Shown in pieces: positions 1 to 45,617 of a DNA stretch of 45,617 bases. The position numbers were made by a program, and so were the translations under genes. The stretch covers positions 1 through 45,617 of the forward strand of contig JAFWQQ010000053.1 of NCBI GenBank assembly GCA_017545165.1. The letters are read 5' to 3'. Position 1 is the stretch's first letter. Each line of letters begins with the position of its first letter. A model generated the notes under the pieces. It saw only the letters and a program-made list of their open reading frames with translations, was not told the DNA's origin and searched no databases. Source of the DNA: Oscillospiraceae bacterium (lineage in GTDB: Bacteria; Bacillota; Clostridia; Oscillospirales; Oscillospiraceae).

Positions 1-141
1 CAAGAGACTCGTACAAGCAGGATACTACAGCATCCTTGACCGGTACGAGTCTCTGCACTTATGCGGTTGAACCGCCGTGTACGGAACCGTACGCACGGTG
101 GTGTGAGAGGTCGGGGCCTACTCAGCCCCTCCTACTCGATT
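1..141 (+). mobile_element. 3' end of a group II intron (probably class IIC), cut by the window edge
   Basis: Positions 71-102 fold as a group II domain V. There are nine base pairs (71-79 with 94-102), a two-base bulge at 92-93, four more pairs (80-83 with 88-91) and a GAAC tetraloop at 84-87. The catalytic triad position reads CGC (73-75), which is typical of class IIC introns, rather than AGC. Positions 103-140 fit domain VI and end in the usual CCTACTCGAT tail. Upstream, a perfect 12-bp inverted repeat (3-14 with 43-54) is probably domain IV or another stem. The maturase frame, if present, lies outside the window. The element points away from the permease gene and sits just past its stop codon. 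The exact 3' splice site (about 140) is inferred. Confidence 0.75.
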
Positions 142-161
142 CGTTTTTTCGAGGATCGAAA

Positions 162-971
162 TCAGCCCCGGATCGTCTCCCGCCTGGCCTCGAAGTACAG
201 GCTGATGAAATAGAAGGAGAGGCTCAGCAGCATGATGCACAGCCCCGGGGACAGCAGGTAGGCATAGGCCTGGCGGAGAAAGGCGCCGCGCTTGTAGGCG
301 AAGTTGATCATGGTGCCCCAGGTGGGGTAGTAGAGGTCCCCGAAGCCGAGGAAGCTCAGGGTGGACTCCATCATGATGCAGCTGTTCACGCCCAGCAGGA
401 AGCGGGAGATCAGGATGTCGTAGAGATTGGGCAGGATGTGCCGCAGGACGATGTGACCGTGGCTGTAACCATGGATCGTGCAATTCTCGATAAAGGGCTG
501 GCTGTTCAGATGGATGACCTGGGCCCGGACGCTGCGGGCGGTCCCCACCCAGCTGAAGGCGGCGATCAGGAGGATCAGGTGCCCCTGGGAGCTTCCCAGG
601 AAGGCCGACAGGACGATCAGGGTGATGAGCCTCGGGAGCAGGACGAACACGTTGATCAGACCGTTGAAGAAAGCGCCGGGGAGGCCCGGGCGGGTGGCCA
701 GGGTCCCCACCAGGGTCCCGAGGATCAGGGTCAGCACGCTGCTCATCAGGCCGATGAACAGCGTGTCCCGGGTGCCGTAGAGGATCTCGGTCCAGATATC
801 ATAGCCCAGGGCGTTGGTGCCCAGCAGGTGCTCCGGACCGGGCGGCAGCCAGGGGCGGCCCATCTCCTTCAGACCGAAGCGCGTGAAGGCCCCGGGAAAC
901 AGCGCCGCCGAGAGGAAAAGCGCCAGCAGCAGCAGGCCCAGCGTCAGGGCGGCAGTCTTTCGGTTACGCAA
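162..971 (-). CDS. Dpp/Opp-type ABC transporter permease (DppC/OppC-like)
   Basis: This 269-residue integral membrane protein has an N-terminal membrane anchor, then the binding-protein-dependent transport fold with about five further hydrophobic helices. The cytoplasmic coupling (EAA-type) loop is visible around HILPNLYDILISRFLLG. The segment GTNALGYDIWTEILYGTRDT before the second helix is typical of DppC/NikC proteins. It should form the channel with the permease at 964-1944. The only start that keeps the N-terminal helix is TTG at 971, which overlaps the end of the upstream permease by 8 bases. The GGAGGAG site lies almost against that TTG, so translation is probably coupled. It is the last gene of the operon. 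Substrate unknown; peptide or nickel/metal-chelate is the family range. Confidence 0.9.
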   Translation of the reverse strand: MRNRKTAALTLGLLLLALFLSAALFPGAFTRFGLKEMGRPWLPPGPEHLLGTNALGYDIWTEILYGTRDTLFIGLMSSVLTLILGTLVGTLATRPGLPGAFFNGLINVFVLLPRLITLIVLSAFLGSSQGHLILLIAAFSWVGTARSVRAQVIHLNSQPFIENCTIHGYSHGHIVLRHILPNLYDILISRFLLGVNSCIMMESTLSFLGFGDLYYPTWGTMINFAYKRGAFLRQAYAYLLSPGLCIMLLSLSFYFISLYFEARRETIRG

Positions 972-1944
972 GCTCCTCCCCCCATCTGACCTTCGGGTCG
1001 ATCAAAATACACAGCAGGTCCGACAGCACGATGGAGACGACCATGATCCCGGTGGTGACGAAGAGGATCCCCTGCATCAGCGGATAGTCCAGGGTATACA
1101 CCGCGTCGGTCAGGAGCTTGCCCATGCCGCCCACGGAGAAGATGTTTTCAATGACCAGCGAGCCGCCGACGCAGAGACTGACGCTCATGCCCACCATGGT
1201 GATGAAGGGCTGGGCGATGTTTTTGAGGATGTACCGGTATTGGATCGTCAGGTCCGAGAGGCCCCGCTCCCTGGCGTAGAGCACATACTTCTCCTCTGCC
1301 GCCTTGGCGACGGTGTTGCGCATCAGCAGATAGCGGGAGGGGAGGGCCCCCAGGGTCAGGGTGAGCACCGGCAGGAGCAGATGCCGGAGCCGGTCCGCCA
1401 GAAAGCCCGGGACCCCCGGGGCCATGCCCGGGGCGCTGAGGCCGGTGTAGGGGAGCCAGCGGCGGCGGAAGCAGAAGAGGATGATGAAAAGCAGCGCGAA
1501 GAGAAAGCCGGGCACGGTGTTGAGGACCAGCAGCGCCGAGGTGGAGAGCCTGTCCCGGAGCCCATCCCGCCGATAGCCGCAGCTCAGGCCCCAGACCAGG
1601 CCCAGGACCGTGGAGAGGACCACCGCCGGCAGGGTGATCTGCAGGGTGCAGCCGATCCGCCCGCGAATCAGCTCCGAGACCACAGCCTCCTTTTTGAAGG
1701 AATAGCCCAGGGTCCCGTCAGCCAGGGAGCGAAGATAGTGCAGGAACTGCCGGGGCAAGCTCTCGTTCAGATGCAGCGCCTCGGTATAGCGCTGGACCTG
1801 GGCGGGGGTCATATCCTCCTCGGCAAAGCCGGAGAGATAGGCGATGGGGTTTCCCGGGAGCAGCCGGGGCAGGACAAAGTTCAAAAGCACGACGATGAGG
1901 AAGCATACCAGTGCTGTCAACATGCTTTTCCAGTACTTTTTCAT
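964..1944 (-). CDS. Dpp/Opp-type ABC transporter permease (DppB/OppB-like)
   Basis: This 326-residue permease has six predicted membrane helices. An N-terminal helix is followed by the FVLPRLLPGNP motif typical of DppB/OppB/NikB proteins, and the coupling loop lies near RERGLSDLTIQYRYILKNIA. It should pair with the DppC-like permease downstream. ATG at 1944 is preferred because GGGGAAG lies six bases upstream. An ATG at 1959 would add five residues but has no good ribosome site. The gap to the substrate-binding gene before it is about 46 bases. Nothing in the permease itself identifies the ligand. Confidence 0.9.
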   Translation of the reverse strand: MKKYWKSMLTALVCFLIVVLLNFVLPRLLPGNPIAYLSGFAEEDMTPAQVQRYTEALHLNESLPRQFLHYLRSLADGTLGYSFKKEAVVSELIRGRIGCTLQITLPAVVLSTVLGLVWGLSCGYRRDGLRDRLSTSALLVLNTVPGFLFALLFIILFCFRRRWLPYTGLSAPGMAPGVPGFLADRLRHLLLPVLTLTLGALPSRYLLMRNTVAKAAEEKYVLYARERGLSDLTIQYRYILKNIAQPFITMVGMSVSLCVGGSLVIENIFSVGGMGKLLTDAVYTLDYPLMQGILFVTTGIMVVSIVLSDLLCILIDPKVRWGEELA

Positions 1945-1990
1945 GGTATGCTTCCCCATTTCTCATTTTGGCGTCCCGCTGAGGGACCGC

Positions 1991-3601
1991 TTATTTCTCG
2001 GTGATGCTGAGCCAGTTGTTCACGTTGTTGAGACCGAAGGCGTTATCAACAACGATGTTGTCAAAGCGGGCGGAGACGGCGAAGGTCATGCTGTCCCAGT
2101 ACAGCGCCACGATGGGCGTGTGCTCGGCGTAGAAGGCCTGCATCTCGCCGGCGGCGGCGACGTACTCCTCCGGCGTGGCGGCGGCTGCCATGGCGGCCAG
2201 GGCCGTCTGGAACTGCTCGTCATAGACCTGGGCGCCGCCCTGGACCGGGTGCCGTCCGTCCACATAGATGGTAGCCAGACCGTTGCCCATGCCCATACCG
2301 GCGGAGGTGTAGCCGTAGAGGGCGGCTTCCATGGTGATGTTGTTCTCGGAGAACTTGTTGCTGGTCTTGGCGTTGTAGGAATCGCTGTCCAGCGCCTCCA
2401 GGGTGACCGCGATGCCGAAGGCCTCCAGCTGGTTCTTGATCAGCTCGGCGCAGCTCACCTGGTTGTTGCGGTCGGCGCGATAGGTCAGGGTAAAGCCGGC
2501 CTGCTCGCCGCTCTCGTTCACGAAAGCGCCGTCGCCGTTCCTGGCGTAGCCGGCGGCGGTCATGAACTCCTCCGCCCTGGCCAGATCGGTGCCCAGCTTC
2601 TCAGTCTCTGCAAAGCCCAGGGTGGAGCTGGGAACAAAGCCGGCGTTGGGGATGTCCGCCGCCGCGCTGCCCACGTATTCGCGGAACTGCTCATAGTCCA
2701 GCGCGTAAACCACGGCCTTGCGCAGATTCTCGTCGGCGAAGGGGCCCTTGGCGTTGTTGAAGGCCAGCACGGCGGGAGCGTTGGTGGCGTTGACGCTGAT
2801 GAGCTGCAGATTCTCCGCGCCGGCCAGCACGTCCTGATAGCTGCCGGGGACGCCGGTGGAGTATACCCAGGTCATGTCGATGTCCCCGTTCATGAGGGCG
2901 AGGAACATGGTGTCGTCGTTGTCAAAGAGCTGGTAGACCAGCCGGGCCGCGTGGGGCTCGCCGGGGAAATAGGGGTTGGGAACGAAGCTGATGGTGCCGG
3001 AATCCTTGCTGAAGGACTCGAACATGTAGGGACCGCAGCCGACGCGGAGCTCTGCCTCGCTCAGCTCGTCCTTCCCCTCCCAGAGGTGCTTGGGATAGAC
3101 CCGGAAGGAGGTCATATTGCCCAGCTCGCGCACATTGGGGGAGGCCAGGGTCAGGGAGATGCTGCGCCCGTCCTCGGACAGGACGTAGCCGCTGTATTTG
3201 GCGGTGGTGGTCTTGCCCTCCGCGTCGGTCTGGTCCGTCAGGTTGGCGCTGCCCTTCTCGTCCTCGTACTGGAGAGTGAAGAGGATGTCCTCGGCGGTCA
3301 CGTCCTCGCCGTCGTCCCACTTCATGCCGTCCAGGATCGTGTAGGTCCAGGTGATGGAGTCCTCGGTCTCAAAGCTGGCCAGCAGGGGATGGTAGTTGCC
3401 ATCCGTGTCCTGGTAGACCAGGGGCATCTGGGTGGTGCCGCTGGAGAGCATGTCATAGGCGTACTCGCCGTTGGTGGCGGTTTCGATGGCGGCCGTGGTG
3501 CCGATGGTGATCTGTTCGATCTCCGGGCCTTCCGCCGCGGCGGTGACGCAGAGCGCGAAGACCATGCACAGGCACAGCAGCAGGGCAAGAGCTTTCTTCA
3601 T
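1991..3601 (-). CDS. ABC transporter substrate-binding protein, family 5 (DppA/OppA/NikA-like)
   Basis: This 536-residue extracellular solute-binding protein is of the peptide/nickel family. A signal peptide (about residues 1-23, hydrophobic, ending TAAAEG) is followed by the family 5 fold. Visible family features are TWTYTILDGMKWDDGEDVTA near residue 90 and NLRKAVVYALDYEQF in the middle. Cysteines occur in the signal region, but none follows a canonical lipobox (each has Leu at -1), so it may be released or held otherwise. That is unusual for a Gram-positive binding protein. Its ATG overlaps the stop of the ATPase upstream (ATGA, 3598-3601). It should determine what the transporter imports; the ligand cannot be read from sequence. 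Confidence 0.9.
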   Translation of the reverse strand: MKKALALLLCLCMVFALCVTAAAEGPEIEQITIGTTAAIETATNGEYAYDMLSSGTTQMPLVYQDTDGNYHPLLASFETEDSITWTYTILDGMKWDDGEDVTAEDILFTLQYEDEKGSANLTDQTDAEGKTTTAKYSGYVLSEDGRSISLTLASPNVRELGNMTSFRVYPKHLWEGKDELSEAELRVGCGPYMFESFSKDSGTISFVPNPYFPGEPHAARLVYQLFDNDDTMFLALMNGDIDMTWVYSTGVPGSYQDVLAGAENLQLISVNATNAPAVLAFNNAKGPFADENLRKAVVYALDYEQFREYVGSAAADIPNAGFVPSSTLGFAETEKLGTDLARAEEFMTAAGYARNGDGAFVNESGEQAGFTLTYRADRNNQVSCAELIKNQLEAFGIAVTLEALDSDSYNAKTSNKFSENNITMEAALYGYTSAGMGMGNGLATIYVDGRHPVQGGAQVYDEQFQTALAAMAAAATPEEYVAAAGEMQAFYAEHTPIVALYWDSMTFAVSARFDNIVVDNAFGLNNVNNWLSITEK

Positions 3602-4278
3602 GTTGTTTTCGTCTCCTTTAGTGTTTTATTATCAAATACATAGATTTGATTGCAGAGTGTATCCACAAGGGCCCTGTCGTGGCTGATGAGGAGGATGGAG
3701 CCCTTGCTTTTTGCCATCAGGCCGCGGACCAGGGCGAGGACGTTGGCCTGGGTGGACACGTCCAGCATGGATGTGGCCTCGTCCAGGATCAGCAGCTTCG
3801 GGTGAAACAGCAGGCAGCGGGCGATGGCCACCCGCTGGGCCTCGCCGCCGGAGATCTGCCGGGGCAGGTGCTGGAGGATCCCCATGTCCAGGCCCACGTC
3901 TTGCATCAGCCCCTGCAGCAGCCGCTCCTCCTCAGAGCGGTCCTGCGCGAAATGGTGATAGCGGATCAGCTCCCGAAAGCCCTGGATCAGCTTCTGGCTG
4001 GGATCCAGGGAGGAATAGGGCTGCTGATAGACCATCTGGATGGCCAGACCCCTTTTTCGGTCATAGGGGAGGCTGGAAGAGACCAGCAGCTCTCCGTCCA
4101 GGGAAATGCAGCCCTCGTCTGGCCGCATGACCCCGCAGAGGAGCTTGGCCAGGGTGGACTTTCCGATGCCGCTGGGGCCGTAAAGGCCCACCGTCTCCCC
4201 GTCGGGGATGACAAAGCTCACCCCGGAGAGAACAAGCTTGCCGCCGAAGCTTTTCTTTAGATCGTGACCGGTGATCAT
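3598..4278 (-). CDS. ABC transporter ATP-binding protein (DppF/OppF-like, short)
   Basis: This 226-residue ATPase has Walker A GPSGIGKSTL near residue 40, the signature ISGGEAQRVAIARCLL and Walker B LLILDEATSML followed by the ISHD switch histidine. The start is ATG 4278, which forms an ATGA overlap with the stop of the neighbouring ATPase. An ATG at 4296 would add six residues. The protein ends soon after the ATPase core and lacks the C-terminal oligopeptide-transporter extension of classical DppF/OppF, so it is short for the subfamily. It pairs with the DppD-like ATPase to drive the two permeases. Confidence 0.9.
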   Translation of the reverse strand: MITGHDLKKSFGGKLVLSGVSFVIPDGETVGLYGPSGIGKSTLAKLLCGVMRPDEGCISLDGELLVSSSLPYDRKRGLAIQMVYQQPYSSLDPSQKLIQGFRELIRYHHFAQDRSEEERLLQGLMQDVGLDMGILQHLPRQISGGEAQRVAIARCLLFHPKLLILDEATSMLDVSTQANVLALVRGLMAKSKGSILLISHDRALVDTLCNQIYVFDNKTLKETKTT

Positions 4279-5189
4279 GGGCTCGAACACCACCATTCCC
4301 GCATGCCCTCTGCGTGCCGCTCCGGGGCGGAGAGGCAGCGCTCCCCGGCCCGGGGACAGCGCCGGTAGAAGGGACAGGGACCCTGCTGCTCCCGCAGAGG
4401 CGGGGACGGGACCATGCCGTTTTCCACCAGCGCGGCGATCAGCGCCCTGGTATAGGGCTGCCTGGACGAGCCCAGCACCTGCTCCGACGGCCCGCTCTCC
4501 ATGGGCTTTCCGCCGCAGAGCACCTGGGTCCGGTCGCAGAGGGCGGCCACGGCGATATCGTGGGTGATGATCAGCTTGGCCGCCTCGGGAAAGACCCGGT
4601 GCAGCAGCTGCAGAAAGGCCTCTCTGCCCGCCTGATCCAGCCCGTTGGTGGGCTCGTCGGCAATCAGGAGCCGGGCCCGGGAGCACAGCGCCAGGGCGAT
4701 GGTGACCCGCTGGGCCATCCCGCCGGAGAGTTGAAAGGGAAACTTTTCCAGAATCTCCTCCGGCTCGTCGAAGCCCGCCGTTTTCAGGGCTTCCAGCGCC
4801 TTGCCTTTCCGGGCGGAGCGGTGGATAGCCAGCTTGGCGATGCCGTCATAGAGCTGGCGCTTGATGCTTCGGGAGGGATTCAGAAATTCCAGCCCGTTTT
4901 GCGGGATGTAGACGATCTCCACTCCCAGCAGCCGGCGCAGCCACTTTTCCCGCAGCAGGTCCTGGCCGCGAAAGAGCAGAGAGCCCCCCTCCATCCGCAC
5001 GTTCCTGGGCAGCAGGCGCAGGATCGAAAGGGCCGTCATGGTCTTGCCGGAGCCCGTCTCGCCGATCAGGGCCAGGCACTCGCCGGCGCGGAGCCGCAGC
5101 CGGACCCCATCCACCAGGCAGCGGCTGCCCTTTTCCAGCCTGGCCAGGATCTTTCCGCTGTCGTAGTCCAGGATCAGCTGACAGTCCAT
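4275..5189 (-). CDS. ABC transporter ATP-binding protein (DppD/OppD-like)
   Basis: This 304-residue ATPase has Walker A GETGSGKTMTALSIL near residue 42, the signature LSGGMAQRVTIALAL, Walker B LLIADEPTNGLD and switch region IITHD. The C-terminal part carries the oligopeptide/dipeptide transporter extension with CPFYRRCPRAGERC. In DppD proteins that segment supplies iron-sulfur ligands, but no cluster can be proved here. The first 16 bases overlap the end of the methyltransferase gene, so the enzyme and transporter are translated together. With the DppF-like ATPase it forms the heterodimeric motor of the importer. Confidence 0.92.
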   Translation of the reverse strand: MDCQLILDYDSGKILARLEKGSRCLVDGVRLRLRAGECLALIGETGSGKTMTALSILRLLPRNVRMEGGSLLFRGQDLLREKWLRRLLGVEIVYIPQNGLEFLNPSRSIKRQLYDGIAKLAIHRSARKGKALEALKTAGFDEPEEILEKFPFQLSGGMAQRVTIALALCSRARLLIADEPTNGLDQAGREAFLQLLHRVFPEAAKLIITHDIAVAALCDRTQVLCGGKPMESGPSEQVLGSSRQPYTRALIAALVENGMVPSPPLREQQGPCPFYRRCPRAGERCLSAPERHAEGMREWWCSSP

Positions 5190-6007
5190 GTGATCATACC
5201 GTAATGGATGCGGCTTTCCTCCCGCAGCACGCCGTTTTCGGCGTGGCGGGCGAGATAGTCCCGCAGGAAGGGAAGGGAGCGTTCCTCGTCAACGCCGAAG
5301 ATCTTGAAGTAGACGGAAAACTGCTCCAGCGCGGTCTCTACAGGGATGTCCCGGATACTCTCCACTGTTCGGGTGATAACGTTGGGCTGCCTGCCCAGCA
5401 GATAGAGCACGTTGAAATAGTGGAGCATCTCTGTGAGCATGCCGCCCTTGGGCCGGATGCCCAGCTCCGTCATCATGGCCCGGCGGTGCTTCTCGTGAGA
5501 GCCGCGCATCACCGTCACCAGGCAGCAGAGGCGCCTTGTCATGCGCTCCAGGCGCTGCAGCTCTTCCAGATTGCAGATGGCCGGGCACATGGAGCTGTAG
5601 CTCACATCAAAGCGCTCCGAGGGCTCGAAGGTCTCCCAGGCCCCCCGCAGGGGACGGAGGTTATCCAGCCCGCAGCAGGCCGCCCGGTGCCGAAGGACCT
5701 GCAGACAGTCCTCGTTCATCTCCATCGCCGTCACGGAGGCGCAGGCAGAGGCAAAGCGCAGACTGTCCGCCCCCAGCCCCGCGCCGATCTCCAGCACGTG
5801 GTCCGTGGGCTTCACCAGCCCATCCCGGATCAGATAGGCCGGGAAAACCCCGTCCTCTTCGGATAGGGAGAAGTCCCCGGTTTTCTGCGCCTCGGCGAAA
5901 AACGAGTAATAGGGGAGCCAGGACTCGGCCCGCCGGATGCGCTCCTCCGCGGAGCCGTGCCCGCCGGCCTCTTCCCACTGCTTTACACAATTCTCCAGAC
6001 TGTACAT
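5174..6007 (-). CDS. Class I SAM-dependent methyltransferase linked to an ABC importer
   Basis: This 277-residue protein has a clear SAM-binding motif I (VLEIGAGLGADSLRFA, near residue 95) and an acidic loop (VTAMEMNEDCLQVL) that should hold the SAM ribose. The N-terminal 85 residues (including ESWLPYYSFFAEAQKTGDFS) are not part of the core fold and may bind substrate. The gene overlaps the DppD-like ATPase by 16 bases, so the reaction is probably tied to the imported ligand. Two readings are open: it could modify an imported compound, or build a small metal-binding molecule that the importer recovers. I do not recognise a characterised subfamily. Confidence 0.85.
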   Translation of the reverse strand: MYSLENCVKQWEEAGGHGSAEERIRRAESWLPYYSFFAEAQKTGDFSLSEEDGVFPAYLIRDGLVKPTDHVLEIGAGLGADSLRFASACASVTAMEMNEDCLQVLRHRAACCGLDNLRPLRGAWETFEPSERFDVSYSSMCPAICNLEELQRLERMTRRLCCLVTVMRGSHEKHRRAMMTELGIRPKGGMLTEMLHYFNVLYLLGRQPNVITRTVESIRDIPVETALEQFSVYFKIFGVDEERSLPFLRDYLARHAENGVLREESRIHYGMITWTVS

Positions 6008-6040
6008 CTTCCGCTCCCGTTTCCATTCGTTTCAATGAAC

Positions 6041-6062
6041 AGGCTGCCATACATGGCAGCCT
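6041..6062. other. Intercistronic hairpin before the methyltransferase gene
   Basis: A perfect 10-bp inverted repeat (6041-6050 with 6053-6062) is separated by two bases. It sits between the 104-residue membrane protein and the methyltransferase. No T-run follows on the minus strand, so it is more likely an mRNA stability or processing element than a terminator. Confidence 0.5.
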
Positions 6063-6078
6063 GGAGTTCAAGAATCCT

Positions 6079-6393
6079 TTATTCCGCTTTCTTCTTCAGG
6101 CTTGCCTTGACAATGCCCTTGGGGTCCTTGATGAGCAGGATCACCAGCCAGAGGATCATGCCCAGCGCCACGACGGAGAGACCGAGGTAGGCGTCGTTGA
6201 GCATCTCGGCCGCTTCGGGCTCGAAGAAAGCCGCGCCGTCCTCGGCATAGCCGAAGATCGCGTCGCCCAGCCACATGAGGGAGGCGCCCCAGAAGCACAC
6301 GCAGGGCACGCCCAGCAGCATGCTGTCATCCTTGCGCTGATACCACTTGAACGTGAAGAGGATCGCGGCAAAAACACAGATCAAAAGTGTCAT
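6079..6393 (-). CDS. Small membrane protein, 104 residues, unknown function
   Basis: Three hydrophobic stretches are visible: residues 1-16 (MTLLICVFAAILFTFKW), about 26-45 (LLGVPCVCFWGASLMWLGDA) and about 70-88 (LGLSVVALGMILWLVILLI). An acidic loop (EDGAAFFEPEAAEML) lies between the second and third, and the tail is Lys-rich. The start has a GGAGGG site. It is the second gene of the importer operon, 12 bases after the 138-residue membrane protein. I half recall similar proteins beside each other in Clostridia but know of no assigned function. It could be a small partner of the importer or a separate two-subunit membrane complex. Confidence 0.8.
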   Translation of the reverse strand: MTLLICVFAAILFTFKWYQRKDDSMLLGVPCVCFWGASLMWLGDAIFGYAEDGAAFFEPEAAEMLNDAYLGLSVVALGMILWLVILLIKDPKGIVKASLKKKAE

Positions 6394-6405
6394 GGCCGGC
6401 CCTCC

Positions 6406-6822
6406 TTACGCGGCGGCCTCGACCGGCTCGGGGTCGGGGCGGGCCATGATTTTGTCCGCGGCGAACATCATGATCGCCCAGACGACGGTGACGATGAGAG
6501 CCATGGTCACGCCGACGGTGCTCATCTCGTGGAGCATCTCCGCCGTGTCTCCGGGATCATTCATTGCTGTCAGGAATGGGAAGAAGGGAACCACTTCTCC
6601 GTGCCAGATGTGCTCGTAGCAGAGCAGGAACGCGCCGCCCCACAGCAGGGACGCCAGGATCATGAGCTTCCTGCTCCAGGGGAGCTTGTTCTCGTGCGTG
6701 GTTTCGGTCTCGGCCTTTTTCTCCAGCTTGAGAGACTCCGCGCTGCGCTCGTTTTTCTTGACGATCTTCGCAGCGGCGGTGACCACGATCGCCTCAGCGG
6801 CGGTAACCAGGAAACATGCCAT
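6406..6822 (-). CDS. Small membrane protein, 138 residues, unknown function
   Basis: This is the first gene of the operon. Hydrophobic segments lie at about residues 1-20, 50-72 (LMILASLLWGGAFLLCYEHI) and 100-122 (MALIVTVVWAIMMFAADKI). They are separated by a charged Lys/Glu linker and a loop reading YEHIWHGEVVPFFPF. The two histidines and aromatic residues of that loop could contact a ligand or metal, but this is only suggestive. The ribosome site GGGAGGA and a promoter at 6891-6919 support the start. No homology to a characterised family is recognised. Confidence 0.8.
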   Translation of the reverse strand: MACFLVTAAEAIVVTAAAKIVKKNERSAESLKLEKKAETETTHENKLPWSRKLMILASLLWGGAFLLCYEHIWHGEVVPFFPFLTAMNDPGDTAEMLHEMSTVGVTMALIVTVVWAIMMFAADKIMARPDPEPVEAAA

Positions 6823-6890
6823 ATTTTTGTCCTCCCGAATCGTATTTTGCAGGGGGATGTCCCCCCGGCTGCACTGGAAAACTATTTATT

Positions 6891-6919
6891 ACTATAGTCT
6901 TTGCCCCGGTGCGCCGCAA
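6891..6919 (-). promoter_or_regulatory. Promoter of the methyltransferase/ABC importer operon
   Basis: On the minus strand there is a -35 TTGCGG (6914-6919), a 17-base spacer and a -10 TATAGT (6891-6896). Transcription would begin near 6884, leaving a leader of about 60 bases. The leader contains a GC-rich hairpin (about 6849-6872) ahead of the ribosome site. The -35 hexamer matches that of the tup promoter at 10644. Confidence 0.65.
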
Positions 6920-6923
6920 CCCA

Positions 6924-7333
6924 GGTGGGGGGATCCGGGCAGACTGGCGCGCGGATCCCCCCACCCGGATTTTTTGGGCAATTTGATGAAGTTTTCCGGG
7001 GAAGGGCGGCGCTTTTCCCGCAGCAAAGCCGGAAGCAGGCGGGAAACGAGGCGAATATTTGGGAAAACTGCTGCATTGACCCATCCCCGGGGATGGGATC
7101 CCTCGGCGCGCCGGGAAAAAAGAATCCCCCAGGGGGGCTTCCCCCGGGAGAAAGATTCTGTTATGCTCTGCTCAGATCAGATGCATGAATGACCGAATGG
7201 GATTCCCTCAATCCCCGCGCCCTTCACCTCTCGGGCGCGTCGGTCGACAATCTCTCTCACCGTTACAGCCCCCCGAGCCGGTCCCTCGGGGGGCTGTAAT
7301 CTGTCTGTCCAAAGCCACTCGCACAGCGAGTGG
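6924..7333. repeat. Gene-free stretch with several perfect inverted repeats
   Basis: No convincing gene lies between 6823 and 7481. A 14-bp perfect inverted repeat (6924-6937 with 6952-6965) is followed on the plus strand by TTTTTT (6970-6975). The palindrome CCATCCCCGGGGATGG is at 7081-7096. A 15-bp perfect hairpin (7263-7277 with 7285-7299) has a 7-base loop. An 8-bp hairpin lies at 7315-7322 with 7326-7333. The first has terminator form on the plus strand, although no plus-strand gene precedes it. The rest look like dispersed palindromic repeats. Confidence 0.6.
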
Positions 7334-7348
7334 TATTCCACAGCGAAC

Positions 7349-7384
7349 AACACCCCGCGAACCTGTCCGTCCGCGGGGTGTTTT
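7349..7384 (+). terminator. Rho-independent terminator upstream of moeA
   Basis: An 11-bp GC-rich stem (7349-7359 with 7372-7382) with a 12-base loop runs into TTTT (7381-7384). It lies upstream of the moeA promoter, so it would insulate the operon from plus-strand transcription entering from the left. It is not a leader attenuator. Confidence 0.6.
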
Positions 7385-7425
7385 GACGCCCGGGCTGAGA
7401 TCCGCCCCTCCGGCGAAGCTTTCTT

Positions 7426-7454
7426 TTGACGCGGGGGCCGAAGGGGAGTATAAT
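7426..7454 (+). promoter_or_regulatory. Strong promoter of the moeA pair
   Basis: A -35 TTGACG (7426-7431), 17-base spacer and -10 TATAAT (7449-7454) are nearly consensus. Transcription should start near 7461, about 20 bases before the ATG. That leaves room only for the AGGAGG ribosome site (7471-7476) and not for a riboswitch. Confidence 0.8.
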
Positions 7455-7481
7455 GAGAAAAAAGACCCGGAGGAGGCGCCT

Positions 7482-8693
7482 ATGCTGCAGGTCAAGACGC
7501 CGGAAGAGGTGTTCCGGCTGATCGAAGAGGAATTTCAGCCAAAGGAGCGGGTGATGCACAGCCCGCTGGACTTTGCCCAGGGCCGGATCCTGGCCGAGGA
7601 TATCCTGGCGGAGGAGTACGTGCCGGACTTCGACCGCTCCACGGTGGACGGCTACGCCCTGCGCGCCGCCGATACCTTCGGCTGCTCCGACGCCCTGCCC
7701 GCGATCCTGAACCTGGTCGGAGAGGTCAAGATGGGCGAGGGGACGGAGATCGCGGTACCCCGGGGCGCCTGCGTGTACGTCCCTACCGGCGGCAGGATCC
7801 CGGCGGACTGCGACTGCGCGGTGATGCTCGAGTACACCGAGGACTACGGCGACGGCACCGTGGGCATCTTCAAGGCCGCGGCCCCCGGGCAGAACCTGAT
7901 CTTTCGGGGAGACGACCTGCGGCCTGGCAAGCTGCTGCTCCGGGCGGGCCGCGTCCTCCGTCCTCAGGACGTCGGCGCCCTGGCCGCCATCGGAAAAACG
8001 GAGGTCCCGGTGCGCCTCGACTTGACGGTGGGCGTGCTCTCCACCGGGGACGAGCTGGTGCCCGCGGATCAGAAGCCCGGGCCGGGGCAGGTGCGGGACG
8101 TGAACCTCCCGATGCTGAAGGCGCTGCTGCGCTCCGTCGGCGCGGTCCCCGTGGACTTCGGGATCGTGAAGGACGACGAGGCGCTGCTGCGGGAAAAGAC
8201 CGCCCTGGCGCTGTCCTGCTGCGACGGGGTAATCCTCTCCGGCGGCAGCAGCGCGGGCGTGAAGGACGCCGCCTGCCGGGTGATCGAATCCCTGGGCGAG
8301 CTGCTCTTCCACGGCATCGCCGTGAAGCCCGGCAAGCCGACGATCCTGGGGAGAGCGGGCAACAAGCCCCTGATCGGCCTGCCGGGGCACCCGGTGGCCG
8401 CCTACTATGTGACGCAAGTTTTTGTGCTGCCGCTGCTGGCGCGGCTCAGCGGCCAAAGCCTGCGCCGGGACCGGGTGAAGGCGAGCCTGAGCGAGAGCCT
8501 GAACGCCAATCACGGCCGGATGCAGATCACGCCCTGCCGCCTGGAGACGGCGGACGGAAAGACCCTGGCCGTGCCCATCCGCACCAAGTCCGGGCTCATC
8601 TCCCGGCTTGCGGAGGCGGACGGCTATTTGATCATCGACCGGGACTGCGAGGGCCTGGAGCAGGGCGCCGCGGTGGAGGTCTATTTGAGCTGA
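7482..8693 (+). CDS. moeA: Molybdopterin molybdenumtransferase MoeA
   Basis: This 403-residue protein has the full MoeA domain order. It begins with the N-terminal segment containing DFDRSTVDGYALRAADTFG, followed by the inserted beta domain. The MogA-like domain has LSTGDEL and LSGGSSAGVKD, and the conserved GIAVKPGKPTILG and GLPGHPVA motifs are present. A small C-terminal beta domain ends the protein. MoeA inserts molybdate (or tungstate) into adenylylated molybdopterin. The start at 7482 is set by AGGAGG five bases upstream. A second MoeA gene follows 22 bases later in what is probably the same transcript, then the tungstate transporter. That context suggests at least one of the two works with tungsten. 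Confidence 0.95.
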   Translation: MLQVKTPEEVFRLIEEEFQPKERVMHSPLDFAQGRILAEDILAEEYVPDFDRSTVDGYALRAADTFGCSDALPAILNLVGEVKMGEGTEIAVPRGACVYVPTGGRIPADCDCAVMLEYTEDYGDGTVGIFKAAAPGQNLIFRGDDLRPGKLLLRAGRVLRPQDVGALAAIGKTEVPVRLDLTVGVLSTGDELVPADQKPGPGQVRDVNLPMLKALLRSVGAVPVDFGIVKDDEALLREKTALALSCCDGVILSGGSSAGVKDAACRVIESLGELLFHGIAVKPGKPTILGRAGNKPLIGLPGHPVAAYYVTQVFVLPLLARLSGQSLRRDRVKASLSESLNANHGRMQITPCRLETADGKTLAVPIRTKSGLISRLAEADGYLIIDRDCEGLEQGAAVEVYLS

Positions 8694-8715
8694 AAAGAAA
8701 CGGGAAGGATCGCCT

Positions 8716-10632
8716 ATGAGCTTTGCCTATCTGACAAACACGCCCCTGGAACAGGCCAGGGAGGAATACCTGCGGATGCTGGAGGAGCGGGGCTTCGGAC
8801 CGAGGAACGAGAAGATTCCGGTGCGGGAGGCCTGCGGGCGGCTCACAGCCCGGGCGGTCTACGCCGCCATCAACGCGCCCCACTACGCGGCCAGCGCCAT
8901 GGACGGAATCGCTCTGCGGGCCCGGGACAGCTTCGGCGCCGCGGAGACCAGCCCCGTCACCCTCGCGCCGGAACAGTTCACGGTGGTGGACACCGGCGAC
9001 CCCATTCCGGAAGGCTGCGACGCGGTGATCATGGTGGAGGAGCTGCTGCGGCGGGACGACGGCAGCGTCACTCTCCACGCCCCCGCCGCGCCCTGGCAGC
9101 ACATCCGCCAGATCGGCGAGGACGTCTGCGCCGGGGAGATGATCCTGCCCTCGTTCATAGAAATCACGCCCGCCGCCATCGGTGCCTGCATTGCCGGGGG
9201 CGTACTGGAGCTGGAGGTGCTGGCCAGGCCCCTGGTGGGCGTCATCCCCACCGGAGACGAGATCGTGGCCCCCTGCGCCGATCCCGAGCCGGGCCAGATC
9301 CTGGAATTCAATTCCTCCATCTTTTCCGCGCTGCTCTCCGGCTGGGGGGCGGAGACGAGAGTCTATCCCATCGTGCCGGACAAGCCCGAGCGGATCCGCG
9401 CCGCCCTGCGTCAGGCGGCGGAGGACTGCGATATGGTCCTGTTGAACGCCGGCTCCTCCGCCGGGCGGGACGATTACGCCGCCGCCGCGGTGGAGGCGGA
9501 GGGGGAGCTCTTTTTCCACGGCATCGCCATCAAGCCCGGCAAGCCCGCCATCCTGGGCTCCCGGGGCGGAAAGCCCATCCTGGGCGTGCCCGGCTATCCC
9601 GTCTCCGGCATCCTGGTGCTGGAGGAGCTGCTGCGCCCGCTGATCGACCGCTGGTACGGCCGGGAGAGCCAGCAGCGTGAGACGCTGCGGGCCAGGCTCA
9701 CGAGGCCGGTGGTCTCCGGCCTCAAATACCGGGAATATGTGCGCCTGCGCCTTGGCAGCGTGAACGGCCGCATCATGGCGACGCCCCTGCCCCGGGGCAG
9801 CGGGGTGGTCTCCTCCTTCTTGAAGGCGGACGGTATGCTCTGCGTCCCCCAGGGCGTAGAGGGCTATCCCGCCGGGAAAGAGGTGGAGGTCCAGCTGCTG
9901 ACCGATCGGGAAAAGCTGGAGCACACCCTGGTGGTCATCGGCAGCCACGACCCCCTGCTGGACGAGCTGGCGGATCTGATCCATCGGCAGGACCGGAGGC
10001 TGTATCTCTCCTCCTCCCATGTGGGCTCCATGGGCGGCGTCATGGCCGTCCGCCGGGGCGAGGCCCACGCCGCCGGGATCCATCTGCTGGATGCGGAGAC
10101 CGGGACCTACAACCTGGCCGTCCTCCGCAAGACCTTTCCCCGGGGCGGCGTGGTGCTGCTGCGCTGCGTGGGCCGTCTCCAGGGCCTGATGCTGCAGAAG
10201 GGCAACCCTCTGGGCATCCGGGAATTCCGGGACATCGCCCGGGAAGGGCTGCGTTATGTAAACCGCCAGAAGGGCTCCGGCACCCGGATCCTGATGGACC
10301 ATCTCTGCAGCCGGGAGGGGATCGACCGGGAGCGGATCCTGGGCTACGAGCGGGAGGAGCTGACCCACAACGCCGTAGCCGTTCAGATCGCCGAGAACTC
10401 CGCCGACGCCGGCCTGGGCATCTATTCCACCGCAAAGCTCTACGGCCTGGACTTCCTCCCCGTCTGCGTGGAGGAGTACGACCTGCTGATCCCCGGATCC
10501 GTCTGGGACAGCGAGCCGGTGCAGGCCCTGGTGCATACCCTGAAAAGCCCGGAGTTCCGGGAGCGGATCGAGGCCATGGGCGGCTATACCCTGGACCGTC
10601 CCGGCGAGCCCATCGACCTGAACGGAGAATAA
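8716..10632 (+). CDS. MoeA fused to a periplasmic-binding-protein-like domain
   Basis: In this 638-residue two-domain protein, residues 1 to about 400 are a MoeA homologue. They contain YAASAMDGIALRARDSFG, PTGDEIV, NAGSSAGRDDY, GIAIKPGKPAILG and GVPGYPVSG. Residues about 405-630 resemble a type 2 periplasmic-binding-protein or LysR-effector fold without a signal peptide. Visible segments there are SSSHVGSMGGVMAVRRGEAH, NRQKGSGTRILMDHL and YSTAKLYGLDFLPV. Such fusions occur in bacteria and archaea. The extra domain probably senses or delivers an oxyanion or a cofactor precursor in the cytoplasm. Spacing to moeA is 22 bases with a GGAAGGAT-type ribosome site. Which metal it handles is inferred only from the adjoining tup genes. 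Confidence 0.9.
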   Translation: MSFAYLTNTPLEQAREEYLRMLEERGFGPRNEKIPVREACGRLTARAVYAAINAPHYAASAMDGIALRARDSFGAAETSPVTLAPEQFTVVDTGDPIPEGCDAVIMVEELLRRDDGSVTLHAPAAPWQHIRQIGEDVCAGEMILPSFIEITPAAIGACIAGGVLELEVLARPLVGVIPTGDEIVAPCADPEPGQILEFNSSIFSALLSGWGAETRVYPIVPDKPERIRAALRQAAEDCDMVLLNAGSSAGRDDYAAAAVEAEGELFFHGIAIKPGKPAILGSRGGKPILGVPGYPVSGILVLEELLRPLIDRWYGRESQQRETLRARLTRPVVSGLKYREYVRLRLGSVNGRIMATPLPRGSGVVSSFLKADGMLCVPQGVEGYPAGKEVEVQLLTDREKLEHTLVVIGSHDPLLDELADLIHRQDRRLYLSSSHVGSMGGVMAVRRGEAHAAGIHLLDAETGTYNLAVLRKTFPRGGVVLLRCVGRLQGLMLQKGNPLGIREFRDIAREGLRYVNRQKGSGTRILMDHLCSREGIDRERILGYEREELTHNAVAVQIAENSADAGLGIYSTAKLYGLDFLPVCVEEYDLLIPGSVWDSEPVQALVHTLKSPEFRERIEAMGGYTLDRPGEPIDLNGE

Positions 10633-10643
10633 GACGAAAACCG

Positions 10644-10672
10644 TTGCGGAGACAGGTAGAATCTGATAAAAT
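10644..10672 (+). promoter_or_regulatory. Promoter of the tup operon
   Basis: A -35 TTGCGG (10644-10649), 17-base spacer and -10 TAAAAT (10667-10672) precede a leader of about 60 bases and a CAGGAG ribosome site. No known molybdenum or tungsten riboswitch core is recognised in the leader. Confidence 0.6.
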
Positions 10673-10739
10673 AGAACAAAACCGGCCATGCGGAGGGTCC
10701 TGCGGGGGCGGAATAAACAAAATGACAGGAGTAATCAAC

Positions 10740-11768
10740 ATGAAACGAGTACTTGCCTTGCTGCTGGCCCTGGTCCTGGTGCTGGCCCTCTGCGCCTGCG
10801 GGACGAAGAAGGAGCAGCCCGCCGAGACCCAGCCCGAGCAGCCCGCCGAGACCCAGCCCGAGCAGCCCGCCCAGGAAGAGAACAAGCTGGTGAAGGACAC
10901 CTGCATCCTCCTGGAAGCGGACGAGGCCATGATCAACAACTACAGCCTGCTGGCCGTGAATCCCGAGGCGCCCTTTGCGGACGCCGACGGCAAGGCGGTC
11001 CAGGGCGTGGAGATCAACGCCGCCGGCGCCGCCGCCCTGATCAACTGGCTCCTCTCCGAGGAAGGGCAGGGCCTGGCTGCCGACTACGGCGTGGCCGACT
11101 ACGGCGAGCATCTCTTCTATCTGAAGGAGGATCGCCCCGTCTCCGCCGCCCAGATCCCCGCGGCCACCGACGAGACCCGGCGCGTCCGCCTCTCCACCAC
11201 CACCTCCGTCAACGATTCCGGGCTGCTGGACTATCTGCTGCCCGTGTTCCATGACAAGTACGGCTATGAGATCGAGGTCTACTCCGCCGGCACCGGCAAG
11301 GCCATCGCCAACGCCAAGATGGGCAATGCGGACCTGATCCTGGTCCATGCCAAGGCCCAGGAGGAGGCCTTCGTGGAGGAGGGCTTCGCCTATACCCTGG
11401 ATGGGATGGACAGCGCGCGCCTGACCTATATGTACAACTACTTTGTGCTCTGCGGTCCCTCGGCAGACCCGGCGGGGGTGAAGCAGGCCGGCGACGTGAA
11501 GGCCGCCTTTGCCGCCATCGCCGCGGGCAAGCATCCCTTCATCTCCCGGGGAGACGGCTCCGGCACCCACAGCAAGGAGCTGAGCCTCTGGCCCGAGGAG
11601 CTGGGCATCACCAAGGAGGCCGAGAGCTTCAAGGACTATACCGACTGGTATATCTCCGCCAACGCCGGCATGGGCGCCTGCCTGGTCATGGCCGAGGAGA
11701 TGGGTGCCTACATCCTCACCGACAAGGCTACCTTCCTGACCTTCCAAACCGCGGACGGCGCGGCCTGA
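10740..11768 (+). CDS. tupA: Tungstate-binding lipoprotein TupA, apparently circularly permuted
   Basis: This 342-residue lipoprotein has a signal peptide with a lipobox ending at Cys20, then a Pro/Glu/Gln linker with a repeated AETQPEQP unit (about 28-46). Residues about 147-333 match the N-terminal three quarters of TupA: STTTSVNDSGLLDYLLP, AGTGKAIA, DLILVHA, FISRGDGSGTHSKEL and AYILTDKATFL. The part that normally follows TDKATFL is missing at the C terminus. It appears instead before this core, at residues about 49-130 (LLEADEAMINNYSLLAVNP, INWLLSEEGQGLA, DYGVADYGEHLFYL). The order is therefore a circular permutation of the usual one. It should bind tungstate, with molybdate less likely, and feed the TupB/TupC genes that follow. 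Confidence 0.9.
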   Translation: MKRVLALLLALVLVLALCACGTKKEQPAETQPEQPAETQPEQPAQEENKLVKDTCILLEADEAMINNYSLLAVNPEAPFADADGKAVQGVEINAAGAAALINWLLSEEGQGLAADYGVADYGEHLFYLKEDRPVSAAQIPAATDETRRVRLSTTTSVNDSGLLDYLLPVFHDKYGYEIEVYSAGTGKAIANAKMGNADLILVHAKAQEEAFVEEGFAYTLDGMDSARLTYMYNYFVLCGPSADPAGVKQAGDVKAAFAAIAAGKHPFISRGDGSGTHSKELSLWPEELGITKEAESFKDYTDWYISANAGMGACLVMAEEMGAYILTDKATFLTFQTADGAA

Positions 11769-11792
11769 CAGGCATAACAAGAACCACATTCC

Positions 11793-11819
11793 CATCCCCG
11801 GAGGCTGACTCCGGGGATG
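11793..11819 (+). other. Hairpin between tupA and tupB
   Basis: A perfect 11-bp stem (11793-11803 with 11809-11819) with a 5-base loop sits between tupA and tupB, and no T-run follows. Hairpins at this place commonly stabilise the binding-protein part of the message so that it is made in excess over the membrane components. Confidence 0.6.
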
Positions 11820-11841
11820 CGCCGCGAAGGAACGAAACGGT

Positions 11842-12528
11842 ATGGGTGCTGCCATTCAACAAGCCTGGGAGCTGATCCGCTCCGGGGATCCGGAACTGCT
11901 GAATATCCTGTCCACCACGGCGCGGGTGAGCCTGACGAGCTCCATCCTGGCGCTGCTGCTGGGCCTGCCCCTGGGCATCCTCTACGGGGCCGGGCGCTTC
12001 CCCGGGAGATCCGTTCTCCTGGTGCTGAACCGGACCCTGATGGGCCTGCCCCCGGTGGTCTGCGGCCTGCTGTTCTATCTGCTCTTTTCGGGCGTGGGGC
12101 CCTTCGGGAAGCTGAAGCTGCTCTTCACCGTGGAGCTCATGATCCTGGCCCAGGTGGTGCTCATCACCCCCATCGTCATCGGGACCATGGAGACCTGGGT
12201 GGCCCAGACGGCCCCGGCCCTGCGGGAGACCGCCAAGGGCCTGGGCTTTGGCCGTGGCAAGCGCTTTCTGCTGCTGCTGAACGAGTGCGTCTCGCCCATG
12301 ATCTCGGCCTATCTGCTGGCCTTCGCCCGCGCCATCGCCGAGGTGGGCGCGGTGGCCATGGTGGGCGGCGCCATCGCCTGGAAGACCAATGTGATGACCA
12401 CCGCCATCATGATGTACACCAACCGGGGCAGCTTTACCCTGGGCATCGCCCTGGGGATCATTCTGCTGGGGCTGTCGCTGCTGCTGAACGCGGCCCTCAG
12501 CCTGCTGCAAAGGAGGCTGAACCGATGA
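11842..12528 (+). CDS. tupB: Tungstate ABC transporter permease TupB
   Basis: This 228-residue permease has about five membrane helices. The first is SSILALLLGLPLGILYGAG. The coupling loop is around RETAKGLGFGRGKRFLLLL, and the late signature AFARAIAEVGAVAMVGGAI is typical of TupB/ModB-type permeases. The sequence MGLPPVVCGLLFYLLFSGVG in the second helix region is characteristic of the TupB branch. It should form the homodimeric channel for tungstate delivered by the TupA upstream. The stop overlaps the tupC start (ATGA, 12525-12528). Confidence 0.93.
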   Translation: MGAAIQQAWELIRSGDPELLNILSTTARVSLTSSILALLLGLPLGILYGAGRFPGRSVLLVLNRTLMGLPPVVCGLLFYLLFSGVGPFGKLKLLFTVELMILAQVVLITPIVIGTMETWVAQTAPALRETAKGLGFGRGKRFLLLLNECVSPMISAYLLAFARAIAEVGAVAMVGGAIAWKTNVMTTAIMMYTNRGSFTLGIALGIILLGLSLLLNAALSLLQRRLNR

Positions 12529-13178
12529 AGTCAGCCGCCTTTTCCAAGACCTATCGGGGCCACACCGTGCTGGATCTGCCCCAGCTGGAGTTGCCGGCGG
12601 GGGAGATCACCTCGCTGATCGGGCCCAACGGCAGCGGCAAATCCACCCTGGCCAAAGTCCTGGCCGGGATCGAGCCGGCGGACGGGAGGGTACCTGTGCT
12701 GACCGGCTGCTCCGTGGGCTATCTGCCCCAGAAGAGCTTTGCCTTTCGCATGAGCACCCGGCGCAACGTCCTTCTCAACGGCGGAGACCACGCCCGGGCG
12801 GAGGAGCTTCTGCGCGCCCTGGGCCTGGAGACCCTGGCCCGGCAGCGGGCCTGGAAGCTCTCCGGCGGGGAGACGGCGAAGATGGCCCTCTGCCGGATCC
12901 TGATGGGGCGCTATGGCCTGCTCATCCTGGACGAGCCCACGGCGGCCCTGGACATGGAGTCCACCCTGGCGGCGGAGGAGCTGATCCGCCGTCGCTGTCG
13001 GGAGACAGGCTGCGCCGTGCTGCTCATCACCCACAGCATCCAGCAGGCCCGGCGCCTGTCCGCGCGGATGCTCCTTCTCCACCGGGGCGAGCTGGTGGAA
13101 CAGGGAGAGACCGAGCGGCTGCTCCGGGCCCCGGAGAAAGAAGAGACCCGGCGTTTCCTGCAGTTTTGCGGCCTTTGA
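12525..13178 (+). CDS. tupC: Tungstate ABC transporter ATP-binding protein TupC
   Basis: This 217-residue ATPase has Walker A GPNGSGKSTLAKVL near residue 35, a Q-loop at GYLPQKSFAF, the signature LSGGETAKMALCRIL, Walker B LLILDEPTAALD and the ITHS switch. The length fits a minimal importer ATPase with no C-terminal metal-sensing domain, so there is no visible molybdate or tungstate feedback of the ModC type. Its ATG overlaps the tupB stop. A TTG-started gene follows after 30 bases. Confidence 0.92.
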   Translation: MKSAAFSKTYRGHTVLDLPQLELPAGEITSLIGPNGSGKSTLAKVLAGIEPADGRVPVLTGCSVGYLPQKSFAFRMSTRRNVLLNGGDHARAEELLRALGLETLARQRAWKLSGGETAKMALCRILMGRYGLLILDEPTAALDMESTLAAEELIRRRCRETGCAVLLITHSIQQARRLSARMLLLHRGELVEQGETERLLRAPEKEETRRFLQFCGL

Positions 13179-13208
13179 GCCGAGATAGAAACAGGGGAGG
13201 GGATCCGT

Positions 13209-14486
13209 TTGGATCAGAGAGAAAAGATCGAGTCACAATATGTGCAGGTCCTGCGGGAGGAGCTGCTGCCCGCCATGGGCTGTACCGAGCCCATTGCCAT
13301 CGCCTATGCCGCCGCGAAAGCCAGGGCCGTGCTGGGTGTCCTGCCCGAGCGGCTGCTGGTAGAGGTCAGCGGCAACATCATCAAAAACGTCAAGAGCGTG
13401 GTGGTGCCCCACACCGGCGGCCTGCGGGGCATCCCGGCCGCCGCTGCTGCGGGAGCCGTGGCGGGGGACGCCGAGGCGGAGCTGGAGGTGCTCTCCCGGG
13501 TGACCGGGGAGCAGATCGCCCAAATGGCCGACTATGTGCGCAGCGTCCCCATCGAGGTGCGCTTCGCGGACACCCCCCATATCTTCGATATTCAGATCAC
13601 CGCCTTCGCCGGGGCGGACTCTGCCTGCGTGCGCATCGTGGACTATCACACCAACCTGGTCCTGGTCCGGCGCAACGACCGGATCCTCCTGCAGCGGGAG
13701 CTGACCGAGGACCCGGGCGAGGGCCTGAGCGACCGGAGCTTCATGAGCGTGGAGGGCATTGTGGACTTTGCCGGCGCCGTGGAGCTGGACCGGGTGCGCC
13801 CGCTGCTGGATCGGCAGATCGACTACAACATGGCCATCGCCGAGGAGGGGCTGCGGGGCAGCTACGGCGCCAACATCGGCAAGACCCTGCTCCGGGGCCA
13901 TGAGGACTGCCTGGAGACCAGGCTCCGGGCCTATGCGGCCGCCGCCAGCGACGCGCGGATGAACGGCTGCGAGCTGCCGGTGGTCATCAACTCCGGCAGC
14001 GGCAATCAGGGCATCACGGCCAGCGTCCCGGTGATCGTCTACGCCCGGGAGACCGGCAAGACCCATGAGGAGCTGCTCCGGGCCCTGACGGTGGCGAACC
14101 TGGTGACCATTCACCTGAAAACCGGCATCGGCCGCCTCTCGGCCTACTGCGGCGCGGTCAGCGCCGGCTGCGGCGCGGCGGCGGGCATCGCCTGGCTCCA
14201 GGGGGGCCGCTTCCACAAGATCGCCCATGTGATCGTGAACGCCGTGGCCGTGACCTCCGGCATCGTCTGCGACGGGGCCAAGGCCAGCTGCGCGGCCAAG
14301 ATCGCCTCTGCGGTGGACGCGGGGCTGCTGGCCCTGGCCATGTACCGGGACGGCAACCAGTTTTACGGCGGCGAGGGCATTGTGAAAAAGGGCGTGGAGA
14401 ACACCATCGCCAATGTGGGCAGGCTGGCCCGCTTCGGCATGGAGCAGACGGACAAGGAAATCATCCAGCTGATGCTGGAGAGCTGA
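13209..14486 (+). CDS. cyuA: L-cysteine desulfidase / serine dehydratase-like protein (UPF0597, CyuA family)
   Basis: This 425-residue protein is of the UPF0597/YhaM family. Members break L-cysteine into sulfide, ammonia and pyruvate using an iron-sulfur cluster. Visible family motifs are LLPAMGCTEPIAIAYAAAKA near the N terminus, SGSGNQGITASVPVIVYA in the middle and SGIVCDGAKASCAAKIASA near residue 355. The cysteines of the first and last of these are candidate cluster ligands. The start is TTG at 13209 with a GGGAGGGG site; no in-frame ATG gives a full-length protein. It is 30 bases after tupC and may be cotranscribed. Sulfide from this enzyme could support sulfur insertion into the molybdenum cofactor, but that link is only by position. 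Confidence 0.88.
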   Translation: MDQREKIESQYVQVLREELLPAMGCTEPIAIAYAAAKARAVLGVLPERLLVEVSGNIIKNVKSVVVPHTGGLRGIPAAAAAGAVAGDAEAELEVLSRVTGEQIAQMADYVRSVPIEVRFADTPHIFDIQITAFAGADSACVRIVDYHTNLVLVRRNDRILLQRELTEDPGEGLSDRSFMSVEGIVDFAGAVELDRVRPLLDRQIDYNMAIAEEGLRGSYGANIGKTLLRGHEDCLETRLRAYAAAASDARMNGCELPVVINSGSGNQGITASVPVIVYARETGKTHEELLRALTVANLVTIHLKTGIGRLSAYCGAVSAGCGAAAGIAWLQGGRFHKIAHVIVNAVAVTSGIVCDGAKASCAAKIASAVDAGLLALAMYRDGNQFYGGEGIVKKGVENTIANVGRLARFGMEQTDKEIIQLMLES

Positions 14487-14499
14487 GGAGGAGCGGAAC

Positions 14500-17385
14500 A
14501 TGCAGCAGGGAAGCGTGATACATGGATTTACGGTCAAGCGGGTGCGGGAGCTGGAGGAGCTCCCGGCCAGGCTTTGGGAGCTGGAGCACGGGAAGACCGG
14601 GGCTCAGCTTGTCTGGCTGGAGCGGAAGGACGAAAACAAGGCCTTCTCCATCGGCTTCAAGACCCTGCCGGCCGATTCCACCGGCGTCTTTCACATTCTG
14701 GAGCACTCGGTGCTCTGCGGCTCGGACAGGTATCCGGTGAAGGAGCCCTTTGTGGAGCTGCTGAAGAGCTCGGTGCAGACCTTCCTCAACGCCCTGACCT
14801 ATCCGGACAAGACGGTCTACCCCTTCAGCAGCCGCAACGACAAGGACCTGCTGAACCTGATGGACGTGTATCTGGACGCGGTGCTCCACCCGGCGATCTA
14901 CACCAGGCCGGAGATCTTCCGCCAGGAGGGCTGGCGCTGGGAGCTGTCCGAGCAGACCCGCTATCAGGGCGTGGTGTTCAACGAGATGAAGGGGGCCTTC
15001 GCCTCTCCGGAGACGGTGCTCTTCAACGCCATGAGCGAAGCCCTTTTCCCGGACAACTGCTATCGCTTCGTCTCCGGCGGGGATCCCGCCTGCATCCCGG
15101 ATCTGAGCTATGAGCGCTTTCTGGACAGTCACCGCAAGTACTATCACCCCTCCAACGCCCGCATCTCCCTGGTGGGCAGCGTGGATCTGGAGGCTGCGCT
15201 GGAGAAGATCAACGGCTTCCTGCGGGACTATGACCGGCTGGAGCTGGATTTCAGCATCCCCATGCAGGCGCCCGGGGCTGCCCGGACCCTGGAGCTGCCC
15301 TACGAGGTGGGCCAGGAGGAGCCGCTGGAGGGCCGCAGCATCGTCTGCAGCGCCCGGCTCCTGGGCCGTTTTGACGAGCGGGAGCGGCTTTTCGCCGCCT
15401 ATATCCTGGCCGACTACCTGGCCGGGGACAATGACGCCCCCCTGAAAAAGGCCGTGCTGAGCGCGGGCCTGGGCCAGGACCTGAGGGTGAACGTCCACGA
15501 CGGGATGCAGCAGAACTGCATCACCTGGGAGGTCTGGAACACCGACGCCCGGCGTCTGCCCGAGATCCGCGCCCTGGTCCGGGAGACCCTGGAGCGCATC
15601 GCGGCGGAGGGGCTGGATCCCCGGCGGCTCCGGGCCTGCGCCAACGCCCTGGCCTTCCGCCTGCGGGACCGGGACGGCGGCTGGCTCCCCCGGAGCCTCA
15701 ACGAGGCCCTGACCATGCTGGACACCTGGCTCTATGACGGGGACCCGGCCCAGGCCCTCCTGGTGGAGGACGCCCTCCGCAGCCTGGAGGCGAAGCTGGA
15801 GGGGGACTCTTTTGTCGAGCTTTTGCGCGAGCTTTTCCTGGACGAGAGCCAGGCCGCTCTCATTGTGCTGAAGCCCTCCCACAGCCTGGGAGAGGAGCGG
15901 GCGGCGCGGGAGAGCGCCCGCGTCGCCGCCGAGAGCGCCGCCTGGACCGAGGCGCAGCGGGAAGAGCTGCGCCGGCAGGCGGAGGCGCTGGCGGCCTGGC
16001 AGCAGACGCCGGACAGTCCGGAGGCGCTGGACACGATCCCGGTGCTGCGCCTGGAGGATCTGAAGCCCCGGCCCGAGCCCCTGCCCATGACCGTCGTCCG
16101 GCGGGGGGATATCACGGTGCTCCGCCACGGCACCGGCAGCAGGCTGCTGGCCTTTAAGGCCATCTTCAATGCTTCGGACCTGACGCTGGAGGAGCTTCCT
16201 CTGCTCTCGCCCCTGGGTCAGTTCCTCGGTGCCGCCGGCGCCGCCGGGCGCAGCGCGGAGGAGCAGCAGATGCTGGTGAAGGAGAGGATCGGCAAGCTGC
16301 AGATCCGCGCCAACATCCTCCCGGGAAGCGACCCGGACCACGCCCGGGTGCAGATAGTCGCCTCGGTGGTCTGCCTGGAAAAGCAGGCGGAGAACGCCCG
16401 TCGGCTGCTCACGGAGATCCTGACCCAGACCGACTTTACGGACCGGCGTCTCCTGCGGGAGCTGCTGCAGCAGGGGGCAATGTCCAGTCAGATGTCCCTG
16501 TCCTCCGGCGGGCACATTTATGCCATGACCCGGGCCGCGGCCTGCCACAGCGCCCACGGCGCCGCCAAAGAGTACAGCGCCGGCACGGAGCTGGCTCTGA
16601 GGCTGAAGGCCTGGAGCACCGCCTCCGAGGAGGAGCTGGACGGGCTGCTGCATAAGCTGGCGGGCCTGGCCGGGCGCTGCTTCACCCGGGAGCGCCTGAC
16701 CCTCTCCTGCACGGAGAACTGCCCCGACGCCCTCCTGGACGGGCTGCTGGCCGCCATCCCCGCGGGGGGGACGGTCCCGGCGGCGGAGGCGGCCTACGCG
16801 CCCCTCGGCCCCCGGCGGGAGGGGATCCAGATCCCCGCGGCGGTGGGCTTTGCCTCCCGGGTCTGGAACCGGCGGCGGGACGGCGGGCGCTATACCGGCT
16901 CGCTCCCGGTGCTGGCGAATGTGCTGAACTTCCTCTATCTCTGGAACCAGATCCGGGTCCAGGGCGGCGCCTACAGCTGCGGCTTCATCGCCCGGGACGA
17001 CGGAGATCTGGGCTTTTACACCTATCGGGATCCCCAGCCCGGCCGCTCTCTGGGCGTGATGGACAGGGCGGCGGACTTCCTGCGGGACTTCTGCGCCGAA
17101 AAGCCGGACCTGACGGGCTATATCCTGGGGGCGGTCTCGGCGCTGGACCCGCTGCTGACGGAGGAGAACCGCCGGACCGCCGCGGAGAACCTCTGGTTCA
17201 AGGGCGTGGACGACGCGGAGCTCTGCCGCCGCTATTCCCAGCTGATCCACACCCGTCCGGAGGATCTGCTGGCCCTGTGCCCGGCGCTGGAGCGGGTCCG
17301 GGATTCCCGGACCGCCTGCGTCGTCGGCGGCAGCGCCCAGCTGGACGCCTGCTCCGAGCAGCTGGACGCCAGGATCCTGGCCTAG
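14500..17385 (+). CDS. M16C family zinc metalloprotease (presequence protease-like)
   Basis: This 961-residue protease is close to the usual length for PreP-like M16C enzymes. The inverted zinc motif HILEH is at residues 65-69, within GVFHILEHSVLCGSDRYPVK. The family sequence FLNALTYPDKTVYPFSS follows, and GVVFNEMKGAFASPE carries the likely third zinc ligand about 90 residues later. The second half is the inactive M16 lobe with GGAYSCGFIARDDG near the end. No signal peptide is seen, so it should degrade short or unfolded peptides in the cytoplasm. It begins 13 bases after the desulfidase gene with a GAGGAG site. A functional tie to metal metabolism is not evident. Confidence 0.93.
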   Translation: MQQGSVIHGFTVKRVRELEELPARLWELEHGKTGAQLVWLERKDENKAFSIGFKTLPADSTGVFHILEHSVLCGSDRYPVKEPFVELLKSSVQTFLNALTYPDKTVYPFSSRNDKDLLNLMDVYLDAVLHPAIYTRPEIFRQEGWRWELSEQTRYQGVVFNEMKGAFASPETVLFNAMSEALFPDNCYRFVSGGDPACIPDLSYERFLDSHRKYYHPSNARISLVGSVDLEAALEKINGFLRDYDRLELDFSIPMQAPGAARTLELPYEVGQEEPLEGRSIVCSARLLGRFDERERLFAAYILADYLAGDNDAPLKKAVLSAGLGQDLRVNVHDGMQQNCITWEVWNTDARRLPEIRALVRETLERIAAEGLDPRRLRACANALAFRLRDRDGGWLPRSLNEALTMLDTWLYDGDPAQALLVEDALRSLEAKLEGDSFVELLRELFLDESQAALIVLKPSHSLGEERAARESARVAAESAAWTEAQREELRRQAEALAAWQQTPDSPEALDTIPVLRLEDLKPRPEPLPMTVVRRGDITVLRHGTGSRLLAFKAIFNASDLTLEELPLLSPLGQFLGAAGAAGRSAEEQQMLVKERIGKLQIRANILPGSDPDHARVQIVASVVCLEKQAENARRLLTEILTQTDFTDRRLLRELLQQGAMSSQMSLSSGGHIYAMTRAAACHSAHGAAKEYSAGTELALRLKAWSTASEEELDGLLHKLAGLAGRCFTRERLTLSCTENCPDALLDGLLAAIPAGGTVPAAEAAYAPLGPRREGIQIPAAVGFASRVWNRRRDGGRYTGSLPVLANVLNFLYLWNQIRVQGGAYSCGFIARDDGDLGFYTYRDPQPGRSLGVMDRAADFLRDFCAEKPDLTGYILGAVSALDPLLTEENRRTAAENLWFKGVDDAELCRRYSQLIHTRPEDLLALCPALERVRDSRTACVVGGSAQLDACSEQLDARILA

Positions 17386-17498
17386 CGCAGGCTCCCTGCC
17401 TTCAGATTGCGGACCAACGCCTGCGGCAAGGCCGGGACGCGCCTGGGGAGCGCGAGAGGGGATTGGTTTATCCCTCTTGCAGCATAATTCACGCAAAA

Positions 17499-17730
17499 AA
17501 GGGAACTTCCGAAGAAGTTCCCTTCAATGTGTAGACAAACCCCAAAGCATGTCATTGGAGGTAAGTGCGCACACTGTCGTGGCAATCCGTTCTCTTCAAA
17601 AATGTCCATATTCCAAGGTTTTGAGATGCGGATCGCCACACCAGGCTCATCGGTCACTTACTTAGCGATGACAGTAAACCCCACTTTGTCTGCAGTCTCA
17701 CGGGAACTCCCGAAGGAGTTCCCGTTTTTT
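17499..17730. repeat. Palindromic repeat element (MITE-like) bounded by two facing hairpin terminators
   Basis: The left hairpin (17499-17509 with 17514-17524) has a T-run only when read on the minus strand. The right hairpin (17701-17710 with 17715-17724) is followed by TTTTTT on the plus strand. Both share the GGGAACT...AGTTCCC core and a CGAA loop. The interior is itself an imperfect inverted repeat: TAGACAAA pairs with TTTGTCTG, and GTGGCAATCCG pairs with CGGATCGCCAC. A related 22-base segment occurs inverted at 37261-37282. The right hairpin probably terminates transcripts from the protease gene. No gene is seen from 17386 to 18036. Confidence 0.65.
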
Positions 17731-17768
17731 GCCTTTAGCATGCCTGAGGAGCCGGATCCGCCACCCTT

Positions 17769-17908
17769 GTCATCCTAAGGAGCCGACGCCAATTGCTGTG
17801 CTGTCATCCTGAGGAGGCGAAGCCAATTGCTGTACTGTCATCCTGAGGAGGCGAAGCCGACGAAGGATCTCATCCGGACGGGCCTTGCGCCGGGGGCGAG
17901 ATCCTTCG
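17769..17908. repeat. Three 34-bp tandem repeats ending in a hairpin
   Basis: Copies begin at 17769, 17803 and 17837, each starting GTCATCCT(A/G)AGGAG. The last runs into an 11-bp stem (17861-17871 with 17898-17908) followed by a T-rich stretch on the plus strand. That hairpin could terminate upstream transcription before the surface-protein promoter. The GTCATCCTGAGGAG core is, from memory, a common dispersed intergenic motif in gut Clostridia. Confidence 0.65.
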
Positions 17909-17941
17909 CTCGCTTTTGTTTCCGTTTTGTCTTTTTCCCTC

Positions 17942-17970
17942 TGGACATATGACTGGCTTTCTGATACAAT
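17942..17970 (+). promoter_or_regulatory. Promoter of the large surface-protein gene
   Basis: A -35 TGGACA (17942-17947), 17-base spacer and -10 TACAAT (17965-17970) lie about 60 bases before the start codon. The ribosome site GAGGAGG precedes the ATG at 18037. A second AT-rich TATAAA just downstream could serve as an alternative -10. Confidence 0.65.
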
Positions 17971-18036
17971 TATTTTGGATTTGTATAAATACATATGGGT
18001 AGATATGTCTAACTTCAAACAGAGGAGGAATCGCAC

Positions 18037-21000
18037 ATGAAGCGCATGAAACGTCTGTTGAGCATTCTCCTGGTCCTGGTGTTCCTGGCGGGCCTGTTCC
18101 CGACTGCGGCCCTTGCCGAGGAGCCGGAGGACCCGGCCCCCGTCGAGGAGCCCGGGATCGAGGAGCCCGCCCTCGCGGAGGAGCCCGGGATCGAGGAGCC
18201 CGCCCCCGCGGAGGAGCCCGGGGAGGACCCGGCCCCCGTCGAGGAGCCCGGGATCAAGGAGCCCGCCCCTGCGGAGGAGCCTGCGGCAGAGCCGCGGCCC
18301 AACGAGCCGCAGGACGCCTATGCCTTTATCACCCAGCCCCAGGACGGCTCTTTTAACCCGGATACACATATCTACATGGTGTCGTGGAGGACAAACTTTG
18401 TCCCGGTCGAGGTGCGTGTTCAGATGCATGTTTCCTCCGATCATTGGCAAACCTACAGCATAATGACCATGGGCCTTCAGCAGAGTCTGAGCACGACCAT
18501 CATCGACGAGGGGATGGATTGTCCCTATCGCATTCTGGCCTATTACGGCTCCGGAGAGGAAGAATACGTTCCCAGCAGAGAGTTCACCATCAGCCCCGAC
18601 GCGAATTCGTTCATCACCCAGCCCGCCGACGGCACCGTGGTGCCGGGTGGGAGCCTGACCTTCACCTGGGCGACGAATTTCAGCCCGGTCAGGGTGGAGA
18701 TCGTACACGACGACTATCATTTCGATCTCAGCGGCGAATGGCACGAATACCCCATCCTTGCCACCTTGGCCGGATCGAAAACCTCCCACACGATGGGCTA
18801 TGACGAGCTGCGTGTGCTGAACACCGGGGATAAGCTCCTTGTGCGCGCCTACTACGGCAGCGGAGAGCATGACTATGTGGAGAGCCGCGCGGTGACTGTC
18901 ACGGTGGTGGCGCGCAGCTTCACCGGCCAGCCTCAGGACGGCACCGTGGCGCCGGGCGAGAGTCTGACCTTCACCTGGGTGACCAATTTTGACCCTGTCA
19001 AGATCGAGATCGTCAGAGCCGACTTTTATTTCGAGATGGTCGGCGGCGGAAAGGTCGAGTACAGCGTCCTTGCCACCCTGGACGGGTCGGAAACCTCCCA
19101 CACGATGAGCTATGACGAGCTGTCTGTGCTGGACTGGGGGGATTCTCTCCTCGTGTATGCTTATTACGGCAGCGGAAATTACGACTATGTGAACAGCAGA
19201 GAGGTATATGTCACGCTCGTGGAGCGCGCCTTCACCCTCCAGCCCACCGGCGGCGAAGTGCCCGTGGGTGCCAGTCTGACGACCACCTGGGCGACAAATT
19301 TTGCGCCTGCCAAGGTGGAGATCGTAAGAGAGTCCGTATGGTTTGATCTCGTGAATGAGCACCATGATTACACCGTGCTGGCCACAGTAGACGGGGCGGA
19401 GACCTCATATCCCCTGCCCTTTGTCCTGCTGGACTCCTTAGGCCCCTTGGAATCGATCCATGTACGGGCCTACTACGGGACCGGCGAGAATCACTACATC
19501 AAGAGCGACCCAATCTCCTTCACCCTTGGGGCGGAAAATGTCTCCGGCTACTGCGGCTATACGCATCCGGAGGACGCGAGCTGGGTCTTTGCCGATGGTG
19601 TCCTGACCATCAGCGGTGAGGGATATATGGCGGACTACAACTCCGACGCCGAGGTTCCCTGGCGGTACCTGTCCGAAAGTATCCACACGGTGGTGGTGGA
19701 GGAGGGGATACTCGGCGTGGGCGACTACGCTTTCAGCAACTGCCCCGCCCTTGCCACGGTCTATCTGCCCTCCACCCTGATCGTGATCGAAGACTATGCC
19801 TTTGACGGCTGCCCGGCGCTGGCCGACGCCCACATCGACATGAGCCAGCAGCAGTTCAGCGCCGTCACCTGGGACAAGACGAAGAACACCGGCCTGCGGG
19901 ACGCGGAGAAGCACTTTACCTTCATCGCCGAGGGTCAGGCGGGGCCCAGCCTGACCTGGAAGCTCGCTAACGACGGCGTGCTCAGCTTCTCCGGCTCCGG
20001 CGCCATGTATAACTGGACCAGCTCCGACCCCGCCCCCTGGTACCCCTACCGCAGCAGAATCACCCAGGTGCGGTTGGTGAACGTCACCACCGTCGGCGAC
20101 TATGCCTTCCGGGGCTGCTCCAAGCTCAGTTCCGCCTCCTTCCCCTCGGAGCTGACTTATCTGGGCGTTCGCGCCTTCGGCAGCTGCAGCTCTCTGGCCA
20201 CCGTGTACTGGGGGGCCCCCAACTCCACAAACGTGACGGAGATCCCGGAGGCCTGTTTCTCCGGCTGCACTGCCCTGCAGAGCTTTACCGTTCCCAAGAA
20301 ATGCGCCGTGATCGGGCAGGGCGCTTTCTCCGGCTGCGACGCGCTGACCACGGTGAGCTTCCCCGAGGGCAGCGCCCTGACCACCGTGGGCAAGAGGGCC
20401 TTCTACAGCTGCGATAATCTGGGGAACATCAGCCTGCCGGAAGGCGTGACCAGCCTGGGCGACGAGGCCTTCTATAACTGCAAGAGCCTGACCAGCTTCC
20501 CCCTGCCCTCCACGCTTACCAGCCTTGGTGCGTCCTGCTTCTCCGGCTGCAGCGCCGTCACCGGCGTGGTCACCATCCCCGCCGGAGTCGCAGAGATCCC
20601 GAATCACTGCTTCTACGGCTGCAGCGGCTTCTACAAGCTGGCGCTGAGCCCCGGCACCAACCAGATCGGACGCTACGCCTTCTACGGCTGCAGCAAGCTG
20701 ACCCAAGTGGACTACGACGGCTTCCGCGTCCAGTGGGAGCAGGAGACCACCCTGGACAGCAGCGGAAACGCGGCGCTGATCAACGCCCACTTCACCTGGC
20801 TCTTCCGGACCGGAACGCTGTCCGGCGACGGCGTGCACTGGTCCCTCTACGGCGGCCCCGGCAAGCTGGAGATCTGGGGCAGCGGGGCGACGCCCAACTG
20901 GCCCGGCACCCCCGAGGCTGCGCCCTGGTATGTCTACCGGGATTACATTGAGGTCATCGATGTGCATGCCGGCGTCACCAAGATCGGTGCCTATGCCTTC

Positions 21001-24000
21001 GCCAACTGCGCCTCCCTCACCACGGTCTATCTCCCGTCCAGCCTTACTCTGGTCGGCGGCGCCGCCTTTCTCAATGATCTCGAACTGGCGGACGTCTGGT
21101 ACAGCGGTTCTCTGGTCGAACGCCAGGCGAAGCTGAGCATCGATACCCCCAACTACCCGCTGGAATCCGCCCAGTGGCACTATACCGATATCGGCGGCCC
21201 TGTCACAGGCACGGATCTGAGCTGGCTCCTGGATGAAGACGGCACCCTCCGTATTTACTGGGATGAGGACAGCATGGATCAGGGCGAGATGGCCATCCCC
21301 GACTACAACGACTACCGCGACACGCCCTGGTACCAATTCGGCGACGGCAACGGCGTGATCTTCCCCATGATCACCTCCATCCAGGTGGACGAGCTGGTGA
21401 CGGGCATCGGCGACTATGCCTTTTCCGGACTCGAGGAGCTGACAGACATGCAGATCGCTTCCTCGGTCACACACATCGGCGAGGGGGCCTTTATGGGCTG
21501 CGGCAGTCTGGTGAGCGTCACCATTCCCGACACGGTGGAGACCCTGGGGGACAACATCTTCTGGGGCTGCGGCAACTTGGAGACCGCGACCCTGCCCGCC
21601 GGGATCACGGAGATCCCCTCCGGGACGTTCTACAGCTGCGAGGAGCTGACCACGGTCTACCTTCCCGGGACCCTTGAGAGCATCGGAACCAATGCCTTCA
21701 GCGGCTGCACCAGCCTGACAGACATCTATTTCAACGGGACCTCCGCCCAGTGGGCCGCCATCGAGCTCAATCCGGGCAACGATCCGGTGAACAGCGCCGC
21801 GATCCACTTCATGCCGCCGGAGATCGCCGTGGACGCCGTGAACTTCCCCGACCCGGCCTTCCGCGCCTATGTGGCCCAGAACATCGACCGGGATGCCAGC
21901 GGATACCTGGACGATTATGAGCTGCAGGAGGCCAATGTCATCTACGCCTCCAATCTGGGCATCCAGTCCCTGCAGGGCATCGCCTTCTTCTACAATCTGA
22001 CTCATCTGGACGTCAGCGGCAACCCTCTGGGCGGAAGCCTGGATCTCACAACCAACACCCTGCTGCAGAACGTGAACGTCAGCAACTGCGAGCTGAACGG
22101 GCTGGAGCTCACGGGTCTCACGCATCTGAACACGCTCCTCTGCTCGGACAACGATACCGGCTGGGCCGCGCCGGATCTGAGCACCAACCTGGCCCTGGAG
22201 ATCCTGGACTGCCATAACTGCGACGGCATGGAGGGGCTGGATCTCAGCGCCAACGTCAATCTGACGGATCTGGACTGCAGCTGGAACCAGCTGGAGAGCC
22301 TGGATCTGAGCGCCAATACCGAGCTGCAGCAGCTAAACTGCAGCCACAACAGCCTGACCGCGCTGGATCTGAGCGCCAATACCGAGCTGCGGCAGGTCTA
22401 TTGTAACGACAATGTCCTCACCGGTCTGGAGCTGGGACAGCGGCACTACTCCTTCATCACCCTCAGCTGCTACGGCAACGATCTTTCCTTCCTGGATCTT
22501 ACCGGCTGCCCCCGTCTGCGGGACGCGGTGCTGGAGGGCGAGCGAAGCGTCACCGATCAGTACGTGGAGCACCGCATTGGCAGCAATTACGTCCAATCCG
22601 ACCCGGACACCATCCTCCAGGCCAGCAGCGAGGGCATTCCCATCGACGCCGAGCACTTCCCGGACCCGGCCTTCCGCGCCTATGTGGCAAACGAGCTGGA
22701 TCCCAACGGCGATTTGTGGCTGACGCCCCAGGAGCTGGCGGCGGTGGAGGACATCGACTGCAGCGATATGGGCATCGAGGATCTTACCGGCGTGGCGTGG
22801 TTCAGCCGTCTGCAGACCCTGGACTGCAGTTTGAACGATCTGACCTCCCTTTCCTTCACCGGCAACCCCCTGCTGAAGGAGCTGGACTGCAGCTGCAATG
22901 AGGAGCTGGCAGCGCTGGATCCGAGCGCCCTTGGCCGGCTGGAGGTGCTGAACTGCAACGGCTGCCTGCCGCTGACCACGCTGGATGTGAGCGCCAATCT
23001 GAGCCTGCATGAGCTGGACTGCCGCGAGTGCGCGCTGACCGGCCTGACGCTGGGCCAGCAGGAGGATCTTTGGTATCTGGACTGCAGCGACAACGCTTTG
23101 ACCGTCCTGGATCTCAGCGGCTGCTCAGCTGCTCTGCAGAATCTGATGTGCAGCGGCAACGCACTGACCGCGCTGGACCTCAGCGCCTGCCCGGGGCTTA
23201 GGTCCCTGGACTGCTGGGATAACGAGCTGACCGGCCTGGATCTGAGCCTCTGCCAGGAGCTGATCATGGCGGACTGCCACGACAACGCCCTGACTGCGCT
23301 CTTCCTGGGGCATCAGCCCAAGATGAAGGAACTCTACTGCCAGCACAACAGCCTGACCAGTCTGGATGTCATGGATTGTCCCTATCTGCTTGATCTGGTG
23401 CAGACCACGGAGCCCATCCCCTATGAGGACTATGTGTACTACACCAAGGGCGACTGCGAGTTCGATCTGGACCCCGGCGTGACCCTGATCCAGAACCACG
23501 ACGGCATCCCCATCGACGCCGAGCACTTCCCGGACCCGGCCTTCCGCGCTTATCTGCACGATGTCCCGGACGCCGACGGCAACTGGTATCTGAACGCCGC
23601 GGAGATCGCCGCCACGGACGTGATGTACATCGACGGCCGCGGCATCGCCAGCCTCCAGGGCATCCACTACTTCACGGCGCTGGAGGAGCTGGATTGCGGC
23701 AACAACCAGATCGCCCGCCTGGATCTCAGCGCCAACACCGGGCTGACCTACCTGATCTGCGACGGGAACCCGCTGACGGAGCTGCTTGCCAACACCGAAT
23801 TAAGCTATCTCAGCTGCGAGAACTGTCAGCTCACCAGTCTGGATCTGAGCGCTACTCAGGTGCGATCCGTATACTGCGGCTACAACGCGCTGAACCAACT
23901 GCTCCTGCCCCCCGGGACGGAGCTGAACACGCTCTACTGCAACAACAACGCTTTGACGAGTCTGGACTTTGCCCTCAATCCGGGTCTCATGATCCTGCAC

Positions 24001-25356
24001 TGTGAGAATAACGCTCTGACGGAGCTGAAGCTGTACGAGCAGCCCGCGCTCAACCACCTGCACTGCGAACACAACGCTCTGTCCCGCGTAGACATCTTCG
24101 AGTGCCCGATGCTGCAGGAGCTGGTTGCCAACGGAACGGAAAGCCACGCCGACGGCGTGGTGACCTACAGCGGCAATGTGGTGCTCTGCATGGACGAGAG
24201 CACCGTCCCCGTGGTGGATCACGACGGCATCCCCGTGGACGAGGAGCACTTCCCCGACCCGGCCTTCCGGGCCTACGTGGCCGCCAACCTCGACACCAGC
24301 GGCAACGGCTGGCTCAACGAGGCGGAGATCAACGCGGTACTGGAGATCAACGTGAGCGGCAGGGGCATCGAGACGCTGGAGGGCGTGGGCTACTTCACCT
24401 TACTGGAGGAGCTGGTCTGCTACGACAACAGCCTCACCGAGCTGGATCTGGAGGGGCTGAACCTGCTGCATTATCTGGATGCCAGCCGCAACCCCTTCAC
24501 GACCCTGGATCTCAGCGGCTTCGGCTCGCTGGGCATGGTGGAGCTGCAGGGCACGCCCAGCCTCACCAGCCTCAACCTGGCCGGCCTGACCCAACTGGGC
24601 TACCTGGACGTGAGCGCCTGCGGTCTGACCGCGCTGGACGTGAGCAGCTGCCGCAGCCTGTACTACCTGGACTGCTGCAGCTGTCCGGCGCTGGACAGCC
24701 TGACTCTGGGCTGGAACGAGGAGCTGAACTGCTTCTATGCCTACAACACCGAGAATCTGAGCGAACTGGACTTCACCGGCTGCCCGGCCCTGGCCGCCGC
24801 CTGGCTGGACGGCCCGGACAAGGTGGAGAACGGCGTCGCCTGGTACTACGGCACTCAGGAGCTGCCCTGCGAGATGGCCCTTGACCCGGACCAGGCGGTG
24901 CTTGCGACGAAGACGATCACCGTCACCGTCCGCTCCGCGGCGGAGTCTCCGGACGGCGAGGGCGTGGTGGAGATCCCCGGCAGCGGCCAGTACCAGAGCG
25001 GCCAGACACTCACGCTGAGCGCCCCCGCCGTGGCGGGCTACACCTTCCAGGGCTGGTACTGCGGCGGTGAGCTCTATTCCCAGGCGGAGGAGATCAGCTA
25101 TGCCGTCACCCTGTATAGCCCCGACGAGGTGGAGCTGGTGGCACTCTACGCGAGCAATCCCTACATCCCCGGCGACATCAACGGCGACGGGAAGGTGAAC
25201 AACAAGGACGTGACCCGCCTGCAGCGCTACCTCAAGGGCGCGGCCGTGGAGGTCAACGAGGCCGCTCTGGACGTCAACGGCGACGGGAAGGTGAACAACA
25301 AGGACCTGACCCGCCTGCAGCGCTACGTGAAAGGCGCGGACGTGGAGATCCACTGA
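18037..25356 (+). CDS. Giant secreted protein: Ig-like repeats, BspA/LRR repeats, dockerin
   Basis: This 2439-residue protein has a signal peptide (about 1-27) and a Pro/Glu linker with repeated EEPGIEEPAPAEEP-type units (about 28-90). Four similar Ig-like modules of about 100 residues follow (about 97-490), each opening like QPQDGTVAPGESLTFTWVTN. Next come BspA-type leucine-rich repeats (about 508-1260; GDYAFSNCPALATVYLPSTL). Four blocks of internalin-like repeats (about 1265-2285; LDLSANTELQQLNCSHNSLT) each start with FPDPAFRAYV and a calcium-site-like stretch. An InlB-like beta module follows (about 2290-2370). The C terminus is a type I dockerin with two GDGKVNNKD calcium loops. It has no LPXTG or S-layer motif, so attachment is probably through the dockerin to a cohesin, or it is released. 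Likely role: host or particle adhesion. Confidence 0.93.
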   Translation: MKRMKRLLSILLVLVFLAGLFPTAALAEEPEDPAPVEEPGIEEPALAEEPGIEEPAPAEEPGEDPAPVEEPGIKEPAPAEEPAAEPRPNEPQDAYAFITQPQDGSFNPDTHIYMVSWRTNFVPVEVRVQMHVSSDHWQTYSIMTMGLQQSLSTTIIDEGMDCPYRILAYYGSGEEEYVPSREFTISPDANSFITQPADGTVVPGGSLTFTWATNFSPVRVEIVHDDYHFDLSGEWHEYPILATLAGSKTSHTMGYDELRVLNTGDKLLVRAYYGSGEHDYVESRAVTVTVVARSFTGQPQDGTVAPGESLTFTWVTNFDPVKIEIVRADFYFEMVGGGKVEYSVLATLDGSETSHTMSYDELSVLDWGDSLLVYAYYGSGNYDYVNSREVYVTLVERAFTLQPTGGEVPVGASLTTTWATNFAPAKVEIVRESVWFDLVNEHHDYTVLATVDGAETSYPLPFVLLDSLGPLESIHVRAYYGTGENHYIKSDPISFTLGAENVSGYCGYTHPEDASWVFADGVLTISGEGYMADYNSDAEVPWRYLSESIHTVVVEEGILGVGDYAFSNCPALATVYLPSTLIVIEDYAFDGCPALADAHIDMSQQQFSAVTWDKTKNTGLRDAEKHFTFIAEGQAGPSLTWKLANDGVLSFSGSGAMYNWTSSDPAPWYPYRSRITQVRLVNVTTVGDYAFRGCSKLSSASFPSELTYLGVRAFGSCSSLATVYWGAPNSTNVTEIPEACFSGCTALQSFTVPKKCAVIGQGAFSGCDALTTVSFPEGSALTTVGKRAFYSCDNLGNISLPEGVTSLGDEAFYNCKSLTSFPLPSTLTSLGASCFSGCSAVTGVVTIPAGVAEIPNHCFYGCSGFYKLALSPGTNQIGRYAFYGCSKLTQVDYDGFRVQWEQETTLDSSGNAALINAHFTWLFRTGTLSGDGVHWSLYGGPGKLEIWGSGATPNWPGTPEAAPWYVYRDYIEVIDVHAGVTKIGAYAFANCASLTTVYLPSSLTLVGGAAFLNDLELADVWYSGSLVERQAKLSIDTPNYPLESAQWHYTDIGGPVTGTDLSWLLDEDGTLRIYWDEDSMDQGEMAIPDYNDYRDTPWYQFGDGNGVIFPMITSIQVDELVTGIGDYAFSGLEELTDMQIASSVTHIGEGAFMGCGSLVSVTIPDTVETLGDNIFWGCGNLETATLPAGITEIPSGTFYSCEELTTVYLPGTLESIGTNAFSGCTSLTDIYFNGTSAQWAAIELNPGNDPVNSAAIHFMPPEIAVDAVNFPDPAFRAYVAQNIDRDASGYLDDYELQEANVIYASNLGIQSLQGIAFFYNLTHLDVSGNPLGGSLDLTTNTLLQNVNVSNCELNGLELTGLTHLNTLLCSDNDTGWAAPDLSTNLALEILDCHNCDGMEGLDLSANVNLTDLDCSWNQLESLDLSANTELQQLNCSHNSLTALDLSANTELRQVYCNDNVLTGLELGQRHYSFITLSCYGNDLSFLDLTGCPRLRDAVLEGERSVTDQYVEHRIGSNYVQSDPDTILQASSEGIPIDAEHFPDPAFRAYVANELDPNGDLWLTPQELAAVEDIDCSDMGIEDLTGVAWFSRLQTLDCSLNDLTSLSFTGNPLLKELDCSCNEELAALDPSALGRLEVLNCNGCLPLTTLDVSANLSLHELDCRECALTGLTLGQQEDLWYLDCSDNALTVLDLSGCSAALQNLMCSGNALTALDLSACPGLRSLDCWDNELTGLDLSLCQELIMADCHDNALTALFLGHQPKMKELYCQHNSLTSLDVMDCPYLLDLVQTTEPIPYEDYVYYTKGDCEFDLDPGVTLIQNHDGIPIDAEHFPDPAFRAYLHDVPDADGNWYLNAAEIAATDVMYIDGRGIASLQGIHYFTALEELDCGNNQIARLDLSANTGLTYLICDGNPLTELLANTELSYLSCENCQLTSLDLSATQVRSVYCGYNALNQLLLPPGTELNTLYCNNNALTSLDFALNPGLMILHCENNALTELKLYEQPALNHLHCEHNALSRVDIFECPMLQELVANGTESHADGVVTYSGNVVLCMDESTVPVVDHDGIPVDEEHFPDPAFRAYVAANLDTSGNGWLNEAEINAVLEINVSGRGIETLEGVGYFTLLEELVCYDNSLTELDLEGLNLLHYLDASRNPFTTLDLSGFGSLGMVELQGTPSLTSLNLAGLTQLGYLDVSACGLTALDVSSCRSLYYLDCCSCPALDSLTLGWNEELNCFYAYNTENLSELDFTGCPALAAAWLDGPDKVENGVAWYYGTQELPCEMALDPDQAVLATKTITVTVRSAAESPDGEGVVEIPGSGQYQSGQTLTLSAPAVAGYTFQGWYCGGELYSQAEEISYAVTLYSPDEVELVALYASNPYIPGDINGDGKVNNKDVTRLQRYLKGAAVEVNEAALDVNGDGKVNNKDLTRLQRYVKGADVEIH

Positions 25357-25390
25357 GACCAATTCGGAATTCGGAGTTCGGAATTCGGAA

Positions 25391-25464
25391 TTGTTGTTCC
25401 GGTAACGGAATCCGGAACAACAACACAAAACGCAAGGGACGCAGCGATTTTTCGCTGCGTCCCT
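25391..25464. terminator. Tandem hairpins between convergent genes
   Basis: A 12-bp perfect inverted repeat (25391-25402 with 25412-25423) is followed by a 13-bp perfect stem (25435-25447 with 25452-25464) with a TTTT loop. They lie between the convergent surface-protein and DUF5714 genes and probably end transcription of the former. T-runs outside the stems are weak. The preceding AATTCGGAATTCGG repeats and the GGGCGACC/GGTCGCCC palindrome (about 25475-25492) are dispersed-repeat material. Confidence 0.55.
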
Positions 25465-25518
25465 CTCCGTAGGGGCGACCTTCGGTCGCCCGCCGATCCG
25501 CGTCAACGCCTTCCCCCC

Positions 25519-25549
25519 AAAAAACCGGTGGGCGGATCCGGGTCCGCCC
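25519..25549 (-). terminator. Terminator of the aldehyde oxidoreductase accessory operon
   Basis: Read on the minus strand, the stem GGGCGGA/TCCGCCC (25530-25536 with 25543-25549) with a 6-base loop is followed within a few bases by TTTTTT (25519-25524). It lies just after the stop of the DUF5714 gene. Confidence 0.65.
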
Positions 25550-25578
25550 GCCGTGATTCTTCATTGCCCGCTGCGCGC

Positions 25579-26346
25579 CTATCTCACCGGGAAATAGGGG
25601 CAATCCCGCCCGATGCACTCCCGGTTCTGCCGCATATACCGGCAGCGGGGCTCGGAAAGGGGCATTTCTACCCCCAGCCAGTCCGCCGTCCGCTGGGCCG
25701 CCAGCGTGATGCATAGCCGCCCCGTGCGCTTGCAGCAGCGGGGCCCGCCAACCTCCGCCAGTCTCTGCAGACAGTCCGCGACCAGCTGCTGGGGGATGGG
25801 CCAGGCGTCCCTGTGCACCGGGCTGGAGCCCAGCAGGATGCTCATGTAGATCCCGGCCCCCGCCGCCGCGCCGCAGACGCCCCAATAGCCGCAGGTGCCG
25901 CCGGGGACCTGCTTGGAGCGGCGCAGCGCCTCCCGCAGGGCCTTGTCCAGCTCCAGCTCACCGCCGCAGTTGCGGTAGGCGGTCAGCAGCACGCAGGGCA
26001 CGATGCAGTGGTGCTCCGGCCCGTGCATGTGGACTCTCGGCAGCTCGACCACCTGCTCAAAGAGCCGCAGCGGGTCCTTCTCGGTGCTGGACAAGAGCAG
26101 GGGCAGGAAGAAGGCCTCCGCCCCGGCCCGGTGGCACGCGTCGCAGACGAAGTGCCCGTCCTCGCAGGCGCAGTTGCTCTCGAAGGTCCGGCCGCAGAGG
26201 GCGCAGACCTGCGTTTTCGCCTCCGGCCAGTAAACCAGGGGCTTGCCGCAGAACAGGCAGCCGCTGTCCCGCTCGGGGACCTTGCCCTTCTCCGGCGCGC
26301 AGCAGCAGGGCTCCTCCGCCCTTTCGATCCTCTTGATCTCTGTCAT
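25579..26346 (-). CDS. DUF5714 domain protein, cysteine-rich
   Basis: This 255-residue cytoplasmic protein recalls DUF5714 proteins. The N terminus has three zinc- or cluster-type CxxC groups: CLFCGKPL, VCALCGRTF and FVCDACHRAG. The middle carries HMHGPEHHCIVPCVLL and GGTCGYWGVCGAAAGAGIYM, which look like a conserved His/Cys active or binding site. The C terminus is again Cys-rich (CRYMRQNRECIGRDCPYF). Its ATG overlaps the stop of the ligase gene (ATGA), and it is the last gene of the aldehyde oxidoreductase block. No activity is established for the family; a role in metal, redox or methylated-ligand handling is an inference from context. Confidence 0.8.
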   Translation of the reverse strand: MTEIKRIERAEEPCCCAPEKGKVPERDSGCLFCGKPLVYWPEAKTQVCALCGRTFESNCACEDGHFVCDACHRAGAEAFFLPLLLSSTEKDPLRLFEQVVELPRVHMHGPEHHCIVPCVLLTAYRNCGGELELDKALREALRRSKQVPGGTCGYWGVCGAAAGAGIYMSILLGSSPVHRDAWPIPQQLVADCLQRLAEVGGPRCCKRTGRLCITLAAQRTADWLGVEMPLSEPRCRYMRQNRECIGRDCPYFPVR

Positions 26347-27518
26347 AGTTCCACGACCTTTCGTTTTCCTGTATACAGGGGCCCGTCCTCCGGGCGTACC
26401 GGCCTCCTCCGGATCTCCGCGTCCAGGTCCGGCAGCTCGCCCTCCCCGCAGGTCAGAACGCTGAGCCGCAGCCTGCCGTCCCGGCGCTCCGCCCGATAGT
26501 CCGCCACAAAGGGCAGGGAGAAGAGGGCCTCGTCCAGGGCGGCCATCTCCGTCCCTTCCTTCCGGCGCACCCTGTCCAGCCGCAGCACCTCGCTGCCGCA
26601 GGGGCAGGGGCCGGGCAGGATCCGGGTGTAGTCCCCGGTGCGGTAGCGGATCAGAGGCATGGCCTCCATGCCGATGGTGGTGATCACCAGCTCCCCGGTC
26701 TCTCCCGGGGGCAGAGGCCGTCCCGCCTCGTCCACGATCTCGGCGATCACGTGGTTTTCCCGCAGGTGCATCCCCTCATGGGCCGGGCAGCAGATGGCCC
26801 CGCCCAGGGCCATCTCCCGGGAGCCGTAGTGGGGGAAGAGCCGGGAGCCCAGCAGCGCCTCGCAGCCTTGCAGCACCGCCTCCGGGCAGGCGTCCCCGCT
26901 GACCAGGGCCCGCAGCAGGCTCCCCCGGCCGCAGACACGCAGCAGGCTCAGAAGCTGCACCGGCATGCCCACGAAGGTATCCGGCCGCTCCTCCGCCAGC
27001 AGCCGCCCCAGCTCCCCGTAAGAGAGGCTGGGGCCCGGCTTCAGGGGCCTCGCGCCCAGGTTTTCCACCGCCCGGGCGATCAGATCCCCCAGCCCGTAGG
27101 GGCCGGAGAAAGGGAAGCCGATGAAGGTCACGCTGCCGGGGAGGATCAGCTCGCCCAGCCCTGCCATGAAGAGCTCCACGGTCCGGGCGCAGTCTCCCTC
27201 GGTGTAGAACACCCGCTTGGCCGCCCCGGTGGTGCCGGAGGTGGCGTCGGAGAGGACCCGCTGGATGTCGCCCTGGGAGCAGAGAAGCAGTCCGGGGGCG
27301 TTTGCGGCCAGTTCCTCCTCCGTGGTAAAGGGGAGGAAGGCCAGCTCATCCAGACTCTCCAGCCGTTCCGGCAGCTCCCGGTAGAAGCCGCCCCGGGCCT
27401 TTTCCCGCCCCAGCAGGGCGTTGAGCTTTTTGAGCTGCAGCGCCTGGATGCTCTCCCGGGTGACGGTTTCCATGCCCTCCTGCATCATCAGCAGGGCGTC
27501 GATCCTGGGCCTGCTCAT
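26343..27518 (-). CDS. AMP-forming CoA ligase-like protein (phenylacetate-CoA ligase branch, DVU_1553-like)
   Basis: This 391-residue adenylate-forming protein has the ATP-binding loop SDATSGTTGAAKRVFY near residue 95. The sequence HYGSREMALGGAICC near 225 is the A5-type motif, and PLIRYRTGDYTRI near 300 holds the ribose-binding Asp. It is shorter than normal phenylacetate-CoA ligases (about 430) and has an added CPCG motif (GPCPCGSEVLRLDRV). The start is ATG 27518, overlapping the radical SAM stop (ATGA). Similar ligases sit beside aldehyde oxidoreductases in Desulfovibrio. The acid it activates is unknown; a product of the oxidoreductase, or a group placed on a cofactor or peptide, are both possible. 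Confidence 0.85.
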   Translation of the reverse strand: MSRPRIDALLMMQEGMETVTRESIQALQLKKLNALLGREKARGGFYRELPERLESLDELAFLPFTTEEELAANAPGLLLCSQGDIQRVLSDATSGTTGAAKRVFYTEGDCARTVELFMAGLGELILPGSVTFIGFPFSGPYGLGDLIARAVENLGARPLKPGPSLSYGELGRLLAEERPDTFVGMPVQLLSLLRVCGRGSLLRALVSGDACPEAVLQGCEALLGSRLFPHYGSREMALGGAICCPAHEGMHLRENHVIAEIVDEAGRPLPPGETGELVITTIGMEAMPLIRYRTGDYTRILPGPCPCGSEVLRLDRVRRKEGTEMAALDEALFSLPFVADYRAERRDGRLRLSVLTCGEGELPDLDAEIRRRPVRPEDGPLYTGKRKVVEL

Positions 27519-28840
27519 GGGCGGTAGAGGGCCCGGCCCTCGGAATCGGTGAGGTTGTAGGCGCAGAAGGGGACCATGCCGTAGCGGCTGTCCACCTCGC
27601 AGATGTGGCAGCAGCGCAGCCGGTCCAGGTCCAGGTTCCAGGCGTCCTGGAAGATCATGCCGGAGACGGTGAAGGTCCGGAGCCGGGCCTGTTCCAGGAA
27701 AGCGTCCAGAGAAGAGGTCTCGGCCAGGGCACCGTCTGCGGCGAACTCCGGGGCCGCGCCGCTCCACTGCTCCGCCACGGAGATCCGCGAGTCGTCGGAG
27801 CTGGTGCAGCAGCAGCCGCTCTGGGAGCGGCGGGGGAGGCACTTGAGGGTCCCGTCCGGGCGGAGGCGGTAGCCGGCGTGGAAGGAGCAGTAGGGGTTCT
27901 CCGCCCCGCCGCCGCTGAAATCCGCCGCCCGGAGGAGGCCGCCGGTCTGTTCCTCGATCCGCCGCAGCACAGCCGGAATGGTCAGGGGCCGCTCCGGCCG
28001 ACTCAGGCCGCAGCGCCCGAAGTAGCTGACGGGCTGGAAGTGCACGCCCCGCACCCCGGGGCTGTGTTCCAGCGCGAAACGCAGGATGGGGCCGATCTGT
28101 TCCTCGTTGACGCCGGCGGCGACCACCGGCACCAGCACCAAGCCCAGCCCCGCCTGGGCACAGGCCTCCACCGCCCGGAGCTTTTCCGCCAGCAGGGGAC
28201 GGCCTCGCAGCGTTATGTAAACCTGATCTTCCAGCCCGTCGAACTGCAGGAACACGGTGCTGAGCCCGGCCTCCTGGAGCTTTCGGGCATAGCCGGGCTC
28301 CGCCGCCAGACGCAGGCCGTTGGTGTTGAGCTGGAAGAAGCTGAAGCCCTTCTCCCGCCCCAGGCGGATGATCTCCGGCAGATCCTCCCGCACCGTGGGC
28401 TCCCCGCCGGAGAGCTGGATGTTGAAGGGTCCGCCGTGGGCCATCAGGTAGTCGTACTGCCTCCCGATCTCCTCGAGGGGCAGGTCGCTCTCCTCTCCCG
28501 CATCCCCGGCGGCGGCGAAGCACACCGGGCAGCGCAGATTGCAGCGGCGGGTCAGCTCCAGCAGGGTGCAGCAGCCCTTGCGCAGGTGCTCGGTGCACAG
28601 CCCGCAGTCATAGGGGCAGCCTTTCTCCGGCTTCTTCCCCTCCCGGGGGGGATCCACGGCGCTGTTTTCCGTGCTCCAGCGGGTGTAGCTGGCCAGGTTC
28701 CCCTCCCAGATCAAAGTGGAAAATGTCCCGTGTTCGGGGCATTTTTTGTCCAGATATACGCCGTCCCGCTCCGCGCGCTTTTGGGCGTCCAGCACCCGCA
28801 GGCACAGGGGACAGACGCTTTTGGTCCTCCCGATGATCAT
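27515..28840 (-). CDS. Radical SAM protein of the aldehyde oxidoreductase cluster (TrsS-like)
   Basis: This 441-residue radical SAM enzyme binds its [4Fe-4S] cluster through CNLRCPVC (near residue 105), followed by FNIQLSGGEPTVREDLPEII. An N-terminal rubredoxin-like part has CPLCLRVLDAQ and an early CPYDCGLC group. The C-terminal part has many cysteines (YCSFHAG, SGCCCTSSDD, CCHICEV) that could hold auxiliary clusters. The start at 28840 overlaps the preceding stop (ATGA). From memory, NCBI calls relatives 'radical SAM (seleno)protein TrsS'. Here no in-frame TGA is used and the corresponding sites are Cys. The substrate is unknown. The adjoining methyltransferase and ligase suggest a modification pathway on a small molecule or protein partner. 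Confidence 0.88.
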   Translation of the reverse strand: MIIGRTKSVCPLCLRVLDAQKRAERDGVYLDKKCPEHGTFSTLIWEGNLASYTRWSTENSAVDPPREGKKPEKGCPYDCGLCTEHLRKGCCTLLELTRRCNLRCPVCFAAAGDAGEESDLPLEEIGRQYDYLMAHGGPFNIQLSGGEPTVREDLPEIIRLGREKGFSFFQLNTNGLRLAAEPGYARKLQEAGLSTVFLQFDGLEDQVYITLRGRPLLAEKLRAVEACAQAGLGLVLVPVVAAGVNEEQIGPILRFALEHSPGVRGVHFQPVSYFGRCGLSRPERPLTIPAVLRRIEEQTGGLLRAADFSGGGAENPYCSFHAGYRLRPDGTLKCLPRRSQSGCCCTSSDDSRISVAEQWSGAAPEFAADGALAETSSLDAFLEQARLRTFTVSGMIFQDAWNLDLDRLRCCHICEVDSRYGMVPFCAYNLTDSEGRALYRP

Positions 28841-29265
28841 TCCAAAAGCCCCCGCTCCGACAGGATCTCCATGCACTTTTCATAGGTGGCGGCGATGATC
28901 TGGGGGCAGAGCTCCACCCGCTTGGCGGGGTTGCCGCCGGTGATGTCCCGGCAGTCGATGCCGCCGTAGTCCGCAGTGATCTCGTCCTCGAACCAGCGGG
29001 TGAACTCGCCCAGGGCGCTCTTGTGCTCCGGGTGGTCCATGCCCGTGTCCTCGCCCTTGCCGGTGAAGTAGGAGATCACGCAGGCGCCGCCGGTCATGCA
29101 GCCGCAGCAGCCCTGGGAAAAGCCCACGCCGCCGTTGAGGCCGCCCAGAGCCTTCACAAGGCCAGGGTTTTCCTCGCCCACGGTCTCCAGCATGAGGATG
29201 GCCAGGATCTGGCTGCAGAAATAGCCGTAACGGCTCAGTTCCATCACTCGATCAAAGAGATCCAT
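28837..29265 (-). CDS. C-GCAxxG-C-C family redox protein (DVU_1555-like)
   Basis: This 142-residue protein has the family cysteine pattern: Cys17 in the first helix (YFCSQILAIL), then GGLNGGVGFSQGCCGCMTGG with Cys53, Cys54 and Cys56, and Cys62 just after. Two more cysteines lie in the C-terminal half (GGIDCRDITGG and VELCPQII). Such proteins are thought to bind a metal cluster or carry electrons, but this is not demonstrated. It overlaps the methyltransferase end by 14 bases and the radical SAM start by 4. That places it as an obligate partner in a tightly coupled operon. Confidence 0.85.
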   Translation of the reverse strand: MDLFDRVMELSRYGYFCSQILAILMLETVGEENPGLVKALGGLNGGVGFSQGCCGCMTGGACVISYFTGKGEDTGMDHPEHKSALGEFTRWFEDEITADYGGIDCRDITGGNPAKRVELCPQIIAATYEKCMEILSERGLLE

Positions 29266-29782
29266 GTTGTTCCTCCTTTTGCGCGATCAGCAGCCAGTAG
29301 CTGCATTTGCCCCGGGGGATCTCGCAGCAGGGCGCGTCCTCCCGCCACAGGGCCTCCAGATAATACTCCCGCCAGGCGGCGGTCAGCTCCTCCCGCCGGA
29401 GCAGGCGAAAGCCCGCCTTTTCCAGCAGGGGGAGGGGGTCTTCAAAAAAGACGTCGGACAGCAGCAGCTTCCCGCCGGGGCGCAGCAGCCGGGCCGCCTC
29501 CTTTATCGCGTTGGGCTGGTTCCCGGAGACGAAAAAGGCGCACTGGCTCAGCACGGCGTCGAAGCTCCCGTCGGGAAAGGGGGAGCGGAGCAGGTCGCCC
29601 GTCTCCACGTTCCTGCCCCGGGGCTCCCGGTCGATCCCCCGGGCTTTATAGCCCAGGGCGCGCAGCAGGGCCACCGCCTCACCGGCTCCCGCGCCCAGGT
29701 CCAGCACGGACGCGCCGGGGGCCAGCTCCGCCAGCTTAAGCATGCGGCGGGTGTGCTCTTCGCCGCCGGGGTGGCTCCTCAT
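29252..29782 (-). CDS. SAM-dependent methyltransferase (DVU_1556/TrsM-like)
   Basis: This 176-residue class I methyltransferase has motif I VLDLGAGAGEAVALLRALG near residue 26. A post-motif segment follows (SFDAVLSQCAFFVSGN), then LLRPGGKLLLSDVF. It is short because it lacks N-terminal additions. The start is ATG 29782, overlapping the stop of the CxxC mini-protein (ATGA). It is encoded between two redox proteins and next to a radical SAM gene. Their products may act on the same, still unknown, substrate. Arsenite- or thiol-type methyltransferases look similar at this level, so the acceptor cannot be named. Confidence 0.83.
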   Translation of the reverse strand: MRSHPGGEEHTRRMLKLAELAPGASVLDLGAGAGEAVALLRALGYKARGIDREPRGRNVETGDLLRSPFPDGSFDAVLSQCAFFVSGNQPNAIKEAARLLRPGGKLLLSDVFFEDPLPLLEKAGFRLLRREELTAAWREYYLEALWREDAPCCEIPRGKCSYWLLIAQKEEQHGSL

Positions 29783-30000
29783 TTGTCCTCCAGGGCCCGC
29801 TCCACGGAGGCCACCTTGCCCAGGGCCAGCTCCTCCGGCACATAGACAAAGCCGCACACCGGGCAGACCGGCAGCTCCACGGGAAAGCCGTTGTCCAGAT
29901 ACATGAACTTGGCCTTGCCCTTGATGAGGGGCACCCCGCACTTGACGCAGGAGAGCTTCCCCTGGGGGTCTATGGTGTAGTAATTCTTCTCAATGGCCAT
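29779..30000 (-). CDS. Small two-CxxC protein (DVU_1557-like redox or zinc-ribbon protein)
   Basis: This 73-residue protein has two CxxCG knuckles, SCVKCGVPL (about 17-25) and PVCPVCGFVYV (about 44-54). They would bind one iron (rubredoxin-like) or one zinc (ribbon). The stretch between them (KAKFMYLDNGFPVEL) is a beta hairpin in such folds. The C terminus is a short helix rich in charged residues. It starts two bases after the stop of the large iron-sulfur protein and uses a GGGAGGG site within that gene. It may shuttle electrons to the oxidoreductase or radical SAM enzyme. Confidence 0.85.
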   Translation of the reverse strand: MAIEKNYYTIDPQGKLSCVKCGVPLIKGKAKFMYLDNGFPVELPVCPVCGFVYVPEELALGKVASVERALEDK

Positions 30001-30002
30001 GT

Positions 30003-32291
30003 TCAGCCCTCCCGTTTTTCCACGCGCATCCGGTGGCTCCAGGCCCGGTGGACCCGGAAGCCCTCGCCCTCCCGGCTGAACTTCACCCAGAAGGTGGCGT
30101 TGCCCACCCGGCGGCGGGCCACCATCAGGCCGTCGTCGTCCAGAATGGCCTCGCCGGTCTGCCGGAAGTCCTCCAGCACGGCGATCACGTCGTCGGTGAG
30201 GATCATCCGATCGTCCATCATGCGCCGGGCCTCGTCGGTCCAGAGCAGGGGATAGTCCAGTTTCTTTTCCATAGGCTCCTCCAGCCACACCTCGCGCAGC
30301 AGCTCGTTTTTCAGGGTCAGTCGGTTCCAGCGCTTCTCGCTGATATCCGGGGGCGCTCCGGCGTCGGTGCCGTAGCAGAGCTCCAGGATGTGCCGGGATT
30401 GGCGGCCCTGGCGGGCGAAGCGGTCCCGGCAGGCCATGCAGTAGGAGATATAGGGGGCCTCGCTGCGCTCCAGGCACTTGTCCGTCATCTCCGCGGCCAC
30501 CTCCCGGTTGGCGTAGGCGGTGAGCCCGCCGTAGCCGCAGCAGGGGGCCCTGTCCCGGTCATAGGGAGTGTCCATGAGCTCGCAGCCCAGGCGGCGGGCC
30601 AGCTCCCGGATGGCGTCCTGGGTCTTCGCGTCGCCCCTTGCACCGCAGGAATCGTGCAGCGCGGCGGGCCGGTCCAGGGCCTTGGCCCCGGCGGGCAGAC
30701 CAAGCTCCAGCAGCAGGTCCCAGATCCCGACGATTTGTAGGCCCTCGTGGCTCTCCAGCTCCTTTTTGCAGGTGGGGCAGCCCGCGATGACGATGGGTTC
30801 GCCCAGCTTGCTGAGCTCCCGGTCCAGAAAGTCCCGGGTCTGCTGCTCCATTTCATAGCGGCCGGCCCAGTCGCAGATGGCGCCGCAGCAGCCCAGCATC
30901 AGGGCCACGCCGCCCTCCAGCCGCTGGCAGAGATCCAGGTATGCGGCCTTCACCGTCTCCGGCGCGATGGCCGAAGCCTGGCAGCCGGGGAAAAAGACGT
31001 ACTTGCACTTCTCAAAGCCGGGCTGGGGCCGGGCAAGAAAGGCCTCCTGATTGGAAAAGAGCATGTCCAGCAGGGCAAACTCGTGGGGGGCCAGGGGCAT
31101 TTTATCCGTAGAAACCATGTTCCGCCGCGCCATGTGGCAGACACGGGCCATATCAAAGCCGTTGGGGCAGACTACCGTACACTGCCCGCAGAGGGAGCAG
31201 GCGTTCATGGGCTTGTTGAGCTGGTGGTCGCCCATGATGATCTGGGTGTTGTTGTAGATCTCCTTGCCGAGAAGGCCCGGGTGCTTCTTGTAGTGCTTCA
31301 GATAGGCGCAGGCCTTCATGCACTCCTCGCAGTGGCAGGCGATGCAGCGCCCCGCCTCCCGAACGGCCTCCTCTTTGGTGTAGCCCGCGCCGCTCATGGA
31401 GACGCGGGAAAGCTCCTTCGCCTCGCTCAAATCCGTGTACAGCCTGCTTTCCACGGCCCCCTCCTGGCCCCGGGTGTTCCGGGGGTCCAGATTCTGGGCC
31501 AGGCGATCCACGGTGAGGGCCGCCTTTTTGGCCCCGAAGGCCGCTTCCATCACGCCCCGGGTGGGGCCGGTGACGATGCGCTCCGCCTCAAAGATCATCA
31601 GCTCCGGCACGCAGGCCGCCTCCGGAAAGAGTTCCCTGGTCAGCTCCCAGGAGGCGCAGAGCACGTCGGCGCTCCGGCGCTTTTCTTCGAAGAAGGCCGC
31701 GTCCAGGCGGCAGGAGAATGCAAACTGGATGTCCTTTCCCCGGAGGCGCTTCAGCTCCAGGCGGAAGGCCTCCTCGTCCAGAAAGGGGGCGGCGGCGCGG
31801 AGATATTCCTCCTCGTCCGCTTCCGCGCAGCAGACGGTGATGGGGTAGGCCTTCTTTTCCAGCTCTCCCGCCAGCAGCAGGGGGAAGAGCCCGGAGCCCA
31901 GCACAGCCACCGTTTTGCGCTTCTTGGTGCGGAAGATGCCGCCCAGCTTCGACTGCTCGCCGAAGCGGGCCACGGCCTTCTCCACCTCCCGAACGGCAAG
32001 CCCGTCCCCGAGCTCCGACAGGCGGCACTTGCCCTCGCAGGGGGCCTCGCAGCCGGAGGACAGGATCAGGGGGAAGGGGGCGATCTTTTCATAGAGCTGC
32101 AGGGCCTTTTTGAAGCTCCCGGCGGCCGCGGCCTGGAGAAAGGCCCGGGCGTCCAGCTTCAAAGGACAGGCGGCGCTGCAGAAGGGCGGGTCCTCATAGA
32201 CGCAGCGGGCCACCATCCCGTCGACCTCCTCCTTGGAGATCTTGTTGACCTTATACACATGGGTGGAGCCCCGCTCCTGGATCTGACTCAT
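30003..32291 (-). CDS. Iron-sulfur/CCG-domain protein with a reduced flavoprotein-like region (DVU_1558-like)
   Basis: This 762-residue cytoplasmic protein has four parts. The N-terminal cluster domain is of the glutamate synthase small-subunit type (PPFCSAACPLK near 37; GCEAPCEGKCRLSE near 80). A Rossmann-like segment follows (KTVAVLGSGLFPLLLAGEL, about 125), much shorter than a complete NAD(P)H:FAD unit. Next is a dicluster ferredoxin part with CIACHCEECMKAC and CSLCGQCTVVCPNG. Last come two heterodisulfide-reductase CCG domains (FFPGCQAS, MLGCCGAICDWAG, APCCGYGG, SYCMACRD). It probably passes electrons to or from the aldehyde oxidoreductase. The start at 32291 is set by GGGAGGG. The family is named from memory as pyridine nucleotide-disulfide oxidoreductase/dicluster-binding protein. 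Confidence 0.87.
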   Translation of the reverse strand: MSQIQERGSTHVYKVNKISKEEVDGMVARCVYEDPPFCSAACPLKLDARAFLQAAAAGSFKKALQLYEKIAPFPLILSSGCEAPCEGKCRLSELGDGLAVREVEKAVARFGEQSKLGGIFRTKKRKTVAVLGSGLFPLLLAGELEKKAYPITVCCAEADEEEYLRAAAPFLDEEAFRLELKRLRGKDIQFAFSCRLDAAFFEEKRRSADVLCASWELTRELFPEAACVPELMIFEAERIVTGPTRGVMEAAFGAKKAALTVDRLAQNLDPRNTRGQEGAVESRLYTDLSEAKELSRVSMSGAGYTKEEAVREAGRCIACHCEECMKACAYLKHYKKHPGLLGKEIYNNTQIIMGDHQLNKPMNACSLCGQCTVVCPNGFDMARVCHMARRNMVSTDKMPLAPHEFALLDMLFSNQEAFLARPQPGFEKCKYVFFPGCQASAIAPETVKAAYLDLCQRLEGGVALMLGCCGAICDWAGRYEMEQQTRDFLDRELSKLGEPIVIAGCPTCKKELESHEGLQIVGIWDLLLELGLPAGAKALDRPAALHDSCGARGDAKTQDAIRELARRLGCELMDTPYDRDRAPCCGYGGLTAYANREVAAEMTDKCLERSEAPYISYCMACRDRFARQGRQSRHILELCYGTDAGAPPDISEKRWNRLTLKNELLREVWLEEPMEKKLDYPLLWTDEARRMMDDRMILTDDVIAVLEDFRQTGEAILDDDGLMVARRRVGNATFWVKFSREGEGFRVHRAWSHRMRVEKREG

Positions 32292-32335
32292 AATCGATCC
32301 CTCCCGGAAGGTGGAATGAGTGGAAAATGAATAAT

Positions 32336-32430
32336 GAATAATGAATAATGAATAATTGCGGTGTGCCGCTGCGCGGCACGGATTGAAAATCATCACGCCG
32401 CAGGCGTGATACCATAATTATTCACTTTTC
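32336..32430. repeat. MITE-like palindromic element with tandem AATGAATAAT repeats
   Basis: Four copies of a 9-base AATGAATAA-type repeat begin the element. Its ends form an imperfect inverted repeat: AATGAATAATTGCGGT pairs with ACCATAATTATTCACTTTTC. Inside are two perfect hairpins, GTGCCGC/GCGGCAC and TCACGCC/GGCGTGA. It separates the oxidoreductase gene from the rest of the accessory genes. The -1000/-35-type promoter search on the minus strand gave nothing convincing. Confidence 0.6.
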
Positions 32431-32453
32431 ATTGTTCGTTTTTCCTTAACGAA

Positions 32454-32487
32454 AATGGGGATGTGGGAAGCTTCCCACATCCCCATT
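32454..32487 (-). terminator. Terminator after the aldehyde oxidoreductase gene
   Basis: A 34-base perfect palindrome (17-bp arms) lies 37 bases past the stop codon of the oxidoreductase gene, with CATTTTCG next on the minus strand. The T-run is short, so read-through into the accessory genes is likely. That would keep the oxidoreductase in excess over them. Confidence 0.6.
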
Positions 32488-32523
32488 ATACACGGGTATG
32501 CTTTTTTCTACAAGGCTTTGAAA

Positions 32524-35283
32524 TTACTTCTCCAGCTCTTTCAGGGCGGCCAGGACCTTCTCGGGCAGAGCCGGGATGCGGGTCACGCGGGCGCCGGTGG
32601 CATTGTAGATGGCGTTCAGGATGGCGGGGTGAGGAGCATCCAGCGGGGCCTCGCCGCAGCCGGCGGCACCGTAGGGGCCGTTGGGACGGTAGGTCTCGTT
32701 GAAGTGCAGCTCGATGTCATCGGGCACGTCGTTGGGGTACGGGATGCCGCACTTGAGCAGGCTGGTGTGCTTGTTCAGGTCCTCGAAGTCCTCGGTGAGG
32801 GCCAGGCCGATGCCCTGGGTCAGGCCGCCGTAGAAGTTGCCGTCCACCAGGAGCTTGTTCATGATGGTGCCCACGTCCGCCACGCAGGTGAACTTGATGA
32901 CCTTGACCTTGCCGGTCTTGGTGTCGACCTCGACCTCGGGCAGGAAGATGGTGTACATGTAGGTGGCAAAGGGCTCGCCCTGGGCGGTGTCCTGATCCAC
33001 CGGGTGATCGGCGCAGTAGGTGGTGACCCAGTTGCCCTCGACCTTCAGCTTCTTGCCGTCGGCGACCATCTCGTCGTAGGTGCGGTAGGTGCCGTCGTCC
33101 TTCTTCATCTCGGCCAGCAGCGCCTCGGCGGCCAGACGGCAGGCGTTGCCGGACATGACCTGAGAGCGGGAGCCGCCGGCGGGGCCGGAGTTCGGGGTGT
33201 ACTTGGTGTCGTTCATGACGAGCTTGATCTGCTCGGGCTTGATGCCGGCCTGCCGCAGGGTCTCGTGAGCGGAAACCAGCGCGCCCATGTCGGCGCCCTG
33301 ACCGTGATCCTCCCAGGACACGTAGATGGTGACGGTGCCGTCGGGATTCAGTTCGGCATAGGCGGAGGAGGCGTCCACGCCGTCCAGGCCGCAGCCGTAG
33401 ACGCCCAGGGACACGCCGATGCCGTACTTGAAGCGGCCGTCGGAGGCGGCGTTCTTCTCCTCGCAGCGCTTCTTGGCGGCGTAGTACAGCGGGCGGGCCT
33501 TCTCAAACAGGGCCTCTTCGCAGTAGACCTCGGGGGGATAGCCGGTGGGGATGGTGGTGTGCTCGGACTCCTTGTAGCAGTTCATGGCGCGCATCTCGAA
33601 GGGATCAATGCCCATCTTGGCGGCCAGGCAGTCGATGGCGATCTCGGAGCCCATGAAGGACTGGGGAGAACCGTAGGCGCGGAAGGCGGAGCCCCAGGCG
33701 TGGTTGGTGAACACGGTCTGGCTCTTGTTGCGGATAGAGGGGATGCCGTAGCCGGCGCCGGTGAACTGGCTGAGACGCATGGTCAGCAGGTCGCCGAACT
33801 CGGAGTACGGGCCGTGGTCCACATAGTTGTCGCCCCACAGGGCCAGCAGCTTGCCGTTCTTGTCAGCGCCCAGCTTGATGTGCATGAAGGCGGGAGAACG
33901 CTTGCCAGTGTAGGTGATGTTCTGGTACTGGGTGAAGTTCAGGCTGACGGGCTTGCCGATGATCTTGGCGGCCGCGCCGATGAGAGCCTCGTTGGTGGGG
34001 GAGAACTTGTAGCCGAAGGTGCCGCCGGCGTGGTTCTGGACGATGCGCAGCTTTTCCATGGGCACGCCGATACCGGCGGCGATCATGGGCATGTGCAGAT
34101 GGATACCGATGGACTTGGAGTGCACGGTGACCATGCCGTCCTCGTCGATGTAGCCGTAGCCGTTGTCCGGCTCCAGGTGCAGGTGGGGCTGACGGGAGCA
34201 GTAGCTCTCGATCTCGACCTGCTGCTCGTCGGGGATGCTGTCCCAATCGAAGTCGGGTCCCTTGATGCAGTTGGTTTCATAGAAGACGTTGGGGGTGCCC
34301 GGGTGGATCTCGATGGCGTCGGGCGCCATGGCGTCCAGCGCGCTCATGTAGGCGGGCAGCTCCTCGATCTCGACCTTCACGGCGTCGGCGGCGGCACGGG
34401 CGTGGGCCTCGGTGTCGGCGGCGACGATGGCGATAGCGTCACCGAACTGGAAGATCTTGTCGGAGCAGAGGACCGGGCGCTCAAAGCCGTCGGTCTTGTT
34501 GTGCTTGGGCAGCATGACCAGGCCGTTGATCTGGTTGGTGCCGCCGGCAGCCAGGATGTCCTTGTAGGTGATGACCTTCACCACGCCGGGCATCTTCTCG
34601 GCCTCGGAGGTGTCGATGCTCTTGATGTTGGCGTGGGAGACCTTGGCCTGGGTCAGGGCCAGGCGCAGGCAGCCGGGCATCTTCAGCGCGTCGTCAGCGC
34701 CGAAGTCCCAGGTGCCGGTGACCTTCTGGGCAGCGGAGGGACGGATGTACTTGGTGCCCTTGATGCTGTCGCCGGTGGGCTTGAAGACCAGGTCTTCCTT
34801 GGTCATCTCGCCGCGGAGCACGGCGGCGGCGTCCATAACGGCGTCCACCAGGGGCTTGTAGCCGGTGCAGCGGCAGAGGTTGCGCTGCTTGTTGAACCAG
34901 TCGCGGACCTCCTCGCGGGTGGGATTGGGGTTGTTCTCAAGAAGGACCTTGGCGCTGATGATGAAGCCGGGGGTGCAGAAGCCGCACTGGGCGCAGCCGT
35001 GGGCCATCCAGGCGACCTGCAGGGGATGCATGTCGGTCAGGGTGCCGACGCCCTCGATGGTGGTGATCTCGGCGCCGTCGGGGATCCGGCTCATCTTGAA
35101 AAGACAGGACTTGGTGACCTTGCCGTTCATGATGACGTTGCAGGCGCCGCAGTGGCCCTCGCCGCAGCCGATCTTACAGCCGGTCAGCAGCAGGTGCTCG
35201 CGCAGAACGGTTGCCAGGGTCTCGTCCTTGTCCAGGACCAGGTTCCGGGTGACGCCGTTGATGACAAGCGTTTTTCTGATCAT
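32524..35283 (-). CDS. mop: Molybdopterin-dependent aldehyde oxidoreductase (MOP, xanthine oxidase family)
   Basis: This 919-residue enzyme oxidises aldehydes to acids with a molybdenum (or tungsten) molybdopterin cofactor. Plant-type [2Fe-2S] ligands are Cys40, 45, 48 and 60 (GCGEGHCGACNV). The second [2Fe-2S] cluster uses Cys100, 103, 137 and 139 (CAQCGFCTPGF, CRCTGY). These numbers equal those I recall for Desulfovibrio gigas Mop. There is no FAD domain. The large C-terminal part is the cofactor domain, and the catalytic Glu is at about 878 in AAGCGEAPLDAPHP. The start at 35283 has a GGAGG site. It is the second gene after the His-tailed protein, and the electron acceptors are probably the iron-sulfur proteins encoded next. 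Confidence 0.95.
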   Translation of the reverse strand: MIRKTLVINGVTRNLVLDKDETLATVLREHLLLTGCKIGCGEGHCGACNVIMNGKVTKSCLFKMSRIPDGAEITTIEGVGTLTDMHPLQVAWMAHGCAQCGFCTPGFIISAKVLLENNPNPTREEVRDWFNKQRNLCRCTGYKPLVDAVMDAAAVLRGEMTKEDLVFKPTGDSIKGTKYIRPSAAQKVTGTWDFGADDALKMPGCLRLALTQAKVSHANIKSIDTSEAEKMPGVVKVITYKDILAAGGTNQINGLVMLPKHNKTDGFERPVLCSDKIFQFGDAIAIVAADTEAHARAAADAVKVEIEELPAYMSALDAMAPDAIEIHPGTPNVFYETNCIKGPDFDWDSIPDEQQVEIESYCSRQPHLHLEPDNGYGYIDEDGMVTVHSKSIGIHLHMPMIAAGIGVPMEKLRIVQNHAGGTFGYKFSPTNEALIGAAAKIIGKPVSLNFTQYQNITYTGKRSPAFMHIKLGADKNGKLLALWGDNYVDHGPYSEFGDLLTMRLSQFTGAGYGIPSIRNKSQTVFTNHAWGSAFRAYGSPQSFMGSEIAIDCLAAKMGIDPFEMRAMNCYKESEHTTIPTGYPPEVYCEEALFEKARPLYYAAKKRCEEKNAASDGRFKYGIGVSLGVYGCGLDGVDASSAYAELNPDGTVTIYVSWEDHGQGADMGALVSAHETLRQAGIKPEQIKLVMNDTKYTPNSGPAGGSRSQVMSGNACRLAAEALLAEMKKDDGTYRTYDEMVADGKKLKVEGNWVTTYCADHPVDQDTAQGEPFATYMYTIFLPEVEVDTKTGKVKVIKFTCVADVGTIMNKLLVDGNFYGGLTQGIGLALTEDFEDLNKHTSLLKCGIPYPNDVPDDIELHFNETYRPNGPYGAAGCGEAPLDAPHPAILNAIYNATGARVTRIPALPEKVLAALKELEK

Positions 35284-35340
35284 GTGTTTTCCTCCTTGTA
35301 TTGTGTAATATATTTGCTTTCGTTTCGAAAGGACTTGCGC

Positions 35341-35613
35341 TTATTCTTCGTGCTCGTGACTGTGTCCGTGGCCGCCGCAGCGGTCGTGATCCGGGCCCTT
35401 GCCGGTGATGTCCTTCACCCGCTGGATGCCACGGTGGGTGTAGAAGACCAGCTGGGACAGGCTCCCGTCCAGATTCTCCCCGCTGAGCCGCAGGAAGTTG
35501 GCGTTTTCAAAGTAATCAATGGGCAGCTCCCGCCGAAAAACCTTGCCGGTGGCCTTGTCCGTCACTTCCACCGTAACGGAATCGGCAACGATCTCAAAGA
35601 GCTCCTCATCCAT
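35341..35613 (-). CDS. Small protein with a His/Cys-rich C-terminal tail, first gene of the oxidoreductase block
   Basis: This 90-residue protein of unknown family is encoded 57 bases before the aldehyde oxidoreductase. Residues 1-70 look like a compact beta-rich domain (VADSVTVEVTDKATGKVF, GSLSQLVFYTHRGIQRV). The last 17 residues (DHDRCGGHGHSHEHEE) form a metal-chelating tail with five His and one Cys. Such tails are seen in nickel and zinc chaperones, but none is known to me for molybdenum enzymes. The position suggests a role in assembly of, or metal delivery to, the oxidoreductase; this is inference. The upstream region holds a palindromic possible operator. Confidence 0.8.
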   Translation of the reverse strand: MDEELFEIVADSVTVEVTDKATGKVFRRELPIDYFENANFLRLSGENLDGSLSQLVFYTHRGIQRVKDITGKGPDHDRCGGHGHSHEHEE

Positions 35614-35704
35614 GGGGATCGACCTTCTTTCTCTGGGAAAAACCTATGGAAAAACGCTTTGCGCAATCCCACATCATTACACATTTATCTTACTCTTCAA
35701 TAGG

Positions 35705-35721
35705 GTAACGCAGCAAGTTAC
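35705..35721. promoter_or_regulatory. Palindrome GTAAC-N7-GTTAC, possible operator
   Basis: A 5-bp inverted repeat spaced by seven bases lies in the divergent region between the oxidoreductase block and xdhC. It is about 90 bases before the start of the small His-tailed gene. On the minus strand it overlaps a weak promoter-like pair (TTGCTG, 18 bases, TAAGAT). The size and spacing fit a LysR-type or dimeric-regulator site; no regulator gene is adjacent. Confidence 0.35.
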
Positions 35722-35724
35722 AAC

Positions 35725-35759
35725 AAAAAGCAATTCGCAGAACTTGCGAATTGCTTTTT
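35725..35759. terminator. Bidirectional terminator in a divergent intergenic region
   Basis: A 15-bp stem (35725-35739 with 35745-35759) is flanked by AAAAA and TTTTT, so it can terminate transcription in both directions. Lying between divergent genes, it would block transcripts crossing from either operon rather than end a gene. It sits next to the GTAAC-N7-GTTAC palindrome. Confidence 0.65.
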
Positions 35760-35822
35760 GTGCATTCTAACAAAATAGTCCCGTGCTTTTTGGTTGAAGT
35801 TGCCGGATGAGTGAAATAATGC

Positions 35823-35851
35823 TTGTGCGAAAAGGGGAGAAGCGGTAAAAT
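35823..35851 (+). promoter_or_regulatory. Promoter of the xdhC-like gene
   Basis: A -35 TTGTGC (35823-35828), 17-base spacer and -10 TAAAAT (35846-35851) lie 30 bases before the start codon. The ribosome site GGGAAGGGAG follows. Confidence 0.6.
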
Positions 35852-35880
35852 AAGAAAAAATCGGGAAGGGAGCCATCGGC

Positions 35881-36903
35881 ATGAATATCTACAAGGACGT
35901 TCTGAACCATCTGGAGGCGGGGACCGCCTGCAGCATGGAAACCGTTTTTCGCGGAACGGAGGGCAGCCTGGCGGAAGGACTGCAGCGCCGGCTCGTATCG
36001 CTGACGCCGGAGCTGGATCTGAAAGGCCGTCTCTGCGCTAAAGTGAGCTATGCCGAGGAGAAGGGGACCGCCACCGTCCGGGAGCCCATGCTGCCCCAGG
36101 AGCGGCTCATCGTCCTGGGCGGCGGGCACATCGCCCTGCCGGTGTGCCAGTTCGGCGCCGCCTGCGGCTTCCAGGTCTGCGTGGTGGACGACCGGCCGGA
36201 CTTTGCCAACCGCGTCCGCTTTCCCGAGGCCGCCCAGGTGATCTGCGACAGCTTTGAAAACGGCATCCGCGCCCTGAAGGTCACGCCCTTTGACTATGTG
36301 GTGGTCATCACCCGGGGACATCGCCACGACGCGGACTGTCTGCGGGTGCTGCTGCCCGGGGTCAAGCCCGCCTATCTGGGCATGATCGGCTCCCGCCGGC
36401 GGACCAAGGGGCTGCTGGAAATGCTGAAGGAGGAGGGCTTTGACGAGGCGCGTCTGAAGACCGTCTGCACGCCCATCGGCCTGCCCATCGGGGCCGTGAC
36501 GCCCGCAGAGATCGCTATCTCCATCCTCTCCGAGGTGGTGGCCTACAAGCGCCTGCCGGAGCACGGAGATCCCAGCCGCTGCTGCGCGGACTCGGACCTG
36601 GAGCTCAGCACCCTGGAATATCTGGCGGAGAACAGCGAGCCCAAGGCCGTGGTCACCGTGATCGAGACCAAGGGCTCCACCCCCCGAGGCACCGGCGCCA
36701 AGATGGCCGTGAGCCCGCTGGGCAAGGTCACCGGCAGCATCGGCGGCGGCTGCAGCGAGGGCGCCGTGATCCGGGACGCGGTGCGCATCATCGGCACCGG
36801 GCGCTACAAGGTCATTGACATCGACCTGACCGGCGAGGTGGCCGAAAGCGACGGCATGGTCTGCGGCGGCACCATGAAGGTCCTGGTGGAGGACTGGAGC
36901 TGA
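35881..36903 (+). CDS. xdhC: XdhC/CoxI family maturation factor for the aldehyde oxidoreductase
   Basis: This 340-residue protein belongs to the family that binds molybdenum cofactor, helps its sulfuration and inserts it into xanthine-oxidase-type enzymes. The Rossmann domain (about 73-225; RLIVLGGGHIALPV, VVITRGHRHDADCL, LGMIGSRRRTKGLL) comes before a complete XdhC/CoxI domain (about 245-340). The latter carries IETKGSTPRGTGAKMAV, GSIGGGCSEGAVIRDA and SDGMVCGGTMKV. In most XdhC proteins the CoxI domain is N-terminal, so the order is reversed. The first 70 residues look like a degraded copy of it. The gene is divergent from the oxidoreductase block and stands alone between two terminators. 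Confidence 0.88.
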   Translation: MNIYKDVLNHLEAGTACSMETVFRGTEGSLAEGLQRRLVSLTPELDLKGRLCAKVSYAEEKGTATVREPMLPQERLIVLGGGHIALPVCQFGAACGFQVCVVDDRPDFANRVRFPEAAQVICDSFENGIRALKVTPFDYVVVITRGHRHDADCLRVLLPGVKPAYLGMIGSRRRTKGLLEMLKEEGFDEARLKTVCTPIGLPIGAVTPAEIAISILSEVVAYKRLPEHGDPSRCCADSDLELSTLEYLAENSEPKAVVTVIETKGSTPRGTGAKMAVSPLGKVTGSIGGGCSEGAVIRDAVRIIGTGRYKVIDIDLTGEVAESDGMVCGGTMKVLVEDWS

Positions 36904-36999
36904 GTACGCAGTTTTCAGCGCGGGTGCTTCCGGTTCCGAGATTCGTGTTTTCCGTTTGCTGTTCTGTGATTCCAGCCGCATGATTTGTGTTCAGCGTTT

Positions 37000-37039
37000 G
37001 GAAACAGCCCTTCGGAGCTCGCTCCGAAGGGCTGTTTCC
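37000..37039 (+). terminator. Terminator of xdhC
   Basis: A 19-bp perfect stem (37000-37018 with 37021-37039) lies about 96 bases after the stop codon. The end of the stem itself supplies the TTT run, so strength is uncertain. Confidence 0.6.
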
Positions 37040-37145
37040 TGCAGGGGGACACCCCTATGCCTTCCTATTGAGGAGAAGGTGTCGCGGCGCATCCCCCGCA
37101 AGCGCCGTGACGGATGAGGTGTCCCTCGTGTCCGCCCCGTCGTAG

Positions 37146-37282
37146 GGGCGCTTCATGAAGCGCCCGTCGCCCCCGGATTTGTCATTGCGAACATAGCGAC
37201 GCGCGAGAAACGCGCGACGAACCAAGCTTGGCTGCGACGATCCCAGCTCTGCTGTGATCAATGAGCCTGGTGTGGCAATCCG
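37146..37282. repeat. Dispersed palindromic repeats downstream of xdhC
   Basis: This gene-free stretch (36904-37399) holds a perfect 20-base palindrome at 37146-37165 in a GTAGGGGCG context also seen near 25470 and 45465. It also has a GTCATTGCGAACATAGCGACG-type repeat and, at 37261-37282, ATGAGCCTGGTGTGGCAATC plus CG. The last is the inverted counterpart of 17629-17650. No open frame here looks genuine. Confidence 0.55.
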
Positions 37283-37316
37283 TATTCTCTAAAAGCCGTG
37301 TTATCATGAGCATTGG

Positions 37317-37376
37317 GCAAAAGAGCGCTGCTCTTTTGCTGCACATGGAGGCTCCCCGGGCGAACGCCCGGGGAGC
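37317..37376 (-). terminator. Paired hairpins ending the mod operon
   Basis: A 10-bp stem (37317-37326 with 37330-37339) and a 12-bp stem (37351-37362 with 37365-37376) lie 24 bases past the molbindin stop. On the minus strand the first has CTTTTGC within its arm but no long T-run. Confidence 0.5.
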
Positions 37377-37399
37377 ATTGCTGATTGTGGGATAACGGC

Positions 37400-37612
37400 T
37401 CAGTCGTCGATGCCGACCATGACGGAGGTGGCCTTCACCACGGCATAGGCCTCCTTGCCGATCTCCAGGCCCAATTCCTGGATGGCGTTCATGGAGATGG
37501 TGGCGCTCATGACGTTGCCGCCGCCGATGTCGATCTTCACGATCCCATTGACGGCGCCTTTCTGAATATCAACGATCTTGCCCTTGAACTGATTTCTGGC
37601 ACTGAGTTTCAT
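37400..37612 (-). CDS. mop: Molbindin-type molybdopterin/molybdate-binding protein (single TOBE domain)
   Basis: This 70-residue protein is a single TOBE/Mop domain: MKLSARNQFKGKIVDIQKGA, VKIDIGGGNVMSATIS, and IGKEAYAVVKATSVMVGIDD. Molbindins form hexamers that store molybdate or tungstate, and similar domains occur at the C terminus of ModC and ModE. The start at 37612 is set by AAGGAG. The gene lies 43 bases after modC and is the last of the operon. The upstream reading frame stays open across the end of modC in another frame, but the Shine-Dalgarno site and family start favour the short form. Confidence 0.92.
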   Translation of the reverse strand: MKLSARNQFKGKIVDIQKGAVNGIVKIDIGGGNVMSATISMNAIQELGLEIGKEAYAVVKATSVMVGIDD

Positions 37613-37655
37613 TATAATCTCCTTCAACTTTGGCTCCCCTGCCTGAGGGATACTC

Positions 37656-38699
37656 TTATTCATACAGCAATAAGATGTTTGCCGGGGCCACGCCCAGCTC
37701 TGCCGGGAACTGCGCGGGCTTTTTGTCCTTGGGAATTCTCCACCAGATCGGGGCGCTGTTCGGATCCTGCCCGGCGAAACGAAACTGAAGGGTGGTCTCG
37801 AAGGGCTCCTCCATCTCTTCCACATAGGCGACGGGGAAGCGGTTGTGGGCGGTACCGGCGTTGAAGTAGTGGGCGCGGATTCCCACCGCGGCCAGGCCCT
37901 CTCTCACGGGGGCCGCGGTCTTCAGCCGGACGCCCCATTCCGGCACCTCCACCTCGTGTTCCCCGGTTTTTACGGCGGCTGCGATGTTTTTGCAGCCGGT
38001 CATTACCGCGGCGGGGATGCTCCCGGGATCCGCGAAGAGCTCCTTGGTGGGCTTGTGGGTCAGCAGGCGGCCCCTGTCCATGACGGCGATGCTGTCGCTC
38101 ATGGTGTAGGCCTCCTCCCGGCTGTGGGTCACCATCAATACCTCCCGGCCCAGGCTCTGCAGCATGTCCCGCAGCCCGATCTTCAGGGAGTCCCGCAGAT
38201 GGGCGTCCAGGGCGGAGAAGGGCTCGTCCAACAGCAGAAGCAGCGGCTCGCTCACCAGGATGCGGGCCAATGCTGCCCGCTGCTGCTGGCCGCCGGAGAG
38301 CTGATGAGGCTTGTGATTCACCTGGTTCTCCAAACGCATCATCGCGAGGATCTCCTGCAGCCTGCGCTCCTTTTCGTCACGGCCGTAGACCTCCGTCATT
38401 CCGCAGAGGATGTTTTTCCGCAGCGTCATGTTGGGAAACAGGGCATAGTTCTGGAAAAGATAGCCCACATGCCGCTCCTGGGGGCGCAGATTGATGCGTT
38501 TCTCAGAGTCGAAGAGCACCCGCCCGTTCAGCTCGATGTGGCCCCGGTCCGGTTTTTCGATGCCGGCGATACATTTCAGAGTCAGGCTCTTGCCGCAGCC
38601 GGAGGGCCCCAGCAGGCTGGTGATGCCATTTCCCGCCTCAAAAGCGGCTTCCAGCTGGAAGCTTCCCAGATCCTTGCGGATATCCACGATCAGACTCAT
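37656..38699 (-). CDS. modC: Molybdate ABC transporter ATP-binding protein ModC
   Basis: This 347-residue ATPase has Walker A GPSGCGKSLT (31-40), a Q-loop at GYLFQNYALFP, the signature LSGGQQQRAALARIL, Walker B LLLLDEPFSALDAHLRD and the VTHSREEAY switch. Residues about 235-347 form a C-terminal regulatory part with a TOBE-like segment (GVRLKTAAPVREGLAAVGIR). In other ModC proteins this region can bind oxyanion and stop transport. The start at 38699 overlaps the modB stop (ATGA). Confidence 0.93.
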   Translation of the reverse strand: MSLIVDIRKDLGSFQLEAAFEAGNGITSLLGPSGCGKSLTLKCIAGIEKPDRGHIELNGRVLFDSEKRINLRPQERHVGYLFQNYALFPNMTLRKNILCGMTEVYGRDEKERRLQEILAMMRLENQVNHKPHQLSGGQQQRAALARILVSEPLLLLLDEPFSALDAHLRDSLKIGLRDMLQSLGREVLMVTHSREEAYTMSDSIAVMDRGRLLTHKPTKELFADPGSIPAAVMTGCKNIAAAVKTGEHEVEVPEWGVRLKTAAPVREGLAAVGIRAHYFNAGTAHNRFPVAYVEEMEEPFETTLQFRFAGQDPNSAPIWWRIPKDKKPAQFPAELGVAPANILLLYE

Positions 38700-39364
38700 G
38701 CCTTCACCGCCTTTTTCTGCCGGGCCTCCAGCAGGTTCACCGCCAGCAGCACCACCGTGCTGATGGCCAGGTTTACCATCACCCAGAAAAAAGCGCCCTT
38801 TTCGTCGTTGGTGCGCCACAGCTGGTAGACGGTGGTGGAGATGGTGGCCGTGCGCCCGGGGGTATAGCCGATGAGCATGCTGGTGGCGCCGTACTCGCCC
38901 AGAGCCCGGGCGAAGGACAGCACTGTTCCCGCCAGGATCCCCTGGCGGCAGGCGGGCATCCGGATGCGCCAGAAAATGAAGGTGTTGGAAAGGCCCAGGG
39001 TCTGCCCCGCATAGGCAAGCGTCTGATCAAAGCTCTCAAAGGCGCCGCGGGCCGTGCGGTACATCAGCGGGAAGGCCACCACCGCGGCGGCCAGGATCCC
39101 GCCGTACCAGGTCATGACGAATTTGATCCCGACCTGCAGCAGCAGAGCGCCCAGGGGGCGCTTCACACCAAAGACCAGCAGCAGAAAATAGCCGCAGACT
39201 GTGGGCGGCAGCACCATCGGCAGCGTCAGGATCACATCCAGAACGCCCTTGACGGCACGGGGCAGCTTCGCCGCATAGTAGGCGAAGAAGATCCCCGAGA
39301 AGAACACCAGCACGCAGCTGATGGCCGCGATGCGCAGCGAGTTTATCAGCGGATACCAATCCAT
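38696..39364 (-). CDS. modB: Molybdate ABC transporter permease ModB
   Basis: This 222-residue permease has five to six helices. Family features are LTLPMVLPPTVCGYFLLLVF, the coupling loop around YAGQTLGLSNTFIFWRIRMP, and SFARALGEYGATSMLIGYTP. It should form a homodimer that accepts molybdate from ModA. It begins 72 bases after the modA stop and overlaps modC by four bases. Confidence 0.94.
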   Translation of the reverse strand: MDWYPLINSLRIAAISCVLVFFSGIFFAYYAAKLPRAVKGVLDVILTLPMVLPPTVCGYFLLLVFGVKRPLGALLLQVGIKFVMTWYGGILAAAVVAFPLMYRTARGAFESFDQTLAYAGQTLGLSNTFIFWRIRMPACRQGILAGTVLSFARALGEYGATSMLIGYTPGRTATISTTVYQLWRTNDEKGAFFWVMVNLAISTVVLLAVNLLEARQKKAVKA

Positions 39365-39436
39365 AGACGATTTGATCTCCCGGGGAGCAGACAGACGGCA
39401 CGGACGGCGCCGTCTGCCTGCTCCATCTTGTCGTTA

Positions 39437-40327
39437 TCAGGCGGGTGTTTCTTCGGGGACGGTCTCCTCAGCCTCGGCTTCCTCGGGTTCGGGGAGCGGG
39501 ACAGAGGAGAAGCCGACCTTTTCAAACACGGCCATGGCCTCTTCGGTGTTCAGATAATCCAGGAAAGCCTGGGCTTCTTCGGGATGCGCGCTCACGTTCA
39601 GCACGGCGGCGGGGTAGATGACCTGGCCGCACATCTCTGCGGTGGCGCTGTCGATGACGGTGAGCTCAGCGGAGAATGCGTCGGTGCAGTAGACGATGCC
39701 GCAGTCCACGCTGCCCTCCTTGACCTGGGTGGTGACTTCCTTCACATTGGTGCCGTAGGTGAGCTTGCCGGCGGCGGCCAGCTCGTCCTCGTTCAGTTCA
39801 TAATAGGCGAGGATCTTCTGGGTGTACTGGCCAACGGGCACGTCGCTGTTGCCCATGGCCATCAGAACTTCGCCGTCCTTCAGGAGCTCGGCCAGCTGGT
39901 CAAAGGATTCGATGCCCTTGGGGTTGCCTTCGGGCACAACCAGAACGACCTTGTTTTCCAGCAGGTCGATGCGGCTGCCCTCCAGTACGAAGTCCAGCTC
40001 GTCGGTGTTGACCTTCGGATCGGCGTTGATGTCCAGCTGGTTCATCTGCTTCTGACCGGCGGAGATGAACAGGTCGCAGTCCGCGCCCTCCTGGATCTGG
40101 GTCTTCAGCGTGCCGGAGGAGTCAAAGTTGTAGGTGATGGTCACATGGGGATTGGCCTCCTCGTACATGTCTTTGATCTCCGTCAGGGTCTCGGTCATGG
40201 AAGCCGCCGCAAAAACGATCAGCTCCACCGGTTCTTTCTCCTCCGCCTTGTCCTCGGCGAAGGCGCTCGCTGCCGTCAGCGCGAAGAGCATCGCAAGCGC
40301 CAGCAGCAGTGCCAGGGTCTTTTTCAT
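39437..40327 (-). CDS. modA: Molybdate-binding protein ModA
   Basis: This 296-residue secreted binding protein has a signal peptide ending SAFAE (about residue 25). The oxyanion-pocket motifs are VFAAASMTETLTEI near the start of the mature protein, FDSSGTLKTQI about 30 residues later, and CDLFISAG. The C-terminal part has DCGIVYCTDAF and a family-typical PEEAQAFLDYL. Unlike most Gram-positive binding proteins it has no lipobox cysteine. It ends with an acidic Pro/Glu tail (PEPEEAEAEETVPEETPA) of unknown use. The start at 40327 has GGAGG upstream. A promoter with a palindrome overlapping it lies at 40362-40390. Confidence 0.93.
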   Translation of the reverse strand: MKKTLALLLALAMLFALTAASAFAEDKAEEKEPVELIVFAAASMTETLTEIKDMYEEANPHVTITYNFDSSGTLKTQIQEGADCDLFISAGQKQMNQLDINADPKVNTDELDFVLEGSRIDLLENKVVLVVPEGNPKGIESFDQLAELLKDGEVLMAMGNSDVPVGQYTQKILAYYELNEDELAAAGKLTYGTNVKEVTTQVKEGSVDCGIVYCTDAFSAELTVIDSATAEMCGQVIYPAAVLNVSAHPEEAQAFLDYLNTEEAMAVFEKVGFSSVPLPEPEEAEAEETVPEETPA

Positions 40328-40361
40328 GGTGTTTTCCTCCTTCCCGTATTTCAGGGACAAA

Positions 40362-40390
40362 ATTATATAAACACGGCTTTACGTGTTCAT
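40362..40390 (-). promoter_or_regulatory. modA promoter with an overlapping palindrome
   Basis: On the minus strand the -10 is TATAAT (40362-40367), and the -35 position reads the poor hexamer ATGAAC (40385-40390). The inverted repeat AACACG-N6-CGTGTT (40370-40387) fills the spacer, so a bound repressor would block RNA polymerase. The palindrome does not resemble the ModE box I know from E. coli. Confidence 0.5.
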
Positions 40391-40420
40391 ACCAAAGGAA
40401 AAACAGGGGATAGTGCGCTT

Positions 40421-41449
40421 TCAAACTCCCTTTCCGAAGCCGCAGTTGGGGAAGTGACAGACCTTGCAGTTGAGGCACAGGCCGCCGTGGCCGAAAGCGG
40501 CCAGCTGTTCTTTGGTAATGGGCGTGTCCGTTACCAGATAGGGCAGCAGCAGGTCGAAGATGGTGCGCCGGGCGTACATCACGCAGCCGGGCAGCCCGCA
40601 GACAGGCCGTCCGTCCGGCATGTAGGACACCAGGAACATGGCCCCCGGCAGCACGGGCGAACCGTAGGAGACGATATTGGCGCCGGTGTTCTTGATAGCC
40701 AGCGGGGTCCGGTCGTCCGGATCCACGCTCATGCCGCCGCTGCAGAGGACCATGTCGCAGCCCTTGGAAAGCATTTCCAGCACCGCGGCGGTGATCTTCT
40801 CATGGTCGTCGTTGAGCACCACGTGCTCCGTCATCTCGCAGCCGCCGAACTCATGCAGCTTCTGGACAATGACCGGGGTAAAGGTGTCCTCGATCCGGCC
40901 GTAGAAGACCTCGTTTCCGGTGGTTACCACGCCCACCTTCTTGCTTTTCAGGGGCAGCAGGCGCAGCAGGGGCTTGTCGCCGGCCGCTTCTTTGGCCCGC
41001 TCCATCCGCTCCTTCTCGATGATGAGGGGAATAACCCGGGTGCCGCAGAGCTTTTCGCCCTTTTTCACCACGAAGCCGGAGGCCCGGGTGGCGATCATCA
41101 TATCCCCCAGGGAGTTCACGGCCCGCAGCCTCTCCACGTCCACCAAAAGTAAACCGTCGATATCGGAAATCAGTTCGATTTTCCCCTCTTTCGGTTCGGT
41201 GGCGTGCATGTTCTCTCCGATGCACAGATCCCGCAGGATCTCCGCCGCCTCGTCCTCGTGGAGCATGTTCTCGTTGTTCTCCCAGATATAAATGTGGTCC
41301 TTGCCCACGCTCAGCAGCACCGGCACGTCCTCGGGCCGGATGATATGGCCCTTGCGGAACACCGGCGCCTTGGTGACGCCCCGGATGATCTGGGTAATGT
41401 CGTGGCAGAGCACGTGGCCAACGGCCTCTTCGGTCTTCATCAGTTTCAT
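40421..41449 (-). CDS. MoeA/MogA-like molybdopterin-binding protein with a C-terminal Cys motif
   Basis: This 342-residue protein is of the molybdopterin-binding (MoCF) class. The N-terminal segment starts MKTEEAVGHVLCHDITQII and continues with VFRKGHIIRPEDVPVLLSVG. The MogA-like core has VGVVTTGNEVFYG, CDMVLCSGGMSVDPDD and GLPGCVMYARRTIFDLLLP. It lacks the C-terminal beta domain of MoeA and ends instead with CLNCKVCHFPNCGFGKG, a four-cysteine motif suited to an iron-sulfur or zinc site. The start at 41449 uses AGGAGG. It follows the phosphatase-HD gene by 11 bases. Function is probably metal insertion or transfer of molybdopterin; the metal is unknown. Confidence 0.88.
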   Translation of the reverse strand: MKLMKTEEAVGHVLCHDITQIIRGVTKAPVFRKGHIIRPEDVPVLLSVGKDHIYIWENNENMLHEDEAAEILRDLCIGENMHATEPKEGKIELISDIDGLLLVDVERLRAVNSLGDMMIATRASGFVVKKGEKLCGTRVIPLIIEKERMERAKEAAGDKPLLRLLPLKSKKVGVVTTGNEVFYGRIEDTFTPVIVQKLHEFGGCEMTEHVVLNDDHEKITAAVLEMLSKGCDMVLCSGGMSVDPDDRTPLAIKNTGANIVSYGSPVLPGAMFLVSYMPDGRPVCGLPGCVMYARRTIFDLLLPYLVTDTPITKEQLAAFGHGGLCLNCKVCHFPNCGFGKGV

Positions 41450-41460
41450 ATTTTGTCCTC

Positions 41461-42510
41461 CTATGGCAGCAGCTCCGCTCCGCAGAGCCGGTTGATCTCG
41501 TTTTGAATCTGTTTTGCCGATTCCCAACGCCGCCGGTGGGCAGCCAGGGCCTCCGGACCGGCGCATTTGGCAAGGCTGGCTTCGAAGCGCTCGTCGATGG
41601 GGACGCGCCGGTCGCCCCGGACCGCCTTGTCCGCGATATAGACCAAGGCGGCCTCGTCCAGGCCCTCCCCCGCCCAATCGTGGTGCTGCCGGACGATCTC
41701 CGCCAGCTCCGGATAGCCAAGCTCCCGCAGCCAAAGCGCCCCGACGGCGGGATGCTCCGGCTGATCCCTGGCAATGTCGTGCAACAGGGCAGCCGCCCGG
41801 ACGGCTTCCGCGTCAAGGATGAATCCCTTTTCCGCCAGCGCGGCGCAGAGCTCCCCGGCCAGCGCTGCCACGGCCCGGCAGTGGGCACAGAGCTTTTCAT
41901 CTGCCCCGGCGGCCTCCAGCAGCGCAAGGCAGACCGGCTCGGTCAGCGCAGGATGGGGCAGCATTCCCACCCGGATCGGGGTGAGACGCACTCCGTCAAA
42001 GTCCAGGCGGGTGATGGAAGTATAGTCCAGGCCCTCCCGACTGCCCAGGAGGCTGGCGATGGCCCCCTTGTGGCTCACGATGGCGATATCCCCCTCGCTT
42101 TTGGCCAGGCAGCGGAGGATCGCCGCCTCCATCCGGGTTCGGACGGCCTCCGTGGGCTCCGTTCCCTCCGGCATCAGCTCCGGCTGGCTTTCCCGGGCCT
42201 TGTAGAGTTCCGGAAAGCGCTCCCGGATCTCCCGGAAGGACAGGCCGTCCCATTCTCCCATGTCCTGCTCCTGCAGCCCCGGCATCTCCCGGGGTGCGGG
42301 GCAGAGGGGCAGTGCCGTCTGCCGGGCCCGGATCATGCCGCTGCAGAACACCGCGCCCAGGTCCCGCAGCTCCGGGACGAAGGGCAGCAGCGCCGCCTGG
42401 AGCCGGCCTAGCCGGCCCAGAGGAAGATCGGTCCGCCCGCCCACGCACCAGCGCTCCCCGATGGGGATGTCCGGCATGGCGTGGCGGATCAGATAGACGT
42501 TGCGCTTCAT
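41461..42510 (-). CDS. Histidine phosphatase-HD domain fusion
   Basis: In this 349-residue two-domain protein, residues 1 to about 190 are a phosphoglycerate-mutase-like phosphatase. The catalytic His10 lies in YLIRHAMPD, Arg/Glu residues are in CSGMIRARQTALPL and DMGEWDGLSF, and the second His is in IVSHKGAIASLLG. Residues about 205-330 are an HD phosphohydrolase with AALLHDIARDQPEHP and IVRQHHDWAGEG. The gene overlaps the nucleotidyltransferase upstream (ATGA). A phosphatase and phosphohydrolase beside a MocA-like enzyme suggest hydrolysis of a nucleotide or cofactor phosphate, perhaps in molybdopterin dinucleotide turnover. The substrate is not known. Confidence 0.88.
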   Translation of the reverse strand: MKRNVYLIRHAMPDIPIGERWCVGGRTDLPLGRLGRLQAALLPFVPELRDLGAVFCSGMIRARQTALPLCPAPREMPGLQEQDMGEWDGLSFREIRERFPELYKARESQPELMPEGTEPTEAVRTRMEAAILRCLAKSEGDIAIVSHKGAIASLLGSREGLDYTSITRLDFDGVRLTPIRVGMLPHPALTEPVCLALLEAAGADEKLCAHCRAVAALAGELCAALAEKGFILDAEAVRAAALLHDIARDQPEHPAVGALWLRELGYPELAEIVRQHHDWAGEGLDEAALVYIADKAVRGDRRVPIDERFEASLAKCAGPEALAAHRRRWESAKQIQNEINRLCGAELLP

Positions 42511-43430
42511 AGCTCCTCCCCGAAGTATTCTTCAAAGAGCTTGGCCGCTTCCTGCCGCAGGCGCTGGGAATACTTCTGATAACAGTCCAGCAGGCGGCGG
42601 CCTTTCTCGGTGAGCTTGCTCTCGCCCCCATTGGCGCCGCCCTGGCTGCGCTCCAGCAGGGGGAAATGAAGCTGGCTCTCCAGGGCGTGGATGATGTTCC
42701 AGCTGCCGGAGTAGGAGATCTGCATCCGCTGGCAGGCGGTACGCACGGATTTGGTCTCGTCCACCAGGGCCAGGAGCATGGCGGTCTTTTCGTCGAAGAA
42801 GGGCCGCTCCCGGGCCAGGGAGACCCAGATTTCCGGCCGGATCAGCTGTTCGTTGTGGTATTCCAGCAGAGCCTGGTAGTCTGCCGGGGTATCCGCATCG
42901 TGGAGGATGCCCGCGTCGTCCACGGGGATCTTTTTCATCTCGGTGCCGCAGCGGCGGATGGCGCCCTGGAGGCCGCCCTCGCCGGAGTCCGCCAGGATGG
43001 CGTCCACCAGGGAGGAGGCGATCATCAGCGGGTGGCCGGTCTGGCCCTGGCAGACGGGGCAGGCCAGCGACCCGCCGGACTCCATCAGCTGCGTTACGGT
43101 CAGGGAGGTGAAGAGCGGGATGTCCACCGGGGTGAAGAGGATGCGGTCGCACTTGTCCTTCAGGTAGCGCAGGCCGATCTTGGCGGAGTCGAACATCTGG
43201 GTCGAGGCATAGTCCTCATTGCGGAGGAAGACCAGGCCGTTGTTGGCCAGATGGCGCTCCAGTTGCTGGGCATTGTAGCCTGTGACCACCACGATCCGGG
43301 TAACGCCGGCCTGGTGGAGCGTTGCCACGATGCGCTGGGCGATGGAGATAGAGCCGATATTCAACATGGGCTTGAAGTCCCCCATGCGGGAAGACATGCC
43401 TGCCGCGACGATCACTGCACCAAACTGCAC
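42507..43430 (-). CDS. MobA/MocA-like nucleotidyltransferase fused to a ModE-like winged helix (DVU_1551-like)
   Basis: This 307-residue protein has residues 1 to about 200 as a nucleotidyltransferase: VIVAAGMSSRMGDFKPML, VVVTGYNAQQLERHL, FTPVDIPLFTSLTV and GQTGHPLMI. This is the fold that makes molybdopterin cytosine or guanine dinucleotide. Residues about 205-300 are a winged helix like the DNA-binding part of ModE: ALVDETKSVRTACQRMQISY, SGSWNIIHALE, and GGANGGESKLTEKGRRLL. The start is GTG at 43430 with an AGGGGGTG site. It is the first gene of the operon, behind the promoter at 43486-43514. It could couple cofactor synthesis to control of molybdenum genes. Confidence 0.9.
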   Translation of the reverse strand: MQFGAVIVAAGMSSRMGDFKPMLNIGSISIAQRIVATLHQAGVTRIVVVTGYNAQQLERHLANNGLVFLRNEDYASTQMFDSAKIGLRYLKDKCDRILFTPVDIPLFTSLTVTQLMESGGSLACPVCQGQTGHPLMIASSLVDAILADSGEGGLQGAIRRCGTEMKKIPVDDAGILHDADTPADYQALLEYHNEQLIRPEIWVSLARERPFFDEKTAMLLALVDETKSVRTACQRMQISYSGSWNIIHALESQLHFPLLERSQGGANGGESKLTEKGRRLLDCYQKYSQRLRQEAAKLFEEYFGEEL

Positions 43431-43485
43431 CGAAAAGCACCCCCTGCGGTTACGAATTACAAAAAAATAAGTTTCGGTATTTTGA

Positions 43486-43514
43486 AGTATACGATATTTC
43501 TTCGTTTTTGTAAA
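43486..43514 (-). promoter_or_regulatory. Promoter of the nucleotidyltransferase operon
   Basis: On the minus strand the -35 is TTTACA (43509-43514), the spacer is 17 bases and the -10 is TATACT (43486-43491), each one base from consensus. It is divergent from the promoter of the TylF-type gene, about 12 bases away. Confidence 0.7.
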
Positions 43515-43525
43515 GAGAGAAAGGC

Positions 43526-43554
43526 TGGACTGGGCCGATTTTTTGCCGTATAAT
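43526..43554 (+). promoter_or_regulatory. Promoter of the TylF-type methyltransferase gene
   Basis: A -35 TGGACT (43526-43531), 17-base spacer and -10 TATAAT (43549-43554) are present. The segment GCCGTATAAT onward is repeated imperfectly 89 bases later (43634), where the -10 copy reads TACAAT. Confidence 0.6.
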
Positions 43555-43671
43555 CAAGAAAAACGGGAAAGAGGCGGGCTTCGTGAGGGCGGCTTCCGAG
43601 GCGGGAGGCGGGAAGCGGGGCCGGGGCGGTTACGCCGTACAATTACGAAGAACGGGAAAGGGCGGGAGAAT

Positions 43672-44628
43672 ATGAAGCTCTATGTTTGGGGGACCGGCTG
43701 CGGCGCGGGGGATCTGATCGACCGAGGCCTGGACCCGGCGCGCATCGCGGCCTTTCTGGACGGAGAGGGGAGAGAAGGCTCCTTCCTGGGGCGGCCGGTG
43801 CTGGCCCCGGAGGCGCTGCGGGGGGAGGACTTTGACCTGATCCTGGTAGCCAGCCGACATGCAAAGCGCATCGCGAAGCGGGCGGAGGAGCTGGGCTTTC
43901 CCGGGGAGAAGCTGCTGTTTCTCAAGAACAATTGGACCGTGGCGGACCGGAACAGCGCCTATGACAAAGCCGCCGGGCTGCTGCCCGGGGAGCTGCTGGA
44001 GGAGCTGCGGCGGCCCCAGCACCCGGTACGGGAGCCCATGTGGCTGGAGGAGAGCCCCCTGAGCCAGCGGGATCTGGAAAACGACTATGTGCGTCTGCGG
44101 ACGCTGGAGGCGATCTGCCGCAGGCTGGCAAGGATCCCCGGCGCGGCGGCGGAGCTGGGGGTCTACCGGGGCGCCTTTGCCGCCTGTATCAACGCCCTGC
44201 TGCCGGAACGGACCCTGTACCTCTTTGACAGCTTTGAAGGCTTTGCGGAGACGGAGGCGGAGGGAGAGGCCAGGGGCCTGATAGAGGCCCACCGGAACAC
44301 CAACGAGGAGCGAGTTCTCGACCTGCTGCCCCACCGGGAACGGGCCGTGATCCGCAGGGGCTTCTTCCCGGAGACAGCCCGGGGCCTGGAGGGCGAGCGC
44401 TTCGCCCTGGTTTCTCTGGACGCGGATCTGGAGGAGAGCACGCTCCAGGGCCTGCGCTGGTTCTGGCCCCGGCTCAGCGAGGGTGGGAACATCCTGCTGC
44501 ACGACTGGGGCAATCCCAAGCTGCCGGGGGTGAAGAGAGCCCTGGAGCGCTATGAGACGGAGTTGGGGAGAAGGATCCCCGGCGTGCCGCTGTGCGACGT
44601 GTGCGGGACCATGGTGCTGGTGAAATGA
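43672..44628 (+). CDS. TylF/MycF-type SAM-dependent O-methyltransferase with an N-terminal Rossmann-like domain
   Basis: In this 318-residue protein, residues 1 to about 95 form a small nucleotide-binding-like domain (MKLYVWGTGCGAGDLIDRGL, FDLILVASRHAKRIA). It is of a kind seen before glycosyl- or methyltransferase domains in surface-polymer loci. Residues about 135-318 are the TylF family domain: AAELGVYRGAFAACINALL, LYLFDSFEGFAE, FALVSLDADLEESTLQGL and ILLHDWGNPKLPGVKRAL. The Asp pairs in the last two fit magnesium-dependent sugar or hydroxyl methylation. It stands alone, with its own promoter and terminator. The acceptor is unknown. Confidence 0.88.
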   Translation: MKLYVWGTGCGAGDLIDRGLDPARIAAFLDGEGREGSFLGRPVLAPEALRGEDFDLILVASRHAKRIAKRAEELGFPGEKLLFLKNNWTVADRNSAYDKAAGLLPGELLEELRRPQHPVREPMWLEESPLSQRDLENDYVRLRTLEAICRRLARIPGAAAELGVYRGAFAACINALLPERTLYLFDSFEGFAETEAEGEARGLIEAHRNTNEERVLDLLPHRERAVIRRGFFPETARGLEGERFALVSLDADLEESTLQGLRWFWPRLSEGGNILLHDWGNPKLPGVKRALERYETELGRRIPGVPLCDVCGTMVLVK

Positions 44629-44630
44629 AA

Positions 44631-44679
44631 AAAGAGAGCGTCGAATCCAGGAGAAAATCCAGGATTCGACGCTCTCTTT
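44631..44679 (+). terminator. Terminator of the TylF-type gene
   Basis: An 18-bp perfect stem (44631-44648 with 44662-44679) starts two bases after the stop codon. It is bounded by AAA and TTT and could act in both directions. Confidence 0.75.
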
Positions 44680-44760
44680 GCGCCCGGCACGGGGGGATGA
44701 AGGAGAGAAGGAATGAAGGAATTGTGCGTTGCTGCGGGGAGGAGGATCGGCGGGGCGACG

Positions 44761-45465
44761 AGGAGCCTGTGGCAGGGCCCCTGCGGCGCAAAAAGCGACC
44801 ATGCCGCATATCTGCGGGAGGGGCAAGCCCCTCCCCTACAGCGGGAAGCGGCGTTTCCGCGTGACTGCGGGCGACCGAAGGTCGCCCCTACGGCGGGAAC
44901 CGGTGTTTCCGCGTGACCGCGGGCGACCGAAGGTCGCCCCTACGGCGGGAACCGGCGTTTCCGCGTGACTGCGGGCGACCGAAGGTCGCCCCTACGGCGG
45001 GAACCGGCGTTTCCACGTGGCGGCGGGCGACCGAAGGTCGCCCCTACGGCGGGAACCGGCGTTTCCGCGTGACTGCGGGCGGGGCAGCGGGAGGACCCCT
45101 TCCGTCATCCGCCTCGCGGGAGATCGGCGGATGCCACCTCCCCCGGTGGGGGAGGCAAGGCGGGCGGCCGAGGAGCCTGTGGCCGGGCCCCTGCGGCGCA
45201 AAAACCGAGCATGCCGCATATCTGCGGGAGGGGCAAGCCCCTCCCCTACAGCGGGAAGCGGCGTTTCCGCGTGGCGGCGGGCGGGGCAGCGGGAGGACCC
45301 CTTCCGTCATCCGCCTCGCGGGAGATCGGCGGATGCCACCTCCCCCGGTGGGGGAGACAAGGCGGGCGGCCGCGAGGGCCACCTCACCCGGTGGGGGAGG
45401 CAAGGCGGGCGGCCGCGAGGGCCACCTCCCCCGGTGGGGGAGGCAAGGCGGGCGGCCGCGAGGGC
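44761..45465. repeat. Nested tandem and long direct repeats
   Basis: No gene is seen from 44629 to the window end. Four copies of a 52-bp unit begin at 44853, 44905, 44957 and 45009, with a fifth, partial copy at 45061. Each contains the palindrome GGGCGACC-GAA-GGTCGCCC. A block of about 103 bp is repeated 410 bp apart (44761 and 45171), and another of about 73 bp 202 bp apart (45081 and 45283). Three 43-bp units begin at 45337, 45380 and 45423, each with CACCTCCCCCGGTGGGGGAG. Frames running through it are low-complexity and have no convincing start sites. Confidence 0.8.
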
Positions 45466-45507
45466 CGCCCCTACGGTGATACTATTCACCGATAAAAAGC
45501 TTTAGAA

Positions 45508-45613
45508 TTTTACCGAGTCAGAATCGCGTCAGGCGAGGCGGCGGCCGCAGGGCATAATGGACATATATGGCCAAGGCCGCCAACGAAGCATGGCGCGATT
45601 CTGGCCGGTAAAA
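45508..45613. repeat. Imperfect long inverted repeat of about 106 bases
   Basis: TTTTACCG (45508-45515) and AGAATCGCG (45520-45528) on the left pair with CGCGATTCT (45594-45602) and CGGTAAAA (45606-45613) on the right. Further partial pairing continues inward (GGCGGC with GCCGCC). The middle is AT-richer (CATAATGGACATATATGG). It could be a MITE-type element or a structured RNA. Confidence 0.6.
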
Positions 45614-45617
45614 AATG

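Follow-up and report, generated by a model that had tools for sequence, protein, structure and literature searches.

A putative tungstate-binding protein of the TupA type with reversed part order: sequence support for a circular permutation in Clostridia

We identified, in a 45,617-nucleotide stretch of the genome of an Oscillospiraceae bacterium (the whole stretch is hereafter the window), a homologue of the tungstate-binding protein TupA in which the two parts of the normal chain stand in reversed order. At the sequence level this reversal is confirmed, and it supports a circular permutation, as the original prediction had proposed, because both parts are homologous to TupA, their order is reversed and neither is duplicated, in this protein as in 65 other distinct open reading frames (ORFs), and because trees of the normal N-terminal part (N-part) and of the normal C-terminal part (C-part) share the same un-permuted sister. 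The protein most probably (probability about 0.88) is the working tungstate-binding component of a TupABC importer, encoded by a gene that underwent one circular permutation in an ancestor belonging to the sampled class, Clostridia.

Order of the TupA parts in the window protein

A phmmer search of PDB sequences aligned residues 146–338 of the window protein with the N-terminal stretch of four TupA chains (3muq 4–180, 3lr1 5–181, 5my5 27–203 and 3kn3 5–181) at E-values from 3e-31 to 4e-41, and these chains map the N-part to residues 147–338, close to residue 150, where the start of a normal TupA had been predicted. The stretch that comes next in the same chains aligns, in three of the alignments, to window residues 53–112 (3muq), 53–76 (3lr1) and 56–76 (5my5). 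Taken alone, residues 49–137 matched single PDB sequences weakly (best E-value 0.075), and residues 43–135 had no Pfam family match. A profile built from canonical C-parts only nevertheless matched window residues 56–130 with an iE of 3.9e-19 (60.2 bits), compared with a best value of 0.088 (4.6 bits) among 670 shuffled controls. The C-part therefore begins at residue 53 or 56 and ends at residue 131, so the expectation of a TupA tail segment early in the protein, at about residues 49–130, was borne out. We looked both for a failure of this segment to match the TupA C-part and for a duplicate of it elsewhere in the protein and found neither: the canonical C-part profile gave no second match at iE < 0.1, and the best additional match to the N-part (iE 7.2) was not significant. 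The NF041772 (TupA) profile matches the window protein in two stretches; the score of 139.5 bits does not reach the curated cut-off of 400, and the family sample's four canonical relatives, at 194–235 bits, also fall short of it. The features of the gene and of its neighbours are given in Table 1.

Table 1. Permuted tupA, its parts and the adjoining genes in the window
Feature	Position	Strand	Basis or remark
Permuted tupA	10740..11768	+	ATG to TGA; 342 aa plus stop
Signal peptide with lipobox-like LCAC, Cys at residue 20 (residues 1–20)	10740..10799	+	Sequence
Low-complexity tether with TQPEQPAE repeats (residues 21–52)	10800..10895	+	Sequence
Normal TupA C-part (residues 53–131): putative lobe B strand 56–67, lobe A 68–131	10896..11132	+	Alignments, profile, lobe borders of PMC5517513
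C-part insertion (residues 77–88)	10968..11003	+	Alignment of permuted and canonical sequences
New linker from old C-terminus to old N-terminus (residues 132–146)	11133..11177	+	Constant length, partly conserved
Normal TupA N-part (residues 147–338): putative lobe A to 227, hinge strand 228–240, lobe B 241–338	11178..11753	+	PDB alignment
tupB, permease	11842..12528	+	NF041773 3.5e-40, below curated cut-off; NF038017 (ABC permease) 1.8e-53, above cut-off; PF00528
tupC, ATPase	12525..13178	+	PF00005 3.9e-24
moeA fused to PBP_like domain, upstream of tupA	8716..10632	+	Domain matches
moeA, ORF as listed	7185..8693	+	MoeA_N match begins at residue 107; true start probably internal to the listed ORF

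Distribution and origin of the permuted form

The same order was sought in relatives and is common to 66 distinct ORFs, that of the window included; with canonical-only profiles the C-part came first in all of them and a second C-part was present in none. These ORFs had been picked by a one-piece match to a permuted profile and were then re-checked with the canonical-only profiles; they correspond to 67 alignment rows, with the window protein entered twice. A scan of genome contigs contributed 44 loci. Before removal of duplicates the profile-matching ORFs in the loci comprised 86 permuted, 69 canonical and two further fragments, where three of the 69 canonical-class ORFs are fragments of permuted genes; the cut or broken permuted genes L067, L068 (two pieces), L071 and L091 were left out before counting. 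Among 66 canonical ORF rows the C-part followed the N-part in 65 and one row was without a C-part match, a check that is not independent, since the canonical profiles were built from those same sequences. Four canonical proteins, all from a single family within the class (L114, L116, L118 and L120), have an additional N-terminal domain, about 70 residues long, that by eye resembles a bacterial SH3 domain.

Within the genus, 31 of 61 genomes gave a long permuted match (G016 has two overlapping frames), while the raw tally of 57 also includes matches to the signal peptide and tether. The E-value range from 2e-64 to 8e-10, in which canonical TupA was expected, contained no match, and permuted TupA was the only form found in the genus sample. 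The family sample of 150 genomes contained 18 with TupA, 14 permuted and 4 canonical. Matches were found in seven of the 295 genomes of the order sample, three of them permuted and four canonical only; one of the three, G316, holds both forms at separate loci (G316:C157 and G316:C285; L095, L102). The class sample (391 genomes, 47 with a match) yielded four permuted forms spread over four families, and the other 43 matches start no earlier than model position 114. In the phylum, canonical-order homologues are common, and 186 of 398 sampled genomes had a match. Outside the window genome no full-length permuted form was found in the other 185, since their best E-values, among the matches listed and with at most five first-look candidates scored per genome, were 5.9e-68 or weaker, as against 5.5e-167 or stronger for full-length permuted proteins in the order and class samples. 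The 50 pattern matches in viral contigs included no relative; plasmid records gave 116, none covering 80% of the query, and the best 10 of the 116 indicated no permuted form. The window's draft genome contains a second permuted tupA (L002, G000:C71:3997-5058), 75% identical to the first and located beside a divergent AOR gene. This second locus may stem from misbinning or from recent transfer, because it is 96.7% identical to a locus of G032 and has a GC content of 59.8% compared with 64.4% for the window.

In a FastTree phylogeny of full-length proteins with the order restored (67 permuted rows, 65 canonical), the permuted sequences form a single clade (0.953) inside canonical TupA; the corresponding values are 0.969 for the N-part and 0.672 for the C-part. 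Four canonical proteins (L075, L097, L132 and L133) join this clade with support of 1.0 in the full-length tree, 1.0 in the N-only tree and 0.996 in the C-only tree. With IQ-TREE (14 permuted, 27 canonical) the permuted clade received 98.7/98 from the N-part and 87.6/57 from the C-part, and L097 alone was its sister (100/100 and 99.7/100, respectively). Monophyly of the permuted form rests mainly on the N-part, C-only support being weak in both analyses. TupB was inherited together with the permuted protein: in the TupB tree, where the fragments L068, L071 and L091 still bear canonical labels, the TupB proteins of permuted operons join that of L097 at 1.0, the permuted clade itself standing at 0.834.

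A fusion of a TupA N-part to the C-terminal piece of some other binding protein could mimic a permutation, and the C-part is indeed less conserved than the N-part (mean column entropy 0.76 vs 0.56 bits), contains a 12-residue insertion and is the segment that lacks a Pfam match of its own. We nonetheless regard a fusion as very improbable, given the match of this segment to the profile of canonical TupA C-parts and its position in the C-only trees beside L097, which is the sister of the N-part too. Since the N-part, the C-part and TupB all point to L097, a single lineage and a permutation, not a chimera, are indicated; apparently a single permutation event affected one TupA gene inside a tupABC operon. 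That the arrangement is an artefact of assembly, binning or gene calling, or a decayed gene, has a next to negligible probability: the window genome is a draft (74.6% complete, 121 contigs), but the order recurs in the 66 distinct ORFs, among them one from a single-contig genome of 4.3 Mb (G138) and one from Flavonifractor sp. An92 (L050), whose record is not titled as a MAG, the operons are intact and the N-part is conserved.

Circular permutations usually arise by tandem duplication and loss of the outer pieces. No C-N-C intermediate was found among the 66 canonical ORF rows (65 distinct) and the 66 distinct permuted ORFs, and no tandem tupA copy within 14 kb around the sister gene L097; for want of such an intermediate, an origin of the permuted gene by duplication and loss is a guess. 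A derivation of the new linker from the old lipoprotein tether was considered, and comparison by eye with L097, L075, L132 and L133 gave no convincing match.

Operon, tungsten enzymes and the probable ligand

Two moeA genes precede tupA in the window and are read in the same direction. All 35 permuted loci whose downstream flank exceeds 1.5 kb encode TupB within 0.6 kb and TupC within 2.2 kb downstream; among the 31 loci with less flank, 24 have both genes, five have tupB only and two have neither. At the locus of the canonical sister L097, tupA, tupB and tupC are accompanied by a divergent AOR-type gene and a moeA-PBP gene, and similar neighbours are present in part at some permuted loci. No TupB was found beside L075, one of the four near canonical relatives. 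AOR genes lie near permuted tupA in 12 of 66 loci, many of which have short flanks: ten are divergent and just upstream, and two are nearby downstream. The window contig carries no AOR gene, and three matches are found elsewhere in the window genome. Also encoded in the window, all on the minus strand, are a molybdenum hydroxylase of the xanthine dehydrogenase family, an ABC ATPase and ModA (32524–35280, 37659–38819 and 39512–40207), so that tungstate and molybdate systems lie within 30 kb of each other. No riboswitch was detected in the window at Rfam gathering thresholds, the sole Rfam match being a group II intron domain (RF00029, 70–140, plus strand, 44.8 bits).

Across the 61 genus genomes, permuted TupA is associated with tungsten-enzyme genes. 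The tungsten oxidoreductase N-domain (PF02730) was found in all 31 genomes that have permuted TupA and in four of the 30 that lack it (Fisher p = 2e-13), and MoeA in 31 of 31 and seven of 30, respectively (p = 5e-11), although these p-values overstate independence, since the sampled genomes are related. Of the four TupA-less genomes with PF02730, two (G025 and G053) have partial matches. G007 and G005 have a full AOR match and TupA of neither order; G007, which is 97% complete, also has no ModA match. The xanthine dehydrogenase family (23 of 31 vs 16 of 30, p = 0.11) and ModA (22 of 31 vs 15 of 30, p = 0.12) showed no such clear relation to permuted TupA, and nine of the 31 genomes have no ModA match. 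ModA itself tracks the xanthine dehydrogenase family (30 of 39 vs 7 of 22, p = 0.0009; with AOR, p = 0.06).

The residues proposed to bind the oxyanion were assigned their roles in Desulfovibrio alaskensis TupA (PMC5517513), and all eight mapped positions are present in the window protein. T153–T155 and S156 (within an STTTS motif at residues 152–156), H203, R270, T276 and D328 are the equivalents of TTTS, H59, R118, T124 and D170 and do not vary across the 67 permuted rows. It is improbable, if less so than the fusion discussed above, that the permuted protein binds molybdate or another oxyanion in place of tungstate. A different cleft shape could result from the permutation and the three insertions, and 22 of the 31 genomes with permuted TupA also carry ModA, which could be an alternative supply of tungstate; but the putative binding residues are kept, and permuted TupA follows AOR and not clearly the molybdenum-hydroxylase family or ModA, while it is ModA that follows the hydroxylase family. 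Ordinary tungstate uptake by a permuted receptor would thus be the simplest reading. Permuted TupA would be exported and usually lipid-anchored, and would bind tungstate, and molybdate probably more weakly, between its two lobes through the unchanged TTTS, H, R, T and D residues; the loaded protein would close and dock on TupB, TupC would power uptake, and the imported tungstate would serve tungsten-pterin enzymes.

Chain topology and relation to known binding proteins

In D. alaskensis TupA, lobe A comprises residues 2–76 and 201–251, the central strand residues 77–89 and lobe B residues 91–200 (PMC5517513). We transferred these published borders to the window protein by sequence alignment, with window residue 338 equivalent to TupA residue 180 (alignment) and window residue 56 to TupA residue 189 (hand count). 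The cut falls at residues 181–188 of mature TupA, inside lobe B and 13–20 residues ahead of the return of the chain to lobe A. Therefore the anchor connects to the final strand of lobe B and lobe A is entered only at about Y68, and the proposal that the permutation fuses the lipid anchor to the tail lobe did not hold. Lobe A would be contiguous (residues 68–227) and followed by the hinge strand (228–240), and lobe B would be split into residues 56–67 and 241–338, a nesting that is the inverse of the usual one with both crossovers retained. The expected fold is the ordinary two-lobed one, in which a conserved linker of about 15 residues would bridge the old ends and the new ends would lie in a loop of lobe B.

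The linker region (residues 127–152) is 26 residues long in 67 of 67 permuted rows, and P133, A142 and T143 are invariant in 36 sequences; the fixed length and these invariant residues suggest an ordered connection. The insertion at residues 77–88 has 12 residues in all 67 permuted rows and 0–1 in 65 canonical ones, that at 218–224 has seven in the permuted clade and none in canonical TupA, and that at 287–302 has 14–16 as against 9–13. Of five regions compared, residues 1–47 vary most, with a mean column entropy of 1.88 bits. A lipobox-like motif is present in 50 of the 66 distinct permuted ORFs; of the other 16, ten appear on visual inspection to have a type I-like signal that lacks a Cys, and the starts of six are unclear. 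The Cys-less signal of the ten (L018, L034–L037, L040, L042, L045, L048 and L061) is odd for a binding protein of presumed single-membrane bacteria. Because these relatives seem to have no lipobox Cys, an explanation of the permutation by anchoring only is weak. A more tentative suggestion, which we consider doubtful, is that this natural permutation has been kept for its changed mechanics and that the clade is the first to be recognised among ModA/TupA-like (type II) binding proteins: lobe A would fold first, lobe B would be closed by its own N-terminal strand, and an anchor placed at lobe B beside the hinge would alter docking or release at TupB.

In the part of the literature that was covered, no permuted TupA was found, which does not prove its absence from print, and the string 'permut' does not occur in the main text of two papers on tungsten in gut bacteria (PMC11980592 and PMC13328260). 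The permuted form may be undercounted or truncated in surveys of tungsten use that search with full-length TupA models. With the known TupA proteins of D. alaskensis (5my5), G. sulfurreducens (3lr1), V. parahaemolyticus (3muq) and W. succinogenes (3kn3) the permuted protein shares both parts, the equivalents of the binding residues, a signal peptide and downstream tupBC, but it differs from them in the reversed order of its parts, the new linker and the three insertions. Lobe B of canonical TupA interrupts lobe A, whereas in the permuted form lobe A would be contiguous and lobe B split. ModA has the same fold class and ligand chemistry but belongs to a different family and has the canonical order. 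Because a close un-permuted sister sits in a similar operon, permuted TupA offers a clean natural experiment on the role of chain order in folding, anchoring, hinge closure and docking.

Natural permutations of importer binding proteins seem rare, and one structurally proven case was found, TpMglB-2 (Tp0684) of Treponema pallidum, a circularly permuted type I glucose-binding protein designated 'Type Ic / Cluster Bc' (PMC4990184). In that protein the first three strands of the N-lobe have moved to the C-terminus and a fourth crossover has been added, and the protein was shown to bind its ligand and to change conformation in response (PMC4990184). Like permuted TupA, it is a naturally permuted binding lipoprotein of an ABC importer with relatives in Gram-positive and gut bacteria. 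Permuted TupA matched no sugar-binding family, its matches being TupA chains and PF12849/PF13531. In contrast to the type I fold and sugar ligand of TpMglB-2, it would have a ModA-like fold with the usual two crossovers, and would represent a second, independent natural permutation, in the ModA/TupA fold.
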